Below the pieces are notes generated by a model. The model was not told the DNA's origin. It was given only the letters and a program-made list of their open reading frames with translations, and did not search any database. 64,000 nucleotides of DNA, taken from contig JAKQKB010000075.1 of the NCBI GenBank assembly GCA_029560875.1, positions 23,225 to 87,224 of the forward strand, given 5' to 3'. The position numbers were made by a program, and so were the translations under genes. This stretch comes from Bacteroidota bacterium. Lineage in GTDB: Bacteria > Bacteroidota > Bacteroidia > Bacteroidales > Tenuifilaceae. This document shows positions 1 through 64,000 of this stretch, one piece after another. Each line of letters opens with the position of its first letter. Position 1 is the first letter of the stretch.

Positions 1-624
1 GTCCGATGTATCTCTTCCGCTATGGAAAGGAACGAAACTCTCCAAATCCTCACGAGTAATAACTCCGTGACGAAGAATTTCGAAACCATTCTCGTTCAAC
101 GTAATAATTGTTGATTCAATACCCACTTGGGTTTTTCCACCATCGAGAATATAGTCAACATTAGGCAGCTGTTTCTTCACGTGCTGAGCAGTTGTTGGAC
201 TCACCCTGCCAAACTTATTGGCACTTGGTGCGGCAATTGGACAACCCGCCTTGCGGATTAACTCCAACGCAATTGGGTTATTGGGCATCCTTATACCAAC
301 GGTATCGAGACCCGAGGTAACAATATCTGGAACAATATCGCTTTTGGGTAAAACAATGGTTAATGGGCCTGGCCAGAATTTTTCAGCCAAAAGCAACACT
401 CTACTATCTTTATTAACGGTCAACTTATCCAAATCGTCCACCGAGGCTATATGCACAATAAGTGGGTCGAACGAAGGTCGTTCCTTCAATTCAAATATTT
501 TGGCAACAGCCAATGGATTTAGCGCATTGGCGCCTAAACCGTAAACTGTTTCCGTAGGAAATGCAACCAATCTCCCCTCACGAATATAACCAGCGGCAAT
601 GTCGATATCCTGATTTACTATCAT
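1..624 (-). CDS. tsaC: L-threonylcarbamoyladenylate synthase (Sua5/YrdC/YwlC family), 3' end outside window
   Basis: The protein makes threonylcarbamoyl-AMP from threonine, bicarbonate and ATP, the first step of the t6A37 tRNA modification. Reading from the ATG at 622-624, 208 codons stay open to the window edge. Family motifs are visible: FPTETVYGLGANA near the N-terminus, then PGPLTIVLP, GIRMPNNP, APSANKFGRVSPT and GGKTQVGIESTII, which form the RNA- and nucleotide-binding cleft. The stop codon lies beyond position 1, so it cannot be told whether the protein is the short YrdC type (about 200 residues) or carries the extra Sua5 domain (about 320). The family call follows from sequence motifs; the exact subtype is open. 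Confidence 0.93.
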   Translation of the reverse strand, partial: MIVNQDIDIAAGYIREGRLVAFPTETVYGLGANALNPLAVAKIFELKERPSFDPLIVHIASVDDLDKLTVNKDSRVLLLAEKFWPGPLTIVLPKSDIVPDIVTSGLDTVGIRMPNNPIALELIRKAGCPIAAPSANKFGRVSPTTAQHVKKQLPNVDYILDGGKTQVGIESTIITLNENGFEILRHGVITREDLESFVPFHSGRDTSD

Positions 625-675
625 TTAAACTGCAATTTATGTTGCAAAACTAGCTAAAGCTGCTGGATTTAAAAC

Positions 676-705
676 AAAAAAGGTCGAAACCAATCGACCT
701 TTTTT
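676..705 (-). terminator. rho-independent terminator after rubrerythrin gene
   Basis: A 12-bp inverted repeat with arms at 676-687 and 694-705 has a 6-nt loop. Read on the minus strand it ends in a run of T. It lies just past the rubrerythrin stop and before the start region of the next minus-strand gene. Confidence 0.8.
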
Positions 706-723
706 AACAATATCCAATATCTA

Positions 724-1302
724 CTAGTAATTTGAAGCCTTTTCCTCAAAATATGCCTCAGGGTGATGACAAACTGGGCAATTCTTAAGGGCTTTTTTAC
801 CTTTATGAACATAACCACACTTGCGGCATACCCATTCTGTATCGTCCTCGCGTTCGAAAACTTTTCCGGACTCAACCTTTTCTAGAAGTTTCCTGTAGCG
901 CTCCTCGTGCTCTTTCTCAACCTTTGCAATTAACTTGAACGCTGTGGCAACTTTTGGGAAGCCCTCCTTCTCTGCAATTGCAGCAAATTGAGGATACAAA
1001 TCGGTCCACTCCTCGTGCTCGCCATTGGCTGCAGCCTTCAAGTTCTCAGCTGTTGTGCCTATCATACCTGCTGGGTACGACGCGGTAATCTCAACCATTC
1101 CACCCTCAAGGAATTTAAAGAACTGCTTTGCGTGTTGCTCCTCCTGCCCTGCAGTAATCATAAACAACTCGGCAATTTGCTCATAACCCTCCTCTTTTGC
1201 AACCTTCGCAAAAAAAGTGTAACGGTTCTTTGCCTGCGATTCGCCTGCGAAAGCTTTTAGCAAATTCTTTTCGGTTTCGGTTCCTTTAATGCTCTTTTCC
1301 AT
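724..1302 (-). CDS. rbr: rubrerythrin
   Basis: Rubrerythrin is a cytoplasmic diiron peroxidase that reduces hydrogen peroxide in anaerobes. The 192-residue protein has the usual layout: a four-helix ferritin-like domain (residues about 1-145) with diiron ligands such as E21, the E54xxH57 pair and the E129xxH132 pair, then a C-terminal rubredoxin domain with C159, C162, C175 and C178. I chose the start [13 protein letters not shown] at 1302 because it matches the family N-terminus and lies about 35 nt after a good promoter; an in-frame upstream ATG at 1323 would add seven unrelated residues. The gene appears monocistronic, with its own promoter and terminator. A second diiron protein without a rubredoxin domain is encoded at 48959-49414. 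Confidence 0.97.
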
Positions 1303-1342
1303 TGTTTTATGTTTTAGTTTCAACTAGTCATAAGTCTACTCC

Positions 1343-1373
1343 CAAAAATATGTTAAAAAAATAACAGAACAAA
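1343..1373 (-). promoter_or_regulatory. Bacteroidota-type promoter of rbr
   Basis: On the minus strand, TTTG (1370-1373) is followed after exactly 19 nt by TATTTTTG (1343-1350). This matches the Bacteroidota consensus TTTG-N19-21-TAnnTTTG and would start transcription near 1337. Confidence 0.75.
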
Positions 1374-1403
1374 GAACATTTAACAAGAAAAGGAACTTTA
1401 TCG

Positions 1404-1553
1404 CTACTTCTTCTGAACTGCACGCTTTACCTCACAACTAGGGCAACCAGTGCAACCACTCTCTTTTTTCCTAAGGCTCTTAACTACTGCATATACAGTG
1501 TACAACAATGCTGCAAGAACCAATATTAATGCAATAGTATCCTGACTCATCAT
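1404..1553 (-). CDS. small FeoB-associated Cys-rich membrane protein
   Basis: This 49-residue protein has one N-terminal membrane helix (residues about 6-25, IALILVLAALLYTVYAVV) followed by a basic stretch and a Cys cluster, GCTGCPSC, near the C-terminus. That architecture matches the small FeoB-associated Cys-rich proteins often encoded directly downstream of feoB and thought to assist the ferrous iron transporter. It starts 5 nt after the feoAB stop codon. Two adjacent ATG codons (1551-1553 and 1548-1550) are possible starts. The family role is inferred from layout and position. Confidence 0.85.
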   Translation of the reverse strand: MMSQDTIALILVLAALLYTVYAVVKSLRKKESGCTGCPSCEVKRAVQKK

Positions 1554-1558
1554 AATAT

Positions 1559-4030
1559 TTATTGAATAAAATAACTACCTATTTGATACATTAAAAACGA
1601 TACAACCCAAGCAATCGCAGTGGTATAAACCATACTGAACAAAGCCCACTTCCAATTTGCCTCCTTTTTAATTGCTGCAATTACAGCCACACAGGGGAAA
1701 TAAATTAAAACGAATAGCATAAATCCAAATGCAACCAGCTGATTGAATACTTTTTGCCCTTTGAGCGCACCACTGGAGTGTTCCTGCTGCTGCAAACTCG
1801 AAATTAGCGAACCCGATGTTTCATCGGCCTCTAAATCGGCGTGATAAATGATACCCATTGTGCTAACCACAATTTCCTTAGCGGCAAGACCTGTTATGAT
1901 GCTTGCACCAATTTTCCAGTCGAAACCCAGCGGCTGAATTGCAGGCTCAATAAACCTACCCATACGACCAATATACGATTGCTCCTGATGCTCCGAGGCC
2001 TTTATCAAATCAATATCCGAAATTTGAGCCTGTTTTACAGAATCACTTAACTCTGCATTATTAGAAATAGAGGTAATTTGTGAATCGAAATCGGCAGAGT
2101 ACTCAACATTCCGAGGATAATAGCTTAAGCCCCAAATTAGAATTGATGCCAGTAGAATTACTGTTCCCATTTTACGTAAGTACTGAGACCCCTTAAACCA
2201 CATATGGATTATTGTATTCCTTAGCGTTGGAATGCGATAAGGAGGTAATTCCATAACAAAAGGAACATCCTGCTTAGCAAACAATGTTGTTTTAAGCAAA
2301 AGCGCCACTAAAATTGCCAGTAAAATTCCAATAAAATAGACAGAGAAAAGCACCAAGCCCTGATTTGTTGGAAAGAATGCAGATATCAGCAAAACATAAA
2401 CGGGAAGCCTTGCACTACACGACATAAATGGAGTTATCAGCATTGTTATTATTCTATCCTTCCTATTCTCCAGAGTACGTGTAGCCATAACAGCAGGCAC
2501 ATTGCAGCCAAAACCCATAAGTAGCGGAATAAACGATTTACCGTGCAAGCCTATCTTATGCATCAACTTATCCATTATAAAGGAGATGCGAGCCATATAG
2601 CCAGTATCCTCCATCAAGGAGATAAAGAAGAAAAGAATAAGAATATTGGGCAGAAACACAATAACACCACCAACTCCACCAATAATTCCATCCACAACTA
2701 AATCGCGTAAAGCGCCATCGGGTATTGCATTTCCAACAATATCACCTAAATATCCAACGCCAGCATCAATCCAATCCATTGGATAGCTACCAATTGTAAA
2801 GGTGGCCTGAAACATCAACCACATAAAAGCAATGAAAATTGGAAAACCCCATAGTTTGTGGGTTAGAACATTATCTATTATTTTGCTTCGATGATGCTTC
2901 TTCTCCCGACTCTCCTTTAATGTTTCGGCCAATGCTCCTGCAATAAACCCATATTTTGCATCGGTTACAACGGTTTCCGATTTATCGCCATACTCCTTTT
3001 CCAACCGTTGAATCTCCCTGTTTGCAGCAAGCATAACTGCATCAAAGTTTAAACAACTACGGAGTAAATCTTGGGTTGTTCTATCGTTCTCCAGCAGTTT
3101 TATTGCGATAAATCGCAATGAGAACCGGTCGGCAATCTCCTTGTTAGGCCTGAGCAACTCTTTAATTTTCGATATGGAACCTTCGATAGACGCACCATAG
3201 TTGATATGGATATGACGCACAATTGGGTCTCTATCCTCGTAAACATCAACAGTTTTGGCAATCAACTCCGAAACGCCACGCCCTTTTATTGCAACCGTAG
3301 GAATTATTGGAATTCCAAGCATTATGGCAAGGTCGAAATACTTAAACTGAATACCTTTTTGCTCCAGCTCATCGAACATATTTAAAGCGATTATCACCTT
3401 AATATTCATATCGATAAGTTGAGTTGTTAGGAATAGGTTTCGCTCCAAATTGGAAGCATCAACCACATTGATAACAACATCGGGCATATTGTCCGCAATA
3501 TGCTTGCGTACAAAAAGCTCCTCGGGGGTATAGTCGGTTATCGAGTAGGTTCCGGGCAAATCGACAATGTTTATTTTATAACCATCGTGCTTAACCATTG
3601 CCTCTTTTGCCTCGATAGTTACTCCACCATAGTTACCAACCTTCTCGTGCAAGCCCGACATATAATTGAAAAGCGAAGTTTTCCCACTATTTGGATTCCC
3701 AACCAATGCAACATTGATAGTTTTACTTTTTTCGCGAGCCGATACCTTTAACTTATCCTCAACCAGTGTTCCCTCAAACACGCTGGAATTATCGGATTGC
3801 AAATCGTTCTCCGAAACAACCTCAATTAGCGACGCCTCGCTTCTACGAAGCGAAACATTGTAGCCCATAATCTCATACTCAATAGGGTCGAGCAAAGGAG
3901 CATTCCTAATCACCTTAACCGATTTTCCCTTCACAAATCCCATTTCGGTTATCCTTTTCCGAAACGCCCCTTGGCCAAACACTTTTGTTATTATGCCAAT
4001 CTGCCCATTTGATAATTCCGATAAACGCAT
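1559..4030 (-). CDS. feoB: ferrous iron transporter, FeoA-FeoB fusion
   Basis: This inner-membrane GTP-dependent Fe(II) transporter is 823 residues long. Residues 1-72 form a FeoA-type SH3-like domain. The G domain follows, with P-loop GNPNSGKTS (111-118), switch II DLPG (157-160) and NMFD (217-220). The C-terminal half has the gate and core helices with motifs such as GFGCNVPAVMATRT. FeoA-FeoB fusions are common in Bacteroidota. The gene starts 15 nt after the stop of the OprB-like porin gene and is followed 5 nt later by the Cys-rich partner gene, so the three probably form one transcript. No clear Fur box was seen near the operon promoter. Confidence 0.97.
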   Translation of the reverse strand: MRLSELSNGQIGIITKVFGQGAFRKRITEMGFVKGKSVKVIRNAPLLDPIEYEIMGYNVSLRRSEASLIEVVSENDLQSDNSSVFEGTLVEDKLKVSAREKSKTINVALVGNPNSGKTSLFNYMSGLHEKVGNYGGVTIEAKEAMVKHDGYKINIVDLPGTYSITDYTPEELFVRKHIADNMPDVVINVVDASNLERNLFLTTQLIDMNIKVIIALNMFDELEQKGIQFKYFDLAIMLGIPIIPTVAIKGRGVSELIAKTVDVYEDRDPIVRHIHINYGASIEGSISKIKELLRPNKEIADRFSLRFIAIKLLENDRTTQDLLRSCLNFDAVMLAANREIQRLEKEYGDKSETVVTDAKYGFIAGALAETLKESREKKHHRSKIIDNVLTHKLWGFPIFIAFMWLMFQATFTIGSYPMDWIDAGVGYLGDIVGNAIPDGALRDLVVDGIIGGVGGVIVFLPNILILFFFISLMEDTGYMARISFIMDKLMHKIGLHGKSFIPLLMGFGCNVPAVMATRTLENRKDRIITMLITPFMSCSARLPVYVLLISAFFPTNQGLVLFSVYFIGILLAILVALLLKTTLFAKQDVPFVMELPPYRIPTLRNTIIHMWFKGSQYLRKMGTVILLASILIWGLSYYPRNVEYSADFDSQITSISNNAELSDSVKQAQISDIDLIKASEHQEQSYIGRMGRFIEPAIQPLGFDWKIGASIITGLAAKEIVVSTMGIIYHADLEADETSGSLISSLQQQEHSSGALKGQKVFNQLVAFGFMLFVLIYFPCVAVIAAIKKEANWKWALFSMVYTTAIAWVVSFLMYQIGSYFIQ

Positions 4031-4045
4031 TTTCTGTGTTTTATT

Positions 4046-5197
4046 TTAAAATGATAATCCCAACCTTAGTGTACCTGCAAAGCAGTTGCTAATTCCACTA
4101 TTCTTCCCCGATGGATTTATGATATACTGCAAATCGGGCTGTATAAAAATATTCCTAGTTATTTGCCTTTGGTAGGTCAACTCAAGCGATGTTTCTCCGC
4201 CAACATTCTCGTTGTAATTTGCGTGTGCAACAGCAAATCCAAGAATATCGGAATCGGACTTAGTCATAAGGCCTTTCAGGTTTACGCCAAAACTGAAGAA
4301 TACCCTGTTAAGACTTAATGCAGAAGGGCTATAGCCGAATTGGCTAAATACATCAATACTTGTTTCGCCACGTTGAAATACACGCTGGTCGGCGTACATA
4401 TAGAAACCATACTTTGAATGGTCCAACGAATCGGGGAAGTTAGCGTTGAATTGTTTCTCTACAAGATGATTATGCGTATACAAACCAAGTTTGTATACCC
4501 CAGGAAGATTCCTAACCTCCACATTACGTTGCAACTCGGTAACGGCAAGTATGCCATCGCCAGAGGCAAATTGCCAGTTTAGGTTGTATGGATTATAATC
4601 GAAATCCGAGGGGCTACCGTCGTAAATGGCATTTAGCCATGATGTTTTATCGTTGATACTCCAATTGGATGTAATACCCAACGATGTTAATGGAAAAATT
4701 GGCGCTGGCACATTTGCCGAGATAACGGGCAAAATTCCAAAGGAACTATTCAGAAATAGACCACCATTCTCCGATACTGCAAACTCAACATTCAAATCCT
4801 GCAAACCTAATGTAAACTCAACATTGCCAACAACCTGCTTATACCATAATTCCTGTATATAGGTATGATTTCCCGCCTCAATATTCGAAGCTACCTGCAT
4901 ATCGCCAAGCATCTCAGCCGAAGGAGTTGCACCGTGCGTGTTTACAGCATTAACAAAGAATTGTGAGCCGCTCCACAATCCTGCTTTTTCAGTATCGAAG
5001 AGCAAACGCAGGTTGGCCATACCAAGAAACGCAGAACCGCGCTTAATTCCACCGTGAACGTTATTTACATTATCGCCCAGATACGATGCTTCGAACTGAA
5101 ATCCCTTATCGAACCTTGTTGAATCAGTCTGAGAGTAAAGAAAACCATTAAAGCAAAAAACAAGAACTAACGTTGAAATAGTAAATATCCTTTTCAT
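4046..5197 (-). CDS. OprB-like outer-membrane porin
   Basis: The 383-residue protein has a Sec signal peptide (residues 1 to about 22, ending near LYSQ) and then alternating amphipathic strands typical of a beta-barrel. Local features such as GLWSGSQFFVNAVNTHG, ELWYKQVVGNVEFTLGLQD and the closing LRLGLSF resemble the carbohydrate-selective porin OprB family, which ends in an aromatic residue. It is the first gene of the transcript that continues into feoAB, so it may let iron or a small iron complex cross the outer membrane; that role is inferred from position only. A sugar substrate, as in classical OprB, cannot be excluded. Confidence 0.78.
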   Translation of the reverse strand: MKRIFTISTLVLVFCFNGFLYSQTDSTRFDKGFQFEASYLGDNVNNVHGGIKRGSAFLGMANLRLLFDTEKAGLWSGSQFFVNAVNTHGATPSAEMLGDMQVASNIEAGNHTYIQELWYKQVVGNVEFTLGLQDLNVEFAVSENGGLFLNSSFGILPVISANVPAPIFPLTSLGITSNWSINDKTSWLNAIYDGSPSDFDYNPYNLNWQFASGDGILAVTELQRNVEVRNLPGVYKLGLYTHNHLVEKQFNANFPDSLDHSKYGFYMYADQRVFQRGETSIDVFSQFGYSPSALSLNRVFFSFGVNLKGLMTKSDSDILGFAVAHANYNENVGGETSLELTYQRQITRNIFIQPDLQYIINPSGKNSGISNCFAGTLRLGLSF

Positions 5198-5224
5198 TGT
5201 ACCATAAGTTTAAAATTTACGATA

Positions 5225-5255
5225 CAAAAGTAGAGTGAGAGGTTTGAGTGGGAAA
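5225..5255 (-). promoter_or_regulatory. promoter of porin-feoAB operon
   Basis: On the minus strand, TTTC (5252-5255) is followed after 19 nt by TACTTTTG (5225-5232), a full match to the TAnnTTTG element with one change in the upstream element. Transcription would start near 5219, about 20 nt before the porin ATG. Confidence 0.6.
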
Positions 5256-5370
5256 TACCTAAAAATGGTGATTTTTTATTTGAAAAGACAAACCAAAATT
5301 CAATTCAATACAAAGGACATATTGTTAGCATGCATTAAATCGCTTCGCACAGAGATTCTGTCCAATAGTT

Positions 5371-5401
5371 TTAGTGATTTTGTTTCCTTTTACTAGTTTT
5401 G
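5371..5401 (+). promoter_or_regulatory. possible promoter of the RhuM-Fic gene
   Basis: TAGTTTTG (5394-5401) matches TAnnTTTG; the upstream element 20 nt before it is only TTTA (5370-5373). If used, the message would start fewer than 12 nt before the ATG at 5416, leaving a very short leader. Confidence 0.4.
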
Positions 5402-5415
5402 TATAAAAAAGGCTA

Positions 5416-6408
5416 ATGACTGAATCAGATATTCGAATATATCAATCAGAAGAAGGGAGAGCAGAAGTTCAAGTAAAATTTGAACATGAAACGGTTTGGC
5501 TTTCACAAAGACAAATGGCTGAACTGTTTGATAAGGATACTGATACAATAGGCTTACATCTAAAAAACATCTTTGAATCAGGTGAATTAGATGAATTATC
5601 AACTACCGAGGAATCCTCGGTAGTTCAAAAAGAAGGGAAACGAAATATCAAAAGACGACTAAAGTTATACAACCTAGATGCAATTATATCAGTTGGTTAT
5701 AGAGTGAATTCTAAGCGAGGTGTTCAATTTAGAATATGGGCAAATAAAGTATTGAAGGAGTATTTGGTAAAAGGCTTTTCAATTAACGAAAAACGATTAG
5801 CACAAAACAATGAACATCTCAAAGAACTTAAGAATTCTGTCAAAATACTTGGAGAGGTATTGAATTACAAGCCATTAACGAATGATGAAAGTATCGGTTT
5901 ATTGAAAATAATTTCAGACTATGCTTATGCTCTTGATGTTTTAGACCAATACGACTATCAGAAATTAGAAATAAATAATACATCAGGGAAAGAAATTTAT
6001 AAGTTGACCTATGAAGAAGCAATAAACCAGATTAAGTTGGCAAAAAAAGCATATGGAAACAGCGAACTCTTCGGGAACGAAAAGGACAAATCATTCAAAA
6101 GTTCATTAACAACAATATATCAAACATTTGATGGAGTTGATTTATACCCAAGCATTGAAGAGAAAGCAGCAAATTTATTGTACTTTATTACAAAAAATCA
6201 TTCATTCTCTGATGGGAATAAAAGGATAGCAGCATTTTTGTTCTTATATTTTCTTGAAAGAAATGGAATACTATTCGATGAATTCGGAAATAAAAGAATT
6301 GCTGACAACACCTTAGTAGCACTGACACTTATGATTGCAGTTAGTAGACCTGAAGAGAAGGAAACAATGACAAAGGTTGTTGTGAATCTTATAAATAAAA
6401 ATAATTAA
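5416..6408 (+). CDS. RhuM family / Fic-Doc fusion protein
   Basis: This 330-residue protein joins two modules. Residues about 1-135 are a RhuM-type domain with TVWLSQRQMAELFDKD near the start and YNLDAIISVGYRVNSKRG, as in proteins from phage and genomic islands. Residues about 150-330 form a Fic/Doc domain with the loop H262-S-F-S-D-G-N268-K-R270, closer to the Doc pattern (HxFxxGNKR) than to classical Fic (HPFxxGNGR), so it may phosphorylate rather than AMPylate its target. The fusion is a known architecture with unproven function, probably toxin-like. It stands alone between unrelated genes, is richer in A than its neighbours and has no visible antitoxin, which suggests acquisition. A perfect 25-nt palindrome lies inside the coding region at 5601-5625. 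Confidence 0.9.
   Translation: MTESDIRIYQSEEGRAEVQVKFEHETVWLSQRQMAELFDKDTDTIGLHLKNIFESGELDELSTTEESSVVQKEGKRNIKRRLKLYNLDAIISVGYRVNSKRGVQFRIWANKVLKEYLVKGFSINEKRLAQNNEHLKELKNSVKILGEVLNYKPLTNDESIGLLKIISDYAYALDVLDQYDYQKLEINNTSGKEIYKLTYEEAINQIKLAKKAYGNSELFGNEKDKSFKSSLTTIYQTFDGVDLYPSIEEKAANLLYFITKNHSFSDGNKRIAAFLFLYFLERNGILFDEFGNKRIADNTLVALTLMIAVSRPEEKETMTKVVVNLINKNN
5601..5625. repeat. perfect 25-nt palindrome inside the RhuM-Fic gene
   Basis: The arms AACTACCGAGGA (5601-5612) and TCCTCGGTAGTT (5614-5625) are exact reverse complements around a single A at 5613. The palindrome encodes the linker residues TTEESSVV between two parts of the RhuM domain. Confidence 0.9.
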
Positions 6409-6585
6409 CTCATGCTAACACACTATATCAAACTACTGAACTGATAATATAAATGTAAAATTTTTATTACTTGAAATAACTTTTCTCCAACTAATGACTC
6501 TGCAGGCAATTAATTCCCTTGCAATTTAAACCGTCGGCAAAGCTTAAAACAAAACACTGATTTTATTCCAACTAAGATTGGATAT

Positions 6586-6618
6586 AAAAAAACTGGTGAA
6601 CAATAATCTGTCCACCAG
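6586..6618 (-). terminator. terminator after the exported thioredoxin-fold gene
   Basis: On the minus strand, CTGGTG (6613-6618) pairs with CACCAG (6593-6598) and is followed by seven T (complement of 6586-6592). It lies 24 nt past the stop at 6642. Confidence 0.65.
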
Positions 6619-6641
6619 CCTCAATATTCAATAAAAACCCC

Positions 6642-7244
6642 TTACTTTTTAACCTTAATGCTACATCCTACTGCCTTGGTTTCCTTAACCTCGGGCGATT
6701 TTCCATCGAGAAGCGCATCAATGGCCTTCTCAACATACTTTTCCTTAACAGCAGTTGCATCCTTGTAGTTATCGTCAATGGCGCCAATGTACTCAACAAC
6801 CACATCCTTGCCTTTTTTGCTCAAAACAAAAACATGGGGTGTACGAGCTGCTCCAAATACCGGGTAAACCTTTTGACCCTCGTCGAATAGGTACGCAAAA
6901 GGAAAACTCTTTTCTTTTGCACGCTCAATCATTTTATCGTAGGAATCCTCTGGAACAGCAGAGGGATCGTTAGAGTTGATGGCTATTACAGGAAAACCTT
7001 TTGATTCGTACTTCTTGTGCAACTCAATCATTCTGTCCTCATAAGCCTTAACATAAGGGCAATGGTTGCAGGAGAAAATAACCACATAGCCTTTGGCATT
7101 CTTGTAATCGGCTAGCGATACCATTTTGCCATCAACATTTTTTAGTTTAAAGTCAGCAACTTTATCGCCAATTTTATAGCCTTGGGCGAGGACTGTTACA
7201 GATGCTAAAAGCATTGTAAAAATAAACATCGACATCTTTTTCAT
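6642..7244 (-). CDS. exported thioredoxin-like/peroxiredoxin-like (redoxin) protein
   Basis: This 200-residue protein has a Sec signal peptide (residues 1-20, ending VLAQ) and an AhpC/TSA-like redoxin fold (about 25-180). Its active-site region is SCNHCPY with C59 and C62, a CxxC where peroxiredoxins keep a single peroxidatic Cys. The later segment ARTPHVFVL holds the cis-Pro loop. Such proteins act in the cell envelope as thiol oxidoreductases, but the substrate is not known. It lies 11 nt after the TlpA-like lipoprotein gene, so the two are probably cotranscribed. The C-terminus carries one more Cys in a Lys-rich tail. Confidence 0.88.
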   Translation of the reverse strand: MKKMSMFIFTMLLASVTVLAQGYKIGDKVADFKLKNVDGKMVSLADYKNAKGYVVIFSCNHCPYVKAYEDRMIELHKKYESKGFPVIAINSNDPSAVPEDSYDKMIERAKEKSFPFAYLFDEGQKVYPVFGAARTPHVFVLSKKGKDVVVEYIGAIDDNYKDATAVKEKYVEKAIDALLDGKSPEVKETKAVGCSIKVKK

Positions 7245-7255
7245 TTCAAATTGAT

Positions 7256-7750
7256 TTATTGGTTAGAAACTTTATTAATTGCATTCACTAGGTCGTTATA
7301 ATCAACAGGGCCTTCAATAAAAACACGGCTATTGCCTTTATAAACCAAAGTTGCAGGCAATGCTCCGCTCCAGGTTGAATCTACCTTTTCAATCCAAACG
7401 TTCTGGGCAGGATCGTCGAGCAAAACAACATTTAAATCGGTTTTCCTATTCTTGATAAAGGGATACAAACTTTTATCGATTTGATTTGGAAAATCAAGGC
7501 TTACCATTAGCACATCCAACTTCTCAGACTTATACTCCTTCTGCAATTGCTCGAAATAGGGAAACTCCTTAATGCAAGGCGCGCACCAAGTAGCCCAAAA
7601 GTTTACAACGTAAATAGAATCGGTTGATTTATTCAGATAAGGTTCAAGCAATGAATAGTCCAAAACATCAACTTTAAACTCCTTTTCCTTTGGTTTACAC
7701 GAGAAAACTGTTGGTAACAGAATAATTATAATAAATATTGACCTTTTCAT
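7256..7750 (-). CDS. TlpA-like thiol-disulfide oxidoreductase lipoprotein
   Basis: This 164-residue protein starts at MKRSIF (7750), giving a lipoprotein signal with lipobox VFSC and acylated C18. An in-frame start 90 nt upstream would destroy the signal peptide, so I rejected it. The thioredoxin fold carries VVNFWATWCAPC with C56 and C59, typical of TlpA/ResA-type proteins that reduce disulfides outside the cytoplasm, for example in cytochrome or envelope protein maturation. The cis-Pro region is GALPATLVY. It is first in a two-gene unit with the redoxin-like gene downstream. The specific partner protein is unknown. Confidence 0.9.
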   Translation of the reverse strand: MKRSIFIIIILLPTVFSCKPKEKEFKVDVLDYSLLEPYLNKSTDSIYVVNFWATWCAPCIKEFPYFEQLQKEYKSEKLDVLMVSLDFPNQIDKSLYPFIKNRKTDLNVVLLDDPAQNVWIEKVDSTWSGALPATLVYKGNSRVFIEGPVDYNDLVNAINKVSNQ

Positions 7751-7901
7751 TTTATAACATTTATATCCCAGAAACACTATTCGCTTCAATTTGTTCAACA
7801 AACAAGCCGCTTCCCAAAACAACCAAGAATCAAAAATCAAGATAAAAGTTTGCGAGTAAGAAGGAAAATAGAATTTTGCATCACTAAAAAAACGTTACAA
7901 T

Positions 7902-7933
7902 TTTGTGTAAATCATTCCGAAAGCATAATTTTG
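7902..7933 (+). promoter_or_regulatory. promoter of the S9 peptidase gene
   Basis: TTTG (7902-7905), 20 nt, then TAATTTTG (7926-7933) fits the Bacteroidota consensus. Transcription would start near 7940, leaving a leader of about 28 nt. Confidence 0.7.
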
Positions 7934-7967
7934 GAATAAATTTGATAAAAGATTCATTCAATATTAT

Positions 7968-10079
7968 ATGATTAAAAACCTTTCAAGGTTACTGTTAATA
8001 GTTGTATTCCTAGGTCAACTTACAGCCTGTAACTTTATACCAAAGCCTCCAGTTGCAGAAAGCATTCCTCATCAAATGGTAATGTTTGGCGATACCAGAA
8101 TTGACCCTTACTACTGGCTCAATATGCGCGATACACAGAAAGTGTTGGATTACCTTATTGCTGAGAATATTTACACCGAAGCAATGATGGAACCTACAAT
8201 TCCGCTCCAGGAAGAATTGTTCAACGAAATGAAGTCGAGGCAAAAGGAGGATGACGTAACCGTTCCTGTTTTTTTAAATGGTTATTACTATTATATTCGA
8301 TACGAAGAAGGTAAGGAGTACCCTATTAATTGCAGGAAAAAAGGAACACTAAATGCACCTGAGGAAATAATCCTTGACGAAAACGAGGTGGCTGCAGGCC
8401 ATAAATTCTGCCAAGTGGCAAGTTTAGATATATCGCCCAACAACAAAATCCTTGCTTATGGTGTAGACACTATTGGAAGGAGAAAATTCACAATCCATTT
8501 TAAAAATCTGGAAACAGGAAAATTAATAAATTCAAAAATTGATAACACCACTGGAGCAATTGCCTGGGCAAACGATAACGAAACAGTTTTCTACTCGCAA
8601 AAGAACTCCGCATTACGACCCTACAAAATATTCAGGCACTGCTTAAAATCGGTTAACTGTTTAGATGATAAATTGATTTACCACGAAACAGATGAGACAT
8701 TCGACACACATGTATTTACTACAAAGTCGAGAGAGTATATAATGATAATGACATCGAGCAGCACTTCATCCGAGTACCGATTCTTAAATGCTAATAACCC
8801 TCTAAGTAACTTTAAACTAATTCAGCCTCGCCAAAAGGGGATTGAGTATAGTGCCGACCACTTCGGCAATAACTTTTACATACGAACCAACTGGAATGCT
8901 GAGAACTTCCGGATTATGGAAGCACCTGTATCAAATCCCAGTATGGCAAACTGGAAGGAGCTAATTCCGCACAAAAGCGATGTGCTAATAATGAATATGG
9001 ATGTCTTCCGGGATTTTTTGGTTATCACAGAGCGCAAAGATGCCCTTATAAAGGTTAGAGTAATGAAGTGGGCCGACAGGAGTGAGCATTACATTGATTT
9101 TGGCGAGGAGGTTTACACCGCACTACCATCGGGAAACCCAGAATTCGACACGCCGCTATTTATGTACTACTACACCTCGCTAACCACACCAGGCTCCACC
9201 TACGAGTATAATATGCAAACCCAAACAAAACGTTTGCTAAAGCAAAACGAGGTGCTTGGAGGTTATAACCCTGCCGATTACGAAACAAAAAGGCTTTGGG
9301 CTACAGCAAACGACAGTGTTAAAATACCCATTTCGATTGTTCACAAAAAGGGAATTGAACTGAATGGCGAAAACCCTTTGCTAATTTACGCCTACGGAGC
9401 CTATGGATACTCTGAAAATCCAATTTTCGATTCAAACCTATTAAGTTTACTCGACCGTGGTTTTGTTTATGCCATTGCGCACGTAAGAGGTGGCGAGGAG
9501 ATGGGACGTAAATGGTATGAAGATGGTAAGATGCTCAAAAAAATGAACACATTTACCGACTTTATCAGTTGTAGTGAGTATTTAATTGAACAGAAATACA
9601 CCTCGCCCGATAAACTTATTGCACAAGGTGGCAGCGCTGGTGGTTTACTTGTAGCGGCAGTTGCAAATATGCGCCCCGAACTGTATAAAGGAATTGTGGC
9701 CGAAGTACCCTTTGTGGATGTTGTTACTAGCATGCTCGACTCCAGTTTACCTCTAACCACAGGCGAATACGAAGAGTGGGGCAACCCAAACGATTCTACT
9801 TATTACTTCTACATAAAATCTTACTCGCCCTACGACCAAGTAAAGCCCCAAGAATACCCTAACATACTTGCTACTGCAGGTTATCACGATTCTCAAGTTC
9901 AGTACTTTGAACCCGCAAAGTGGGTTTCAAAATTACGAGCAACAAAAACCGATAACAATCTCCTTCTGTTCAAGGTTGATATGGACTCAGGCCACGGAGG
10001 TGCTTCGGGACGTTTTAAATCGCTGAAGGATATTGCATTTACTTATGCGTTTATGCTTAAAATTGTGGAAATTGAATAA
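7968..10079 (+). CDS. S9 family prolyl oligopeptidase, oligopeptidase B-like lipoprotein
   Basis: This serine peptidase probably cleaves short peptides after basic residues, as oligopeptidase B does. The 703-residue protein starts with a lipoprotein signal (QLTAC lipobox), so it sits in the envelope. Residues about 30-440 form the seven-bladed propeller beginning with DPYYWLNMRD. The alpha/beta-hydrolase domain follows, with the nucleophile in GGSAGG (S556), D641 in the segment GYHDSQVQYFEPAKW and H676 in GHGGASGR. The length fits the family. It stands alone with its own promoter and ends at a bidirectional terminator. Substrate preference is inferred from family resemblance; dipeptidyl or other S9 activity is possible. 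Confidence 0.92.
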   Translation: MIKNLSRLLLIVVFLGQLTACNFIPKPPVAESIPHQMVMFGDTRIDPYYWLNMRDTQKVLDYLIAENIYTEAMMEPTIPLQEELFNEMKSRQKEDDVTVPVFLNGYYYYIRYEEGKEYPINCRKKGTLNAPEEIILDENEVAAGHKFCQVASLDISPNNKILAYGVDTIGRRKFTIHFKNLETGKLINSKIDNTTGAIAWANDNETVFYSQKNSALRPYKIFRHCLKSVNCLDDKLIYHETDETFDTHVFTTKSREYIMIMTSSSTSSEYRFLNANNPLSNFKLIQPRQKGIEYSADHFGNNFYIRTNWNAENFRIMEAPVSNPSMANWKELIPHKSDVLIMNMDVFRDFLVITERKDALIKVRVMKWADRSEHYIDFGEEVYTALPSGNPEFDTPLFMYYYTSLTTPGSTYEYNMQTQTKRLLKQNEVLGGYNPADYETKRLWATANDSVKIPISIVHKKGIELNGENPLLIYAYGAYGYSENPIFDSNLLSLLDRGFVYAIAHVRGGEEMGRKWYEDGKMLKKMNTFTDFISCSEYLIEQKYTSPDKLIAQGGSAGGLLVAAVANMRPELYKGIVAEVPFVDVVTSMLDSSLPLTTGEYEEWGNPNDSTYYFYIKSYSPYDQVKPQEYPNILATAGYHDSQVQYFEPAKWVSKLRATKTDNNLLLFKVDMDSGHGGASGRFKSLKDIAFTYAFMLKIVEIE

Positions 10080-10084
10080 TAAAA

Positions 10085-10111
10085 AGAGCCCTCAAATTTT
10101 AAGAGGGCTCT
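10085..10111. terminator. bidirectional terminator between convergent genes
   Basis: AGAGCCCTC (10085-10093) pairs with GAGGGCTCT (10103-10111) across a 9-nt loop. A-rich sequence precedes it and T-rich sequence follows. It serves both the S9 peptidase gene and tex, whose stop is at 10116. Confidence 0.85.
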
Positions 10112-10115
10112 TCTA

Positions 10116-12260
10116 TTATTGCTCCACATCCTTCAATGTCAACTGAATCCGTTTCCTAGGAATATCAACCTCAAGCACTTTTACCTTTACATGCTGGTGA
10201 AGTTTTACAACCTCTAGCGGGTCTGAAACAAAACGGTTTGCCAACTGCGAGATGTGTACTAAACCATCCTGCTTTACTCCAACATCTACAAAAACGCCAA
10301 AGTTGGTAATGTTGGTTACTATTCCGGGCAGAACCATTCCAGGAACTAAGTCATCCATTTTATAGATACCCTCGGCAAACTCAAACACCTTAATTGCCTT
10401 ACGTGGGTCGCGGCCGGGCTTAGATAACTCCTGCATAATATCATTAAGGGTTGGTAAGCCAATCTTATCAGTTACGTATTTCTCCAACTTTATTTTGGAG
10501 CGTAACTGCTCATCACCCATTAGGTCGGAAACCTTACAGCCCAAATCCTTGGCCATTTGCTCCACAATATGGTAACTTTCAGGGTGAACAGCACTATTAT
10601 CGAGCGGGTTCTTGGCATCAGTAATTCGAAGGAAGCCTGCGCACTGTTCAAAGGCCTTATCGCCCAAACGGGCAACTTTTTTCAACTCAGTACGGCTACC
10701 AAATGGACCATTTTGCTTACGGTAGTCAACAATATTCTTGGCCAACTGTGGTCCTAAACCCGAAACATAGGTTAACAAATGCTTACTGGCTGTATTCAGG
10801 CTAACGCCAACGTGGTTAACCGCGCTCTCCACCACCAAATCCAACCCGTTCTTAAGTTTGGTTTGGTCAACATCGTGCTGGTACTGTCCCACTCCAATGG
10901 ATTTGGGGTCAATTTTAACCAGCTCAGCCAACGGATCCATTAACCTGCGCCCAATGGAAACGGCTCCACGTACAGTAACATCGTACTCTGGAAACTCCTC
11001 ACGCGCAACTGTAGATGCGGAGTAAACCGATGCACCATCCTCGCTAACCACAAAAACCTTAATATCACGGTTAAAGCGAATATGCTTAACAAGTGCCTCC
11101 GTTTCACGGCTTGCAGTTCCGTTCCCAATGGCAATTGCATCAATCTTAAATGTATCGACAAGGTTAGAGATTTTAGACATCGCCTTACCCTGCTCGCTCT
11201 GCGGTGGATGTGGATAGATGGTCTCGTTATGTACAAGATTTCCTTGGGGATCCAGACAAACCAACTTGCAGCCAGTTCTGTAACCAGGGTCAAGAGCCAA
11301 AACACTTTTCTGTCCAAGTGGTGCAGAGAGTAATAGTTGACGAAGGTTCTCGGCAAAAACGCGAATAGCCTCCTCGTCGGCTTTTTCCTTTAGTTCGCCA
11401 GTAAATTCGTTCTCAATGGAAGGCTCAATCAATCGTTTATAGGAATCGGCAATGGCCAACTGCATTTGCGCAGCATTATCGCCACTCAACTTCACATAAT
11501 TCCTTTCAAACTCCTCAATTACAGGTTCTACGGCAGGAACAATGGATACACGGAGAAACCCTTCCTCCTGTCCACGGCGCATAGCCAGAAACCTGTGCGA
11601 TGCACATTTGCGAACCTCCTCCTCAAAACTGAAGTAATCGGAGTACTTTACGCCTTCAGTTTCCTTACCCTTTACTACTTTGGATTTAATTATTGCACTA
11701 CGCTTAAAGTGACGGCGGGCAATATTGCGAGCCTTCTCATCCTCGCTAATCCACTCAGCCACAATTTCGCGTGCACCCTGTAAGGCATCATCCACATCAG
11801 CCACTTGGTCGTTAATAAAATCCTCGGCCTTTGTAAGAATGTTGCGCTCAAACTGCTTCATTATTAACAAAGCAAGTGGTTCTAGTCCTTTCTCCTTGGC
11901 AATTGTGGCTTTAGTTCTGCGTTTGGGTTTGTAAGGTAAGTAGATATCCTCAAGCACAACAGAATCGTAGCAGTTAATAATTCTTGTCTTTAACTCATCG
12001 GTAAGTTTGCCTTGCTCTTCAATTGTAGATATTATGGTTTCCTTCCGTTTATCAATTTCAACATACTTGGCCGATAAATCGCGAATGGATGTTACCTGTA
12101 CCTCGTCCAAATTACCTGTCATCTCCTTACGGTAACGGCTGATGAATGGTATTGTAGCCCCTTCGTCCAAAAGTTTTATAGTGTTCGATACTTGGCGACC
12201 AGCCAAATTCAACTCCTTAGAAATCAACTCAACGTGCTTTGCTGTATTAATCAAATCCAT
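10116..12260 (-). CDS. tex: Tex family S1 RNA-binding transcription accessory protein
   Basis: Tex binds nucleic acid and influences transcription and ribosome function; its exact role is debated. The 714-residue protein has the expected order: helical N-terminus (LLDEGATIPFISRYRKEMTGN), a YqgF/RNase H-like domain (VLALDPGYRTGCKLVCLD), tandem helix-hairpin-helix motifs (about 500-570) and a C-terminal S1 domain (PGMVLPGIVTNITNFGVFVD to the end). I chose the start MDLINTAKH at 12260; a start 30 nt further up would add ten hydrophobic residues that the family lacks. Confidence 0.97.
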   Translation of the reverse strand: MDLINTAKHVELISKELNLAGRQVSNTIKLLDEGATIPFISRYRKEMTGNLDEVQVTSIRDLSAKYVEIDKRKETIISTIEEQGKLTDELKTRIINCYDSVVLEDIYLPYKPKRRTKATIAKEKGLEPLALLIMKQFERNILTKAEDFINDQVADVDDALQGAREIVAEWISEDEKARNIARRHFKRSAIIKSKVVKGKETEGVKYSDYFSFEEEVRKCASHRFLAMRRGQEEGFLRVSIVPAVEPVIEEFERNYVKLSGDNAAQMQLAIADSYKRLIEPSIENEFTGELKEKADEEAIRVFAENLRQLLLSAPLGQKSVLALDPGYRTGCKLVCLDPQGNLVHNETIYPHPPQSEQGKAMSKISNLVDTFKIDAIAIGNGTASRETEALVKHIRFNRDIKVFVVSEDGASVYSASTVAREEFPEYDVTVRGAVSIGRRLMDPLAELVKIDPKSIGVGQYQHDVDQTKLKNGLDLVVESAVNHVGVSLNTASKHLLTYVSGLGPQLAKNIVDYRKQNGPFGSRTELKKVARLGDKAFEQCAGFLRITDAKNPLDNSAVHPESYHIVEQMAKDLGCKVSDLMGDEQLRSKIKLEKYVTDKIGLPTLNDIMQELSKPGRDPRKAIKVFEFAEGIYKMDDLVPGMVLPGIVTNITNFGVFVDVGVKQDGLVHISQLANRFVSDPLEVVKLHQHVKVKVLEVDIPRKRIQLTLKDVEQ

Positions 12261-12313
12261 AGTAAAAAGTATTATTACACAAAAAAACAAAAATAAAATG
12301 GGATAGCAATGGA

Positions 12314-12341
12314 AGTTGATAGTTGATGGTTGAAAGTTGAT
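12314..12341. repeat. degenerate heptad array (unit AGTTGAT)
   Basis: Four consecutive 7-nt units: AGTTGAT, AGTTGAT, GGTTGAA, AGTTGAT. They lie in the 283-nt gap between the divergent tex and FKBP genes. The same unit recurs at 43293-43320. Confidence 0.7.
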
Positions 12342-12466
12342 AGAAGAGGTAGAAGAAGAATGCAGAAGTTAGTATTTAGAATTCAACCTAAATACTACAA
12401 ACCAAACACAAAACACCACACTTAACATCCTTTAACCTCATCTTCGAAAAAAAATTTACAACAAAA

Positions 12467-12496
12467 TTTGTTAATCAATTCAATTCTGTATCTTCG
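12467..12496 (+). promoter_or_regulatory. promoter of the FKBP gene
   Basis: TTTG (12467-12470), 18 nt, then TATCTTCG (12489-12496), a one-mismatch match to TAnnTTTG. The leader to the ATG at 12544 would be about 40 nt. Confidence 0.6.
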
Positions 12497-12543
12497 CAGG
12501 ATGTTTTTTTTAAAACGATAATCAATTTAACTCTAATAAAACT

Positions 12544-13257
12544 ATGAAATTTTCAAGTGTATTTGTGGCCGTTTCACTAGTGGCTGTTTTGGCATCGTGC
12601 CAAAAGTCTAACCAAAGTGTTGGAAAAGTAGTTCTAAAAAACGAAACTGATAGCCTTAGCTATGCATTAGGTATCAACATTGCTCAAAGTTTCAAGAATG
12701 GTAAGTTAGATGAAATTAACTATAAAGCTCTTGCACGTGCCGTTCAAGATTACTACAAGAACGATTCATCAAACTTAAAAATGACTGATGAAGCTGCCAT
12801 CACATTTATTCAAAATTACCTTAGCAAAAAAGAACAAAAAGTTGCTGAGAAAAATCTTGAAGAAAGCAACAAATTCCTAGAAGAAAACAAAACTAAAGAG
12901 GGTATTGTTGTTGACTCTACAGGCCTACAGTATAAAGTTATTACCGAAGGTACAGGAGCTCAGCCAACCGCTGAAGATGTTGTAAAAGTTCACTACACAG
13001 GAACTTTGGCTGATGGTACAAAATTTGACTCTTCGTACGATAGAGGTGAACCTGCTCAGTTCAAACTTAACCAAGTTATTAAAGGCTGGACAATAGGCGT
13101 TCAAAAAATGAAAGTTGGTGCTAAGTACATGTTCTATATCCCTGCTGATTTAGCGTATGGCACACAAGTTCGTCCTGGTGGCCCAATTGGTCCTAACCAA
13201 GCATTAGTTTTCGAAGTAGAATTACTTGAAATTGTTAAGGAAACCGCCAAGAAATAA
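12544..13257 (+). CDS. FKBP-type peptidyl-prolyl cis-trans isomerase lipoprotein
   Basis: This 237-residue periplasm-facing lipoprotein (lipobox LASC, C19) helps proteins fold by isomerising Xaa-Pro bonds. Residues about 30-115 form the FKBP_N helical dimerisation region (SLSYALGINIAQSF). The catalytic FKBP domain occupies about 140-232, with VKVHYTGTLADGTKFDSS, VIKGWTIGVQKMKVG and FYIPADLAYG, which line the active site. The layout and length match FkpA/Mip-like proteins of Bacteroidota. It has its own promoter and a strong terminator, so it is probably monocistronic. Confidence 0.95.
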   Translation: MKFSSVFVAVSLVAVLASCQKSNQSVGKVVLKNETDSLSYALGINIAQSFKNGKLDEINYKALARAVQDYYKNDSSNLKMTDEAAITFIQNYLSKKEQKVAEKNLEESNKFLEENKTKEGIVVDSTGLQYKVITEGTGAQPTAEDVVKVHYTGTLADGTKFDSSYDRGEPAQFKLNQVIKGWTIGVQKMKVGAKYMFYIPADLAYGTQVRPGGPIGPNQALVFEVELLEIVKETAKK

Positions 13258-13280
13258 TTATTAATAAACTCGCAGCTTAC

Positions 13281-13311
13281 CAGCCGGGTGTGTATGCATC
13301 CGGCTGTTTTT
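13281..13311 (+). terminator. rho-independent terminator after the FKBP gene
   Basis: CAGCCGG (13281-13287) pairs with CCGGCTG (13300-13306) and is followed by a T run. It also rules out an upstream in-frame start for the next gene. Confidence 0.85.
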
Positions 13312-13332
13312 CTGAATAAACAAGATAATGTT

Positions 13333-13704
13333 ATGGCACTAGATTTTACAGGAAAACTAATCCAGAAATTGGGTCAGCAAACCGGACAGGGCAAAAATGG
13401 AGCTTGGGTTAAACAGGAATTTATAGTCGAAACCCAAGAACAGTATCCAAAGAAAGTTTGCGTATCGGCATGGGGCGACAAGGTTAAGGAGATGGATTCA
13501 GTTGCAATTGGTGAGACAATTAAACTATCGGTAAATATTGAGTCGCGTGAGTTCAACAGCCGTTGGTACACAGATGTAAGGATTTGGCGCGTGGAGCGCA
13601 TGAGAGGTGCAGAGAGCAACGTTCCTGATTTACCACCTTTCAACGAGGATTTCCAAATGCCACCAGCCAATGACTTTAACCCAGATAACGATTTACCATT
13701 CTAA
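13333..13704 (+). CDS. DUF3127 domain protein
   Basis: This 123-residue protein starts MALDFTGKLIQKLGQQTGQG. Residues 1-90 are a beta-rich domain with EFIVETQEQYPKKVCVSAWG and SRWYTDVRIWRVER, matching DUF3127, a Bacteroidota family with an OB-like, SSB-like appearance. The tail is acidic and Pro-rich and ends NPDNDLPF, very like the acidic tip of single-stranded DNA-binding proteins that recruits partners. A DNA-related role is therefore plausible but unproven. The start at 13333 is chosen because an earlier in-frame ATG at 13288 lies inside the preceding terminator hairpin. Confidence 0.88.
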   Translation: MALDFTGKLIQKLGQQTGQGKNGAWVKQEFIVETQEQYPKKVCVSAWGDKVKEMDSVAIGETIKLSVNIESREFNSRWYTDVRIWRVERMRGAESNVPDLPPFNEDFQMPPANDFNPDNDLPF

Positions 13705-13758
13705 TCGTAGTATTCTCAAAAAAAACTTTCAGAAAATTCAACCGTTAACTCTATAATT

Positions 13759-15048
13759 ATGCAACTACCAGTAGAGAAAATTGAAGAGCAAATTGTAGAA
13801 AAGTATAACTTTCTCGAAAATCTAGAAGCCTGGTTGTTAAATCAGGGTGTAAACGAAACCTTTGCTCAATTCTTTAAAGTAACTATTTCCGTAGGCGTTA
13901 TTGTAATTTTAGCAATAATTGCTGATTTTGTTGCAAAAAGGATATTCCTCGCCTCAATGGCAAGAATAGCCAAACGTACAGAAACTGAATGGGACGACAT
14001 TCTTGTTGAGAAAAAGTTTTTCCACCGCTTAGCCCATTTTGCACCAGCCATTGTTTTTTACCTTACAATAGGCGTTGCGCTTTACGATTATTCGCCCAAA
14101 GTAACAGTATTCCTACAAGCATTAACTAAAATTTACATGGTTATTGCGGCACTTTTGGTTGTTAACTCTTTTTTGGATACCGTAAACGAAATTTACCAAG
14201 GATTACCTTACGCTAAGAGTCGCCCAATCAAAGGATATTTGCAGGTTATAAAAATCATCCTTTACACATTCGGAGCAATAGTAATCATAGGAATAATCAT
14301 CAATAAAAATCCCAGTTCAATTCTTGTAGGACTTGGTGCCTCAACAGCAATATTGATGTTGGTTTTCAAGGATACAATAACGGGACTGGTAGCATCAATT
14401 CAACTCTCTGCTAACGATATGCTTAAAATTGGCGACTGGATTGAAATGCCATCGCGTAACCTAGATGGAACAGTAAAGGACATTAGCCTAACAACAGTTA
14501 AGGTTCAAAACTTCGATAATACAATCACTACAATTCCGCCATTCGCTCTAATCAACGAGAGTTTTAAGAATTGGCGTGGAATGGAAGAGTCAGATGGTCG
14601 CAGAATTAAGCGTTCTGTATATATTGATGTTAAAACCATTAAGTTCTGCACCCCCGAGATGCTTCAGAAATATAAGAGAATCCCAAGTATTACTGAGTAT
14701 ATTGAATCCCTAATCCCTTCAGGTATTGACTACACTGACCAAGCAATGATGCTAAGTGCAGGTATGCCAACCAACCTGAGTATTTTCCGATTTTATATTG
14801 AAACATACTTAAAAACAAACCCAATGATTAATCAGAACGCAACGCTTATTGTTAGGCTATTGCAATCGTTGGAGTACGGAATACCTTTGGAAATATATTG
14901 TTTTACAGAGGATAAAAGGTTTGTCCAATTCGAAAAAATTCAATCCGATGTGCTAGACCATATTATGGCAGCTTTACCAATTTTCGAATTAAAGGTTTTT
15001 CAACGCATGTCGAGCGATGATATTAGAGCAATTGCACAAGGAAACTAG
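13759..15048 (+). CDS. MscS family mechanosensitive ion channel
   Basis: This 429-residue inner-membrane protein probably opens under membrane tension to release solutes during osmotic downshock. Four hydrophobic segments lie at residues about 35-65, 95-115, 125-145 and 170-200. The pore-lining helix and the start of the beta domain follow, with SSILVGLGASTAILMLVFKD and GDWIEMPSRNLDGTVKDISL. The soluble C-terminal part is longer than in the smallest MscS proteins, as in YbdG-like members. A strong terminator follows. Confidence 0.92.
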   Translation: MQLPVEKIEEQIVEKYNFLENLEAWLLNQGVNETFAQFFKVTISVGVIVILAIIADFVAKRIFLASMARIAKRTETEWDDILVEKKFFHRLAHFAPAIVFYLTIGVALYDYSPKVTVFLQALTKIYMVIAALLVVNSFLDTVNEIYQGLPYAKSRPIKGYLQVIKIILYTFGAIVIIGIIINKNPSSILVGLGASTAILMLVFKDTITGLVASIQLSANDMLKIGDWIEMPSRNLDGTVKDISLTTVKVQNFDNTITTIPPFALINESFKNWRGMEESDGRRIKRSVYIDVKTIKFCTPEMLQKYKRIPSITEYIESLIPSGIDYTDQAMMLSAGMPTNLSIFRFYIETYLKTNPMINQNATLIVRLLQSLEYGIPLEIYCFTEDKRFVQFEKIQSDVLDHIMAALPIFELKVFQRMSSDDIRAIAQGN

Positions 15049-15073
15049 ACAATTAAAATTGCAGATACTCCAA

Positions 15074-15100
15074 AATCCAGTCGACGACTGGATTTTTTTT
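15074..15100 (+). terminator. rho-independent terminator after the MscS gene
   Basis: AATCCAGTC (15074-15082) and GACTGGATT (15086-15094) are perfect arms around GAC, followed by a run of T to 15100. Confidence 0.9.
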
Positions 15101-15241
15101 ATATCTAGGCTCTATAAACTTATCATTATTTCCAAGTTTAGTTCAAAACTTTTAATATTGATATTCAGAGTTTATTTTTGTTAGTTTTCAAATCATAATT
15201 ACTCAATTCTTCGTAAATTAGTACAACAGAATAAAGCAGAT

Positions 15242-15715
15242 ATGAATACTCACGAATCATTTATGGATGAAGCCATTAACCTTGCAATTAAAGGTGTTTT
15301 GGCTAACGAGGGTGGCCCCTTTGGTGCAATAGTGGTAAAAGATGGACAAATTGTTGGACGTGGAAACAACCATGTTACATCAACAAACGACCCCACTGCA
15401 CACGCCGAAGTTATGGCAATTAGGGATGCCTGCAAAAATTTGAATACATTCCAGCTTAACGGTTGTATACTCTATACATCGTGCGAACCATGTCCAATGT
15501 GCTTTGGAGCAATATATTGGGCAAGGTTTGATGCAGTATACTTCTCTGGAAACAAGCATATGGCATCGTACCACGGTTTCGACGATGGTTTTATTTATGA
15601 TGAAATCAACCTCAGCTTCGACCGTCGCCGAATCCCTTTTATTCAACTTAATCCAGAAAAGGGTGTACTACCTTTCCGCGAATGGGATAAAAAGGAAAGT
15701 AGGATTGATTACTAG
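15242..15715 (+). CDS. guaD: guanine deaminase (CDA fold)
   Basis: The enzyme converts guanine to xanthine and ammonia in purine catabolism. The 157-residue protein has the zinc site of the cytidine deaminase fold: H54 and E56 in TAHAEV, and C81 and C84 in CEPCPMC. The segments NDPTAHAEVMAIRDACK, LYTSCEPCPMCFGAIYWAR and GFDDGFIYDEI are close to Bacillus GuaD rather than to the tRNA adenosine deaminase TadA. It stands alone. Another purine or adenosine substrate cannot be fully excluded from sequence. Confidence 0.9.
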   Translation: MNTHESFMDEAINLAIKGVLANEGGPFGAIVVKDGQIVGRGNNHVTSTNDPTAHAEVMAIRDACKNLNTFQLNGCILYTSCEPCPMCFGAIYWARFDAVYFSGNKHMASYHGFDDGFIYDEINLSFDRRRIPFIQLNPEKGVLPFREWDKKESRIDY

Positions 15716-15737
15716 TTTTGTCAATCACTAGACATCG

Positions 15738-15796
15738 GTCATGCTGAACTTGCTTCAGCATCTCACTGTGAAACCCTGAAACAAGTTCAGTGTGAC
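15738..15796. repeat. long imperfect hairpin, REP-like dispersed repeat
   Basis: Arms at 15738-15758 and 15776-15796 (21 nt each) pair with only three mismatches; the left arm also contains its own small hairpin ATGCTGAAnnnnnTTCAGCAT. It lies between guaD and the patatin gene and looks like an interspersed repeat rather than a terminator because no T run follows. Confidence 0.65.
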
Positions 15797-15833
15797 GTTT
15801 TAGTTTGAAAATGGAACTTCATAAATTAAATCC

Positions 15834-16754
15834 ATGCAAACTTCTAGCAAATCTAAGAATGTAGCGTTAGTGCTGTCGAGTGGGGGTGCTAGAGGGCTTG
15901 CGCATATTGGCGTTATTGACGAATTGCAAGCAAGAGGCTATAACATTACCTCTATTGCAGGCTCCTCCATGGGTGCATTAGTTGGCGGGTTACTTGCCGC
16001 AGGCAAAATAGATGAATTCCGGAACTGGGTTATAAAGCTGAACAAGAAAGATGTCCTCTCACTCATAGATTTTACAATTACCACAAAGGGTTTTGTTAAG
16101 GGCGATAAGGTTTTTGAGCGTATGCGTAAGTTAAACCTTATCCCCGATATTAACATCGAGGATTTACGAATACCCTACGCGGCTGTCGCTGTTGATATTT
16201 TAAACAACAAAGAGTGCGTTTTCCAATCGGGTAGTCTTTTAAAAGCCATACGCGCCTCAATCTCCATCCCTAGCGTATTTACTCCAGTTAGCCTCGATAA
16301 CGGACTACTTGTGGATGGTGGCGTTCTTAATCCATTACCGTTAAAACTTGTAAAAAGGAATCCAAGCGATTTGCTTGTGGCTGTTGATTTAAATGCGCTT
16401 AACGTTTACGAAAAACCAAAACTACCCAAGAAAAAAGTTTCAACCGAAAATCAGAACGAACGTTTTGCTGCGCTGATTAAAAAGTGGGATGAACTTTTTG
16501 GACACAATAACCCCAAATCAACAAAGGAGAAGAAAGTAACCCCAAAAAGTATTGGTTACTTTGATGTTTTAATGCGTTCGGTACTTCTAATGCAATCGAA
16601 ACTCACTACATACTCAACAGAAATAACACCTCCCGATGTACTAGTTCCAATATCGAAAGATTCGTCCACTGTATTTGAGTTCTACAAGGCCGAAGAACTT
16701 ATTGCCTACGGCAAAGAAATGTGCGCCAAAGCCCTTGAAGAAAAGGGACTATAA
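15834..16754 (+). CDS. patatin-like phospholipase
   Basis: This 306-residue protein is a predicted lipid acyl hydrolase with a Ser-Asp dyad. The oxyanion loop SSGGARGLAHIG lies at residues 15-26, the nucleophile S45 in GSSMG (43-47) and the aspartate D161 in VDGG. There is no signal peptide, so it is predicted to be cytoplasmic or membrane-associated from inside. The C-terminal part (about 190-306) is Lys-rich and of no recognised family. The stop codon overlaps that of the convergent rlmB gene by 6 nt, leaving no room for a separate terminator. Confidence 0.92.
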   Translation: MQTSSKSKNVALVLSSGGARGLAHIGVIDELQARGYNITSIAGSSMGALVGGLLAAGKIDEFRNWVIKLNKKDVLSLIDFTITTKGFVKGDKVFERMRKLNLIPDINIEDLRIPYAAVAVDILNNKECVFQSGSLLKAIRASISIPSVFTPVSLDNGLLVDGGVLNPLPLKLVKRNPSDLLVAVDLNALNVYEKPKLPKKKVSTENQNERFAALIKKWDELFGHNNPKSTKEKKVTPKSIGYFDVLMRSVLLMQSKLTTYSTEITPPDVLVPISKDSSTVFEFYKAEELIAYGKEMCAKALEEKGL

Positions 16755-17486
16755 TCCACGTTGACGTAATGTTTCGTAAAGGACAATACCCGCAGATACA
16801 GAAACATTGAGCGATTCAATCTTCCCCATTAGTGGGATTTTCACCAATTCGTCGGAGAGTTTCTTAACATCGTAACTGATACCCTTATCCTCTGCACCCA
16901 TAACTATAGCAATTGAACCAGTAAGGTTCGCTTCGTAGATGTTTTTTTCGGCTTTTTCGGTTGCAGAAACAATCTTCACATTATTCTCCTTTAAAAACGG
17001 GATTGTCATCTTTAAACTACCAACACGGCAAATAGGAATGTGGTGCAAAGCTCCTGCTGATGTTTTAACTGCATCGCTACCAATATTCGCAGAGCCTTTG
17101 GCTGGTACAATTATCAAATTAACACCTGCACACTCAGCGGTTCTTACAATAGCACCAAAGTTGCGAACATCGGTAACACCATCCAGAATTAGAATGAATG
17201 GGGTTTTGCCTTCGGCAATAATCTGCGGAAGAATCTCCTCCAGGTTTTTCAACTCAATTGGCAATGTATAGGCCACAACTCCTTGATGGTTCTTATCCTT
17301 GAACTTATTAAAAACTTCGGCAGGCACATACTGTACTGGAATGTTACTGTATTTTAAGACTGTTTGCAATTCCGAGGCCAAACGACCCGTTAGCCCTTGC
17401 TTCACTAAAACCTTATTGAGTTTAACATTTGAGTTAATTGCCTCAAGTACCGAGTGCAAGCCATATATAATGTTTTCTGAGTCCAT
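16749..17486 (-). CDS. rlmB: 23S rRNA (guanosine-2'-O-)-methyltransferase RlmB
   Basis: The protein is a SPOUT-class RNA 2'-O-methyltransferase of the TrmH/RlmB group, acting on 23S rRNA G2251 in E. coli. Its 245 residues comprise an N-terminal substrate-binding domain (about 1-75, with IIYGLHSVLEA) and the knotted catalytic domain with DGVTDVRNFGAIVRTAECAG, IVMGAEDKGIS and PLMGKIESLNVSVSAGI, the three SPOUT motifs. The length fits RlmB. Specificity for G2251 is inferred from the family. Confidence 0.93.
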   Translation of the reverse strand: MDSENIIYGLHSVLEAINSNVKLNKVLVKQGLTGRLASELQTVLKYSNIPVQYVPAEVFNKFKDKNHQGVVAYTLPIELKNLEEILPQIIAEGKTPFILILDGVTDVRNFGAIVRTAECAGVNLIIVPAKGSANIGSDAVKTSAGALHHIPICRVGSLKMTIPFLKENNVKIVSATEKAEKNIYEANLTGSIAIVMGAEDKGISYDVKKLSDELVKIPLMGKIESLNVSVSAGIVLYETLRQRGL

Positions 17487-17582
17487 ATCTTATCCGTTTT
17501 TCGTTGATAGTTGTTCGTGTTAAAAAATAAATAATTATATTACAATAAGTTGACTTCAATAATTGACCTATTAACAAATAGT

Positions 17583-19544
17583 CTAATTGATTAATTTACG
17601 TTTTTCCTGTAACTCCTCAAGTTCAAACGATAAATCCTCCCACTCCCCCATCATCTCGGCCAATTGCTTTTTTGCCGACTCATAGCTGTTGAAAAAAGTT
17701 TTATCATTCAAATTAATTCCGCTCTGCTCCGGATTAGCAAGTTTGTTATCCATATCGGCAATATCCATCTCGTACTGCGATATTTTCTTCTCCACCTCAG
17801 AGATTCGATTCTCCACCTTACGAATTTGCTTATCAATTTCCTTACGTTCTTCCCAAAGAATCTTTTGGTCCGACGCAGTTTTGGTTTCCACATTTTTGGA
17901 TGCCTCAACCTGTTTCCGCTCCAGTTCTTTAAAACTCTCCAATTTGCGACGACGAAGAAAATCGTAAATTCCGCCAATATGCTCGCGCACCTTGCCATCG
18001 GAGAATTCGTAGATTTTATCCACCAAACCATCCAAAAACTCGCGGTCGTGAGAAACCACGATTAATGTTCCGTCGAAATTCAGCAGAGCATTTTTGAGTA
18101 CGTCCTTTGAGCGCATATCCAAGTGGTTGGTAGGCTCATCGAGTACAAGAAGATTGTAAGGTTGTAGCATCAACTTGGCTAAAGCCAAACGGTTGCGTTC
18201 ACCACCAGAGAGCACTTTTACTTTTTTGTCCACATCTTCGCCACGGAAAAGGAATGCACCAAGAATATCGCGCATTTTAGTGCGCACATCACCCACAGCA
18301 ACTTTATCGATGGTATCGAGAACGGTTATGGAGTTATCCAACAGTTCATCCTGGTTCTGGGCAAAATATCCAATGGAAACATTATGACCTATCTTCGCAA
18401 CACCATTATAGTCGAGTTCTCCAATCAAAATACGACTCATCGTGGTTTTGCCTTCGCCATTACGTCCAACAAAAGCAACTTTTTGTCCGCGCTCAATACT
18501 GAAACAAACATCTTTGAAAATAAGATGATTTCCAAAACTCTTGGCCACATCCTTGGCCTCGCAAACCACATCGCCGGAACGAGGTGCTGCGGGGAAACGA
18601 ATATTTAGGGTCGATAAATCCTCCTCATCAACCTCTATAATCTCCATTCTATCGAGCATTTTAATGCGCGACTGAACCTGCACGGACTTAGTTGCTTTGT
18701 AACGGAATCGCTCAATGAAATCCTGCGTATCCTCAATCACCTTTTGCTGATTCCGGTACGCGGCCATTTGCTGCTCACGACGCTCCTTGCGAAGTTGAAC
18801 ATACTTTGAGTACGGAACCTTATAATCGTAAGCACTTCCTAGCGATAATTCCACAGTACGTTGAGTAACATTATCGAGAAATGCTCTATCGTGCGAAATT
18901 AAAAGCAGTGAACCCTGATAGGTTTTCAAGTAATCCTCTAGCCACTGAATCGATTCAATATCTAGGTGGTTCGTTGGCTCATCGAGTAGTAAAATTTCTG
19001 GTTTACGAAGCAGAATTTTTGCCAACTCAATTCTCATTCGCCAACCGCCGCTGAACTCTGTAGTAGGTCTAGTAAAATCTGTACGTTTAAAACCAAGCCC
19101 CAAAAGCGTTTGCTCGGCCTGAGCATCGGCAGTTGCACCATCGAGTAATGAATAACGGTCATTAAACTCTGTAAGTTGATTAATCAACCTTAAGTACTCC
19201 TCGGAATGATAATCGGTCCGGGTAGCAATTTCATGTCCCAACCTATCAATTTGGTTCTTCATATTGATAGTTTCGGAAAAGGCAAGCAATGTTTCATCCA
19301 GCACGCTACGACCCGATGCCAGAGCCATTTGCTGTGGCAAATAACCTAACCGAATATCCTTAGGCATGGAAATAGCACCAGAAGTAGGCTGAGCCTCCCC
19401 TGCAATTAACTTCAGCAAAGTGGTTTTACCTGCACCATTTTTCCCAACAAGACCAACGCGCTCGCTTTCGCTCACTTGGAAACTAATCTCCGTGAACAAA
19501 TCGAATCCGCCAAAACTAACTGTAACCTGATTAATAGATATCAT
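17583..19544 (-). CDS. ABC-F family ATPase
   Basis: This 653-residue soluble protein has two ABC ATPase domains and no membrane segments, so it is an ABC-F ribosome-associated factor and not a transporter. The first domain has Walker A GKNGAGKTT (34-42) and signature SGGWRMR; the second has GRNGEGKTT and SGGERNR. Both Walker B regions read LLVLDEPTNHLD or close to it. A linker between the domains and a charged coiled-coil C-terminus (about 545-653) are typical of the Uup/YdiF branch. It may rescue stalled ribosomes; an antibiotic-resistance role is not indicated. Confidence 0.95.
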   Translation of the reverse strand: MISINQVTVSFGGFDLFTEISFQVSESERVGLVGKNGAGKTTLLKLIAGEAQPTSGAISMPKDIRLGYLPQQMALASGRSVLDETLLAFSETINMKNQIDRLGHEIATRTDYHSEEYLRLINQLTEFNDRYSLLDGATADAQAEQTLLGLGFKRTDFTRPTTEFSGGWRMRIELAKILLRKPEILLLDEPTNHLDIESIQWLEDYLKTYQGSLLLISHDRAFLDNVTQRTVELSLGSAYDYKVPYSKYVQLRKERREQQMAAYRNQQKVIEDTQDFIERFRYKATKSVQVQSRIKMLDRMEIIEVDEEDLSTLNIRFPAAPRSGDVVCEAKDVAKSFGNHLIFKDVCFSIERGQKVAFVGRNGEGKTTMSRILIGELDYNGVAKIGHNVSIGYFAQNQDELLDNSITVLDTIDKVAVGDVRTKMRDILGAFLFRGEDVDKKVKVLSGGERNRLALAKLMLQPYNLLVLDEPTNHLDMRSKDVLKNALLNFDGTLIVVSHDREFLDGLVDKIYEFSDGKVREHIGGIYDFLRRRKLESFKELERKQVEASKNVETKTASDQKILWEERKEIDKQIRKVENRISEVEKKISQYEMDIADMDNKLANPEQSGINLNDKTFFNSYESAKKQLAEMMGEWEDLSFELEELQEKRKLIN

Positions 19545-19767
19545 TCAAACTCAAAAAAAATTCAGGCAAAGGTAGTAAAATCATTTAGTTAAAGGAAATT
19601 AGTTATTGGCTGAACCAATATCATTTGACAAATAATTTCTTTAAAAAATCTTAAACAAAATTATATGTAAGAAAAAAATATTAACTTAAATTTTTATTTG
19701 TATTAGACTTAAATTTTGCTCAGGAAGCAATATCTTTAAAAAGTGTTCAACCTTAACGAACCCGAAG

Positions 19768-21354
19768 TTGAAAAGATTGAAACAATTGTTTTACAACTTT
19801 CTATCGTCCGGAATTAGAGGTAGTCTAATTTACGAGGATGTTAGAAAGGCTACGCTCATCAATCTTTTTGCACTATGCGGAATGGTTTACCTCTTGTTCT
19901 ACAGCTATAGAATGTGGATTTTAGGCGACCCAAAACTATCACTTATATATATCTACTGCATTGCTGTAATTATTCTAATGCAGATTTACCTCCGGATAAG
20001 GCGACGAATTCTGTTTGTAAGCCATATACTCGTAATTGGATTATTGTGTTTAGAATTGTTCTTCCTTTTCCGCAATGGCTCTACTGACCTAAAGTTGCCA
20101 AGTTATTATGTTTTCCCTGGGATTTACTGGTATTACATTTTTCCTCCATTCTCACTATTCATGCTTGGACGAAGGGTAGGTTCATATTACAACATCGTTT
20201 TAATTGGGTTTACAATATTTTTCTTTAGCACTGACTATTTTGATGGACATCTTTACGACAAAGAGTTTAAAGTTCGGTTGTTATCCGTATTTAGCGCCAT
20301 CTTTTTCTTCTCATTCTTTTTTGAATCGATTCGCAGCATAACTTTCAGTGCATTTGAGCAAACTTACACAAAAAAAACTCAATACCTGAAAGTAATTTCA
20401 ACGAAAAACAATGCTTTAAAAAGAACCAACCGCGAAGTATCCAATCTTTCCGAGGAACTCAGAACACAGAATGAATACCTTAAGGTTTTAAATAAAGAGT
20501 TGGTTGACCAAAATGAGAAAATTGCCCTGCAAAACAAACTAATGGAAGTTCAGGGAAGAGAAATTACAGCCCAGCGAGATATGCTTATTCAGCAACGTCA
20601 GAGCATTGACGACAGCATACTCTACGCTAGTTATATACAAAAGGCGCTCCTTCCAACAGATGATATACTTAAGGAGAACTTCTCCGACTTCTTTATACTT
20701 TATAGACCTAGAAACATTATTGGGGGCGATTTTTACTTCTACAAGAAAATTGATGATAGCATTATAATAGCAGCCGCAGACTGCACTGGACACGGAGTCC
20801 CAGGAGCACTCTTAAGTATGCTTGGCATTGCCTCGCTATCGGAAATTGTTTATAGGCTTGGCATTACCAATACGAGCGTTATTCTTGCTGAAATGTGCCG
20901 CGAAATGCGTTCAATCATAAAACGTAACAATAAGTACGATGCAAAAGATGGGATTGATATAGCGCTCTGTAAAATTAATCTTAACACCAACGAACTTGAA
21001 TTTTCGGGAGCATACAACCCTGTATATATAATTAGAAACAAGGAATTAATCCAACTTAAAGCAGATAAAATTCCTGTTGGTACATCAATATTTGAAAGAG
21101 AACCAAAATTTACAAATCAGGATTTAAAACTCCAGAAAGACGATTGCATTTATCTTTTCTCCGATGGCTTTCCGGACCAATTGAACCCAATAGACCGTAA
21201 AAAATATTTAGCAAGAAATTTCCAGAACCTCTTGATTAGCATTTCCGATTCCAACATGAATAGGCAAAAAAACCTACTGGAGAATGAATTCGAGAGATGG
21301 AGAAACGGTGGAGACCAAACAGACGACCTAATGATTTTGGGTATAAGAGTTTAA
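19768..21354 (+). CDS. membrane-bound SpoIIE/PP2C-type serine phosphatase
   Basis: This 528-residue protein has six or so N-terminal membrane helices (about 30-195), a coiled-coil linker rich in Gln, Asn and Glu (about 215-275), and a C-terminal SpoIIE-type PP2C phosphatase domain (about 290-528) with RPRNIIGGDFYFYKKID, AAADCTGHGVPGALLSMLG and a late GDQTDDLMILGI that carries metal-binding Asp residues. Such proteins dephosphorylate regulatory Ser or Thr residues in signalling. The predicted start is a TTG at 19768; the frame is open further upstream and the next ATG would remove the first membrane helix, so the exact start is uncertain. Confidence 0.87.
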   Translation: MKRLKQLFYNFLSSGIRGSLIYEDVRKATLINLFALCGMVYLLFYSYRMWILGDPKLSLIYIYCIAVIILMQIYLRIRRRILFVSHILVIGLLCLELFFLFRNGSTDLKLPSYYVFPGIYWYYIFPPFSLFMLGRRVGSYYNIVLIGFTIFFFSTDYFDGHLYDKEFKVRLLSVFSAIFFFSFFFESIRSITFSAFEQTYTKKTQYLKVISTKNNALKRTNREVSNLSEELRTQNEYLKVLNKELVDQNEKIALQNKLMEVQGREITAQRDMLIQQRQSIDDSILYASYIQKALLPTDDILKENFSDFFILYRPRNIIGGDFYFYKKIDDSIIIAAADCTGHGVPGALLSMLGIASLSEIVYRLGITNTSVILAEMCREMRSIIKRNNKYDAKDGIDIALCKINLNTNELEFSGAYNPVYIIRNKELIQLKADKIPVGTSIFEREPKFTNQDLKLQKDDCIYLFSDGFPDQLNPIDRKKYLARNFQNLLISISDSNMNRQKNLLENEFERWRNGGDQTDDLMILGIRV

Positions 21355-21420
21355 CCCAACACTATTTTCCACTCTACATATTACAAATATAAGTGCTATA
21401 TTCGCGAACATTTTATCTTA

Positions 21421-21798
21421 ATGAATAGCAGGACAAATAAACTAATTATTGTAATTCTTGCATTAATGCTAACTTATGTTAACGTTAATGTTTGGAGCTA
21501 TAACGATAATTCTGTCCCCTCACATTTTAAACAAAAAAACAAGAATTCAACCGAATACTATTTCGAAAATGAAGTTAACCTTTTTACAATTCAACGTACA
21601 AAGGAAAATATTTCAAATTCATTAGAGAGCCTTTACTCTATAAGCTACAAAAAGATTCAGAGTTACACGAATCAGAAAAACCAAATATTTGAGAAGATAT
21701 TAACATCATCCACACATCATTTCGTTCAATTTTTATCAAAAATTGATTTAAGTTGCGCTGTAAAACAGTTAATATATCCGTTCGATTATTTCTGGTGA
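21421..21798 (+). CDS. hypothetical exported protein
   Basis: This 125-residue protein is not recognised. Residues 1-27 look like a signal peptide or a membrane anchor (IIVILALMLTYVNVNVW), and the rest is polar, rich in Asn, Ser and Lys. A possible promoter element TATATTCG lies at 21397-21404. It follows the phosphatase gene by 66 nt and precedes another small membrane protein gene, which may be its functional neighbour. Confidence 0.6.
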   Translation: MNSRTNKLIIVILALMLTYVNVNVWSYNDNSVPSHFKQKNKNSTEYYFENEVNLFTIQRTKENISNSLESLYSISYKKIQSYTNQKNQIFEKILTSSTHHFVQFLSKIDLSCAVKQLIYPFDYFW

Positions 21799-21882
21799 TA
21801 ATTTCCAAAACATTCCTTTTACAAATCTAGAATGATTTGTACCTATTTTACATTAATAACAAACAACTAACATTTGGAAATT

Positions 21883-22359
21883 ATGGACTTTTCTTTGTTT
21901 TTAACAGGAATGCTTATTCTTGCATTCATAATTTTACCCGTTTTCTTTTTTCGCCGTGCACAAAAGAAAAAAAGGGAAAAACTCTTAAACCATTTTATTG
22001 AATTAGCAAAAAAACACCAGGCCAAGGTTACTGAAAGTGACATCTGGAACTCGAACAATTGCATTGGAATAGACTATGCATCTGGCAAACTATTTTCACT
22101 CAGAATTACTGAAGAGCAAGAATCTACAACCTTAATTGATTTGAATGAGGTAGATAAATGTTCGGTAACCCCTATGAACAAGAGAGGGAGGGATAACTCT
22201 ACTGAAAGATTGGACATAATTTTTAAATTTAAAAACTCCAGTTTAACCGACAAAACAATCAACTTCTATAACGTTAACGATAGTTCTATTATAACTGACG
22301 AACTAAAGTTGGCCGAAAAATGGGCTAATAAAGTAAATGGTTATCTGCAAAAAAAGTAA
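21883..22359 (+). CDS. hypothetical membrane-anchored protein
   Basis: This 158-residue protein starts MDFSLFLTGMLIL. It has one N-terminal membrane helix (about 3-24) followed by a basic stop-transfer segment (RRAQKKKREK) and a mixed alpha/beta cytoplasmic domain of about 125 residues with no motif I recognise. A TTG nine nt upstream is in frame but less likely than the ATG at 21883. A strong terminator follows. Confidence 0.7.
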   Translation: MDFSLFLTGMLILAFIILPVFFFRRAQKKKREKLLNHFIELAKKHQAKVTESDIWNSNNCIGIDYASGKLFSLRITEEQESTTLIDLNEVDKCSVTPMNKRGRDNSTERLDIIFKFKNSSLTDKTINFYNVNDSSIITDELKLAEKWANKVNGYLQKK

Positions 22360-22373
22360 CCCTCACTTAATTA

Positions 22374-22406
22374 AGAAAACCCTATTGAATAGGGTTTTCT
22401 TTTTTA
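22374..22406. terminator. bidirectional terminator
   Basis: A 13-bp perfect stem, AGAAAACCCTATT (22374-22386) with AATAGGGTTTTCT (22388-22400), is followed by T on the plus strand and by T after the A-rich left side on the minus strand. It serves two convergent genes. Confidence 0.9.
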
Positions 22407-22408
22407 TT

Positions 22409-23125
22409 TCAATCAACTATATCATCTTTAATAATAAGTTCCCCTTTTACTAGCCACGAAACTCCAAATGACCACAAGGCAATTGTTTCGAACCAAAACA
22501 CATAATGTAACGCTTCTAATTTCACTTTCAAATCCGAAGGAAGAAGAAAGAAAATAATGATTGCAACGATACACCCCAGCATAACAAAACCGCAGATTCT
22601 ATAAACAATATTCCGCTGTTTCTTACGGGCAGTTGGATTAGGTTTGCTTTTGGTAAAAAGGAACAACGAGAAATAAGTTAATGTCAAGAAAAACAGTAAT
22701 GCAGATATAAGATGAATTACCCCAACAATGGTAAATTGAGGATTTGGGCATGGGCAAAACGCCACTCCCAATGCAAATATGGCTGCCAAATTACCGCACA
22801 AATTATCCACCCAACTGTATCCTGTATATGAAAAAAGAAAAAGTGCTACGGCACTTAGTATCCCCACAAATGCATCGCGCATATGGGTATGGTAATACAT
22901 ACTTATAGATTTCTGAAACGCATCATCTTTACCAATAATAAACACACCTAAAACAAGTATTACAGGAAAAACAATTCCCAGAATTCCCACAGCCTTTCGT
23001 AAGCCTAGGTAGGAAATTACCATTGGATTTTCTTTTGTCACGGAAGTAAAGTTTATGATGTTCGAAGCACGAATATACTTGATATTCTTAATTCTGTATT
23101 CTTTTTTTCTGAATTCTATTTTCAT
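22409..23125 (-). CDS. multi-pass membrane protein, possibly DUF998-like
   Basis: This 238-residue protein has six predicted membrane helices (first near residues 40-65, last near 210-228). The region SISMYYHTHMRDAFVGILSA followed by LFLFSYTGY resembles Bacteroidota membrane proteins annotated as DUF998-like, but I am not certain of the family. The first 33 residues are charged; a start at a later Met (MVISYLGLRKAVGILG) would give a protein beginning just before the first helix. No function can be assigned. Confidence 0.7.
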   Translation of the reverse strand: MKIEFRKKEYRIKNIKYIRASNIINFTSVTKENPMVISYLGLRKAVGILGIVFPVILVLGVFIIGKDDAFQKSISMYYHTHMRDAFVGILSAVALFLFSYTGYSWVDNLCGNLAAIFALGVAFCPCPNPQFTIVGVIHLISALLFFLTLTYFSLFLFTKSKPNPTARKKQRNIVYRICGFVMLGCIVAIIIFFLLPSDLKVKLEALHYVFWFETIALWSFGVSWLVKGELIIKDDIVD

Positions 23126-23221
23126 TTTGTAACTTGCATCGGTTTAATTTTTAAACTTTTTAGTTGATTTTCAATTCAAACAGCAAGCTAACTTAAATCA
23201 AATCACTCAAATTATAAGAAA

Positions 23222-25336
23222 ATGAGAAAATACAGTTTATTTTTACTAACCTTAATTACAATGAGCCTTATGGTTTCTTGTGAGAAGAAGGCTGAGAATC
23301 CGTTCTTAATGCCTTACAATACTCCGTTTGATGTGCCTCCATTCGATAAAATCAAGGTAGAGCACTACGAACCAGCAATTCTTGAAGGAATTAAACAACA
23401 CACTGCTGAAATTGATGCAATAACCTCAAACGCTGAGGCACCTACCTTTGAGAACACAATAGTTCCTTTGGATTACAGCGGACAACTATTGGAAAATGTA
23501 TTGCTTGTTATGCTCAACATGGGAGAGGCTTACAAAACACCAGAACTACAAGAGGTCATCAAAAAAACTTCGCCAATTCTTTCGAAACACAACGATGATA
23601 TAAGCATGAACGCTAAACTTTTCGAAAGGGTTAAGGTCGTTTATGAGGGAGTTGCAGCTGGCAACTACTCTCCAGAACAAAAACTTCTAATTGAGAATAA
23701 ATACAAAGGTTTTGTTCGCGGTGGTGCAAATCTTGATGCAGAGCAACAAGAAAAACTTCGCCAAATTAACCAAGAATTGGCTATGGCAGCGATTCAGTTT
23801 GGAGAAAACCTACTTGCCGAGAATAACAACTATAAGATTATTATTGATAACAAGGATGATTTAGTTGGCTTACCCGAATCGGTTATTGCTATGGGTGCCG
23901 ATGATGCCAAAGCAATGGGTATGGAAGGCAAATGGATTTACACAATCCAGAAACCTAGTATGCTTCCTTTCCTAACCTACTCTCAAAACCGCGATTTACG
24001 TGAAAAACTTTACTACGGATACTATATGCGCGGTAACAATGGAAACGCTAACGACAACAAAGAAACTATCAAGAAGATTGTTGACCTTCGTCAACAAAAA
24101 GCAGAAATACTGGGTTATCCAACTCACGCTCATTTCGTACTTGATGTTAATATGGCAAAAGTTCCAGAGAATGTTTACGGACTACTCAATAAACTTTGGA
24201 CCCCTGCACTTAAAGTAGCTAAAGCTGAGCGCGATGAAATGCAAAAAATGATTGATTCCGAAGGCGGTAAGTTTAAGTTGAGCGCTACTGATTGGTGGTC
24301 CTACTCCGAAAAGGTTCGCAAAGCAAAATTTGACCTCGACGAGGAGATGTTACGCCCTTACCTGTCGCTAGAAGGTGTTAAGCAAGGTATCTTCAACTTA
24401 ACCGAGAAACTTTACGGCTTGAAGTACAAAAAACTAAACGAAGTTCCAACCTATCACCCTGATGCTGAAGTTTACGAAGTATTAGAGGCCGATGGAAAAC
24501 ACCTTGGTGTGCTTTACCTTGATTTCTTCCCTCGCGAAAGTAAAACAGTTGGTGCTTGGTGTACAGGTTTCCGCGAGCAGAAAATAATGCCCGATGGTAA
24601 ATTTATCTCTCCAGTTGTATCTATTGTTTGCAACTTCTCCAAACCAACTGGCGACACACCATCTTTATTAAGTTTTGATGAGGCTGAAACATTCTTCCAC
24701 GAGTTTGGCCATGCATTACACGGACTATTCTCTAACGTTCAGTATCCTGGTCTACGCAATGTTCCCCGCGACTTTGTTGAGTTACCAAGTCAAATTATGG
24801 AGCATTGGGCAAGCAACCCTCTATACTTAAAAGAGTACGCTAAGCATTACCAAACAGGCGAACCTATGCCAGATGCTTTAATTGCAAAAATGGATGCTAG
24901 CGGACATTTCAACCAAGGCTTTACAACAACCGAATTTCTTGCAGCATCTATCCTTGATATGGATTTTCATACTTTGACAGCAGACAAAGCAAAAATTGCC
25001 GATGTTGTTACGTTTGAAAAAGAATCGATGGATAAGATTGGCTTAATTCCTGAAATTTGGCCACGCTACCGTAGCACTTACTTCAACCATATTTTTGGCG
25101 ATGTCATGGGCTACTCAAGCGGTTACTACGCTTACATTTGGGCAGAGGTACTCGACAGCGATGCTTTTGAAGCATTCAAAGAAAGCGGAGATATCTTTAA
25201 CAAAGAAATTGCTGCAAAATTCCGCACCTGTGTACTTGAAAAAGGAGGCTCAAAGGATGCGATGGAACTTTACAAAGATTTCAGAGGCAAAGAGCCTAGC
25301 ATTGAACCACTACTAAAGAACCGTGGATTAAACTAA
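23222..25336 (+). CDS. dcp: M3 family peptidyl-dipeptidase (Dcp-like) lipoprotein
   Basis: This zinc metallopeptidase removes dipeptides from the C-termini of short peptides. The 704-residue protein starts with a lipoprotein signal (lipobox LMVSC), so it is envelope-located, unlike the cytoplasmic E. coli Dcp. Its N-terminal segment NPFLMPYNTPFDVPPFDKI is typical of Dcp. The zinc motif is HEFGHALH in the segment EAETFFHEFGHALHGLF near residue 500, and the family's C-terminal sequence YSSGYYAYIWAEVLDSDAF is present. A strong terminator follows the gene. Confidence 0.94.
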   Translation: MRKYSLFLLTLITMSLMVSCEKKAENPFLMPYNTPFDVPPFDKIKVEHYEPAILEGIKQHTAEIDAITSNAEAPTFENTIVPLDYSGQLLENVLLVMLNMGEAYKTPELQEVIKKTSPILSKHNDDISMNAKLFERVKVVYEGVAAGNYSPEQKLLIENKYKGFVRGGANLDAEQQEKLRQINQELAMAAIQFGENLLAENNNYKIIIDNKDDLVGLPESVIAMGADDAKAMGMEGKWIYTIQKPSMLPFLTYSQNRDLREKLYYGYYMRGNNGNANDNKETIKKIVDLRQQKAEILGYPTHAHFVLDVNMAKVPENVYGLLNKLWTPALKVAKAERDEMQKMIDSEGGKFKLSATDWWSYSEKVRKAKFDLDEEMLRPYLSLEGVKQGIFNLTEKLYGLKYKKLNEVPTYHPDAEVYEVLEADGKHLGVLYLDFFPRESKTVGAWCTGFREQKIMPDGKFISPVVSIVCNFSKPTGDTPSLLSFDEAETFFHEFGHALHGLFSNVQYPGLRNVPRDFVELPSQIMEHWASNPLYLKEYAKHYQTGEPMPDALIAKMDASGHFNQGFTTTEFLAASILDMDFHTLTADKAKIADVVTFEKESMDKIGLIPEIWPRYRSTYFNHIFGDVMGYSSGYYAYIWAEVLDSDAFEAFKESGDIFNKEIAAKFRTCVLEKGGSKDAMELYKDFRGKEPSIEPLLKNRGLN

Positions 25337-25345
25337 ACCATACAG

Positions 25346-25380
25346 GAAGAGCGAAACATAAAGTTTCGCTCTTCTTATTT
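25346..25380 (+). terminator. terminator after dcp
   Basis: GAAGAGCGAAAC (25346-25357) pairs perfectly with GTTTCGCTCTTC (25363-25374) across a 5-nt loop; a T-rich tail follows. It may also serve the convergent gene ending at 25397. Confidence 0.85.
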
Positions 25381-25396
25381 CTAGTAACTCAATAAC

Positions 25397-26107
25397 CTAA
25401 TTCCCTCTTACCATATAAACTTTCTGCATAAATTGAATAAACTGCCGTGTACCTCCCCCACTGTAAATAGTACTCAAAGTATCATTATCATTCGGTCTAA
25501 ATACCGAACCAAAAAGACCCTTCACTTGCGGATACTCAAAAAAGGAATTATCCATAGGTGTTGATGGTCCAAGCATGTAAACATCAGAATTAAGGGGAGT
25601 ATTTTTAATGATACTGGAAAGCGTGCCGTTGGCTATACTTGTTGAAGTAACTATAACGCAATCAGATTTTTTTAAATACTCAGTTTGTTGCTCCATGGGT
25701 AAAACGGGCATCTCGAGTTGGTCCAAATCAAAGGCATATATGGTAATATTCTTATTTTCAAACTTTTTTACTAGCGAACCAAAATAACCAATCATTACAA
25801 TGCTCCTGTACTTTTCGAAATTTATTACCTCAAAAATATCTCCATTACCTTCAAACATTGAACTGTAATTTACAAGAGCGTTTACAAGAGCATTGGCAAC
25901 AATTCTATCGTTAACTTTATCAAAATTTAAATTCTTAATATTTACAGAATCAACCTCAACACCCAAAGTTGCAGTAACACCAATATTCCCATTTTCGGTA
26001 ATTGCAGCCACATACTTGACACCGTAAATCAACTTAACACTCTCTAAAACACTGCTAACCTTTACTTTATCAAAAAGATTTACAAGAATATCGGAATTAC
26101 TATGCAT
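25397..26107 (-). CDS. DUF364 (putative heavy-metal chelation) family protein
   Basis: This 236-residue protein has the DUF364 pattern: a small N-terminal domain, then a Rossmann-like domain with IVMIGYFGSLVKKF, ADC-like DCVIVTSTSIANGTL and MLGPSTPMDNSFFEYPQVKG, ending YSGGGTRQFIQ. Proteins of this family are linked to metal handling only by prediction. It is divergent from the HEAT-like gene with just 32 nt between the two start codons. Confidence 0.78.
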   Translation of the reverse strand: MHSNSDILVNLFDKVKVSSVLESVKLIYGVKYVAAITENGNIGVTATLGVEVDSVNIKNLNFDKVNDRIVANALVNALVNYSSMFEGNGDIFEVINFEKYRSIVMIGYFGSLVKKFENKNITIYAFDLDQLEMPVLPMEQQTEYLKKSDCVIVTSTSIANGTLSSIIKNTPLNSDVYMLGPSTPMDNSFFEYPQVKGLFGSVFRPNDNDTLSTIYSGGGTRQFIQFMQKVYMVRGN

Positions 26108-26139
26108 CTTTCTATTTTTGATGAGAATTTACTCGGATA

Positions 26140-26709
26140 ATGGACAATAACAAAATATTTGAGCGACTAAGATATTCACTTCGGAAGAATGATGTGCTTA
26201 ATTTGGCGGAAATATTTTCCAAACAGCCCAACGGAATAGCACAACTACTTGAATTAACTTCGAATTCCGATAAAGTCTTGGCATTTCATTCTGCTTGGGT
26301 GCTAGAGCACATCCTTATAGACAGCCCTCAACAATTGCAAAAATGGTTTATCCCAATAGTTGAAACTATGCCTAATACCAAAAACATGTCGGTTCAGCGT
26401 CATTACGCCAAAATTGTAAAATGCACGTTGGAATTTGGTGCTGCAAAGGATATTTTAAAATTGAAAAAACATCAAAAAAATATTGAGTCGTTAATTGAGG
26501 TATGTTTTGAATGGCTCCTCAACGAGAAAACACAAATTGCTATAAAAGCACATTGCATGGATATTCTTATGTACTTTGCCCCAAATAACGAGTGGGTACG
26601 CGAGGAATTACCACACATCATTAGGCTCATTATGATTGATGCAACGCCAGGCATAGCATCGAAATCGAAAAAAATAATCGAAAAACTACACTCCTATGAA
26701 GCGTCTTGA
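26140..26709 (+). CDS. HEAT/ARM-like helical repeat protein
   Basis: This 189-residue cytoplasmic protein is almost wholly helical, with repeated helix pairs such as VLAFHSAWVLEHIL and IAIKAHCMDILMYFAP that resemble HEAT repeats. It probably binds another protein. Its 3' end overlaps the start of tlyA by 14 nt, implying translational coupling and a shared transcript that may continue into the sulfatase gene. No function is known. Confidence 0.72.
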   Translation: MDNNKIFERLRYSLRKNDVLNLAEIFSKQPNGIAQLLELTSNSDKVLAFHSAWVLEHILIDSPQQLQKWFIPIVETMPNTKNMSVQRHYAKIVKCTLEFGAAKDILKLKKHQKNIESLIEVCFEWLLNEKTQIAIKAHCMDILMYFAPNNEWVREELPHIIRLIMIDATPGIASKSKKIIEKLHSYEAS

Positions 26710-27493
26710 CACCTATTTGGTCGAAAATGGTTTTATAAAATCTCGCGAAAAAGCCAAGGATAGCGTTCAGAAAGGCCTCGTAAAGGTCAATGGAATAGTT
26801 ATATCCAAAGCATCGTTCGTGGTAAGCAATGACGCAAAGGTAGAGTTCAACTCAGCCGAGGCTATGCCTTTTGTTGGAAAAGGTGGACTAAAGTTAGAAA
26901 AAGCAATTAAGGATTTTCATATAGATTTTAATGGCAAATATGTTCTAGACGTTGGAGCATCAACAGGAGGATTCACGCATTGTGCCTTGCAGCACGGTGC
27001 AGAGTTTGTTTGGGCTGTAGATGTCGGGAAAAATCAACTGGAAGAAGAATTACGGAGTAATCCTAAGGTTTGTTCAATGGAAGAATGTGATATTAGGACT
27101 CTTTCTGAAAGCGCCATTCCTAAAAAGGTTGATTTGATTGTTGGTGATTTATCTTTTATCTCCTTAACTCTGATTACACCTCACCTACCGAAATTCCTTA
27201 CAAATGATGGAGCAATGGTGCTTCTAATAAAGCCCCAGTTTGAGGCAGGGAAAGAGTTTATTAGCAAGAATGGTATTGTTCGAAATCCCAAAGCGCACGT
27301 AATTGTAATTGAAAAGGTAATTAAATCGTTCAACGAGCAAGGCTATCACATAAATAATATAGGCAATGCACCAATTTACAGTAAGGATAAAAATATTGAA
27401 TACCTTGCACTTTTCACGAAATCGGCATCAAACACTCCCGATATAAAGCAATTGGTTAACTTTGCATTTAATCTTCAGAAAAATATCAAATAG
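26696..27493 (+). CDS. tlyA: TlyA-type rRNA (cytidine-2'-O)-methyltransferase
   Basis: The 265-residue protein has an N-terminal S4 RNA-binding domain (residues 1-60, RLDTYLVENGFIKSREKAKD) and an FtsJ/RrmJ-like methyltransferase domain with the SAM motif LDVGASTGGFTHC (about residues 82-94) and LLIKPQFEAG. TlyA methylates 16S and 23S rRNA cytidines in mycobacteria; homologues are also called hemolysin-like. The ribosomal role is inferred from family membership. Confidence 0.93.
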   Translation: MKRLDTYLVENGFIKSREKAKDSVQKGLVKVNGIVISKASFVVSNDAKVEFNSAEAMPFVGKGGLKLEKAIKDFHIDFNGKYVLDVGASTGGFTHCALQHGAEFVWAVDVGKNQLEEELRSNPKVCSMEECDIRTLSESAIPKKVDLIVGDLSFISLTLITPHLPKFLTNDGAMVLLIKPQFEAGKEFISKNGIVRNPKAHVIVIEKVIKSFNEQGYHINNIGNAPIYSKDKNIEYLALFTKSASNTPDIKQLVNFAFNLQKNIK

Positions 27494-27504
27494 CCATTTA
27501 TAAT

Positions 27505-29553
27505 ATGAATAACTATAAGTACTTTGTTAAATCGACCATTTGGATTTTTGGATTTATAATGTTTGGTATACTTCTATTCTTTATTTCACGATTAGCATAC
27601 CTCTTTACCTATGGCGATTTTAAGGAACTAAGCAATTTCAAAATTGATTTAGTTAGAGCTTTTTGGGTAGGAATCCGATTCGATGTGAAAGTCCTAACCT
27701 TTGCATTTTTACCAGTAATGCTAATTCCAATCGCAACTATTTTTCTCGGCAACAAACTATTCAAGACATTTAAACAGATAATAAAAATTTACGGGATTAT
27801 TGTAATCTGTGTTTTTGCTTTGCTTATGGTTATTGACTATTACTTCTACAGTTTCTACAATACCCGCATAAGCATCATAATATTTGGTTTTTTTGAGGAT
27901 GATACACTTGCCGTAATAAAAACTCTTTGGACTGATTTTCCTTTAATTCCAATACTATTGGGGCTAACTGTAGCAATATTCCTGTTAGTAAAAGCAAGCC
28001 TATGGATAGTAAAAGAACGAGAAAATTTCAATTTCTTGAGTGGTAAAATTTTATTTCAAATAATTACCATAATACTTGTTATTGGATTCTACTTTTTAGG
28101 ATTGCGAGGAACTGTTGCAATTATACCGCTTGATGGCAGACATGCAACCATTTCCGACAACTCTTTTGTAAATGCTCTTTGTAACAATGCTGTTTTCTCT
28201 CTTAAAACAGCATACTCCGACAAAAAAGATATCAGCATCAGCATAGATTATGAATCAATGCTAAGGAACTTTAACTTTTCCAACGCAAATGATGCAATTG
28301 CAATTCACTTAGGGAAAAGCAGAAACGATTCTTTAAATATAACCGATTTAATTGCAACTACCCCCAAAAATACATTCATAGAAGAAAACCCTCCGTCAGT
28401 AGTATTTATTATGATGGAAGGACTTAGCAACTATTACATAAATCTTCATTCTGCAGAAAATAATCTTTTGGGCTCATTGGAGTCGCAACTTAACGACTGC
28501 TATGTTTACAGGAATTTCCTCCCATCATATAGCGGAACAATATACTCACTGGAAAATTTACTCGTTGGAACTCCACAAAGCCCGCTTTCCCAATCGAAAT
28601 TTCAAACTTTCCCACTCGAATCGTCTGTGGCAAAGCCATTCAAGCAGAAGGGCTATGGCACAACTTTTATTACAGGTGGAAAAATGGGTTGGAGAAGTAT
28701 GGATAAGTTTATTGGCAAACAATATATTGATAAAGTTGAAGCAGAACCCAACTTGTTAAAGGAGTATCCCAACGCAAAAACAGGCGAATGGGGTGTTCAT
28801 GACGAACATCTATTTGATAGAATGCTCTCAATCCTAGAAAACTCAAACGGAAAACCCCAATTTATTTTTGCCATGACCATTTCGCACCACAGTCCCTATG
28901 ATATTCCCAAAGACTACGCGAACCTTCCAATTAACTTATCGGATGAGATTAAAAAGAAAATCAAAACTCCCGAGGAGGTTGCTCTTCGATGCTTTAAGGC
29001 TTACCAGTATGCCAATAATTGCCTAGGAAGTTTTATTGAAAGGGTAAAGAATTCTCCATTAGGAAAAAATACTATTATTGTTGCAACTGGCGACCACAAC
29101 TTACTTCAGTTATTCGATTTCTCCGATAAAGACTTGCTAATGAAATACTCGGTGCCGCTTATTATGTACGTACCCGACAGTTATAAACCTAAAACTGATG
29201 TTAACACTAGAGTTTTCGCATCGCATAAGGATATTTTTCCCACAATCTTTAACACGTCCCTCTCCGAGGCATCTTACCTTAAAACTGGAAACAACCTATT
29301 TTCTCCCGAGTTAAAAAACAGTTTTGGGATACACTGCCATAGAATTGCTATGGACAGCATTGGATGTGTCGATTTTACAACCAGTACTCCGCTTTTCTTT
29401 AGATGGAATGAAACAGGAAATCAACTAGAGCCATCAAATGAAAATCCTGATAAACATTTACAAGATTTAATGTTAAAATCAAAGGCGTACGTTGCATCAA
29501 TGAACCTATTCATCATGAACGATCTTGCTAACAAAACAAAAAGGGGGGGGTGA
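27505..29553 (+). CDS. LTA synthase-like membrane sulfatase/phosphotransferase
   Basis: This 682-residue protein has five N-terminal membrane helices (about 10-215) and a periplasmic alkaline phosphatase-superfamily domain. VVFIMMEGLSNYY holds the metal-binding Glu, NFLPSYSGTIYSLENLLVG holds the likely Thr nucleophile region, and later GDHN and SHKDIFPT are present. It resembles LtaS and EptA-type enzymes that move phospho-groups onto envelope glycans or lipids, but Bacteroidota do not make lipoteichoic acid, so the substrate is unknown. The gene follows tlyA by 11 nt. The last codons contain a run of eight G (29543-29550) immediately before the stop. Confidence 0.87.
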   Translation: MNNYKYFVKSTIWIFGFIMFGILLFFISRLAYLFTYGDFKELSNFKIDLVRAFWVGIRFDVKVLTFAFLPVMLIPIATIFLGNKLFKTFKQIIKIYGIIVICVFALLMVIDYYFYSFYNTRISIIIFGFFEDDTLAVIKTLWTDFPLIPILLGLTVAIFLLVKASLWIVKERENFNFLSGKILFQIITIILVIGFYFLGLRGTVAIIPLDGRHATISDNSFVNALCNNAVFSLKTAYSDKKDISISIDYESMLRNFNFSNANDAIAIHLGKSRNDSLNITDLIATTPKNTFIEENPPSVVFIMMEGLSNYYINLHSAENNLLGSLESQLNDCYVYRNFLPSYSGTIYSLENLLVGTPQSPLSQSKFQTFPLESSVAKPFKQKGYGTTFITGGKMGWRSMDKFIGKQYIDKVEAEPNLLKEYPNAKTGEWGVHDEHLFDRMLSILENSNGKPQFIFAMTISHHSPYDIPKDYANLPINLSDEIKKKIKTPEEVALRCFKAYQYANNCLGSFIERVKNSPLGKNTIIVATGDHNLLQLFDFSDKDLLMKYSVPLIMYVPDSYKPKTDVNTRVFASHKDIFPTIFNTSLSEASYLKTGNNLFSPELKNSFGIHCHRIAMDSIGCVDFTTSTPLFFRWNETGNQLEPSNENPDKHLQDLMLKSKAYVASMNLFIMNDLANKTKRGG

Positions 29554-29575
29554 GAAAAAATGAAATCGTATAACT

Positions 29576-29608
29576 TTTGACTGATTTTAATAAACAATTT
29601 TACTTTTT
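29576..29608 (+). promoter_or_regulatory. possible promoter of the TonB receptor gene
   Basis: TTTG (29576-29579), 21 nt, then TACTTTTT (29601-29608), one mismatch from TAnnTTTG. The leader to the ATG at 29639 would be about 23 nt. Confidence 0.55.
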
Positions 29609-29638
29609 TCATGTTTACTGTGGAAACCTTTAATAGAT

Positions 29639-32047
29639 ATGAAAACAATATACAGCATTTTTCTACTGTCACTTTTGATGCCTTTTGCATTGCTCTCACA
29701 GGAAACAGGGATAATAAAAGGTAAAGTTTTCGATAAACAGAGTAACGAGCCAGTTCCCTTTGCGAACATCATTATTTTTGGCACTACAATAGGTACAACT
29801 TCTGATTTTGAAGGTAATTATTTGTTTACAGGATTAAAGCCAGGTTATATCGAAATTCAAGCTTCAGCAATTGGATTCAAACCATACATATCCGAAGCCA
29901 TTCTGGTTACAAATGCAAAAACAGTTTTTGTTGATTTACCTATTGAACAAGCACCTGTGGAACTTGAAGGTGTTGTGGTTAAAGCATCAACATTCCGTAG
30001 GAGCGACGATGCGCCTGTATCGCTCCGTAGAATTGGAATTGATGAAATTGAGAAGAATCCAGGGGGTAATCGCGATATTAGTAAAGTAATACAATCGCTA
30101 CCTGGAGTAGCATCGTCGGTCTCTTACCGTAACGACGTTATTGTTCGAGGTGGAGGTCCGAACGAGAACAGGTTTTACCTCGATGGAATTGAGATTCCAA
30201 ACCTCAACCACTTTGCTACGCAAGGGGCATCGGGGGGACCCGTTGGAATTATCAACGTTGATTTTGTTCGTGAAGTAAACTTTTACTCTGGTGCATTCCC
30301 TGCCAACTTCGGCAATGCTATGAGTTCTATTTTAGATTTCAGGCAAATTGATGGGAATAAAGATAAACTCAAAGTTAAAGCAGCCATTGGAGCTTCGGAC
30401 TTAGCGCTTACGCTAGATGGGCCTATAAGCAACAATACATCTTTTATATTCTCAGCTCGTCGCTCATACCTTCAATTCCTTTTTAATGCACTTGGATTGC
30501 CATTCCTTCCAACATACAATGACTTTCAGTTCAAAACCAAAACTAAGTTCGACAGTAAAAATGAGTTAACTATAATAGGGCTAGGAGCCATTGATGATTT
30601 CGAACTCAATACAGGACTGAAAAATCCTGATGAGTCTCAACGTTACATCTTAGGTTATTTACCTGTAAACACCCAATGGAATTATACCATAGGAGCATCA
30701 TACAAACACTTCAAAAAGAATGGTTTTGAAACTTACGTTATAAGTAGAAACATGCTTAATAACCGACAGTACAAGTACCAAAGCAACGATGAATCACAGC
30801 CAAAACTATTGGATTATAAATCGTGGGAAGCGGAGAATAAATTTAGGTATGAGCGTCAACTCAAAGTTTGGAGCAATTACGACCTAAACTTTGGTGGAGG
30901 AATGGAGTATGCGCGCTACTTTAACAGCACTTTTCGCGCAAAATATGTTGGAGAAACCTACCAACCCGACAACTACGAAACCAACATGGATATGTTTAAG
31001 TGGAGTTTGTTTGGGCAAATAAATCACACTTACTTTCAGAAGCTAACATTATCACTCGGATTGCGTGCCGATGCTAATAACTATTCAACTAATATGAGTA
31101 ATCTTTTCAAACAAATTAGTCCACGTATCTCTGCATCGTACGAGATTACCCCAGAATATTACCTAAACTTCAATGTTGGACGATTCTACCAACAGCCATC
31201 GTACACTACACTCGGGTTTAGCAATGCTGCTGGCGATTTAGTGAATAAATCCAACGGATTAAAGTATATCCGAAGCGACCATTTTGTATTTGGCGCAGAA
31301 TGGCTACCCAATGAATCTAGCCGATTATCGGTTGAAGGATTCTTGAAACTTTACAACAACTACCCTGTTTCGTTAATCGACTCTGTATCAATAGCAAGTA
31401 AAGGTGCTGGTTACGGCACATTCGGCGATGAACCTGTAAAATCGGTTGGTAAAGGTCGCGCATATGGAGCCGAATTCCTTTATCGAAATAAAAATTTACT
31501 TGGATTTAATACCCTTATTTCTTACACCTTGGTAAGGAGTGAAAGTGCAAAGATGGACGAAAATCTAAATCCTACCTCTGGCTTTATTCCAACATCATGG
31601 GATAATGAACATTTAATATCAATTACGGCAACTCGCACATTTAAACGCGGCTGGGATGTTGGATTTAAGTGGCGATTTGTAGGTGGCGCGCCTTACACTC
31701 CTTACGACCTTCAAACATCTGCATTGATTGATGTATGGAATACACGCAATCAGGCCGTCTTGGATTATGGAAAATTCAACACATTGCGACTAAATGGATT
31801 TCATCAACTTGATGTAAGGGTTGACAAAATGTACTACTTCAACAATTGGACCCTAAACCTCTATGTTGATGTTCAAAATATCTACAACTTTAAAGGTGAA
31901 GAGGCCGACAATTATGTTACAGAGGTTGATATTAATGGAAATCCAACAGTAAATCCAGATGACCCAACAAGATATTTGCTCAAAAAGTTGAAAAATGATG
32001 GTTCTGGAACTATATTGCCAACAATTGGTATTATTGTAGAGTTTTAA
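29639..32047 (+). CDS. TonB-dependent receptor with carboxypeptidase-regulatory-like domain
   Basis: This 802-residue outer-membrane protein has a signal peptide (cut near LLSQ), a CarboxypepD_reg-like domain (about 23-110, GIIKGKVFDKQSNEPVPFAN), a plug (about 115-230, VIQSLPGVASSVSYRNDVIV then RGGGPNENRFYLDG) and a barrel to the end (PTIGIIVEF). It carries an unknown substrate into the periplasm using TonB energy. There is no SusD gene beside it; instead a small lipoprotein gene follows 10 nt later and is probably cotranscribed. Confidence 0.92.
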   Translation: MKTIYSIFLLSLLMPFALLSQETGIIKGKVFDKQSNEPVPFANIIIFGTTIGTTSDFEGNYLFTGLKPGYIEIQASAIGFKPYISEAILVTNAKTVFVDLPIEQAPVELEGVVVKASTFRRSDDAPVSLRRIGIDEIEKNPGGNRDISKVIQSLPGVASSVSYRNDVIVRGGGPNENRFYLDGIEIPNLNHFATQGASGGPVGIINVDFVREVNFYSGAFPANFGNAMSSILDFRQIDGNKDKLKVKAAIGASDLALTLDGPISNNTSFIFSARRSYLQFLFNALGLPFLPTYNDFQFKTKTKFDSKNELTIIGLGAIDDFELNTGLKNPDESQRYILGYLPVNTQWNYTIGASYKHFKKNGFETYVISRNMLNNRQYKYQSNDESQPKLLDYKSWEAENKFRYERQLKVWSNYDLNFGGGMEYARYFNSTFRAKYVGETYQPDNYETNMDMFKWSLFGQINHTYFQKLTLSLGLRADANNYSTNMSNLFKQISPRISASYEITPEYYLNFNVGRFYQQPSYTTLGFSNAAGDLVNKSNGLKYIRSDHFVFGAEWLPNESSRLSVEGFLKLYNNYPVSLIDSVSIASKGAGYGTFGDEPVKSVGKGRAYGAEFLYRNKNLLGFNTLISYTLVRSESAKMDENLNPTSGFIPTSWDNEHLISITATRTFKRGWDVGFKWRFVGGAPYTPYDLQTSALIDVWNTRNQAVLDYGKFNTLRLNGFHQLDVRVDKMYYFNNWTLNLYVDVQNIYNFKGEEADNYVTEVDINGNPTVNPDDPTRYLLKKLKNDGSGTILPTIGIIVEF

Positions 32048-32057
32048 AACAAATGAA

Positions 32058-32792
32058 ATGAAAAAACTATTATACATCTCACTAGCAACGATATTAGCAG
32101 TATCGTGCAGTACATCCCAAACAGTAAAAACTTCCGAAACACCAGAGGTTGTTGTTACAAAACCATTCGATAGTGGCGTTGGTATTAATATCAATTTTAC
32201 ACCTGGAAAATCGTTCAATCATCCACTGATTGCATTTTGGATTGAAGATATTAATGGCAATTTCATACAAACGGTATATGCATCAAAATCAATAACAACC
32301 GGTGTATTCAAGTATGGTGTATATGAAAAAGGCAAATGGCAGCCAGGCGAAAGACGTCGCCCCGCATCGTTACCTTACTGGTTACATAAACTTGGTAAAA
32401 TGACTAACGACGGTTATTTCCTTCCTAGTCCCGAAAATCCACTTCCCGATGCCTACACTGGAGCTACTCCACAGGGAAGTTTTACGGTTAAATTTGCTGT
32501 TCCCAGCAATTTAAAACAATTCAAACTACTTATGGAGATTAACCAGCCTTGGGATTGGAACAACTACTGGCATAATAATCGTTACCCTGGTGATGAGAAT
32601 TACGCAACTTCGGCACAGCCCGCATTGGTTTACTCTGCCGATATTCATATCGATGCAAAAGGCGGAAAGTTCTTCCTTAAGCCAATTGGTCACAGTCATT
32701 ACTCAGGAGCCAGCGGAGAGCTATTCACAGATATTAGTACCTTAACATCAGCGCTAAATATTGCAAGCGATATTTGGGTTGAAATTGAATAA
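32058..32792 (+). CDS. lipoprotein, probable DUF2271 family
   Basis: This 244-residue lipoprotein (lipobox AVSC, C17) has a beta-rich domain with HPLIAFWIEDINGNFIQT, ASLPYWLHKLGK, DAYTGATPQGSFTVKF and INQPWDWNNYW, a pattern like DUF2271 predicted periplasmic proteins, sometimes linked to redox or FMN-dependent functions. The family call is by eye. Its tight spacing behind the TonB receptor suggests it works with that receptor at the cell surface or in the periplasm. Confidence 0.75.
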   Translation: MKKLLYISLATILAVSCSTSQTVKTSETPEVVVTKPFDSGVGININFTPGKSFNHPLIAFWIEDINGNFIQTVYASKSITTGVFKYGVYEKGKWQPGERRRPASLPYWLHKLGKMTNDGYFLPSPENPLPDAYTGATPQGSFTVKFAVPSNLKQFKLLMEINQPWDWNNYWHNNRYPGDENYATSAQPALVYSADIHIDAKGGKFFLKPIGHSHYSGASGELFTDISTLTSALNIASDIWVEIE

Positions 32793-32805
32793 ATAGAACA
32801 TAAGG

Positions 32806-32832
32806 CCCTTAAGGGGTTAAAACCCTTAAAGG
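32806..32832. repeat. palindromic intergenic hairpin, family member 1
   Basis: An imperfect hairpin, CCTTAAGGGGTT and AACCCTTAAAGG around an AA centre, sits between the DUF2271 and epimerase genes. It shares its CCCTTnA core with the two larger palindromes at 33764 and 49432. Confidence 0.6.
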
Positions 32833-32848
32833 AATATACACACAGGCT

Positions 32849-33772
32849 ATGCCAACTGCAGTAATAATAGGAGGAACAGGATTAATTGGCCAAGAGTTAA
32901 TCAAAACCTTACTTAAAGATGGCTTTGAGGTTAAACTCCTATCGCGTAGTAAATCAAAGGTAGATGAGATTTTTGGAGGAAAAGTTACCCCTGTGGAGTG
33001 GAATGGCAAAAATCACGATGAACTTGTTCCAATTATTAACAGCTGCAATTTAATTGTAAATCTTGCTGGGCATACAATTGCGATTCCTTGGACCAAATCG
33101 AATAAGAATAAAATCTGGAATAGCAGGATTAACACCACCGAAATTATTGCAAATGCCATTAACAGCTGCAATACACCGCCAAAAGTGCTTATTCAGGCAT
33201 CGGCAGTGGGTTACTACAGCCACAACTCGTGGGAACAACTAACGGAGAATTCATCGAAAGGCGCTGGATTCCTATCAAACCTAACCGATGAGTGGGAACA
33301 ACAAGCACTGAAATGCGAATCAAAAACTAGGGTTGTTTTAATCAGAACAGGCATAGTACTTTCAAACAAAGGTGGATTTTTGCCAAAAATTCTAAGTCCA
33401 ATCAAGTATTTTGCAGGAACAATTCTGGGTTCAGGAAAACAGATTATACCCTGGATACACATACACGACCATATATCGGCAATTGTTCACCTAGCTAAAA
33501 CTGAAAGTGCAACAGGAGCATTCAACCTTGTTGATCCAAATCCGACTTCATTAAGTAAAATAACAAAAACTGTTGGTAAAATAGTAAACAGGCCTATATT
33601 CCTTAGAATTCCAGCATCATTACTAAGACTTGCTTTAGGCAATATGGCCAAGGAAACACTTCTTGCAAGCCAAACTGTAAAACCCAAAAAACTTGAAGAA
33701 TTGGGATTTGAATGGAGGTTTGCTGATATAGAAGATGCGTTAACAAATCTACTAGTACGAAATACCCCCTAA
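32849..33772 (+). CDS. TIGR01777 family NAD(P)-binding epimerase/oxidoreductase
   Basis: This 307-residue protein is an extended short-chain dehydrogenase of the YfcH/SulA-like group. It has the Rossmann motif IIGGTGLIGQELI near the N-terminus, NLAGHTI, the family-typical ASAVGYYSH and a helical C-terminal domain with PFFLRIPA-like sequence (PIFLRIPASLLRLALG). The reaction is not known for most members. The stop codon lies inside the left arm of a palindrome at 33764-33796. Confidence 0.9.
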   Translation: MPTAVIIGGTGLIGQELIKTLLKDGFEVKLLSRSKSKVDEIFGGKVTPVEWNGKNHDELVPIINSCNLIVNLAGHTIAIPWTKSNKNKIWNSRINTTEIIANAINSCNTPPKVLIQASAVGYYSHNSWEQLTENSSKGAGFLSNLTDEWEQQALKCESKTRVVLIRTGIVLSNKGGFLPKILSPIKYFAGTILGSGKQIIPWIHIHDHISAIVHLAKTESATGAFNLVDPNPTSLSKITKTVGKIVNRPIFLRIPASLLRLALGNMAKETLLASQTVKPKKLEELGFEWRFADIEDALTNLLVRNTP

Positions 33773-33796
33773 AGAGTTTTGAACCCTTTAGGGGGT
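33764..33796. terminator. palindrome between convergent genes, family member 2
   Basis: ACCCCCTAAAG (33764-33774) pairs with CTTTAGGGGGT (33786-33796), with the inner bases nearly paired too. The stop codon of the epimerase gene is inside the left arm, and the stop of the convergent kinase gene starts just after the right arm, so it probably ends both transcripts. Confidence 0.75.
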
Positions 33797-34768
33797 TCAA
33801 GAAAACATCCTCCAAAACGATTTTTTCTTTTGCAACATTGATAAGTCCAAATTCTCAAGCGCATTAATCATCTCATCGGCAGACGTATACCTGTTCACAA
33901 TCGCCTCTTGCTCAAATTCGAGAAGTTGGTTATGGCTATAAAATCGAGGTGGCTTTGGGAGCCTTGCTTTTGATGTTGCTTTTGCAACAACCTCAAAAAC
34001 AAAATCAGAAATACTCTTATGCTGAGGTAAAGGAACCACCAACTGTAGTTGAATTCGCATTAAAGGATTGCTGCTTTCCCATGGATTTTTGCATGTTAGC
34101 AATTGCCAAAGCGTTACCCCCATTGCGTAAATATCGGTTTGAGGCTGTATTAACTCCCAAAGATTTAGAATCTGTTCAGGCGAGGAGTAAATCAACGAAA
34201 AAGGCAACTTATCGCCCTTATTGCACAAAGGTTCCGAAGGTTTACGAATCAATCCAAAATCAATAATATCTACCTGTGGATTATCAAAGTTGATAACATC
34301 ATCAACCTTTCTAACTATAATATTGCCAGGTTTTATATCGCAATGAACAAAGCCTGCATCGTGTATACGTTTTAGCGCTTTTAGCGCTTCAATTACAATC
34401 AGGATTTTTTGTTGAACTGTAATCTTTGCTTTGTATTTCCCAGTTATGATTTTCTGCAAGTCGATACCTTCGGTAAAATCACGAACCAGGTATTTAGTGT
34501 CATCCTGAATAATTAACTCAGGGTTTTGCCGTGTGCACTTGGATAAACCCTCATATTCTCGTTCAGCACGAAAACAATAACGTGGATTATTGTTTAAATA
34601 CCTATGGAAACGCTTAACAATTACTTTTTGTCCATTTCTTTGGCGAGTTCCAATGAAAGTGCAACAAATTTCTCCGTTGGCCTTTAGAATATTCTTAGGA
34701 TTAGAAAGAGTCAGCACGTACTTATCGTGCGGACCAATCAATAGAATATCCTCAAAATCCTTAGGCAT
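33797..34768 (-). CDS. serine/threonine protein kinase
   Basis: This 323-residue soluble kinase has eukaryotic-like catalytic motifs: K52 in VIVKRF, HCDIKPGN with D144 and N149, and the metal-binding D170 in DFG. The Gly-rich loop is poor, but the catalytic residues are intact, so it should be active. Residues about 175-300 form the C-lobe and the C-terminus is basic. No membrane segment or PASTA domain is present. The start codon overlaps the stop of the ABC ATPase gene by one base (TAATG), so it is translationally coupled to an ABC exporter pair. Confidence 0.92.
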   Translation of the reverse strand: MPKDFEDILLIGPHDKYVLTLSNPKNILKANGEICCTFIGTRQRNGQKVIVKRFHRYLNNNPRYCFRAEREYEGLSKCTRQNPELIIQDDTKYLVRDFTEGIDLQKIITGKYKAKITVQQKILIVIEALKALKRIHDAGFVHCDIKPGNIIVRKVDDVINFDNPQVDIIDFGLIRKPSEPLCNKGDKLPFSLIYSSPEQILNLWELIQPQTDIYAMGVTLWQLLTCKNPWESSNPLMRIQLQLVVPLPQHKSISDFVFEVVAKATSKARLPKPPRFYSHNQLLEFEQEAIVNRYTSADEMINALENLDLSMLQKKKSFWRMFS

Positions 34769-35457
34769 TAATTCAGTTTAAAGTAACTCTCCAACTCCTG
34801 CAAGCTGTTACTGTGCGTTTTGCTATCGTTTACAATTTTACCATTCTCGAGAATCAAAATTCGGGAGCAAATCTCCGTAACGTGCATCAAATCGTGACTC
34901 GATATAATTATGGTTGTACCCTTAGCGTTCAAATCCTTCAATTTAGATTTTAACCAAAGCTGAGAGCTGGGGTCTAGGTTTGCAAAAGGTTCGTCGAGAA
35001 TAATTATTTCTGGATTTGATATCATTGTTGCCAATATACCAACCTTGTTTTTATTACCTGCAGAAAGTTCACGGATATACAAATCTTTATCTTCAATTGA
35101 GAAAAAATCTTCATTTTCCTTCATAAAGATTGAAATGTCTGATTTGTTCTTACCGTACAGATTTCCAACAAACTCAAAAAACTCCAATGGAGTAAGATAA
35201 GGAATTAAGAAACGCTCGTTAAGATAAGAGCCAGTATAGTTTTTCCAATCGTCGGTTTTATCAACCTGCAAATCTTTGGATTTCACATGTCCGTCGGTAG
35301 CCTTAATTAAATCGAGTATCAAACTCAATAACGTTGTTTTCCCCGCACCATTATTACCAACCAGGCCAATAAGTTCGCCTTTATTAATTTTTAGATTTTC
35401 AATAGTAAGTGCAAAACTCTGACTATATACTTTTTGAAGCTTTAAAATCTCTATCAT
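34768..35457 (-). CDS. ABC transporter ATP-binding protein
   Basis: This 229-residue ATPase has Walker A GNNGAGKTT, the signature LSAGNKNKVG (an unusual LSAGN in place of LSGGQ, common in exporter ATPases), Walker B IIILDEPFANLDP and the switch His in SSHDL. It lies 11 nt after the permease gene and one base into the kinase gene. With the DUF5687 permease it should form an exporter of unknown substrate. Confidence 0.93.
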   Translation of the reverse strand: MIEILKLQKVYSQSFALTIENLKINKGELIGLVGNNGAGKTTLLSLILDLIKATDGHVKSKDLQVDKTDDWKNYTGSYLNERFLIPYLTPLEFFEFVGNLYGKNKSDISIFMKENEDFFSIEDKDLYIRELSAGNKNKVGILATMISNPEIIILDEPFANLDPSSQLWLKSKLKDLNAKGTTIIISSHDLMHVTEICSRILILENGKIVNDSKTHSNSLQELESYFKLN

Positions 35458-35468
35458 AGCTGTAATTA

Positions 35469-36929
35469 TTATTTTCTGAAACCACTTGACATAATATACT
35501 TTCTTTTAACTAGTCTATTGCTGATAAATCCGACAAGTTGCCTATGAAGCAGAATTGCAATTGCACCAATAAGACCTACTCCGAAAAAGCCAAACTCTTC
35601 CATTCCAATCAAACTGAAAATTAAATAAATAATCATTGGGATACCAAACAATGGAATCATCATAAGAAAATGATGTGCCCCTGTACCTTGGTAATTCATA
35701 AATTGGCTTCGGCCTAAATCGATGCTTGAACTGCTAAATGTACCAGAGAAGAATACTAATATGGAGGTTATTCCAACATTATAGAGCACAATTGCAGTGT
35801 TTATGAGCGCAATTTTTGAATCTATAAATGCGTAAGGGAGCGTTACCAAATAACTCGCCACACACATTATTGCAAATAGGTAATACTTTGCCAAAACAAA
35901 GTTGAAGGTGGATATCCTATGAACTAAGAACATATCATAAAATGAACTTTCCCACGAAAACGCATACTGATAGAAAAACATTGCAAGGTTGGAGGTAAGG
36001 AATATCCCTACAAACGTCAACATATACGGGCTATTCAAATATTGGTCGTTGTAAAAGATAAATCCATACAGCAAGAAAAAAATACTGAGATAAAAAACAG
36101 ATTTTGGGCGTTTATTCCTGAATATCAACTTCAACTCTGAGCCAATTAGCGTTCCAATCAACCCGTAGTTTGACAAAAACTGGAATGAGGTCGATTTTGC
36201 ATTGTTCTGCTTCTCAACCCCCTCAATGTATGCATTCCTTCTTAGCAACTCGTAAGCAAAAAAATACGACGCTATTGCCAACACAACAGGGAGTAAAGCA
36301 AATAGAGCGGTTTGGCTCAGCAAGCCAAGCGCATTGCTATACAATGATGATACAGAGATGATTTTTGCAATATCGAGGTAGATAAATATTGACAGGGCAA
36401 CTATCCACAGTATAACCAACAGTGGCTTCTTTACAAAATACTTCTTCGCGGTAAAATTTAAGAAGTTATTAAAAGCAATAAACGATATTACCGACACAAT
36501 CCACGAAACACTGTATAAAGGCGTTTGCGTGCTTAAAACAACCTTAAAGAAAAAAGGTAAAATTAAAAGCAGCGCAAAGAGGTTGAGAAAGTTAAACACA
36601 CTCCGCACCAAAGGGAAATGCAACAAAGTACTCTTCTTTACTGGCAGTGCTAAATAGGGCTGAATTGACATTACGGGTAATTGCTGCAAAAAGAAACGAA
36701 TTACAATATCGAACCCGAAGTAGTAGAACAACAAACGGTTAAATGCCGCCAATACATCCTGATTTGGGAATAGCTCAGCAACAATTTTATCGGCAAAAAA
36801 GCCAAGCATCAGAATATTTAACGCAAGGTAAATACCAATAAAGCCTAAAAGAATATTGATAAAAATGCTTTTTTGCCAAAAGGGAGACCGTAATTTCTCC
36901 TTCCAAAAATGAATTAATAATTGATACAT
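35469..36929 (-). CDS. ABC transporter permease, DUF5687 family
   Basis: This 486-residue inner-membrane protein has about 12 hydrophobic helices. The N-terminal segment LRSPFWQKSIFINILLGF and the later PYLALPVKKSTLLHFPLV are typical of the Bacteroidota-specific DUF5687 family of ABC-2-like permeases. It is the first gene of a three-gene unit with its ATPase and the Ser/Thr kinase. The substrate is unknown. Confidence 0.88.
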   Translation of the reverse strand: MYQLLIHFWKEKLRSPFWQKSIFINILLGFIGIYLALNILMLGFFADKIVAELFPNQDVLAAFNRLLFYYFGFDIVIRFFLQQLPVMSIQPYLALPVKKSTLLHFPLVRSVFNFLNLFALLLILPFFFKVVLSTQTPLYSVSWIVSVISFIAFNNFLNFTAKKYFVKKPLLVILWIVALSIFIYLDIAKIISVSSLYSNALGLLSQTALFALLPVVLAIASYFFAYELLRRNAYIEGVEKQNNAKSTSFQFLSNYGLIGTLIGSELKLIFRNKRPKSVFYLSIFFLLYGFIFYNDQYLNSPYMLTFVGIFLTSNLAMFFYQYAFSWESSFYDMFLVHRISTFNFVLAKYYLFAIMCVASYLVTLPYAFIDSKIALINTAIVLYNVGITSILVFFSGTFSSSSIDLGRSQFMNYQGTGAHHFLMMIPLFGIPMIIYLIFSLIGMEEFGFFGVGLIGAIAILLHRQLVGFISNRLVKRKYIMSSGFRK

Positions 36930-37027
36930 AGACGTTTTTTAATAATCATTTTTAAAGATTTCAATTTATGTAATCAAAGATAATATTTTTAATATCGCTC
37001 AAACATTGAAGTATATTAAAGACTCTT

Positions 37028-37065
37028 AAAAAAAGTTACCCCGCTCTAACGAACGGGGCAACTTT
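37028..37065 (-). terminator. terminator after the phosphohexomutase gene
   Basis: On the minus strand, AAAGTTGCCCCG (54-65 side) pairs with CGGGGTAACTTT (37032-37043) and is followed by a run of T (complement of 37028-37034). Confidence 0.85.
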
Positions 37066-37082
37066 AACTATTTATTTGAAGT

Positions 37083-37131
37083 CTTCCTGCTTCCAACTTT
37101 CTACTTCCAACTTACTACTTAATACTATTAA
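37083..37131. repeat. degenerate heptad array (unit CTTCCTA) overlapping a stop codon
   Basis: Seven units: CTTCCTG, CTTCCAA, CTTTCTA, CTTCCAA, CTTACTA, CTTAATA, CTATTAA. The stop codon of the phosphohexomutase gene (37115-37117) lies inside the fifth unit, and the pattern runs on into the last codons. Confidence 0.65.
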
Positions 37132-38458
37132 TAATCTCCTTAGCCTTGCTTACCTTCTCGTCCAACATTGCAGTTGTTTTTGCCTCGGCAATAAAACGCA
37201 GGTAGGGTTCTGTGTTCGAAGGGCGAATGTTGAACCACCAATCGGGGAACTCAACACGGTAACCATCAAAATCGTACGAAGCGGTTGGCTTTTCGCTATT
37301 GATAAAGAAATCGCGAACGGCATCCATAGCCTCACGTTTCTTCTCAATCTTGAAGTTGATTTCACCAGAATTGGCGTAGGTCTCAATCTTATCGATAATT
37401 TGCGATAGCGATTTTCCTTGAGCCTTCATCTTGCTCACCACATTCAGGATAAGAATACAGGCCAACATACCAGAATCAGAATAGAAGAAATCGCGGAAAT
37501 AGTAGTGACCAGCAAGTTCACCACCGTAAATTCCATCAATCTCGCGAAGTTTCTTGGCTGCAAAAGCACGTCCCACTCTCCAAGTATGCATATTTGCACC
37601 CATTGGTGTTAGATACTCGCCAACAGCCTTTGATGTTCTAATATCCTGTAATACATTACCTTTCAATCCTTTTTCCTCAAGGAAGTAATGACCCAAAAGA
37701 CCAATCATAAGGTCGGGAGATATAAAGCGGGCATTCTCATCCACAAACATAACACGGTCGCCATCGCCATCGAAAATGATACCCAAATCGCACTTATGCT
37801 TGCGAACAAGATTCTGCAAATCAACAACGTTTTCTGGAACTAATGGATTTGCCTCATGATTTGGGAATGTACCATCCAACTCATCGTATAGGTAAACGGG
37901 AGTATGACCAAGAATATCTTTGATAATTAGCGCAGCCATACCATTAGAACAGTCTATACCAACTGACAAATTGGAGTAATCGCGCTTGAATCCATTAAGG
38001 AAGGCAATGTACTCCTGCTTTATATTGTGCTCAACAATTTTCCCTTTCTTAGCAACAGGAACAACGGGTGTGGTTTTAACCTTCTCCTCAATAAACTTAA
38101 GGCCGGTATCGTAACCAACAGGCTCAGCATTCTCGCGCGACACCTTCATTCCATTGTATTCACGAGGATTGTGCGAAGCAGTAATTTGAACCGAAGCGTT
38201 GAAATTTCCTTTTGCTGTTGCGTAGTAAACCATTGGAGTGGTTGATAAACCAAGGTTATACACATCGGCGCCAGCATCGGTAATACCACGGGTTAAGTTC
38301 TCGTAAATCTCATCGGACGATTCACGTGCATCTCTACCAACTAAAACCTTATCGGTTTTAAGTAATTCAACCAAAAAGAAACCAATTTTATAAGCATCGT
38401 CCTTGTTAAAGTCCTTATTGTAAATCCCCCGAATGTCGTACGCGTGAAATGCTCCCAT
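37115..38458 (-). CDS. phosphomannomutase/phosphoglucomutase
   Basis: The enzyme interconverts hexose 6- and 1-phosphates for nucleotide-sugar synthesis. The 447-residue protein carries the four expected elements: the phosphoserine loop TASHNP with S95, the metal loop DGDGDR (D230, D232, D234), the sugar-binding GELAGHYYF and the phosphate-binding RPSNTEPYLRF near the C-terminus. Whether mannose or glucose phosphate is preferred cannot be read from the sequence; the manB-like form is the more usual Bacteroidota annotation. Confidence 0.93.
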   Translation of the reverse strand: MGAFHAYDIRGIYNKDFNKDDAYKIGFFLVELLKTDKVLVGRDARESSDEIYENLTRGITDAGADVYNLGLSTTPMVYYATAKGNFNASVQITASHNPREYNGMKVSRENAEPVGYDTGLKFIEEKVKTTPVVPVAKKGKIVEHNIKQEYIAFLNGFKRDYSNLSVGIDCSNGMAALIIKDILGHTPVYLYDELDGTFPNHEANPLVPENVVDLQNLVRKHKCDLGIIFDGDGDRVMFVDENARFISPDLMIGLLGHYFLEEKGLKGNVLQDIRTSKAVGEYLTPMGANMHTWRVGRAFAAKKLREIDGIYGGELAGHYYFRDFFYSDSGMLACILILNVVSKMKAQGKSLSQIIDKIETYANSGEINFKIEKKREAMDAVRDFFINSEKPTASYDFDGYRVEFPDWWFNIRPSNTEPYLRFIAEAKTTAMLDEKVSKAKEIINSIK

Positions 38459-38571
38459 ATTTTTTCGAATTAATAGTTACACAATATTCAATTGGCCTCA
38501 AAAATATAATTTTTTGCTAAGAAAATAAAAAAATATAGTACAACTAGTTTAAATCTTCACCAATTCAAAAA

Positions 38572-41500
38572 CTATTCAACCTCAACCAGCGCTCCATTAT
38601 CAACATACCAGATATATCCTTTCACATCAGCATAATTCATTCCTTTGATTAGCTGCATATAGTTCTGAACCTGCTTTTGATGCTTGGGTAGCTGCTCTCC
38701 AAATTTGTAATCAACCACAATTGCTTGGTTATCGCGTATCATTATTCTGTCGGGTCGATAAATTGCAGCACCTTTGGTTAGGATTTCGCTTTCAGTTTTC
38801 ACTGTCCAACTGCCCGAAAACCAATCCGAAAAGGGTTGGTTTTCCAGAACTTTGCTCACGTTTTGCCGCAACAGCTCAACCTGCGATTCCGTTATAACAC
38901 CCTCGTTTTTAATCGAGTAAAGCGCATTCTCAACATCATCTGTAGTGATAATCATTGAGAAGAGTCTATGCATCAGTTTTCCATGCTCAATGCCTGCTAC
39001 AATTTTTGATTCCTCCTCCTTGAAAAACTCCGATGCTTCTAACTGCTGAGCAATTTTCAGCGGTTTTGTGCTAACCGAATAGCTTTCCAGAATCCAAACC
39101 TCCTCATCGTCATCTTTTTTCTTCTTTTCTGCTTTGGTTTGAGGTGTTCCAAATGAGTACTCCTTTACAGCAATTGGGTTTTCATAATCTTCAATTTCAC
39201 TCTCTACCTCTTTAGCATTAAGATGTGCAAGCGGTGACAGGATGATATCGGAGGTGTTTTTTGCATCATCATTTACTTTAAGGGTGCTAACAAACACGTA
39301 GAGTTCGTCCTCAGGGCGAGTAAATGCAACGTATAGCATATTTATGCTATCAACCATTGTTTGCACCTTTTCCTCAAGGAAAACTCCCTTAAAATCGCTC
39401 TCGCCAAGATGCTTTACGTAGGAAATTGGGTATAAAGGATATTTGGAGTAGGGCTCTTTTTCTGCATTTAACCATAACAATTTCTTCGAATCCAACTTAA
39501 AGATATCGATACTAGCATAAGGAACAATAACTATCGGAAACTGCAATCCTTTCGATTTGTGAATTGTCATAATATTGATTGCATCGCCACTCTCGGGCAT
39601 TGTAAGTGCAAGGCTTCCCTTTTTTTCCTCCCACCATTCCACAAAGTATGGCAATGATGCTGCTCCAATCCTCGATATCTCAATAATCTGTTCGTGTAAC
39701 ACTGCCAGGTACGGTAGTTCCTTTGTTATGCCTTGCAGGTTATAACGCTGAAGAATTGACTCGAACATCGAAACTAATGGCAAATTTCGCAAACCACTTA
39801 ACCATTGCTTCTCAGCATCAACATCAAAATTTAAGAATGTGTACTCCCAATCGATGCCTTGCTCTGCAATTACCATTACCTCCTTTGATAGTATTGCAGC
39901 CGAAAGTGTATCGGTTGAATTAAGAATCAGCCTCATTGCAGCAACGCAAAGTTGCACTGCGTGCGAGGCACTTAACTGCAATGCATCCTGGCTTACCACG
40001 TTGAAAAGGTGAGCCTTTTCGGGATATTTATGTTTAAGCGATAGAAGAATATCGGCAATCCGCTTTCCCTCGCTCTTTTTGCGAACTAGAATTGCAATAT
40101 CGCCAATACTGTAACCCCGATTAACCAAATCGGGAATCAACTTCTCGAACTTTTGAAGCAAAAGCTCGTCCTCAACATCATCCTTATTGGTTGAATAGTG
40201 CGTAATTTCAACAAAACCTGAAGTTTTATCGGAATACTTGCATTCCTGCGTAGGATTCTCGTACGCTTTCGACACTAGCGCAAGCAACTCGTCCGATATA
40301 TCATCGCCACAAAGATTCTTGGTCCAATCAATCAGGAATTGTGAAGTTTTCGTAAAGAAATTATTGTTGAACTCAACAATTTGGTATAGGCTTCGGTGAT
40401 TCTTTGTGAGGTTCCGGGCATCAACCGAGAAATCGTTCTCAATTTGGTTGGCAAGAATACGCCAATCACTATTTCGCCAACGGTAAATGGCCTGCTTAAC
40501 ATCGCCCACCACCATACTGAACTCGTTCTGCGCCAGACTATTCCCAATAAGCGGTTTAAAGTTGTGCCACTGAATTACCGATGTATCCTGAAACTCATCG
40601 AGCATAAAGCAATCGTAGCGTGTACCTATCTTCTCGTACACAAAGGGAGCATCGTTTCCTTTTATAAATTCGCGAAGCAATGGGCCACTATCGGCCAGAA
40701 TCATTGCATTCTCCTCTGCCAAAATCTCCTTAACCTTATCGCGGATATCGTTGAAAACAGTTAATGTGTCCAAATTTTTGCTTACCGATAACGCTGTGTA
40801 GTACTCGGTTTTGTTATTCTCCATATACTGAACAACCGCCAAAAGTTGAGAATGATAACTTTTGGCAATATTCTCCAAAAGTAACCCTGCTCGTCCCAGA
40901 TTCTTCTTCACAAAATCTTTGCTAACCCAATTATCGCCATCTGGTGTTTCAAGAGCATCAAGGGTACGCTTTCCAACCTCAAAAATCTCATTATATGGCT
41001 TAAATTTTGCGCACTTTGAAATAAAACCGTAAACACCAGAGTTCTTGTTCGAAAAATCATCAATAGAGAAACCATTCTTGGCAATATCTTCTACTAAAGC
41101 CTTTCCTCTGGAACCTATCTCGTTGGCAATTTCATCAATTTTAGCCTTGGAGTAATCGGCAATGGCCGTAATAAGCTCCTTGCTACCCATTAACTCCAGT
41201 TGCTCCTTGCTAAGCAAGCGGAACGGCTCTGAGTAAAGATTCATCCCCAGACCAATTAGCATTTTTCGGATATCGGGACTTTTGTCTTCCTCCAGTTGCT
41301 CGTAAATCATACCTTGGAAACGCTCAAATAGCGCCACATCCTCGGAGCTGCTGTCGAGTAAACGGTCAACAGCCTTTTCTACAATGGACTCGTACTCCAA
41401 GCGTAAATCGTTGTTACCATGAAAACCAATCTCCCAGAGCAAATTCTGAATAACCCGCTGCACAAAACTATCGATTGTGCTAACGCTAAACATTGAGTAA

Positions 41501-41793
41501 TCGTGAAGGATGTTGGATAGAGCCTCTTTAGCCTTAAACTGGATAGTTTCCTTTGTAAGTCCTGTTTCTGCAATAATCACCTCGAGCATTCCGGGCTCAT
41601 TGCCATTGGCTAAGCCGTAGAGTTTGAATAGAATTCGCTCCTTCATCTCAGCTGTAGCCTTGTTAGTAAATGTAACCGCCAATATTTTTTTGTATGATAA
41701 TGGGTCAACCACCACCATTTTTATATACTCAGCGGCCAACCTAAAGGTCTTACCTGAACCAGCAGAGGCTTTATATACAACTAGTTTGCTCAT
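38572..41793 (-). CDS. UvrD/Rep-type helicase-nuclease (AddA/RecB-like)
   Basis: This 1073-residue protein processes double-strand DNA ends for recombination. It has Walker A ASAGSGKT (residues 9-16), Walker B MLDEFQDTS, superfamily I motifs such as VGDVKQAIYRWR and IMTIHKSKGLQFPIV, and a C-terminal PD-(D/E)xK nuclease with VDYKFGEQLPKHQKQVQNYM. An AddB partner is not in this window; Bacteroidota often pair this protein with a PD-(D/E)XK nuclease encoded elsewhere. It lies downstream of mnmD on the same strand with an 83-nt gap. Confidence 0.93.
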   Translation of the reverse strand: MSKLVVYKASAGSGKTFRLAAEYIKMVVVDPLSYKKILAVTFTNKATAEMKERILFKLYGLANGNEPGMLEVIIAETGLTKETIQFKAKEALSNILHDYSMFSVSTIDSFVQRVIQNLLWEIGFHGNNDLRLEYESIVEKAVDRLLDSSSEDVALFERFQGMIYEQLEEDKSPDIRKMLIGLGMNLYSEPFRLLSKEQLELMGSKELITAIADYSKAKIDEIANEIGSRGKALVEDIAKNGFSIDDFSNKNSGVYGFISKCAKFKPYNEIFEVGKRTLDALETPDGDNWVSKDFVKKNLGRAGLLLENIAKSYHSQLLAVVQYMENNKTEYYTALSVSKNLDTLTVFNDIRDKVKEILAEENAMILADSGPLLREFIKGNDAPFVYEKIGTRYDCFMLDEFQDTSVIQWHNFKPLIGNSLAQNEFSMVVGDVKQAIYRWRNSDWRILANQIENDFSVDARNLTKNHRSLYQIVEFNNNFFTKTSQFLIDWTKNLCGDDISDELLALVSKAYENPTQECKYSDKTSGFVEITHYSTNKDDVEDELLLQKFEKLIPDLVNRGYSIGDIAILVRKKSEGKRIADILLSLKHKYPEKAHLFNVVSQDALQLSASHAVQLCVAAMRLILNSTDTLSAAILSKEVMVIAEQGIDWEYTFLNFDVDAEKQWLSGLRNLPLVSMFESILQRYNLQGITKELPYLAVLHEQIIEISRIGAASLPYFVEWWEEKKGSLALTMPESGDAINIMTIHKSKGLQFPIVIVPYASIDIFKLDSKKLLWLNAEKEPYSKYPLYPISYVKHLGESDFKGVFLEEKVQTMVDSINMLYVAFTRPEDELYVFVSTLKVNDDAKNTSDIILSPLAHLNAKEVESEIEDYENPIAVKEYSFGTPQTKAEKKKKDDDEEVWILESYSVSTKPLKIAQQLEASEFFKEEESKIVAGIEHGKLMHRLFSMIITTDDVENALYSIKNEGVITESQVELLRQNVSKVLENQPFSDWFSGSWTVKTESEILTKGAAIYRPDRIMIRDNQAIVVDYKFGEQLPKHQKQVQNYMQLIKGMNYADVKGYIWYVDNGALVEVE

Positions 41794-41876
41794 TTATTGG
41801 AATGATTTTCACAATCAATAAAGATAGTTGTTTTTGCTGACAGTTTTGAGTTGAAGTTTGAAAGTGAACAATACAA

Positions 41877-42542
41877 TTATTTCACAGCCCTTAAGATATG
41901 CCTTTTGCCAGGAGGTCCTGCTAGTCGCTCGACCCTGAACCCAGCAGCCCGAAGGGCTTGTTTCACAATTCCCTTTGACGAGTATGTTACCAAAACGCCA
42001 CCAACAGAAAGGGAACTGAAGAGTTTCTGGAACATCTCAACACTCCACATCTCAGGTTGGTCGTCGGGAGCAAAGGCATCAAAGTAAATTAGGCTGAAAT
42101 TTTCTACAGGAATCCACTTGGTAAAATCCTCATTAACCTTACAAATCCTAAAGGTTTGATTTATTTCAATAGATGAATTCCACTCTGCAAGCATAATCCT
42201 ACTCCAACACTCAGCAACTTCGGGGTTTAATATCTGGCTGTAATTCAAATCCTTGATTTGCTTTTCCGTAATTGGATATAGTTCAAGTCCGGTATAGAGT
42301 GTTTCAACGCCACTAATTAATGATTCGCTAGCTGTTAGCGCAGCATTCAGCCCAGTTCCTAGTCCAATTTCTAAGATTGAAATCTGCTTTAACGCACCCG
42401 ATAGATGCTTAAAGCCCGAATTGATAAAGATATGCTGCGACTCTGTTAACGCTCCATTCATAGAATGGTAGTAGGCTCCGTGAATTTTGGAGAAAAGGGT
42501 ATGCGAGCCATCGGCTGTGAGAATGGATTTTTGTTTTTGCAT
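41877..42542 (-). CDS. mnmD: tRNA 5-methylaminomethyl-2-thiouridine methyltransferase, MnmD-type
   Basis: This 221-residue SAM-dependent methyltransferase is related to the methyltransferase half of MnmC, which finishes mnm5s2U34 in tRNA. Motifs: DGSHTLFSKIHGAYYHSMNGA near the N-terminus (family-typical), the SAM motif ILEIGLGTGLNA and later YFDAFAPDDQPEMWS. It lacks the FAD-dependent oxidase half of MnmC, so it is the stand-alone MnmD form. The start MQKQKSI at 42542 is preferred over an in-frame ATG 21 nt upstream. Confidence 0.92.
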   Translation of the reverse strand: MQKQKSILTADGSHTLFSKIHGAYYHSMNGALTESQHIFINSGFKHLSGALKQISILEIGLGTGLNAALTASESLISGVETLYTGLELYPITEKQIKDLNYSQILNPEVAECWSRIMLAEWNSSIEINQTFRICKVNEDFTKWIPVENFSLIYFDAFAPDDQPEMWSVEMFQKLFSSLSVGGVLVTYSSKGIVKQALRAAGFRVERLAGPPGKRHILRAVK

Positions 42543-42635
42543 TCTGCAAAGGTAACTAAGCACTAAATACTAGTAATTTGTAGTCAAAATTAATTAAATT
42601 GCACATAAACTTCATGTTTTATCATCACTTAATTG

Positions 42636-42657
42636 GATATGTATTTTTTTGCATATC
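42636..42657. promoter_or_regulatory. inverted-repeat site upstream of the nuoE-like operon
   Basis: GATATGTA (42636-42643), six T, then TGCATATC (42650-42657): an 8-6-8 inverted repeat with one mismatch. A nearly identical 22-nt site lies upstream of pruA at 58637-58658. A TATATTGA element at 42668-42675 could be the promoter's TAnnTTTG-like box, placing the site in the promoter region. It is a candidate operator for a shared regulator. Confidence 0.7.
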
Positions 42658-42766
42658 ACATAACATATATATTGAAATATCATCAAAAAATGCTTTTTTT
42701 GTAAATGTTTAGACAAATTTCTGCAAGCAAACAACCTTCTTATTAATCAAATAATTAACCTCTGCG

Positions 42767-43294
42767 ATGCGCATACAGAGAATTAGCAACAATGTAGATA
42801 CTGTTGAAATTGACGGTGAAGTCGACCTATCGCTAATAATGCCGTTAATCAACAAGTATCGTGGCAAAAAAGGTAGTCTTATACCGTTACTTCAGGGTGT
42901 TCAAACAGTTTATGGGTATATACCTAAAAGCGCCTTTGAACTTTTAGCAAAGGAAACAGAACTTACCCTAAGCGATATGTACGGTGTCGCTACTTTCTAT
43001 GCTCAATTTAGATTAAAGCCTGTAGGCAAAATTGTAGTGAAAGTTTGTCACGGAACAGCCTGCCACGTTCAAGGTGCCGATGCAATATCCACCGCAATAA
43101 AGGATGCATTGGGCGTTGAAGATGGCGGCACAACACCCGACAGACTTTTCACGCTGGAAACAGTAGCATGTTTAGGTTGTTGCTCTCTTGCCCCAGTTAT
43201 GATGATTGGAGAGGAGACCTTCGGCAAACTTACAGGAAGTTCTGCCGTGAAAATAATCAAGGAAATCCGAATTAGGGAAAGCCAAAATAAATAG
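42767..43294 (+). CDS. NuoE-like [2Fe-2S] subunit
   Basis: This 175-residue thioredoxin-fold protein carries C94, C99, C135 and C139 in CHGTACH and CLGCC, the ligands of the [2Fe-2S] cluster of NuoE and HndA-type subunits. In complex I and in bifurcating hydrogenases this subunit pairs with NuoF, which the next gene encodes. It is the first gene of a four-gene unit. The surroundings contain no complex I membrane-arm genes, so this is a soluble NAD(P)H-linked complex rather than complex I. Confidence 0.92.
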   Translation: MRIQRISNNVDTVEIDGEVDLSLIMPLINKYRGKKGSLIPLLQGVQTVYGYIPKSAFELLAKETELTLSDMYGVATFYAQFRLKPVGKIVVKVCHGTACHVQGADAISTAIKDALGVEDGGTTPDRLFTLETVACLGCCSLAPVMMIGEETFGKLTGSSAVKIIKEIRIRESQNK

Positions 43295-43320
43295 TTTATA
43301 GTTGTTCGTTGAAAGTTGAT
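43293..43320. repeat. degenerate heptad array (unit AGTTGAT) starting at the nuoE-like stop codon
   Basis: Four units AGTTTAT, AGTTGTT, CGTTGAA, AGTTGAT. The first begins within the stop codon (43292-43294). The same unit makes the array at 12314-12341. Confidence 0.65.
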
Positions 43321-43330
43321 GTGCCCAAAC

Positions 43331-43351
43331 CCTTAACTTTTAACCTTTAAC
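43331..43351. repeat. degenerate heptad array (unit TTTTAAC)
   Basis: Three units CCTTAAC, TTTTAAC, CTTTAAC end 13 nt before the start of the nuoF-like gene. The reverse complement of this unit recurs at 45135-45169. Confidence 0.55.
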
Positions 43352-43364
43352 TCATCACATAATT

Positions 43365-45143
43365 ATGACACAAACAAAGGTAATTGTTGGACTTGGCAGT
43401 TGCGGGATTGCAGCCGGAGCCAACAAGGTTTACAACAAAATAAAAGCCCTTCAGGAAGCAGAAAAACTCAACTTTGAACTTGCTAAAACGAGCTGTATTG
43501 GAATGTGCTTCCGCGAACCACTTGTTGAAGTGATTGACGATAATGGCTCTATGATTTATGGAGATGTTGATGAGGACAAGGCCATAGAGATTATTCAGCA
43601 ACACGTTATTGGGCTGAACCCAATTAAGGATTACGTTGTAAAAACCGATTTATTCACCACTCCCGATAGTGTTTACTTCGATGGACAAATTAAAATTGCC
43701 CTTCGGAATTGTGGATATATCGACCCAGAGAATATTCAGGAATATGAAGATAGGGGTGGTTACTCTGCCTTGAAACTAATTGCAAAGGACAAAATTGCAC
43801 CCGATGTTGTTATACAAACCATTATCGACTCCGGACTTCGTGGCCGTGGCGGTGGTGGTTTTCCAACCGGAATGAAATGGCGATTTGCCCGTGCAAGCCA
43901 ATCAGCCGAAAAGTACATTATTTGTAACGCAGACGAGGGCGACCCCGGAGCATTTATGGACCGTTCATTGCTCGAAGGCGACCCACACGCAGTTATTGAA
44001 GGGATGATAATTGGCGCATACGCCATTGGCGCAACCGATGGTGTTATATACTGCCGTGCCGAGTATCCTCTGGCTATCAAACGCCTAAACATAGCGCTTG
44101 CACAAGCACATGAACGTGGCTATTTGGGAAATAACATTCAAGGAATTGAAGGATTCAACCTCGATATTCATATTAAGGAAGGCGCTGGCGCCTTTGTTTG
44201 CGGAGAGGAAACTGCGCTAATGGCATCGATAGAGGGAAAGCGCGGTATGCCATCGAAACGTCCACCGTTCCCAGCCGAATCGGGACTATGGCGTAAGCCA
44301 TCGAACATCAACAACGTTGAAACATTTGCCAACGTATCGTATATTGTAAGTCACGGTGCTGGCTCGTTTAACAAGTACGGAACCGAAAAAAGTAAAGGAA
44401 CCAAGGTTTTTGCGCTAACAGGCAAAATTAAGCACGGAGGTCTTGTAGAAGTTCCAATGGGAATGAGCCTTCGCGATATCATCTTTAAACTTGGTGGCGG
44501 AATTCAAAACAACAAAAAGTTCAAAGCCGTTCAGTTGGGAGGTCCTTCGGGCGGTTGTATTCCCGAGCATCTAATAGATATCCTAGTCGATTACGACCAA
44601 GTTAACGCCACTGGCGCAATTATGGGCTCGGGAGGGATGGTTGTAATGGACGAAACAACCTGTATGGTTGATGTTGCCCGGTTCTTCCTCGATTTCACAC
44701 AAAAGGAATCGTGTGGAAAATGCACATTCTGCCGAATTGGAACTAAGCGAATGCTTGAGATTCTTTCCAGAATTACTGTAGGCGAAGGCCAAGAGGGCGA
44801 TATCGAAAAACTTGAGGAACTGGCTCTGCAAGTTAGGGATAGTTCTCTATGCGGACTTGGCCAAACCGCGCCAAACCCAGTGCTCACCACAATTAAGTAT
44901 TTCCGTCACGAGTATGAGGCTCACATCCGCGACAAAAAGTGCCCTGCACATAGCTGCAAGAAACTTCTCACCTACGAGATTGTTGCCGATAAGTGTACTG
45001 GATGTACAGTTTGTGCAGTGAAATGCCCTGTTAAGGCAATTGACGGGGAACGCAAAAAGGTTCATCATATAAACCAGGATATCTGCATTAAGTGCGGCGA
45101 CTGCTACTCAAATTGCCGATTTGATGCAATTACAAAAAGTTAA
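43365..45143 (+). CDS. NuoF-like FMN/NADH-binding subunit with extra FeS domains
   Basis: This 592-residue subunit has, in order: a thioredoxin-like N-terminus with C13, C44 and C48 (VGLGSCGIAAGA; only three Cys are evident); the FMN/NADH domain with GLRGRGGGGFPTGMKW, CNADEGDPGAF and GAGAFVCGEETAL; an SLBB segment; the N3-type cluster ESCGKCTFCRIGT with a later LCGLGQ; and two C-terminal [4Fe-4S] ferredoxin motifs, CTGCTVCAVKCP and CIKCGDCYSNC. This order is that of HndC/HydB-type subunits of soluble bifurcating enzymes. It should oxidise NADH or NADPH and pass electrons to the next protein. Confidence 0.94.
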   Translation: MTQTKVIVGLGSCGIAAGANKVYNKIKALQEAEKLNFELAKTSCIGMCFREPLVEVIDDNGSMIYGDVDEDKAIEIIQQHVIGLNPIKDYVVKTDLFTTPDSVYFDGQIKIALRNCGYIDPENIQEYEDRGGYSALKLIAKDKIAPDVVIQTIIDSGLRGRGGGGFPTGMKWRFARASQSAEKYIICNADEGDPGAFMDRSLLEGDPHAVIEGMIIGAYAIGATDGVIYCRAEYPLAIKRLNIALAQAHERGYLGNNIQGIEGFNLDIHIKEGAGAFVCGEETALMASIEGKRGMPSKRPPFPAESGLWRKPSNINNVETFANVSYIVSHGAGSFNKYGTEKSKGTKVFALTGKIKHGGLVEVPMGMSLRDIIFKLGGGIQNNKKFKAVQLGGPSGGCIPEHLIDILVDYDQVNATGAIMGSGGMVVMDETTCMVDVARFFLDFTQKESCGKCTFCRIGTKRMLEILSRITVGEGQEGDIEKLEELALQVRDSSLCGLGQTAPNPVLTTIKYFRHEYEAHIRDKKCPAHSCKKLLTYEIVADKCTGCTVCAVKCPVKAIDGERKKVHHINQDICIKCGDCYSNCRFDAITKS

Positions 45144-45169
45144 GAGATAAAAGTTAAAGGTTAAAAGAA
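45135..45169. repeat. degenerate heptad array (unit AAAAGTT) overlapping the nuoF-like stop codon
   Basis: Five units AAAAGTT, AAGAGAT, AAAAGTT, AAAGGTT, AAAAGAA. They are in phase from the last codons of the gene through the stop codon (45141-45143). Confidence 0.6.
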
Positions 45170-45226
45170 TTAGTAATGAGAATTTAGATTTCGAACCAAC
45201 AGCCTAAAATCCTATAGTCTTTAAAC

Positions 45227-45258
45227 CAAACAGTCAAACAGTCAAACAGCCAAACAAC
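45227..45258. repeat. octad array (unit CAAACAGT)
   Basis: Four units of 8 nt: CAAACAGT, CAAACAGT, CAAACAGC, CAAACAAC. The array ends 9 nt before the start codon of the large oxidoreductase gene. Confidence 0.75.
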
Positions 45259-45267
45259 CAACTCCAA

Positions 45268-48200
45268 ATGAGCGAACAGGTAAATATAGTTCTAAACGGA
45301 ATTAACACAACAGCCCACAAAGGCGAGTATATACTTGATGTTGCCCGCAGACACGGAATAGACATTCCAACCCTTTGTCACGACCCAAGGTTAGAGCCAT
45401 ACTCATCGTGCTACGTTTGTGTGGTGGAAATTGAAGGTCAGCGAAACCTCCAACCATCCTGCTCAACCCGCGTTGCGGAGGGAATGAAAATTAACACCGA
45501 CAATAGCCGTGTACACAAGGCTCGCAAAACTGCGCTGGACTTGATAATGAGCAACCACTACGCCGATTGTGCGGCACCTTGTCGCGAGCGTTGCCCTGCT
45601 GGCGTTGATGTTCAGGGCTATATCTCGCTAATTGAAAAAGGACTTTATAGCGAAGCAATTGGACTGATAAAACAAACCAATCCGCTACCTGCAATTTGTG
45701 GTAGGGTTTGCGTTCGTCCTTGCGAGGCAGCCTGTCGCCGAAACAATATGGACGAGGGAACAGGAGTTGGCATCGATTATCTAAAACGTTTCGCCGCCGA
45801 CCGCGATTTGGAATCAACCCATCACTATAAACCCACCATTGCACCATCAACAGGTAAAAAGGTGGCAATTATTGGTGCTGGCCCTGGTGGACTTTCTGCC
45901 GCTTACTTCCTTCAACAAAAAGGTCATCAGTGCGATATTTTTGAGGCACAAGCCCATGCTGGGGGCTGGTTACGTTACGGAATTCCAGAGTATCGCCTAC
46001 CAAACGATTTGCTCGATAAAGAAGTATCAACAATCACCGAACTTGGTGCAAACATATTCTACAACCAAAAACTTGGCGATAACCTAAGCTACAAGAAGAT
46101 TAGCGAGGAGTACGATGCTATGATTCTTACCATTGGCTCGCAGCGCGGAGCGCTTTTGGGTGCCGATGGCGAGGATGCCGATGGAGTTTTCTCCGGCATC
46201 GATTTCCTTCGGAATATGGAGGTTACAGGTCAACGATACGATTTCAAAGGCAAGCGCATTGCCGTAGTGGGCGGTGGAAATACCGCTATGGACTGCTGCC
46301 GCACATCAATCCGCTGCGGAAGCACTGATGTTAAGGTGATATACCGCCGTACTGAGGCCGAAATGCCTGCAAACCCTATCGAAATTCACGAATCAAAACT
46401 TGAGGGTGTTGAATACCAATTCCTAACTGCTCCGGTTAGAGTGAACAAGGATGCTAACGGAAAAGTAAAATCGATGACCCTAATCAAAATGGGATTGGGC
46501 GAACCCGACGCATCGGGTCGTAGAAGGCCTGTACCTATTGAGGGCTCGGAGTACGATATGGAGTTCGACTACATACTTGCTGCAATTGGTCAGAAAACCG
46601 ACATCAACTTTCTTGACGATGTTAACAAACACGCAAAGAATGGCGAGCTAAAAGCCAATAAATGGGGCGATATTGACGCCAACAAGGCAACCCTGCAAAC
46701 TGGCATTCCATCAGTTTTCGCTGCTGGCGATGGCGTTACAGGCCCCGCAACCATTATTGAAGCTGTTGCACAAGCTAAATTGGCCTCACACAGCTGTCAC
46801 CTTTACTTAACTGGGCAAGACGTTGCGGCACCTAAAAAGGAATTTCTAAGCAAAAAGGATAACTTTCATCAACTTAGCAAGGATGAATTTGTAAATAGAT
46901 ACCAGCATCAGATACGTGAGGAGATGCCAGTTCTGGAAGCCGATGGCCGCAAAAATTTCAACGAAGTTGAACTGGGCTACACCCACGAACAGGCGCATCA
47001 CGAGGTTGGACGTTGCTTGGAATGCGGCTGTACTGAGTATTTCGATTGTCAACTAAAGCAGCACGCCGACACATACCAAGCCGATCAAATGCGATTTATG
47101 GGTGAGCATAAGGAGTTCAATGTGAACTTCTCACATCCATACATCGAAATTGATAACAACAAGTGCATCCTCTGCTCGCGCTGCGTTAGAATCTGCAAAG
47201 ATGTTGTAGGTGCAAATGCACTAACGCTTGTAAAACGTGGCTTCGAAACCTACGTTGCACCTGCATTGGGCGAAAATTTGGCTAACACAACCTGCGAATC
47301 GTGCGGTATGTGTATTTCGGCCTGTCCAACTGGTGCTATCACCGAGAATGTTCCATTCAAACCAGGCCCTATAAAAACCGAAACATTCGAAACTATATGC
47401 GGATTCTGCTCCGTGGGGTGCACACTAACTTTCCACCACCGTGGAGGTTACATCATGAAGGTGACTGGCGCAAATGGAATGGTTAATACCGATGGAAACC
47501 TCTGTATGTATGGCAAGTTCGGTTATCGCAAGTTCAACAGCACAAGCAGACTCACCAAACCTTTGAAAAAGGTCAACGATAAGTTTGTAGAAATCAGCTT
47601 CGATGAGGCATACCGAATGATATCAGACCAAATTAAAAAGGTAAAACCTGAGCAAAACGCATTCTTTGCAGGAGCATCGCTAACCAACGAGGAGCAATAC
47701 CTTGTTCAGAAGTTTGCACGTGCCGCTGCAAAAAACAACAATATTGGAAGTTTCCACTATATGAACGGCGATAGCGCTTTTGCAATTGACTCTTTGGCAA
47801 ATTTCAACTTCGATTCTATAAAAAACACAAATCACGTCTACCTACTTGCAAGCCAAATTAACAGGAACAATCCAGTATTGGGGTATATGCTCAATGCTGC
47901 TAAAAAGCCAATCACAGTAATTTCCACAAAAGAGAGCAACCTTGCCGATAGGGCAAATGAGTTTATACAAATCCAATCCTACTATCACTTTGTAAAGGCT
48001 GTAAACCACTACTTGCTTACTCACGACAAGCAAAATATGATTTTCATTGGCGACCACTGTGATAATTTTGGGAAATACGACTCAGAATTGCTACTTGCCA
48101 ATTTTGCCGATTTATGCAAAACCGCAGGCACTAGCCAAACCGAGGTTGAGCGCTTTGCCAATGAATTCAACAACGACTTTGGCGCGTTGCTAGTATTTGC

Positions 48201-48972
48201 CGAGAACGAAGTTTCCAATGCCACGGCGCAGGAGATTTTCAACCTAATGCTTATTACAGGTAAGTTAGGGAAAACAAATGGAGGCCTAATTGCTCTTAAG
48301 CAGAAGAATAACTCTCACGGATTAATCGATATGGGCGTTAGACCCGAAACAAGTATTGGAATGCAAAGCATAACCAATCCTGAATTGGTATCGAAATTGA
48401 GAACCAAGTGGAAGGTTGACGAAATCCCTGCAAACACCTTGAATGTTGAGCAGGCATTCAGCAATGGCGATTTTAAGAACATCATTATCTTTGGTGAAGA
48501 CCCTGTTGGCACTGCAACTCACAAGCATAATGTTAAGGAGAACTTGAAGAAGGCAGAATTCATTGTGGTACAGGATAGTTTTATGAGTGAAACAGCCGAA
48601 ATGGCTAATCTTGTATTACCAGCAAGTTTCTGGTTCGAGACTGGTGGCTCGTTCACCAATAGCAACCATATGGTTCAAACGTTCAGCGAGGGATTAAAAC
48701 CAAAGGTTGAACACACAACTGTAGACCAATTGCTTGCCTTACTTAAGCAATTCAACATCAACGGCTGCAAGGATGTTTACGATGTACAAACAGAAATACT
48801 ATCGCTACTACCCCAAACCGACGGTCAAGCAAAGTATTCGTTCGTATTAACCAGTTCCGATTCGGGCTATATGAACTTTGTAAGTGGTTGCAACCACATA
48901 ATGATGCAATTCGATAGGGAATTCGAAACCAAGCTAGAACATTCTAAAACCAACCAATATGAACGAGTTTAG
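45268..48972 (+). CDS. NuoG/GltD/molybdopterin-fold fusion oxidoreductase
   Basis: This 1234-residue protein fuses several electron carriers. Residues 1-80 hold a NuoG-type [2Fe-2S] site (C37, C48, C51, C65). A GltD-like flavoprotein follows (Cys-rich CGRVCVRPCEAAC, FAD site IIGAGPGG at 199-206, NAD(P) site VVGGGNTAM near 332). Two [4Fe-4S] motifs come next (C633, 636, 639, 643 and C676, 679, 682, 686). The last part (about 705-1234) resembles the FdhA molybdopterin domain with its own cluster CGFCSVGC (C711, 714, 718, C746). By-eye alignment puts N833-G834 where formate dehydrogenases have Cys or Sec followed by His, puts Tyr748 at the usual Lys, and finds no C-terminal dinucleotide-binding domain. 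So it is probably a catalytically silent, NuoG-like electron conduit and not a formate dehydrogenase. Confidence 0.9.
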   Translation: MSEQVNIVLNGINTTAHKGEYILDVARRHGIDIPTLCHDPRLEPYSSCYVCVVEIEGQRNLQPSCSTRVAEGMKINTDNSRVHKARKTALDLIMSNHYADCAAPCRERCPAGVDVQGYISLIEKGLYSEAIGLIKQTNPLPAICGRVCVRPCEAACRRNNMDEGTGVGIDYLKRFAADRDLESTHHYKPTIAPSTGKKVAIIGAGPGGLSAAYFLQQKGHQCDIFEAQAHAGGWLRYGIPEYRLPNDLLDKEVSTITELGANIFYNQKLGDNLSYKKISEEYDAMILTIGSQRGALLGADGEDADGVFSGIDFLRNMEVTGQRYDFKGKRIAVVGGGNTAMDCCRTSIRCGSTDVKVIYRRTEAEMPANPIEIHESKLEGVEYQFLTAPVRVNKDANGKVKSMTLIKMGLGEPDASGRRRPVPIEGSEYDMEFDYILAAIGQKTDINFLDDVNKHAKNGELKANKWGDIDANKATLQTGIPSVFAAGDGVTGPATIIEAVAQAKLASHSCHLYLTGQDVAAPKKEFLSKKDNFHQLSKDEFVNRYQHQIREEMPVLEADGRKNFNEVELGYTHEQAHHEVGRCLECGCTEYFDCQLKQHADTYQADQMRFMGEHKEFNVNFSHPYIEIDNNKCILCSRCVRICKDVVGANALTLVKRGFETYVAPALGENLANTTCESCGMCISACPTGAITENVPFKPGPIKTETFETICGFCSVGCTLTFHHRGGYIMKVTGANGMVNTDGNLCMYGKFGYRKFNSTSRLTKPLKKVNDKFVEISFDEAYRMISDQIKKVKPEQNAFFAGASLTNEEQYLVQKFARAAAKNNNIGSFHYMNGDSAFAIDSLANFNFDSIKNTNHVYLLASQINRNNPVLGYMLNAAKKPITVISTKESNLADRANEFIQIQSYYHFVKAVNHYLLTHDKQNMIFIGDHCDNFGKYDSELLLANFADLCKTAGTSQTEVERFANEFNNDFGALLVFAENEVSNATAQEIFNLMLITGKLGKTNGGLIALKQKNNSHGLIDMGVRPETSIGMQSITNPELVSKLRTKWKVDEIPANTLNVEQAFSNGDFKNIIIFGEDPVGTATHKHNVKENLKKAEFIVVQDSFMSETAEMANLVLPASFWFETGGSFTNSNHMVQTFSEGLKPKVEHTTVDQLLALLKQFNINGCKDVYDVQTEILSLLPQTDGQAKYSFVLTSSDSGYMNFVSGCNHIMMQFDREFETKLEHSKTNQYERV

Positions 48973-49414
48973 GAATATCGACGATATACTCGATTTTGCA
49001 ATCGAACGCGAGCAGGACGCTGTAAACTTCTACAATAAAATGGCTGCAGGAGCCCGCAATGCCGATATGAAGGCTACTTTTGAGCAATTTGCTCAGGAGG
49101 AAATGGGACATAAGGCAAAGCTTTTGAAGATAAAAGTAGAAGGTATTAACGCCCTCAAAAATGAGAAGGTTCAAGACCTAAAAATTGCCGACTACATTGT
49201 GCGCGACGAGCATCGTGGCGAACTAAACTACGAGCAGGCATTGGTTCTTGCAATGAAACGCGAGAAAGCCGCATTTCGCTTATACTTAACACTCTCCGAA
49301 AGGGTTAAAGATACCGAGTACAAAAACCTTTTCCTTTCGCTTGCACAGGAAGAATCGCGCCACAAGTTGCGATTCGAGTTGGAGTACGATGAGTTTGTTT
49401 TAAGGGAGAACTAA
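48959..49414 (+). CDS. ferritin-like diiron protein
   Basis: This 151-residue four-helix protein has two diiron motifs, E48-x-x-H51 and E122-x-x-H125, with further likely ligands near E18 and E102. It resembles the ferritin-like half of rubrerythrin but lacks a rubredoxin domain. Its start overlaps the end of the large oxidoreductase gene by 14 nt, so the two are translationally coupled. It may receive electrons from the complex to reduce peroxide or oxygen; that link is an inference from position. Iron storage or a sulfur-oxygen role is possible. Confidence 0.88.
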   Translation: MNEFRNIDDILDFAIEREQDAVNFYNKMAAGARNADMKATFEQFAQEEMGHKAKLLKIKVEGINALKNEKVQDLKIADYIVRDEHRGELNYEQALVLAMKREKAAFRLYLTLSERVKDTEYKNLFLSLAQEESRHKLRFELEYDEFVLREN

Positions 49415-49431
49415 TTTAGTCCAATAATCTT

Positions 49432-49464
49432 ACCCCCTCAAGGGTTTTGAACCCTTGAGGGGGT
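49432..49464. terminator. perfect palindrome after the ferritin-like gene, family member 3
   Basis: ACCCCCTCAAGGGTT (49432-49446) and AACCCTTGAGGGGGT (49450-49464) are perfect 15-bp arms around TTG. A short T-rich stretch follows. It likely ends the nuoE-like operon and is the best example of the palindrome family seen at 33764 and 32806. Confidence 0.75.
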
Positions 49465-49555
49465 TGTTCTTTAATCTAACCCTCAATGCCTTTCGTTAGG
49501 ATAAATCTTTTCAAAATTTTTCCATACCAAAAAAACTTTATTCCATTCTAATATA

Positions 49556-49563
49556 TACCTTTG
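49556..49563 (+). promoter_or_regulatory. TAnnTTTG promoter element of the SH3 protein gene
   Basis: TACCTTTG at 49556-49563 matches the element exactly; the upstream TTTG is weak. It covers an in-frame TTG at 49561, which supports the ATG at 49588 as the real start. Confidence 0.55.
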
Positions 49564-49587
49564 CTCCGGATTCAGATTAAATGGCAA

Positions 49588-50439
49588 ATGATTCGTATCG
49601 TTATTCGAATTCTTCTAGTAGCAGTATTTTTATACATAACAGCATCGTGTGTTGAGCCGGGTCACTACCAAACCCGCGAAAGGTATGTTGTAGATTCTAA
49701 GAGCCTATTTATTCGTAGCGCCCCTTCGCCTATCTCTGAGATTATCTCCAGCTACAAACAAGGCGATACCATTGTTGCACTTGCATCGGATAAGTACTGG
49801 GTAATGGTTAAGCGAGGTAGTAAAACCGGATTTGTCTCTACAGATTACTTAAAAAAGATTGAACCACCCAAAACCCCAATAATTCTTGAAAAAGTTGAGG
49901 GAATAGCCAACTGGAAATCATGGTATTTCTGGGTTATTGCTTTGGCAATTACACTTTTATGGGTATTTATTGATGAGATGACTATCAAATTCAAGGAAAA
50001 ACTCAAAAATAAGCACGAAATTTCAGTTAAAGGACTCTTAATTACACCAGTAGTTTTCTTTGTAAATGCAATTATGTGCGGTGTTCTTTACATCAACTGG
50101 AAGGACCAACTGCTAGAAAGTCTTCACAAAGGATTCTCGCTTGTACCCGAAAATCTTGATATTATAAGCTGGGTACTTTGGATTCAGTTACTAATACTTC
50201 TAATTGGAATATCGCTCGATTTACTCGGCTCAATTTTCAAGAGCGGTGTTGCTTGGGGTATGCTCCTAACCCTTATCGACTTGTTGCTGGGAGTTTACAT
50301 CTTTGCAGTTTCGTTCTACCTAACCATATCGCTCTACTACTTTGCAATTATCTTCCTATTGATATTCTTCGGAAGCCAGTACATATCTATGGTTTACCAG
50401 AATAGTAAGCGTACTAGGCTGTATCAAAGGCCTAAGTAG
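49588..50439 (+). CDS. SH3-domain membrane lipoprotein-like protein
   Basis: This 283-residue protein begins with a lipoprotein-like signal (LYITASC) followed by a bacterial SH3 domain (about 35-95, SLFIRSAPSPISEIISSYKQ, ending GFVSTDYLKK) and then four or five membrane helices (about 115-275). SH3 domains of this kind often bind cell-wall peptides. The start at 49588 is preferred because the upstream TTG lies in the promoter element. No known function; it is convergent with the molybdate/tungstate operon. Confidence 0.75.
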   Translation: MIRIVIRILLVAVFLYITASCVEPGHYQTRERYVVDSKSLFIRSAPSPISEIISSYKQGDTIVALASDKYWVMVKRGSKTGFVSTDYLKKIEPPKTPIILEKVEGIANWKSWYFWVIALAITLLWVFIDEMTIKFKEKLKNKHEISVKGLLITPVVFFVNAIMCGVLYINWKDQLLESLHKGFSLVPENLDIISWVLWIQLLILLIGISLDLLGSIFKSGVAWGMLLTLIDLLLGVYIFAVSFYLTISLYYFAIIFLLIFFGSQYISMVYQNSKRTRLYQRPK

Positions 50440-50473
50440 TTATTGAGATATTAAGTTATTAGGTAATTAGGCT

Positions 50474-50515
50474 CTTCCTGCTTCCTGCTTCCTACTTCCT
50501 GCTTCCTACTTCCCA
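50474..50515. repeat. heptad array (unit CTTCCTG/A)
   Basis: Six units CTTCCTG, CTTCCTG, CTTCCTA, CTTCCTG, CTTCCTA, CTTCCCA fill the gap between two convergent genes. The same unit makes the array at 37083-37131. Confidence 0.75.
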
Positions 50516-50523
50516 CTCAAACA

Positions 50524-51585
50524 TCAAACCCTAGGTATAAACCTTAACGAGTTTGCTTTGAACGATACCCAAACATCGGAGCCGTGCTGAAGTTCTAGTC
50601 GGTTTATGGATTCCCAAGTTACTAGCGCCATCACTTTAAAACCAACATCAACTGTAACCTCATATCCAAATCGTTGGGGGAATATATCAACAACTTTTCC
50701 TTGGAAAACATTTAATGCGCTCTGATTGGGGCTTGTTCTGGAAACGCTCACAGCACTTTCAGGAAAACACACAAAACCATCGCCAATGCTTTCGTCGGTG
50801 TAACCACAAATCTTATGTCCGCTTTGCAGTTGGATTATCCTTAGTTCGTGCTCGGTTGTGTCAATAATTTGAGCGTGATAGAAATTTCGCACTCCTGTAA
50901 ATTTGGCAACAAACATCGATTTTGGGTTCTGGAATATCTCCTCGGCAGTATCGCACTGCTCAATTATTCCTTTATTCACCACAGCAACCCTATTGGCTAG
51001 CGATATGGCCTCCTCGTAATCGTGGGTAACGTGTATTATGGTTGTACCCTCCCTATTTATTGCTCTTAGAGCAGAACGCAAACCAGCCCTCAGCTGAACA
51101 TCAAGCGACGATAAAGGCTCATCGAGCAGCAAAACCTTTGGCTCAAGTGCCAATGTGCGAGCCAACACCATACGCTGCAACTCCCCACCCGAAAGGGTTT
51201 GTGGATTTCTATCGAGCAGATGATTTATGGATAGTTTCTCCGCCAGTTCAATAACCCTGCGGTGCAATGCCCTACCCTTTACACCCTTTCTTCGCAATGG
51301 GTAAGCAATATTGCTATAAACTGACATATGCGGGAAAGCCGCATAATCCTGAAATACCAAACCAACACCACGGTTTGTAATAGGTTTTTGGGTGATATCC
51401 TCGTTATTGAGGTAAATAAATCCAGATTCGGGCCTTACCAAACCAGCAATGGTTTCGAGAATAACCGATTTTCCTGCACCAGATGGCCCTAAAAGCATAA
51501 AGTAGTCGCCCTCGTTCACTGTGAACGAAACATCCTTCAGGGCAAACGCTCCCAAATTCTTCGATAGTCCTTCTACCTTAAGCAT
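50524..51585 (-). CDS. wtpC: molybdate/tungstate ABC transporter ATP-binding protein
   Basis: This 353-residue ATPase has Walker A GPSGAGKS, signature LSGGELQRM, Walker B LLLDEPLSSLD and the switch His in VTHDYEEA. A C-terminal regulatory domain (about 230-353) has the TOBE/MOP-like beta character of ModC/WtpC proteins. Its start overlaps the permease stop by 8 nt. It is the last gene of the long minus-strand operon. Molybdate, tungstate or sulfate specificity is inferred from the ModE-like regulator and the substrate-binding protein. Confidence 0.88.
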   Translation of the reverse strand: MLKVEGLSKNLGAFALKDVSFTVNEGDYFMLLGPSGAGKSVILETIAGLVRPESGFIYLNNEDITQKPITNRGVGLVFQDYAAFPHMSVYSNIAYPLRRKGVKGRALHRRVIELAEKLSINHLLDRNPQTLSGGELQRMVLARTLALEPKVLLLDEPLSSLDVQLRAGLRSALRAINREGTTIIHVTHDYEEAISLANRVAVVNKGIIEQCDTAEEIFQNPKSMFVAKFTGVRNFYHAQIIDTTEHELRIIQLQSGHKICGYTDESIGDGFVCFPESAVSVSRTSPNQSALNVFQGKVVDIFPQRFGYEVTVDVGFKVMALVTWESINRLELQHGSDVWVSFKANSLRFIPRV

Positions 51586-52384
51586 TGGGTTTATTTTTTC
51601 TGGATAATAAACGAATAATTACAAATACAATAAGGCTAACACCAATAAATAGCACGGCCGCTGGACGCGCATATTTTAAACCAAAAGCTCCAAACCTTTC
51701 AAATATCAGAACAGGAGCAATCATAGGGTGATAAGCGATAATAACAACTGCACCAAACTCGCTCATTCCACGGGCAAACATCATTACCAAACCCGACACA
51801 ATGCTTCGCCAAGCCAACGGAAGCGATATAGTGAAGAATACCGTTGCCGGCGATGCGCCCAAATTAAGCGCGGCTTTCTCCAAACGCTCCGGAACAAGCG
51901 CAAAACCCTCGCGTGCTGCATTAATCAGAAATGGAATACTAACAAAAGCCATAGCCAAAGCAATTCCAGCGGGCGCTCCAATCAACTCCAGCCCAACTGC
52001 CGATGAAGTTTTGCCCATAAAACTATCGCGAGCAATAAAACCCAGAATTGCGATACCTGCCGCAGAATGCGGAACAACAACAGGTAAATCGATAATTCCT
52101 AGAACAAGCCGTTTCAATGGAAAATCGTAACGTGCAAGCAAGTAAGCCAAAGGTATTGCCAATACCGAAAAAACAATTGTTGCAGCCATCGACACCCAAA
52201 TTGTAAGCCAGATGCTATCTATCACTTCCTGCTCTGCTGCTGTATCAACTAAAGTTTTAACAGGTGTTGATATTACCATCCCTAGTAACGGCGATATAAT
52301 AAAAAGCAATACAAGACCACCCAGTAAGGCTGCAATCAGCCTAAACCAAGAGAAATTTGTATGTTTGAATACTTTGCTAATCAT
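51578..52384 (-). CDS. wtpB: molybdate/tungstate ABC transporter permease
   Basis: This 268-residue inner-membrane protein has six helices and the EAA loop EKAALNLGASPATVFFTISL, which contacts the ATPase. The start MISKVFKHTNFSWFR at 52384 is preferred; an in-frame ATG 72 nt upstream would place the heptad array of the gap inside the coding region. It couples directly to the ATPase gene through an 8-nt overlap. Confidence 0.88.
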   Translation of the reverse strand: MISKVFKHTNFSWFRLIAALLGGLVLLFIISPLLGMVISTPVKTLVDTAAEQEVIDSIWLTIWVSMAATIVFSVLAIPLAYLLARYDFPLKRLVLGIIDLPVVVPHSAAGIAILGFIARDSFMGKTSSAVGLELIGAPAGIALAMAFVSIPFLINAAREGFALVPERLEKAALNLGASPATVFFTISLPLAWRSIVSGLVMMFARGMSEFGAVVIIAYHPMIAPVLIFERFGAFGLKYARPAAVLFIGVSLIVFVIIRLLSRKNKPNA

Positions 52385-52396
52385 TATCTTTCTTAG

Positions 52397-52477
52397 GTGA
52401 CGGGCGACAAGTGATATGTGACAAATAAAGCAATAAAAAAAACATTTCCCTGTCACTCGTCATTTGTCACATGTCAC
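52397..52477. repeat. two inverted heptad arrays (unit GTGACNN) between wtpA and wtpB
   Basis: Four GTGACNN-type units at 52397-52424 face four NNGTCAC-type units at 52450-52477. The inner parts pair almost perfectly (52411-52426 with 52462-52477, 15 of 16 bases), so the message can form a stem with a 35-nt loop in the 100-nt gap. Confidence 0.75.
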
Positions 52478-52484
52478 AATTAAA

Positions 52485-53447
52485 TTATTTTAAAGCGAAT
52501 ACTTTCAACGGTTCTGGAATACTATCAAAAGATGTAGTGGGACTTGGCACAACTGGGGTTTGTCCCATTTGTTTTAGTATTGCTAATCCACCATTTTGGC
52601 TCAAAAAGAACTTGGCAAAGGCTACAGCCAACTCAGGGTTTTTACTACTTTTTGGAATGGTTAAGCCATAAACCATTGGTTCTCCAACCATCTTTACTGT
52701 TGAATTAGGGGTTTTGCCAAGCACTTCAACATCAACCTGCCTATATGTTGACTCATACGAAGGAGATGAAAGGTTTACCTCTAGCGGAAGGCTCAAATAC
52801 TTCAGATTGTGCTGAACTGCAACCGATTTGTAAAGAAAAATATAGTCGATAGCACCTGCTTCCAACAAAGCAATCAAATCGACCTCCTTGGGGCGAATAA
52901 ACTTATTGTCTTTTTGCAGAACCTTTTCAGCGATTCCTGCATTCTGGTAGTATATCTCGGAAAGTTTAAGAGTCATAACGGTTCTATAACCACAGGGGTC
53001 GGAATTTGGGTCGCTACGACCAAAAGCAACGTCATCTTTCAACAGTATATCGAGCCAGTTGCTCAAATTTATCTCATTAGCATAACGCGACTTATCGTGG
53101 TACACTATTGCCATTTCATTCCCTGCAAAGGGAATATTCCACGATGCAAAATCAGGAATAAGCAACTTATCTATCACCTTATAATCGGCCGATGCGAACA
53201 AATCGCAAGGTTTACCCAATTCAGATATTTTACGTGCACACTCCACGCTTCCTGCTGCCTCAAGGTAAACCTTAACCTTTGGGTTTACCTTGGTAAAACT
53301 ATCAACGGCAGCCTTCATTGGCATCGAAAGGCTTCCTGCATGAAAAACGATTAACTCGCCAGAGTTAAATCGCTTATATTCTTTAGCTCCACAAGAAAAA
53401 AGGAAAAAGGAAGCAATAAATAGAAATGTGCATTTAATGGCTCTCAT
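52485..53447 (-). CDS. wtpA: tungstate/molybdate-binding lipoprotein of ABC transporter
   Basis: This 320-residue binding protein has a lipoprotein signal (lipobox FLFSC, C19). The mature part begins LIVFHAGSLSMPMKAAVDSF and contains AAGSVECARKISELGKPCDL and FASADYKVIDKLLIP, close to WtpA/ModA oxyanion-binding proteins. It delivers tungstate or molybdate to WtpB. The FHAGSL and GSVECARKI style is closer to the WtpA group than to E. coli ModA. Confidence 0.9.
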   Translation of the reverse strand: MRAIKCTFLFIASFFLFSCGAKEYKRFNSGELIVFHAGSLSMPMKAAVDSFTKVNPKVKVYLEAAGSVECARKISELGKPCDLFASADYKVIDKLLIPDFASWNIPFAGNEMAIVYHDKSRYANEINLSNWLDILLKDDVAFGRSDPNSDPCGYRTVMTLKLSEIYYQNAGIAEKVLQKDNKFIRPKEVDLIALLEAGAIDYIFLYKSVAVQHNLKYLSLPLEVNLSSPSYESTYRQVDVEVLGKTPNSTVKMVGEPMVYGLTIPKSSKNPELAVAFAKFFLSQNGGLAILKQMGQTPVVPSPTTSFDSIPEPLKVFALK

Positions 53448-53460
53448 ACGAATACTTTTA

Positions 53461-55761
53461 TTATTTAAAACTATACGATAAACTCATCTGAAAAAAACGA
53501 CCTGGCGACATCAGCCCCTTTTTATCGGCATAGGGCTTATCCAGTAAATCAAACACATCCAAGGTCAACTTAAAGTCCTTGTACTCTTTCCAAATCCTTA
53601 AATCGAATGTATTCCAGGAATCGTTTTTGTAGCTGTTAACCTCATCGCCCCACTGCTCACCAATAAACGTCCAAATTAAACCCACATTAACGTACTTGCT
53701 CACAACAAATGCCTCAATGGATGCTTGCTCAATGGGCACTTCGGCCAATGCTTTGTTAGTTAAATCGATATTTACCAATGGGTTTGCTTCAAAGTCGGTA
53801 ATTTTAGAACGATTAAACGAATAATTACCTCGAAGTAGCATCCATTTAACAGGAACTACTTTTAATGAAATTTCGCCACCATAAACCCTAACGCTTGTAA
53901 TGTTCTCCCTTTTAACAATTGGCTTAATTTCAGAACCTCCGGTATCTATTGAATCGCCAGTGGAAACAAAATACTGAAAATCGGAGCCATTGGAGTAAAA
54001 AGCAGCAATATCGAGCCTAATCATATTGTTGAATTTAACTCCGCCTCCAAGTTCGTAGGTTATTAGGTGCTCAGGTTTAAGGCTAGGATTAGCCAACTTA
54101 AAGCCTTTTGTAATTTTTCGTGACGAGCATAAATCGTCTAGCTTTGCTGGCATAAATCCCGATGATACAGAACCGTAAACGCTCATCCAGTCATAAGGCA
54201 TAAAGCGCACACCCAATTTTGGATTGATTGATTGCCACGAATTTTCGGGGAAATACGCTACAGTATCGTTAGCAAATCCAGTATTCTTAGTTGGGTCAAC
54301 CACATTAAGGTAGCCATCAAAAAAGGTTGCATAATCGAAACGTAAACCAGCCAATATTTTCAACTTACCGTTGAACAGATTCTGCTCATCCTGAACAAAT
54401 GCAGCGGCAAAAGTTACCTTGCCATCGCGCTCAACATAATCGGTGGATGTACGGTAGATATCCTCGGCATCCATCCAGCCGTGCTTTAGGTCGATACCAA
54501 AAGTAATGTTATTGCTAAAAATTAATTGGCGCGAGGCATTTGCCCATAAACCAACATCACCTGAAACCTGAATGGTATGAAACAGTTTATACTCTGCACT
54601 TGTATTTAAATTTTCGTTTTGCCTTTTATAAACCTCGTGCTGTGCAAATCCATAAATATCGAGAAGATACTCTTCAACCTTTCCGTTGTAACCAAAACGA
54701 ATACGTTGCGTGGTGTAAGCATCGTAGCTGCCATCGCTCATATACACAGTTCGTCCTGCACCACGCTTATCGGTATAAATATTACCACCCACAAAAAACG
54801 ACGAACTATCCGTAACTGGAATAAACATTTTAAATGTCGCCCCTTTCTCCTTTAGGTACAATGGCACATTGGTAGAATCCCGAATAGCCAATGGCTCTGC
54901 AATGTAACCATCACCCTCACGCCAGAAACCGTAAGTCATTAAGTTGACTCCTTTTTTTAGCACTGGTATTTTTCCGCCTAAAGTTGCCCTTGCGCCAAGC
55001 AAACCAAAACCTCCAGCCTCAGCAGTAACTGTACCATAGAATGGCGAGTCTATAGGGTTTTTAGTTCGAATATTGATAACTCCAGCCATCGCATTATTCC
55101 CAAACAATGCCGATGACGGCCCATGAACCACCTCTATTTGGTCGACCAAATCGGGCGAAATCAAACTCCAATTTATAAAACCGTAGGATGTTTTATTGAG
55201 TGGCGCACCATCGTAGAGAATTAATACACGATTGGAACCATCCAAACCACGCATTGTAACCGATGCATTCTTGGAGTAAACACCGTTTGAACGGTCGACA
55301 AAAAGTCCGGGAATAGTCTTCAAGAAATTATCGACATTGGTATTCGGCGAGCCTTTAACGTTCACACTATCGATGGCAGTTACCATTGCAGGCACTTCCC
55401 ATGTAGATTGAGGATTAAGTGTAGCAGTTACAACAACCTGTTCAATTGAAATTACTGTGGGCTTAAGTGTTACCATTAAAACATCATTACCACCAACAAC
55501 TTTTGCCTCAACAGGAAAATAGCCCAAATGACTTATAATTAATGCATCAATCCTGCTTTGGTTGCAAATACTAAAAGTCCCAGTAGAATCAGTAATAACG
55601 CCGCGAGTAGTTCCTTTAACTATCACAGCAACACCCTGTAAAGCATTCTGCGACTCAGAATCGACAACCTTACCCTTTACACAATGCTGAGCATATCCAA
55701 ACCCCGAAAGCAGAGTTAGAAAAATAAAAGTAAGTATCGATTTATAAAAAGATAATCTCAT
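53461..55761 (-). CDS. TonB-dependent receptor in the molybdate/tungstate operon
   Basis: This 766-residue outer-membrane protein has a signal peptide (cut near GYAQ), a carboxypeptidase-regulatory-like domain (about 28-115), a plug with VDNFLKTIPGLFVDRSNGVY, VTMRGLDGSNRVLILYDG and VVHGPSSALFGNNAMAGVIN, and a barrel ending in FQMSLSYSFK. The start at 55761 (MRLSFYK) is preferred to a TTG 9 nt upstream. It lies 13 nt before wtpA and 9 nt after a lipoprotein gene in one operon with a ModE-like regulator, so it probably imports the oxyanion or an oxyanion complex across the outer membrane. Confidence 0.9.
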   Translation of the reverse strand: MRLSFYKSILTFIFLTLLSGFGYAQHCVKGKVVDSESQNALQGVAVIVKGTTRGVITDSTGTFSICNQSRIDALIISHLGYFPVEAKVVGGNDVLMVTLKPTVISIEQVVVTATLNPQSTWEVPAMVTAIDSVNVKGSPNTNVDNFLKTIPGLFVDRSNGVYSKNASVTMRGLDGSNRVLILYDGAPLNKTSYGFINWSLISPDLVDQIEVVHGPSSALFGNNAMAGVINIRTKNPIDSPFYGTVTAEAGGFGLLGARATLGGKIPVLKKGVNLMTYGFWREGDGYIAEPLAIRDSTNVPLYLKEKGATFKMFIPVTDSSSFFVGGNIYTDKRGAGRTVYMSDGSYDAYTTQRIRFGYNGKVEEYLLDIYGFAQHEVYKRQNENLNTSAEYKLFHTIQVSGDVGLWANASRQLIFSNNITFGIDLKHGWMDAEDIYRTSTDYVERDGKVTFAAAFVQDEQNLFNGKLKILAGLRFDYATFFDGYLNVVDPTKNTGFANDTVAYFPENSWQSINPKLGVRFMPYDWMSVYGSVSSGFMPAKLDDLCSSRKITKGFKLANPSLKPEHLITYELGGGVKFNNMIRLDIAAFYSNGSDFQYFVSTGDSIDTGGSEIKPIVKRENITSVRVYGGEISLKVVPVKWMLLRGNYSFNRSKITDFEANPLVNIDLTNKALAEVPIEQASIEAFVVSKYVNVGLIWTFIGEQWGDEVNSYKNDSWNTFDLRIWKEYKDFKLTLDVFDLLDKPYADKKGLMSPGRFFQMSLSYSFK

Positions 55762-55770
55762 TGAAAGCAA

Positions 55771-56646
55771 TTATTTCTGCATTACAACAGAAAACACAAC
55801 TTTCCCATCGGACTGTCCTGTCACCTCTGTAACTTTTAATATTCCATACTTACCATTGCTCTCGAGTTTGAACGAGTAGGTATCGCCTGCCTTTAAATTT
55901 TTGGCCTTACGTTTACCGTCGGCCTCAGAGTATAAACTCACCACGTAAGCTGGGTCTGACACTGCATCAAATTGTTCCTGTGTCATTGTAACTTGATAAA
56001 AACGAGCAGTATTACGTGTAGTCCAACTCGACAAATCAAAAATACCAGTCAAATTAGCACCTGGCGATGCAATTGTATTTAAATCGCCTGAATTGGCATC
56101 GTAAAAATAGAGCATATGAATATCACCCTGAATAGCACTGGCATCCTGCATTGAATAGGCTACGCCATTTGTTAACGACAGGAATCCTTTACCATTCGCT
56201 ACGCCTTGAGCATTCAGTTCGAGATTATTGTAACGAACCAACTCACCTCCCACTGAGCCATCGTCCTTTGTAACTGTTAACGATACGCTCGACGATTGTC
56301 CCTTAATATCGCGAATAGTAAAAACAATCAACTCAACATCGTCGGTTCCTTTAGCAAAGGTAACTTCGCGCTCAAATTCCTTGATATTCATACCCTCATC
56401 AACCACACGATTATTGTTACTAGCAACAATGAGATTAGTTAGAGTATTATCGCCATTCCACTGGCAATGTATTTTGAACTTAAGAATCTCGGCAACCGAT
56501 GCCGAAGTATCATCGGTAATTAAACCTTCACCACTAATAAGTTCAATTACAGGAGCCGCAGTATTCTTTTCTGTCTCCTTGCACGATGCCGATAATGCTA
56601 CCGCAAGCATCAACATCAAACCAATACGAATAGTAATGTTTTTCAT
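55771..56646 (-). CDS. lipoprotein of unknown function
   Basis: This 291-residue lipoprotein (signal with lipobox LSASC) starts at MKNITIRIGLML (56646). An in-frame start 48 nt upstream would cover part of an intergenic repeat and disrupt the signal. The mature part is beta-rich, possibly Ig-like, with VELIVFTIRDIKGQSSSVSL and a C-terminal YSFKLESNGKYGILKVTEV. It is not a SusD protein. Its position just before the TonB receptor suggests a surface or periplasmic partner of that receptor. Confidence 0.75.
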   Translation of the reverse strand: MKNITIRIGLMLMLAVALSASCKETEKNTAAPVIELISGEGLITDDTSASVAEILKFKIHCQWNGDNTLTNLIVASNNNRVVDEGMNIKEFEREVTFAKGTDDVELIVFTIRDIKGQSSSVSLTVTKDDGSVGGELVRYNNLELNAQGVANGKGFLSLTNGVAYSMQDASAIQGDIHMLYFYDANSGDLNTIASPGANLTGIFDLSSWTTRNTARFYQVTMTQEQFDAVSDPAYVVSLYSEADGKRKAKNLKAGDTYSFKLESNGKYGILKVTEVTGQSDGKVVFSVVMQK

Positions 56647-56707
56647 ATCGATATTATTTGAAAAGGCTGGTTTGTCGAAGTCACGGAATCTCAATCTAAA
56701 CTATGAG

Positions 56708-56727
56708 ATTCCTGCATACGCAGGAAT
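56708..56727. repeat. short palindromic dispersed repeat
   Basis: ATTCCTGC (56708-56715) and GCAGGAAT (56720-56727) pair perfectly around four bases; the flanks GAG and GAC extend the typical form of an interspersed repeat. It sits in the 109-nt gap between the lipoprotein and membrane protein genes. Confidence 0.55.
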
Positions 56728-56755
56728 GACAATACATTAAACAGCCTTAATTATT

Positions 56756-57316
56756 CTACTTCTTTAACTTCCTTAATCCTGATGCAGCGCCAACACCTGC
56801 CAATGTTCCAATAAACCCAAATGCAAAGTGCGTTAATACTGGAAACATAAACCCAGTAGCCAAACTACCATAGTAAAACCCAGTAATAGACGAGAAAACT
56901 ATTCTGGTAAGCGGAATCAAAGTATAAGTTAATCCACCTAACAATGCAATAACAGGAATCCACACTAATTGTTTAGGCCAACGGTACCAAACAAAATCAA
57001 CAAAAATACCCATGCCAACATAGATGTATGGTAACATTGGGTCGGTAAAGCCAAAACCTGGTATAAGTGTGGTTAGTATTGAACCTGTTACTGTTACAGA
57101 TGTTGCCAAACGCAAATTGGACAAGTACCTTGCTCCCATTACAAGTAACATAAACTCCAAACCATGCCTACCGGGCATCCGCAATGGAATTCTAAACTTA
57201 TAATGTAGCCAAGTTGCAGCAAAACCAACTAAAAGCAAAAGCACAATTTGTGCTGTGGTTGAAAAACTAATTGGAAATACTCTTGATAAAGTCCTTGTCT
57301 GCGAGTTTGTAGCCAT
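56756..57316 (-). CDS. small multi-pass membrane protein
   Basis: This 186-residue protein has five or six hydrophobic helices (first near residues 20-40, last near 155-178) and a Gly-rich C-terminus. It resembles S-component-like or MptD-like small membrane proteins in size, but I recognise no family. The apparent start at 57316 overlaps the preceding gene by 50 nt, an unusually long overlap. It lies in the molybdate/tungstate operon and may be an accessory transporter part. Confidence 0.65.
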   Translation of the reverse strand: MATNSQTRTLSRVFPISFSTTAQIVLLLLVGFAATWLHYKFRIPLRMPGRHGLEFMLLVMGARYLSNLRLATSVTVTGSILTTLIPGFGFTDPMLPYIYVGMGIFVDFVWYRWPKQLVWIPVIALLGGLTYTLIPLTRIVFSSITGFYYGSLATGFMFPVLTHFAFGFIGTLAGVGAASGLRKLKK

Positions 57317-58010
57317 ATTCGTTACAATTATCTATTTTATTTACTATCAACGTTATTAATCCATTACGGTGAACTGGTCGTAACCAGCCTTCCAGTAATA
57401 TCGACGAAGAATCGTCAATTACATCACCACTTGGAGTTACTATTTGGTGAACCTCAACAAGTTTTTTCAGCTCCGCTGAAGTTTTGATGCCTGTTATTGT
57501 TCTAACCTCAGTACCTTTCAATGCCACAAAACGACCATCGTTTCCCGATGCTCTAAGCCCTACAGCAGCCATTGAGCCAATTACACCATCGTGATTGCCT
57601 GTAAGACCAATCAGAATGATACCCTCACGCTTTGCCAAATTCAAACCATCAATCTGTTTCACCAAGTCCAGCTTCGCAGTTTTTCCCCATTCAATAACCG
57701 ATTCGGGAACATTATCAGCATCGACCACACACAAACCGCAATCGGAACCAACAGCACAGGCTTTCAGTAGATACGATATCATAAAATCCAACAACTCATC
57801 GGGTTTTGAGGTTTCAACCTCAATGCAAAGCGATGAGTTATGCGATGTGTAAGGCACACGTGGGTCGAAAAGCAACTGGTGACGCGATATTGCCCCTGTT
57901 GTACCTAAACCATTGGCAACAATCAACTCCGCCATCGTTCGTCCAACATAGCCTGTGCCCCTACTCTCTAAGTTATCCGTATCGTCTATTCCAACAAAAT
58001 ATCGCATCAA
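57267..58010 (-). CDS. TiaS-like protein (agmatinylcytidine synthetase N-domain type)
   Basis: This 247-residue protein begins YFVGIDDTDNLESRGTGYVG, close to the GIDDTDS start of archaeal TiaS, and continues with FDPRVPYTSHNSSLCIEV, again TiaS-like. Archaeal TiaS adds agmatine to C34 of tRNA-Ile2. Here only the first, kinase-like part is present, with no OB-fold or zinc ribbon, and bacteria use TilS-made lysidine instead, so the archaeal reaction is unlikely. It starts 5 nt after the ModE-like gene. A link to oxyanion or cofactor metabolism is inferred from position. Confidence 0.75.
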   Translation of the reverse strand: MMRYFVGIDDTDNLESRGTGYVGRTMAELIVANGLGTTGAISRHQLLFDPRVPYTSHNSSLCIEVETSKPDELLDFMISYLLKACAVGSDCGLCVVDADNVPESVIEWGKTAKLDLVKQIDGLNLAKREGIILIGLTGNHDGVIGSMAAVGLRASGNDGRFVALKGTEVRTITGIKTSAELKKLVEVHQIVTPSGDVIDDSSSILLEGWLRPVHRNGLITLIVNKIDNCNEYGYKLADKDFIKSISN

Positions 58011-58015
58011 AAAAA

Positions 58016-58399
58016 CTACTGTTCGTTAATTCTATGGAAAAAATTCTTCACAAAAACCTTTACCGACGAGTCAAACTCAACCCTTAAAGCCTTGTAGGAC
58101 TCAACTAAATTCTTCCCCTCCTCGGTAAGTAAAGTATTGCCACCATCGCGACCTCCACGGTGCTTCTCCAACAATGGAAATCCTAATGTTTGCTCCGATT
58201 GGCGGAGCAAGCCCCAAGCCTTACGGTAACTAATCTGCATACGCTCAGCAGTTGCTGCTAAAGAGCCTAATTCACCAATATTCAAAAGCAACTCAAAGTG
58301 CTCCTCGGTAAGCACAGGATTACCATCCTCGCGATGTTTCAGGTATATTGAAAAATCGAGGTAGATATTGTAATATTTCGAACCTTTTGGACCTGCCAT
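58016..58399 (-). CDS. ModE N-terminal-type winged-helix regulator
   Basis: This 127-residue protein is a LysR-like winged helix of the ModE N-terminal kind. The HTH has LGSLAATAERMQISYRKAWGL and the wing and following segment have GGRDGGNTLLTEEGKNLV, both typical of ModE. It lacks the molybdate-binding (MOP) domains of full ModE, so how it senses the ion is unclear. It is the first gene of the operon and probably controls it. Confidence 0.88.
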   Translation of the reverse strand: MAGPKGSKYYNIYLDFSIYLKHREDGNPVLTEEHFELLLNIGELGSLAATAERMQISYRKAWGLLRQSEQTLGFPLLEKHRGGRDGGNTLLTEEGKNLVESYKALRVEFDSSVKVFVKNFFHRINEQ

Positions 58400-58421
58400 T
58401 TAGTTTGAATTATTTATCACC

Positions 58422-58452
58422 CAAAGTTAGGTTTTATAGCCATTTGCACAAA
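58422..58452 (-). promoter_or_regulatory. promoter of the molybdate/tungstate operon
   Basis: On the minus strand, TTTG (58449-58452), exactly 19 nt, then TAACTTTG (58422-58429), a full consensus match. The start site would be near 58415, about 17 nt before the ModE-like ATG. Confidence 0.8.
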
Positions 58453-58581
58453 TGATTTTAGTCAGAAAACTTTGGTTTAACGAGAGTAAAATCAACCCAA
58501 TATCAAAATTTATTAAACATCTAATATCAGAACAAACTAACAACTAAACAAATTCAAACTGTTTGCGTTACTGTTTTATTA

Positions 58582-58598
58582 TTTAGAATAATTCTAAA
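58582..58598. promoter_or_regulatory. 8-1-8 palindrome, possible Fur/PerR-type operator
   Basis: TTTAGAAT (58582-58589), one A, ATTCTAAA (58591-58598) is a perfect palindrome with a single-base centre. Its inner 15 nt differ from the PerR consensus TTATAATnATTATAA at one position per arm. It lies between the divergent ModE-like operon and pruA. Confidence 0.45.
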
Positions 58599-58636
58599 AT
58601 AGTTATTTCTGATAAAAATCATTGCAAAAGTATTTC

Positions 58637-58658
58637 GTTATGCATTTTTTTGCATATC
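58637..58658. promoter_or_regulatory. inverted-repeat site upstream of pruA
   Basis: GTTATGCA (58637-58644), six T, then TGCATATC (58651-58658). It matches the site at 42636-42657 at 20 of 22 positions. It ends 36 nt before the pruA ATG, and a TAGATTGA element follows at 58666-58673. Confidence 0.7.
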
Positions 58659-58694
58659 GAAAATTTAGATTGAAATAATTAAACTATTAAATAT

Positions 58695-60332
58695 ATGAAT
58701 AACGCAATTTTCAGCTTTGAACGACCAAAGAATGAGCCAATTCTGAGCTATAAATCGTGCTCACCCGAAAGAATTAAACTTGAAAAAGAGTTAGAGAACT
58801 TAGCGAACACCGTGACTGAAATTCCCCTAATTATTGGTGGCAAGGAAATCAGAACAGGCGTGACAGAAACCGTGAGAATGCCACACAACCATTCTCACAT
58901 CCTAGCAAAATTCCATTTAGCTGGCGAAAAGGAAGTAAACATGGCTATTGATGCTGCGCTTGCTGCTCGTCACCAGTGGGAACAAACATCGTGGATTGAC
59001 AGGGTTTCTGTTACTCTAAAGATTGCTGAGTTAATAGCAACAAAATACCGTCCATTAATAAATGCAGCTACAATGCTTGGTCAAAGCAAAAATGCTTACC
59101 AAGCAGAGATTGATTCAGCCTGCGAGGTTATTGACTTCTTACGATTTAACGCATACTTTGTGAGTCAAATATACAACGAGCAACCAATTTCAGAGAATTC
59201 TCACTTAAACAGAACTGAGTACCGTCCTTTGGAAGGATTTGTTTTCACAGTATCGCCTTTCAACTTCACTGCAATTGCATCGAACCTTAACTTATCGCCT
59301 GTACTAATGGGGAACACAGTTGTTTGGAAACCAGCAACCACCTCGCTTCTATCTAACTATATTTTGATGAAGATTTTTAAGGAAGCCGGCGTTCCCGATG
59401 GTGTTATCAACTTTGTTCCAAGTAAAGGCTCGGTAATTGGCAAGGAAATATTTAAACACCCAATGCTTGCGGGTATTCACTTTACCGGTTCAACAGGAAC
59501 TTTCAACCATTTCTGGCGTCAAATTGCCGAGAATCTTGACAAGTACCGCTCATATCCAAAACTAGTTGGCGAAACTGGCGGCAAGGACTTTATTGTGGTT
59601 CATCCAAGTGCACAACTCGATGAGGTTGCTGTTGCAATGGTGCGTGGTTCTTTTGAGTACCAAGGTCAAAAGTGCTCTGCTGCATCGCGCGCATACGTTC
59701 CAAAATCGATGTGGCCAGCATTGAAAGATGCCATGGGTAAAATGCTGAGCGAAATTAAAATGGGCGACCCAACAGATTTCACCAACTTCATAAACGCTGT
59801 TATTGACCAAGCATCGTTCGACAATATTATGGGCTATATCCAAAAAGCAAAAGAGGCTAGCGATGCTGAGATTGTTTTTGGAGGTAACGGCGACAAAAGC
59901 GTTGGATACTTTATTGAGCCAACCGTTATACTTACCTCAAATCCACACTTCATAACCATGGAGGAGGAAATATTTGGGCCAGTTCTAACAATCTATACAT
60001 ACAACGATAACGAGTACGAGAAAACACTTGAACTTTGCGACCAAACATCGCCATATGCGCTAACAGGAGCAATATTTGCAAGTGACCGTGCTGCTATAGA
60101 TTTAGCCATGGAAAAACTACGCTACGCTGCAGGTAACTTCTATGTAAACGATAAACCAACAGGAGCAGTAGTAGGTCAACAACCATTTGGTGGTGCTCGT
60201 GCATCGGGTACAAACGACAAGGCTGGTAGCCACTTAAACCTTATCCGTTGGACTAGCGCTCGTACTATCAAGGAAACACTTGTTCCACCAACCGATTACA
60301 AGTATCCATTTATGCAGGAAAACTGCAAATAG
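58695..60332 (+). CDS. pruA: L-glutamate gamma-semialdehyde (P5C) dehydrogenase
   Basis: The enzyme oxidises glutamate semialdehyde, formed from proline, to glutamate with NAD. The 545-residue aldehyde dehydrogenase has VFTVSPFNFTAIASNL, the NAD-site IHFTGSTGTFNH, the catalytic Glu in LVGETGGKD, the catalytic Cys in YQGQKCSAASRAYVP and PFGGARASGTNDKAGS near the end, all typical of the P5C dehydrogenase group. Its length fits stand-alone PruA; no proline dehydrogenase gene is adjacent here. It is controlled from an upstream region that carries the shared inverted repeat. Confidence 0.94.
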   Translation: MNNAIFSFERPKNEPILSYKSCSPERIKLEKELENLANTVTEIPLIIGGKEIRTGVTETVRMPHNHSHILAKFHLAGEKEVNMAIDAALAARHQWEQTSWIDRVSVTLKIAELIATKYRPLINAATMLGQSKNAYQAEIDSACEVIDFLRFNAYFVSQIYNEQPISENSHLNRTEYRPLEGFVFTVSPFNFTAIASNLNLSPVLMGNTVVWKPATTSLLSNYILMKIFKEAGVPDGVINFVPSKGSVIGKEIFKHPMLAGIHFTGSTGTFNHFWRQIAENLDKYRSYPKLVGETGGKDFIVVHPSAQLDEVAVAMVRGSFEYQGQKCSAASRAYVPKSMWPALKDAMGKMLSEIKMGDPTDFTNFINAVIDQASFDNIMGYIQKAKEASDAEIVFGGNGDKSVGYFIEPTVILTSNPHFITMEEEIFGPVLTIYTYNDNEYEKTLELCDQTSPYALTGAIFASDRAAIDLAMEKLRYAAGNFYVNDKPTGAVVGQQPFGGARASGTNDKAGSHLNLIRWTSARTIKETLVPPTDYKYPFMQENCK

Positions 60333-60383
60333 AATATTTACGATAATATGACTACCCAGTCATAGTTTATGTTTATGGTTTGG

Positions 60384-60411
60384 AAAGTTGGAGTAGCAAT
60401 GCTCCAACTTT
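60384..60411. terminator. hairpin between convergent pruA and the secreted peptidase gene
   Basis: AAAGTTGGAG (60384-60393) pairs perfectly with CTCCAACTTT (60402-60411) across an 8-nt loop. The T tract is weak but both convergent genes end near it. Confidence 0.7.
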
Positions 60412-60427
60412 ACTTCTAATTAAGTCT

Positions 60428-63400
60428 TTATTCAACAATTATTTTCCTGAATAATGTAAAGCCATTATCAATAATTTGTACTAAAAAGACACCTCTGCCG
60501 ATATCACTAACAACCTTATTCTCCAAACTAGAATTTAATGGCATACGATAAACTAATCGACCCATAGAACTATAAATGTTCAGAGTTGCATTCTTTGACA
60601 AATCCCAGTTAAAATACAACCAGAAAACACCTTTAGACGGATTGGGATAAACAGAGAAAGATTTACTACTTTGCTCATCTTCAGAAATCCCAGTTAATGG
60701 CGCCGTAGTAAATGACCATACAGGCCCATCAGTAATACCATAGGAATTTTTACAAACAACCTTCCAATAGTATTTTGTAGAAGATTCTGGATTATTAAAC
60801 GAATAAGTACCAATTGACACAACATTATCAAGCACCTTTTTGGCTGGGGGATTTACTTTATCTATATATAAATCGATATTTTTTGTTCCCTCGCCATTTG
60901 TCCAACTCAACGAGATCGGAGAAGCAGAGTTTATTCCAGCAGCATTCATTTGTGGAGTTGGTGACGATGGCATGGTAGGCTTATCAAATTTCCTCACTAC
61001 ATTACTTATCCTTAGCTCATCTATACATCCATGGAAATCTTGTGCAATAATCAAATCTTTTAAATTAGTAAACATCTCACTCCCTGTATAAGTCTGGCTT
61101 ACTGAAGAAATAACATTAAGATTTTTATCTCTAACGTCAATTCTTATTTCAGAACTTTTAGTGTCTCTAGTACATATAATGTGGTACCATTCGTTGAGAG
61201 TAGGCTTAGGCGCTTTAACAAAAATCCTATCATTAGCTTTTTTAAAGAAAAGATGGTTAAAGGTATTATCCCACCATGGATTAATAAGCAAAGAATAGTT
61301 TGCCTCATAAGAATTGTTATCGCCAGGTTTTGTAATAATCGCCTGATAATTATTGTCAATAAACGCCTCTGTTTTTACCCAAGCTTCAATAGTCCAGTCG
61401 CCAGTTAAGCTAAGACTACTACAATGAGCAACAGTAACAGGTGATATTGTTTTCAGGCTTTGCCCAAGTTTATCGGACTGACTAGTTGAGTAAGTTATTG
61501 CGTTTGCATCTCCTACCCCATTCCCCGAGAGTGACGACTGGTTAGTTAAATCACCATCAAAGTGCATAAGCAACACCGTGTTTGCATCAACTTTATATGG
61601 CCCGCCAATAGTGTTGTTTTCAATAATACTAAAAACACTTTGGCTTTCGCAGGTTGTAGCGCTATTGGCCATATCAGTCAACCTTATCTTACAACTATTC
61701 GAAAGGGTCGATGGAACCTGCCATTGGAAGGAACGTGTATTGGTGGAAACATTGTTTTTCACTTCGTTCCAAGTTGAGCCATTATCGGAGCTGAAATCGA
61801 TTTTAATTGAAGGAATACTTGTGCTTGCCCATTTAATTGAAACTAAATCGCCGGCAAAAAGGTTTTCGCCTCCCTTGGGGTATTGTAACGATAGGCTGTT
61901 TGCATCACCCTTTGTAAAAGGACCATAAATAGTCCCAATCTCATAATCAGAATGACGAATCTTTATGTGGAATTGACCTAAAAATCCACTCGGGGCTGTC
62001 CAAGAAGCCGTTGCTGCAGTTGTAGCACTAGCTATTTTAGTCCACGTTACCTTATTATCGGTTGAAACGAATACATCCAGTTTAACAGCGGGATCAAGTG
62101 GAATCCAATATAAATTAACGGTTTGCTCATTAACAGATTCATTCAAAATAGGATAGGTAAGGGTTGCAATTTTTTTCTGTTCAACACGAATATCCCAGTC
62201 GAAGTAAAAGGCATTATGGAACTCATCTGGCGTATTGTATCCCAAATTCTTATAACCTTGCACATCATTACGAAAAACATCCTTAATAGTGGCATCTCCA
62301 ACACCTCGGCGATAGATAAAGTCCACATAATATCGGCCAATAAGGTAATAGTCGTATGTTGAATACTCTCTTGTCTCATCGTAGGTTGGTCGATGGCCAT
62401 ACTTGGTAACTGCGCCTGCCATTGCAGATTTTAGCATATCTCTGTGGCCACCCAACACCTCATCGGATATCAAACCACCATTGCAGTAGAACTCCGGGAA
62501 GCCTTCATTCATCCACGAAGTGACATTCCCTTGCCCAATAAGTCCTTGCATGGTGTGGGCGAACTCGTGCCTAACTAGGTGCTTAAATCGCCTATTCGTA
62601 TTATAGTCATTGAGTTCCTGAATGCTACTTGGGCATGATAAGCCAACCCCTGACGACCAAGCAGTCCCACTGGTTTGTCTGTTTAAACACTGAGAACCAT
62701 TTATTTCTGCGGACAAACACTCGGGAATGGTATAAAAAGTAATCTTTTCTAAAGCTGTAGCCCCAAGTTTAGCGGTATATTCATTATAAGCTTCCTCCAC
62801 AGTATTTGAATAAAATGGAAAATTAAAAGCATCTGCATCTCTATAGTAGAAAATGAAATGGGCCGTTTCCAACTGCTTTTTCCCTCTTAGGTTTTCATTG
62901 GGTTCGAGGATTCGATGAGTAAGGTATCTATTCCATTTTGCTAAAAGCTTATCGACGGTCTCTGATGACCACCACCATGATAATACCTCAATGGTTTGTT
63001 CGGTTGTGCTAGCAATGTAGTAGTAGTGCCAAACATGAAATGCACTCATAAACTCACCGAACATGTACGAAACAGCAAGGCCATTCTTTGAGGCAAAGTT
63101 ATTTCGGTCGTTAAGAATGCTAAAAGAGCTGATAGTTCCACCATAACTATTCAAAGCCGCTTTAATGGTTGCATCTGTTATATCGAGATGCGCTTCGTAG
63201 GCAGCAAAACCGTTGCTAAACCAAATGGGCATAGGGCTGTAGTTATAGTAATAACTGATATACGCTTTACATAGATAGAACAAAGCTACTTGGTTAATAT
63301 CTTTAAAAACCGCTTTCTGCTCAGGCGTGGTTGGCTCGCTAACTTTGATTACCCCACCAGTGCTCACAAAACCAGCATCGAAAGGGAATGCATCAGTAGG

Positions 63401-63640
63401 CTTCTGAGCCTGATATTCTGAAGCTGTTAGTACCTGAATCATAAAAGTAAAAGGTGTCGATGGAGTATTCATCCAACGAGGGTGTAGATTTAAGGTTTTA
63501 ACCTTATTCTCAAGTAGTGTTTGATCAATTGACTTGGAAGCACTTTTATCAATTGGTGGAAAAATTTTTCCACTAGCATTTGAATTTAAAGTAATTAAAC
63601 ACAAATACACATTTAAAAGTAAGTATACAATTTTATTCAT
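60428..63640 (-). CDS. T9SS-sorted secreted zinc metallopeptidase with LamG-like and Fn3-like domains
   Basis: This 1070-residue protein has a signal peptide (about 1-23). A gluzincin-type peptidase domain lies at about 250-490 with H358-E-x-x-H362 and a third ligand in NEGFPEF (E379). Residues 60-245 resemble a second copy without the zinc residues. Ig/Fn3-like segments follow (about 495-670), then a LamG-like domain (about 690-870, GDWTIEAWVKTEAF), another Fn3-like segment (about 890-980) and a T9SS type A sorting domain (about 998-1070, FSVYPNPSKGVFWLYF). The protein is predicted to reach the cell surface or medium by type IX secretion. Its substrate is unknown; a protein or glycan-linked target is possible. 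Confidence 0.9.
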   Translation of the reverse strand: MNKIVYLLLNVYLCLITLNSNASGKIFPPIDKSASKSIDQTLLENKVKTLNLHPRWMNTPSTPFTFMIQVLTASEYQAQKPTDAFPFDAGFVSTGGVIKVSEPTTPEQKAVFKDINQVALFYLCKAYISYYYNYSPMPIWFSNGFAAYEAHLDITDATIKAALNSYGGTISSFSILNDRNNFASKNGLAVSYMFGEFMSAFHVWHYYYIASTTEQTIEVLSWWWSSETVDKLLAKWNRYLTHRILEPNENLRGKKQLETAHFIFYYRDADAFNFPFYSNTVEEAYNEYTAKLGATALEKITFYTIPECLSAEINGSQCLNRQTSGTAWSSGVGLSCPSSIQELNDYNTNRRFKHLVRHEFAHTMQGLIGQGNVTSWMNEGFPEFYCNGGLISDEVLGGHRDMLKSAMAGAVTKYGHRPTYDETREYSTYDYYLIGRYYVDFIYRRGVGDATIKDVFRNDVQGYKNLGYNTPDEFHNAFYFDWDIRVEQKKIATLTYPILNESVNEQTVNLYWIPLDPAVKLDVFVSTDNKVTWTKIASATTAATASWTAPSGFLGQFHIKIRHSDYEIGTIYGPFTKGDANSLSLQYPKGGENLFAGDLVSIKWASTSIPSIKIDFSSDNGSTWNEVKNNVSTNTRSFQWQVPSTLSNSCKIRLTDMANSATTCESQSVFSIIENNTIGGPYKVDANTVLLMHFDGDLTNQSSLSGNGVGDANAITYSTSQSDKLGQSLKTISPVTVAHCSSLSLTGDWTIEAWVKTEAFIDNNYQAIITKPGDNNSYEANYSLLINPWWDNTFNHLFFKKANDRIFVKAPKPTLNEWYHIICTRDTKSSEIRIDVRDKNLNVISSVSQTYTGSEMFTNLKDLIIAQDFHGCIDELRISNVVRKFDKPTMPSSPTPQMNAAGINSASPISLSWTNGEGTKNIDLYIDKVNPPAKKVLDNVVSIGTYSFNNPESSTKYYWKVVCKNSYGITDGPVWSFTTAPLTGISEDEQSSKSFSVYPNPSKGVFWLYFNWDLSKNATLNIYSSMGRLVYRMPLNSSLENKVVSDIGRGVFLVQIIDNGFTLFRKIIVE

Positions 63641-63798
63641 ATTTGCAAAAAATAAAAAATCAACATTGTAGTGAATTCTCTTTTACTAAATATATAAATC
63701 ATTATACCATAAAAAACTTTTAAAATTAAAATAAAAAAGCCACAACAACAATAGAAATCAGAAAAATATAAATTTAATAATTGAATATCCGCAATCAA

Positions 63799-64000
63799 TC
63801 ATAACCCTGTAATGTTAGCAATAACAAGCCTATCAAAGATTCTTTCGCCAAAATACCTCCTGTTTAGCTTGTAAATAAACTCATTGAGGTACAGCTGTAG
63901 GTATTTTCCTTTGATTTTATGGTAGTTGCCCAATAAGTTGCGCTTCGCATTGCTGATGGTTATGTGTACCCACCGAAGGGTTTCCTTCGTGAGCTGCTCG
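63799..64000 (-). mobile_element. IS1595/ISXO2-type transposase, C-terminal part, cut by window end
   Basis: The last 67 codons of a transposase are present, reading minus to a TGA at 63799-63801. The segment WVHITISNAKRNLLGNYHKI followed by YLQLYLNEFIYKLNRRYFGE and RIFDRLV is the C-terminal signature of IS1595 (ISXO2-like) DDE transposases. The start and catalytic core lie beyond the window. No terminal inverted repeat can be defined from this side alone. Confidence 0.9.

Follow-up and report, generated by a model that had tools for sequence, protein, structure and literature searches.

The closest described relative of the locus is StnABC of Sporomusa ovata (8oh5), an electron-bifurcating transhydrogenase that, according to the available text of PMC10482914, bifurcates electrons with StnAB and uses the GltD domain of StnC to oxidise NADPH. 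The same kind of enzyme appears as Nfn-Bfu in PMC9304861, where the available text notes members from Bacteroidetes. A second described arrangement, Rub-Bfu (type 4 Bfu), has been predicted to reduce peroxide on the basis of 13 gene neighborhoods that lack BfuA, as given in the available text of the same paper (PMC9304861). Searches of the open-licence PMC literature found neither a complete Stn accompanied by a conserved rubrerythrin-like gene nor fusions that swap out the NADPH half, and the word "rubrerythrin" has 0 occurrences in the available text of PMC10482914 and PMC7483475. Stn and the BfuA-less Rub-Bfu are already known; the full Stn accompanied by a rubrerythrin-like gene, together with the fusions described below, appears from these searches to be new.

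The locus lies in a window of 64,000 nucleotides (the whole stretch of DNA that was analysed) from a Bacteroidota bacterium of the Tenuifilaceae. Its four genes are read here, with a confidence only a little better than even, as encoding a Stn-type complex together with Rub, a protein without a rubredoxin domain that is predicted to hold a diiron site, is likely cotranscribed with the complex and would use electrons from Stn to reduce H2O2 or O2.

Gene Organization

The initial annotation described four tightly linked genes at positions 42767-49414, and all four open reading frames are present there on the + strand (Table 1), with MnmC2 (above its cut-off) as the upstream neighbor on the opposite strand. 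The spacing between stnC and rub is identical in 5 Bacteroidales genomes, including the window's own. The hairpin behind rub has the longest stem among the 16 sites found, compared with 9.0 expected by shuffling. Given the 14-nt overlap of the last two genes and the position of this hairpin, the four genes are likely cotranscribed, with the transcript ending at the hairpin after rub. The linkage of the genes goes beyond chance, since the overlap and the hairpin are joined by the recurrence of the stnC-rub pair in other families.

Table 1. Features of the locus (window positions) and labelled neighbors of Rub in other genomes (stretch identifiers)
Feature	Position or stretch	Strand	Remarks
StnA-like ORF	42767-43294	+	175 aa
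StnB-like ORF	43365-45143	+	592 aa
StnC-like ORF	45268-48972	+	1234 aa
GltD/NfnB-like FAD and NADP(H) domain of StnC	45565-46818	+	aa ~100-517; Fer4_20, Pyr_redox_2
C144 codon of StnC	45697-45699	+	Cys in canonical NfnB and this clade; Ile in Sporomusa-type StnC
K173 codon of StnC	45784-45786	+	Equivalent by alignment to cluster-ligand K170 of Sporomusa StnC
NuoG-type two-[4Fe-4S] ferredoxin domain of StnC	47137-47343	+	aa 624-692; Fer4_Nqo3 39.7 bits
Formate-dehydrogenase-like domain of StnC	47383-48711	+	aa 706-1148; Molybdop_Fe4S4, Molybdopterin; active site absent
Overlap of stnC 3' end and rub start	48959-48972	+	14 nt, from ORF coordinates
Rub ORF	48959-49414	+	151 aa, rubrerythrin-like
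Terminator-like hairpin	49432-49464	+	15 pairs, 17 nt past rub stop
NfnA-NfnB directly upstream of Rub	L118, L136, L153, L157	Rub strand	L157 pair lies behind StnC
NfnA-NfnB beside Rub	L119, L151	divergent to Rub	
PRK13984-type GltD flavoprotein and NuoD-like gene beside Rub	L155, L156		
Glutamate dehydrogenase upstream of Rub	L120, L121, L122, L125, L129, L131, L132, L133, L137		9 stretches
Flavodiiron-like protein upstream of Rub	L130, L144, L148		
NAD-binding reductase upstream of Rub	L139, L143		
WtpA downstream of Rub	L149, L150		
StnC end piece upstream of Rub	L140		Two genes upstream

The StnABC-like Subunits

The first three products were annotated from the sequence alone as NuoE-like, NuoF-like and a NuoG/GltD/molybdopterin-fold fusion, and the fourth as a ferritin-like protein; the Pfam domains agree with these assignments. 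The StnA-like protein (2Fe-2S_thioredx, 168 bits) is a NuoE-like thioredoxin-fold [2Fe-2S] subunit whose best match among PDB sequences is StnA (8oh5_A, 179.5 bits). The StnB-like protein is a NuoF-like FMN/NADH subunit (Complex1_51K, NADH_4Fe-4S and two Fer4 stretches) that matches StnB best (8oh5_B, 869 bits) and carries two C-terminal [4Fe-4S] motifs. Its N-terminal thioredoxin-like stretch scores 23.7 bits, below the Pfam cut-off of 24.8; in an alignment to 8oh5_B judged by eye, the N-terminal domain of the bifurcating core is also present, and the cysteines of the cluster motifs, including the C-terminal [4Fe-4S] pair, are common to both proteins. The StnC-like protein combines the Pfam domains Fer2_4, Fer4_20, Pyr_redox_2, Fer4_Nqo3, Molybdop_Fe4S4 and Molybdopterin, and its top PDB matches are 9bov_A (771.7 bits) and StnC itself (8oh5_C, 762.1 bits), with 620 bits against 9n5u_A; NfnB/GltD structures match its residues 103-517. 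No NfnA gene was found among the four genes and their direct neighbors.

The trio resembles Sporomusa StnABC (8oh5/8oh9) as characterized in the available text of PMC7483475 and PMC10482914 in having three subunits with the same domains, a lysine at the C7-cluster position, the flavin arginine and an inactive FdhF-like domain. The same three subunit kinds are also seen in the NfnABC-type structures 9bov/9bp5 and 9n5u/9n5v. In contrast to Sporomusa StnC, the protein has 1234 rather than 1172 residues, a valine for C114 and a cysteine (Cys144) for isoleucine, and, unlike in the Sporomusa arrangement, stnC is followed and overlapped by rub. Aligned with the FdhA encoded in this genome (a TIGR01591 match above cut-off), the FdhF-like domain of StnC is without the metal-ligand cysteine (RLCH motif of FdhA), and the C-terminal cofactor domain of FdhA has no counterpart in StnC; the Pfam search found no H-cluster domain in the trio. 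The earlier statement that a hydrogenase and an active formate site are absent is therefore borne out, and the accompanying suggestion of a bifurcating or transhydrogenating NAD(P)H-ferredoxin complex fits the Stn/Nfn-Bfu type through the PDB matches and residues K173 and R243. The assignment of the trio to this already known type, made by sequence comparison, is firm. By analogy with Sporomusa Stn, the prediction for the trio is that it splits electrons taken from NADPH between NAD+ and ferredoxin.

Residues around the lysine-ligated cluster were compared in an alignment with 68 StnC-labelled rows, in which one gene is counted twice (L157 is the same as L162). The cluster cysteines of Sporomusa StnC are kept in the window, and R239 at the FAD corresponds to R243. 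The K173 position is lysine in 67 of the 68 rows, the exception being a fusion protein without this half; it is glutamate in two NfnB rows and lysine in a PRK13984-type row, so this residue is not exclusive to StnC. According to the available text of PMC10482914, one state of the Sporomusa protein has Cys114 in contact with the lysine-ligated cluster. The equivalent position is V115 in the window and varies among the rows (Val in 61, Cys in 3, Ala in 2, Ile in 1 and Ser in 1, the last a fusion). Position 144 is cysteine in 62 rows and isoleucine in 6. Sporomusa StnC and three Firmicutes/Coriobacteria-type rows have isoleucine there, and two NfnB rows have cysteine. Three 40%-identical Bacteroidota-type rows (L174-L176) have cysteine at neither 115 nor 144. 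These proteins form a natural series for the lysine-ligated StnC cluster, with Cys114 (Firmicutes type), Cys144 (this clade) or neither (the three 40%-identical rows).

The genome also encodes RnfC, an NADP-specific glutamate dehydrogenase (on another contig than Stn), formate dehydrogenase, three group-A [FeFe]-hydrogenase subunits (all above the TIGR02512 cut-off) and a separate NfnAB-like pair on contig C168, which together offer outlets for ferredoxin and NADH that Stn would make. The presence of Stn and Nfn in one genome differs from acetogens, where the available text of PMC7483475 describes the two as nearly exclusive.

The Rubrerythrin-like Protein

Rub matches the Pfam family Rubrerythrin (PF02915, 56.5 bits) over a protein that contains 0 cysteines, and a relative in Tenuifilaceae bacterium CYCD is 93% identical. 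Its closest structures are rubrerythrin and TM1526 (1vjx), with which it shares the four-helix ferritin-like fold. Unlike classical rubrerythrin, Rub lacks the rubredoxin domain (FeCys4 centre), for which the Pfam search gave no match, as well as any cysteine. Six residues (E18, E48, H51, E102, E132 and H135) are invariant in 48 sequences and likely constitute a full set of diiron ligands; that they bind iron is predicted from the fold and family. The best NCBIfam matches, all far under cut-off, are the iron exporter MbfA and encapsulin ferritins. All six Rubs tested align to the ferritin part of PRK12775, a weak match with E values from 1.7e-5 to 0.21.

Distribution of StnC and Rub

The relationship between the two genes was surveyed in a sample of 295 Bacteroidales genomes with cut-offs of E <= 1e-130 for StnC and E <= 1e-25 for Rub. 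StnC is present in 101 genomes and Rub in 89, with 79 containing both, 22 StnC only, 10 Rub only and 184 neither (an odds ratio of 66, which ignores relatedness). A one-per-family set of 112 genomes, with family labels for part only, reduces the effect of relatedness and does not remove it; it has 31 genomes with both genes, 9 with StnC only, 4 with Rub only and 68 with neither. Rub follows StnC on the same strand in 52 rows, and does so within 1 kb in 50 of the 101 StnC genomes, some with a small intervening gene; the count of 50 excludes one genome with NfnAB between the two (G692, 3.8 kb) and one in which Rub lies behind a fusion gene (G524). Among 395 genomes drawn across the phylum (StnC threshold E <= 1e-200), 10 contain StnC and 2 contain Rub. 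The two with Rub have a close StnC (the window's own and G239, 56%), and Rub is absent from all eight StnC genomes at 39-41% identity. A scan of named genomes gave 51 StnC loci (L038-L088), with Rub behind StnC in 22, including an Ignavibacteria locus (L055). Another 13, among them several Bacteroidales loci as well as Delongbacteria, Chlorobi-named and Coriobacteria/Clostridia-type ones, have room downstream and no Rub behind StnC; the remaining 16 are truncated too early or carry a frameshift. Rub is absent from both Firmicutes/Coriobacteria-type loci with long enough flanks. The coupling of the complex to a diiron gene proposed in the initial annotation thus holds within Bacteroidales, where 79 of the 101 StnC genomes keep Rub and 50 of the 101 keep it within 1 kb, but it is not universal, with Rub missing from 22 of the 101 and from 8 of the 10 StnC genomes of the phylum-wide draw.

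Other Partners of Rub and Natural Fusions

Forty further stretches (L118-L157) were fetched in which Rub is not directly behind StnC or is a second copy, and ORF calling recovered Rub in 39 of these (all except L154). The labelled neighbors are listed in Table 1, and in the remaining 14 of the 39 no labelled gene lies directly upstream. Seven stretches (L118, L119, L122, L143, L148, L153 and L155) were typed by family models and the others were labelled by BLAST to these; the flavodiiron-like match in L148 is under the flavorubredoxin cut-off. Glutamate dehydrogenase is also near Stn, in all 10 of the 10 stretches from the same family and in 9 of the 51 named loci. The recurring partners of Rub are NAD(P)H enzymes. 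Since Rub is frequently on a separate contig or beside other enzymes in Bacteroidales genomes, it may work for a redox pool, and not for Stn only.

One stretch (L161, from G524) contains a 757-aa fusion gene between NfnB and Rub, within the same-strand row StnB-StnC-c8-NfnA-NfnB-fusion-Rub. The fusion begins with a Rubrerythrin domain (aa 9-140), which is followed by the StnC-type two-[4Fe-4S], Molybdop_Fe4S4 and Molybdopterin domains. By alignment, the junction lies just ahead of the StnC motif HPYIEIDNNKC, slightly upstream of the equivalent of position 47137, where the NuoG-type ferredoxin domain starts, so that the rubrerythrin-like domain occupies the place of the [2Fe-2S] and GltD parts of StnC (the NADPH half). 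The 120 top database matches listed include two further full-length fusions (757 aa, 76% identical, and 754 aa, 73% identical), making an assembly accident unlikely. All six diiron ligands are kept in two of the three fusions. In the third (P0242), E48, H51 and E132 are replaced by Lys, Asn and Val, and no Rubrerythrin domain is precomputed, indicating that the domain can persist after loss of a functional diiron site and counting against a need for such a site in this protein. The fused domain is distant from Rub in the tree, on a long branch, and is therefore a parallel case and not the same gene. A second type of fusion is the NCBIfam family PRK12775 (NF009413), which joins NfnA-like, NfnB-like and ferritin parts. 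It resembles the present locus in bringing a GltD-type flavoprotein and a ferritin-like domain together, and differs from it in being a single polypeptide built on NfnAB, not Stn; its ferritin similarity is weak and it is compared as a model only.

Proposed Role of Rub and Alternatives

The simplest reading is that Rub is a diiron reductase, as this covers the operon, the co-occurrence, the alternative partners and the fusions. Rub would likely be fed by NADPH-flavin-Fe-S modules and act on peroxide or oxygen. The peroxidase or oxidase output suggested in the initial annotation is plausible in view of the neighbors of Rub and the fusions. By homology to Sporomusa Stn, electrons from NADPH would enter the FAD of the GltD domain and pass along the Fe-S chain of StnC to the FMN and clusters of StnB, where they would be split to NAD+ and ferredoxin in a reversible reaction, and the formate-dehydrogenase-like domain of StnC would be structural. 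Under oxidative stress, the NADPH-charged Fe-S chain could instead feed the diiron site of Rub, which would act in lieu of a rubredoxin-linked peroxidase and may shield the oxygen-sensitive clusters. A peroxidase outlet would also divert electrons from bifurcation, a point that counts against reading Rub as an outlet.

That Rub also adjoins glutamate dehydrogenase, a flavodiiron-like protein and BatA, and is encoded on another contig in many genomes, is compatible with a stand-alone stress protein, i.e., a rubredoxin-less rubrerythrin with another donor that is co-regulated with Stn and never contacts it. However, Rub lies downstream of three kinds of GltD flavoprotein (StnC, NfnB and the PRK13984 type), and parts of the same modules are fused to a ferritin-like domain in two natural types of protein; this explanation is somewhat unlikely. 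Rub might alternatively be an iron-handling, maturation or structural factor (e.g., ferroxidase, iron donor, or repair or assembly factor) for an enzyme with ~12 Fe-S clusters, a role that would suit its below-cut-off resemblance to MbfA and encapsulin ferritins, the richness of Stn and NfnAB in Fe-S, and the fusion (P0242) that retains the domain without intact ligands. Such a role is improbable, since glutamate dehydrogenase, a frequent neighbor of Rub, is not expected to hold Fe-S clusters. Moreover, His-tagged Sporomusa StnABC produced in E. coli is active, according to the available text of PMC10482914. Finally, a formate or hydrogen enzyme in place of a bifurcating transhydrogenase is exceedingly improbable: one source labels proteins of this kind "formate dehydrogenase major subunit", but the H-cluster domain, the metal-ligand Cys/Sec and the C-terminal cofactor domain are all absent, the Stn signature residues are present, and formate dehydrogenase and [FeFe]-hydrogenase are encoded in the genome by genes of their own.

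With Rub-Bfu type 4 the locus shares a Bfu core, an adjoining rubrerythrin gene and the predicted reduction of peroxide; the available text of PMC9304861 describes those loci as having no BfuA and Rub behind BfuB, whereas the present locus has a Nfn-type BfuA (StnC), with Rub behind it. A more far-reaching proposal, which is unlikely, is that the Stn of Bacteroidales gained a diiron outlet, a rubredoxin-free peroxide or O2 reductase that would dock on the GltD-NuoG module and take electrons directly from the Fe-S chain, and that one lineage replaced the NADPH half of StnC by a diiron domain, a Bfu-type enzyme then having peroxide or O2 as its third substrate. The StnC-Rub architecture is found in 50 of the 295 sampled Bacteroidales genomes and the fusion proteins lend it part support. 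The idea of coupling Bfu enzymes to peroxide, as put forward in the available text of PMC9304861, would thereby become directly testable on a different architecture whose parent structure is solved.

Genomic Context of Stn and Rub

Among the NCBIfam matches to the WtpCBA-like tungstate transporter genes adjoining the Stn operon, only WtpA scores over the cut-off of its model, with WtpB and WtpC scoring under theirs. A Wtp-type transporter is found near Stn again in three loci from the same family as the window's genome (L164, L170, and L172), in which the position of the SH3-domain gene is also conserved, and WtpA lies directly behind the rubrerythrin-like gene rub in L149 and L150. In nine further loci, BatA-like aerotolerance genes lie downstream of rub at a distance of one or two genes, a label that was typed in L122 and L126 and assigned by BLAST in L121, L124, L128, L129, L131, L132, and L133. 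Two relatives of the rubrerythrin-StnC fusion protein P0241 differ in their ligands, which are intact in P0243; three are gone in P0242.

Features in the window and at other loci
Feature	Location	Strand	Remarks
SH3-domain protein, 292 aa	window 49561-50439	+	behind terminator-like hairpin
WtpCBA-like tungstate transporter	window 50524-53447	-	NCBIfam models
NfnAB-like pair	G000 C168 21389-23643		same genome as window's Stn
Fusion P0241, 757 aa	L161 1425-3698	-	rubrerythrin-like domain + Fe-S/FdhF-like half of StnC
c8	L066 3989-4843
c8	L118 1-834
c8	L162, L163, L177

The Stn trios of L174, L175, and L176, which are ~40% identical and come from other families of the phylum, lack Rub and both alternative cluster cysteines. 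The trio of L174, the only one of these loci to be typed, is followed by a gene for a histidine kinase and one for a sigma-54 response regulator, and genes of like length occupy this place in L175 and L176.

A recurrent neighbor of NfnAB, Stn, and Rub is c8, a ~290-aa protein with several CxxC motifs (no Pfam match at 1e-6 for the L066 copy). In L046 and L074, the genes immediately before StnA encode NfnA and NfnB, and the place immediately after StnC is taken by an ABC ATPase rather than by Rub. For acetogens, PMC7483475 reports Stn and Nfn to be nearly mutually exclusive; in contrast to the acetogens described there, the window's genome contains both Stn and an NfnAB-like pair.
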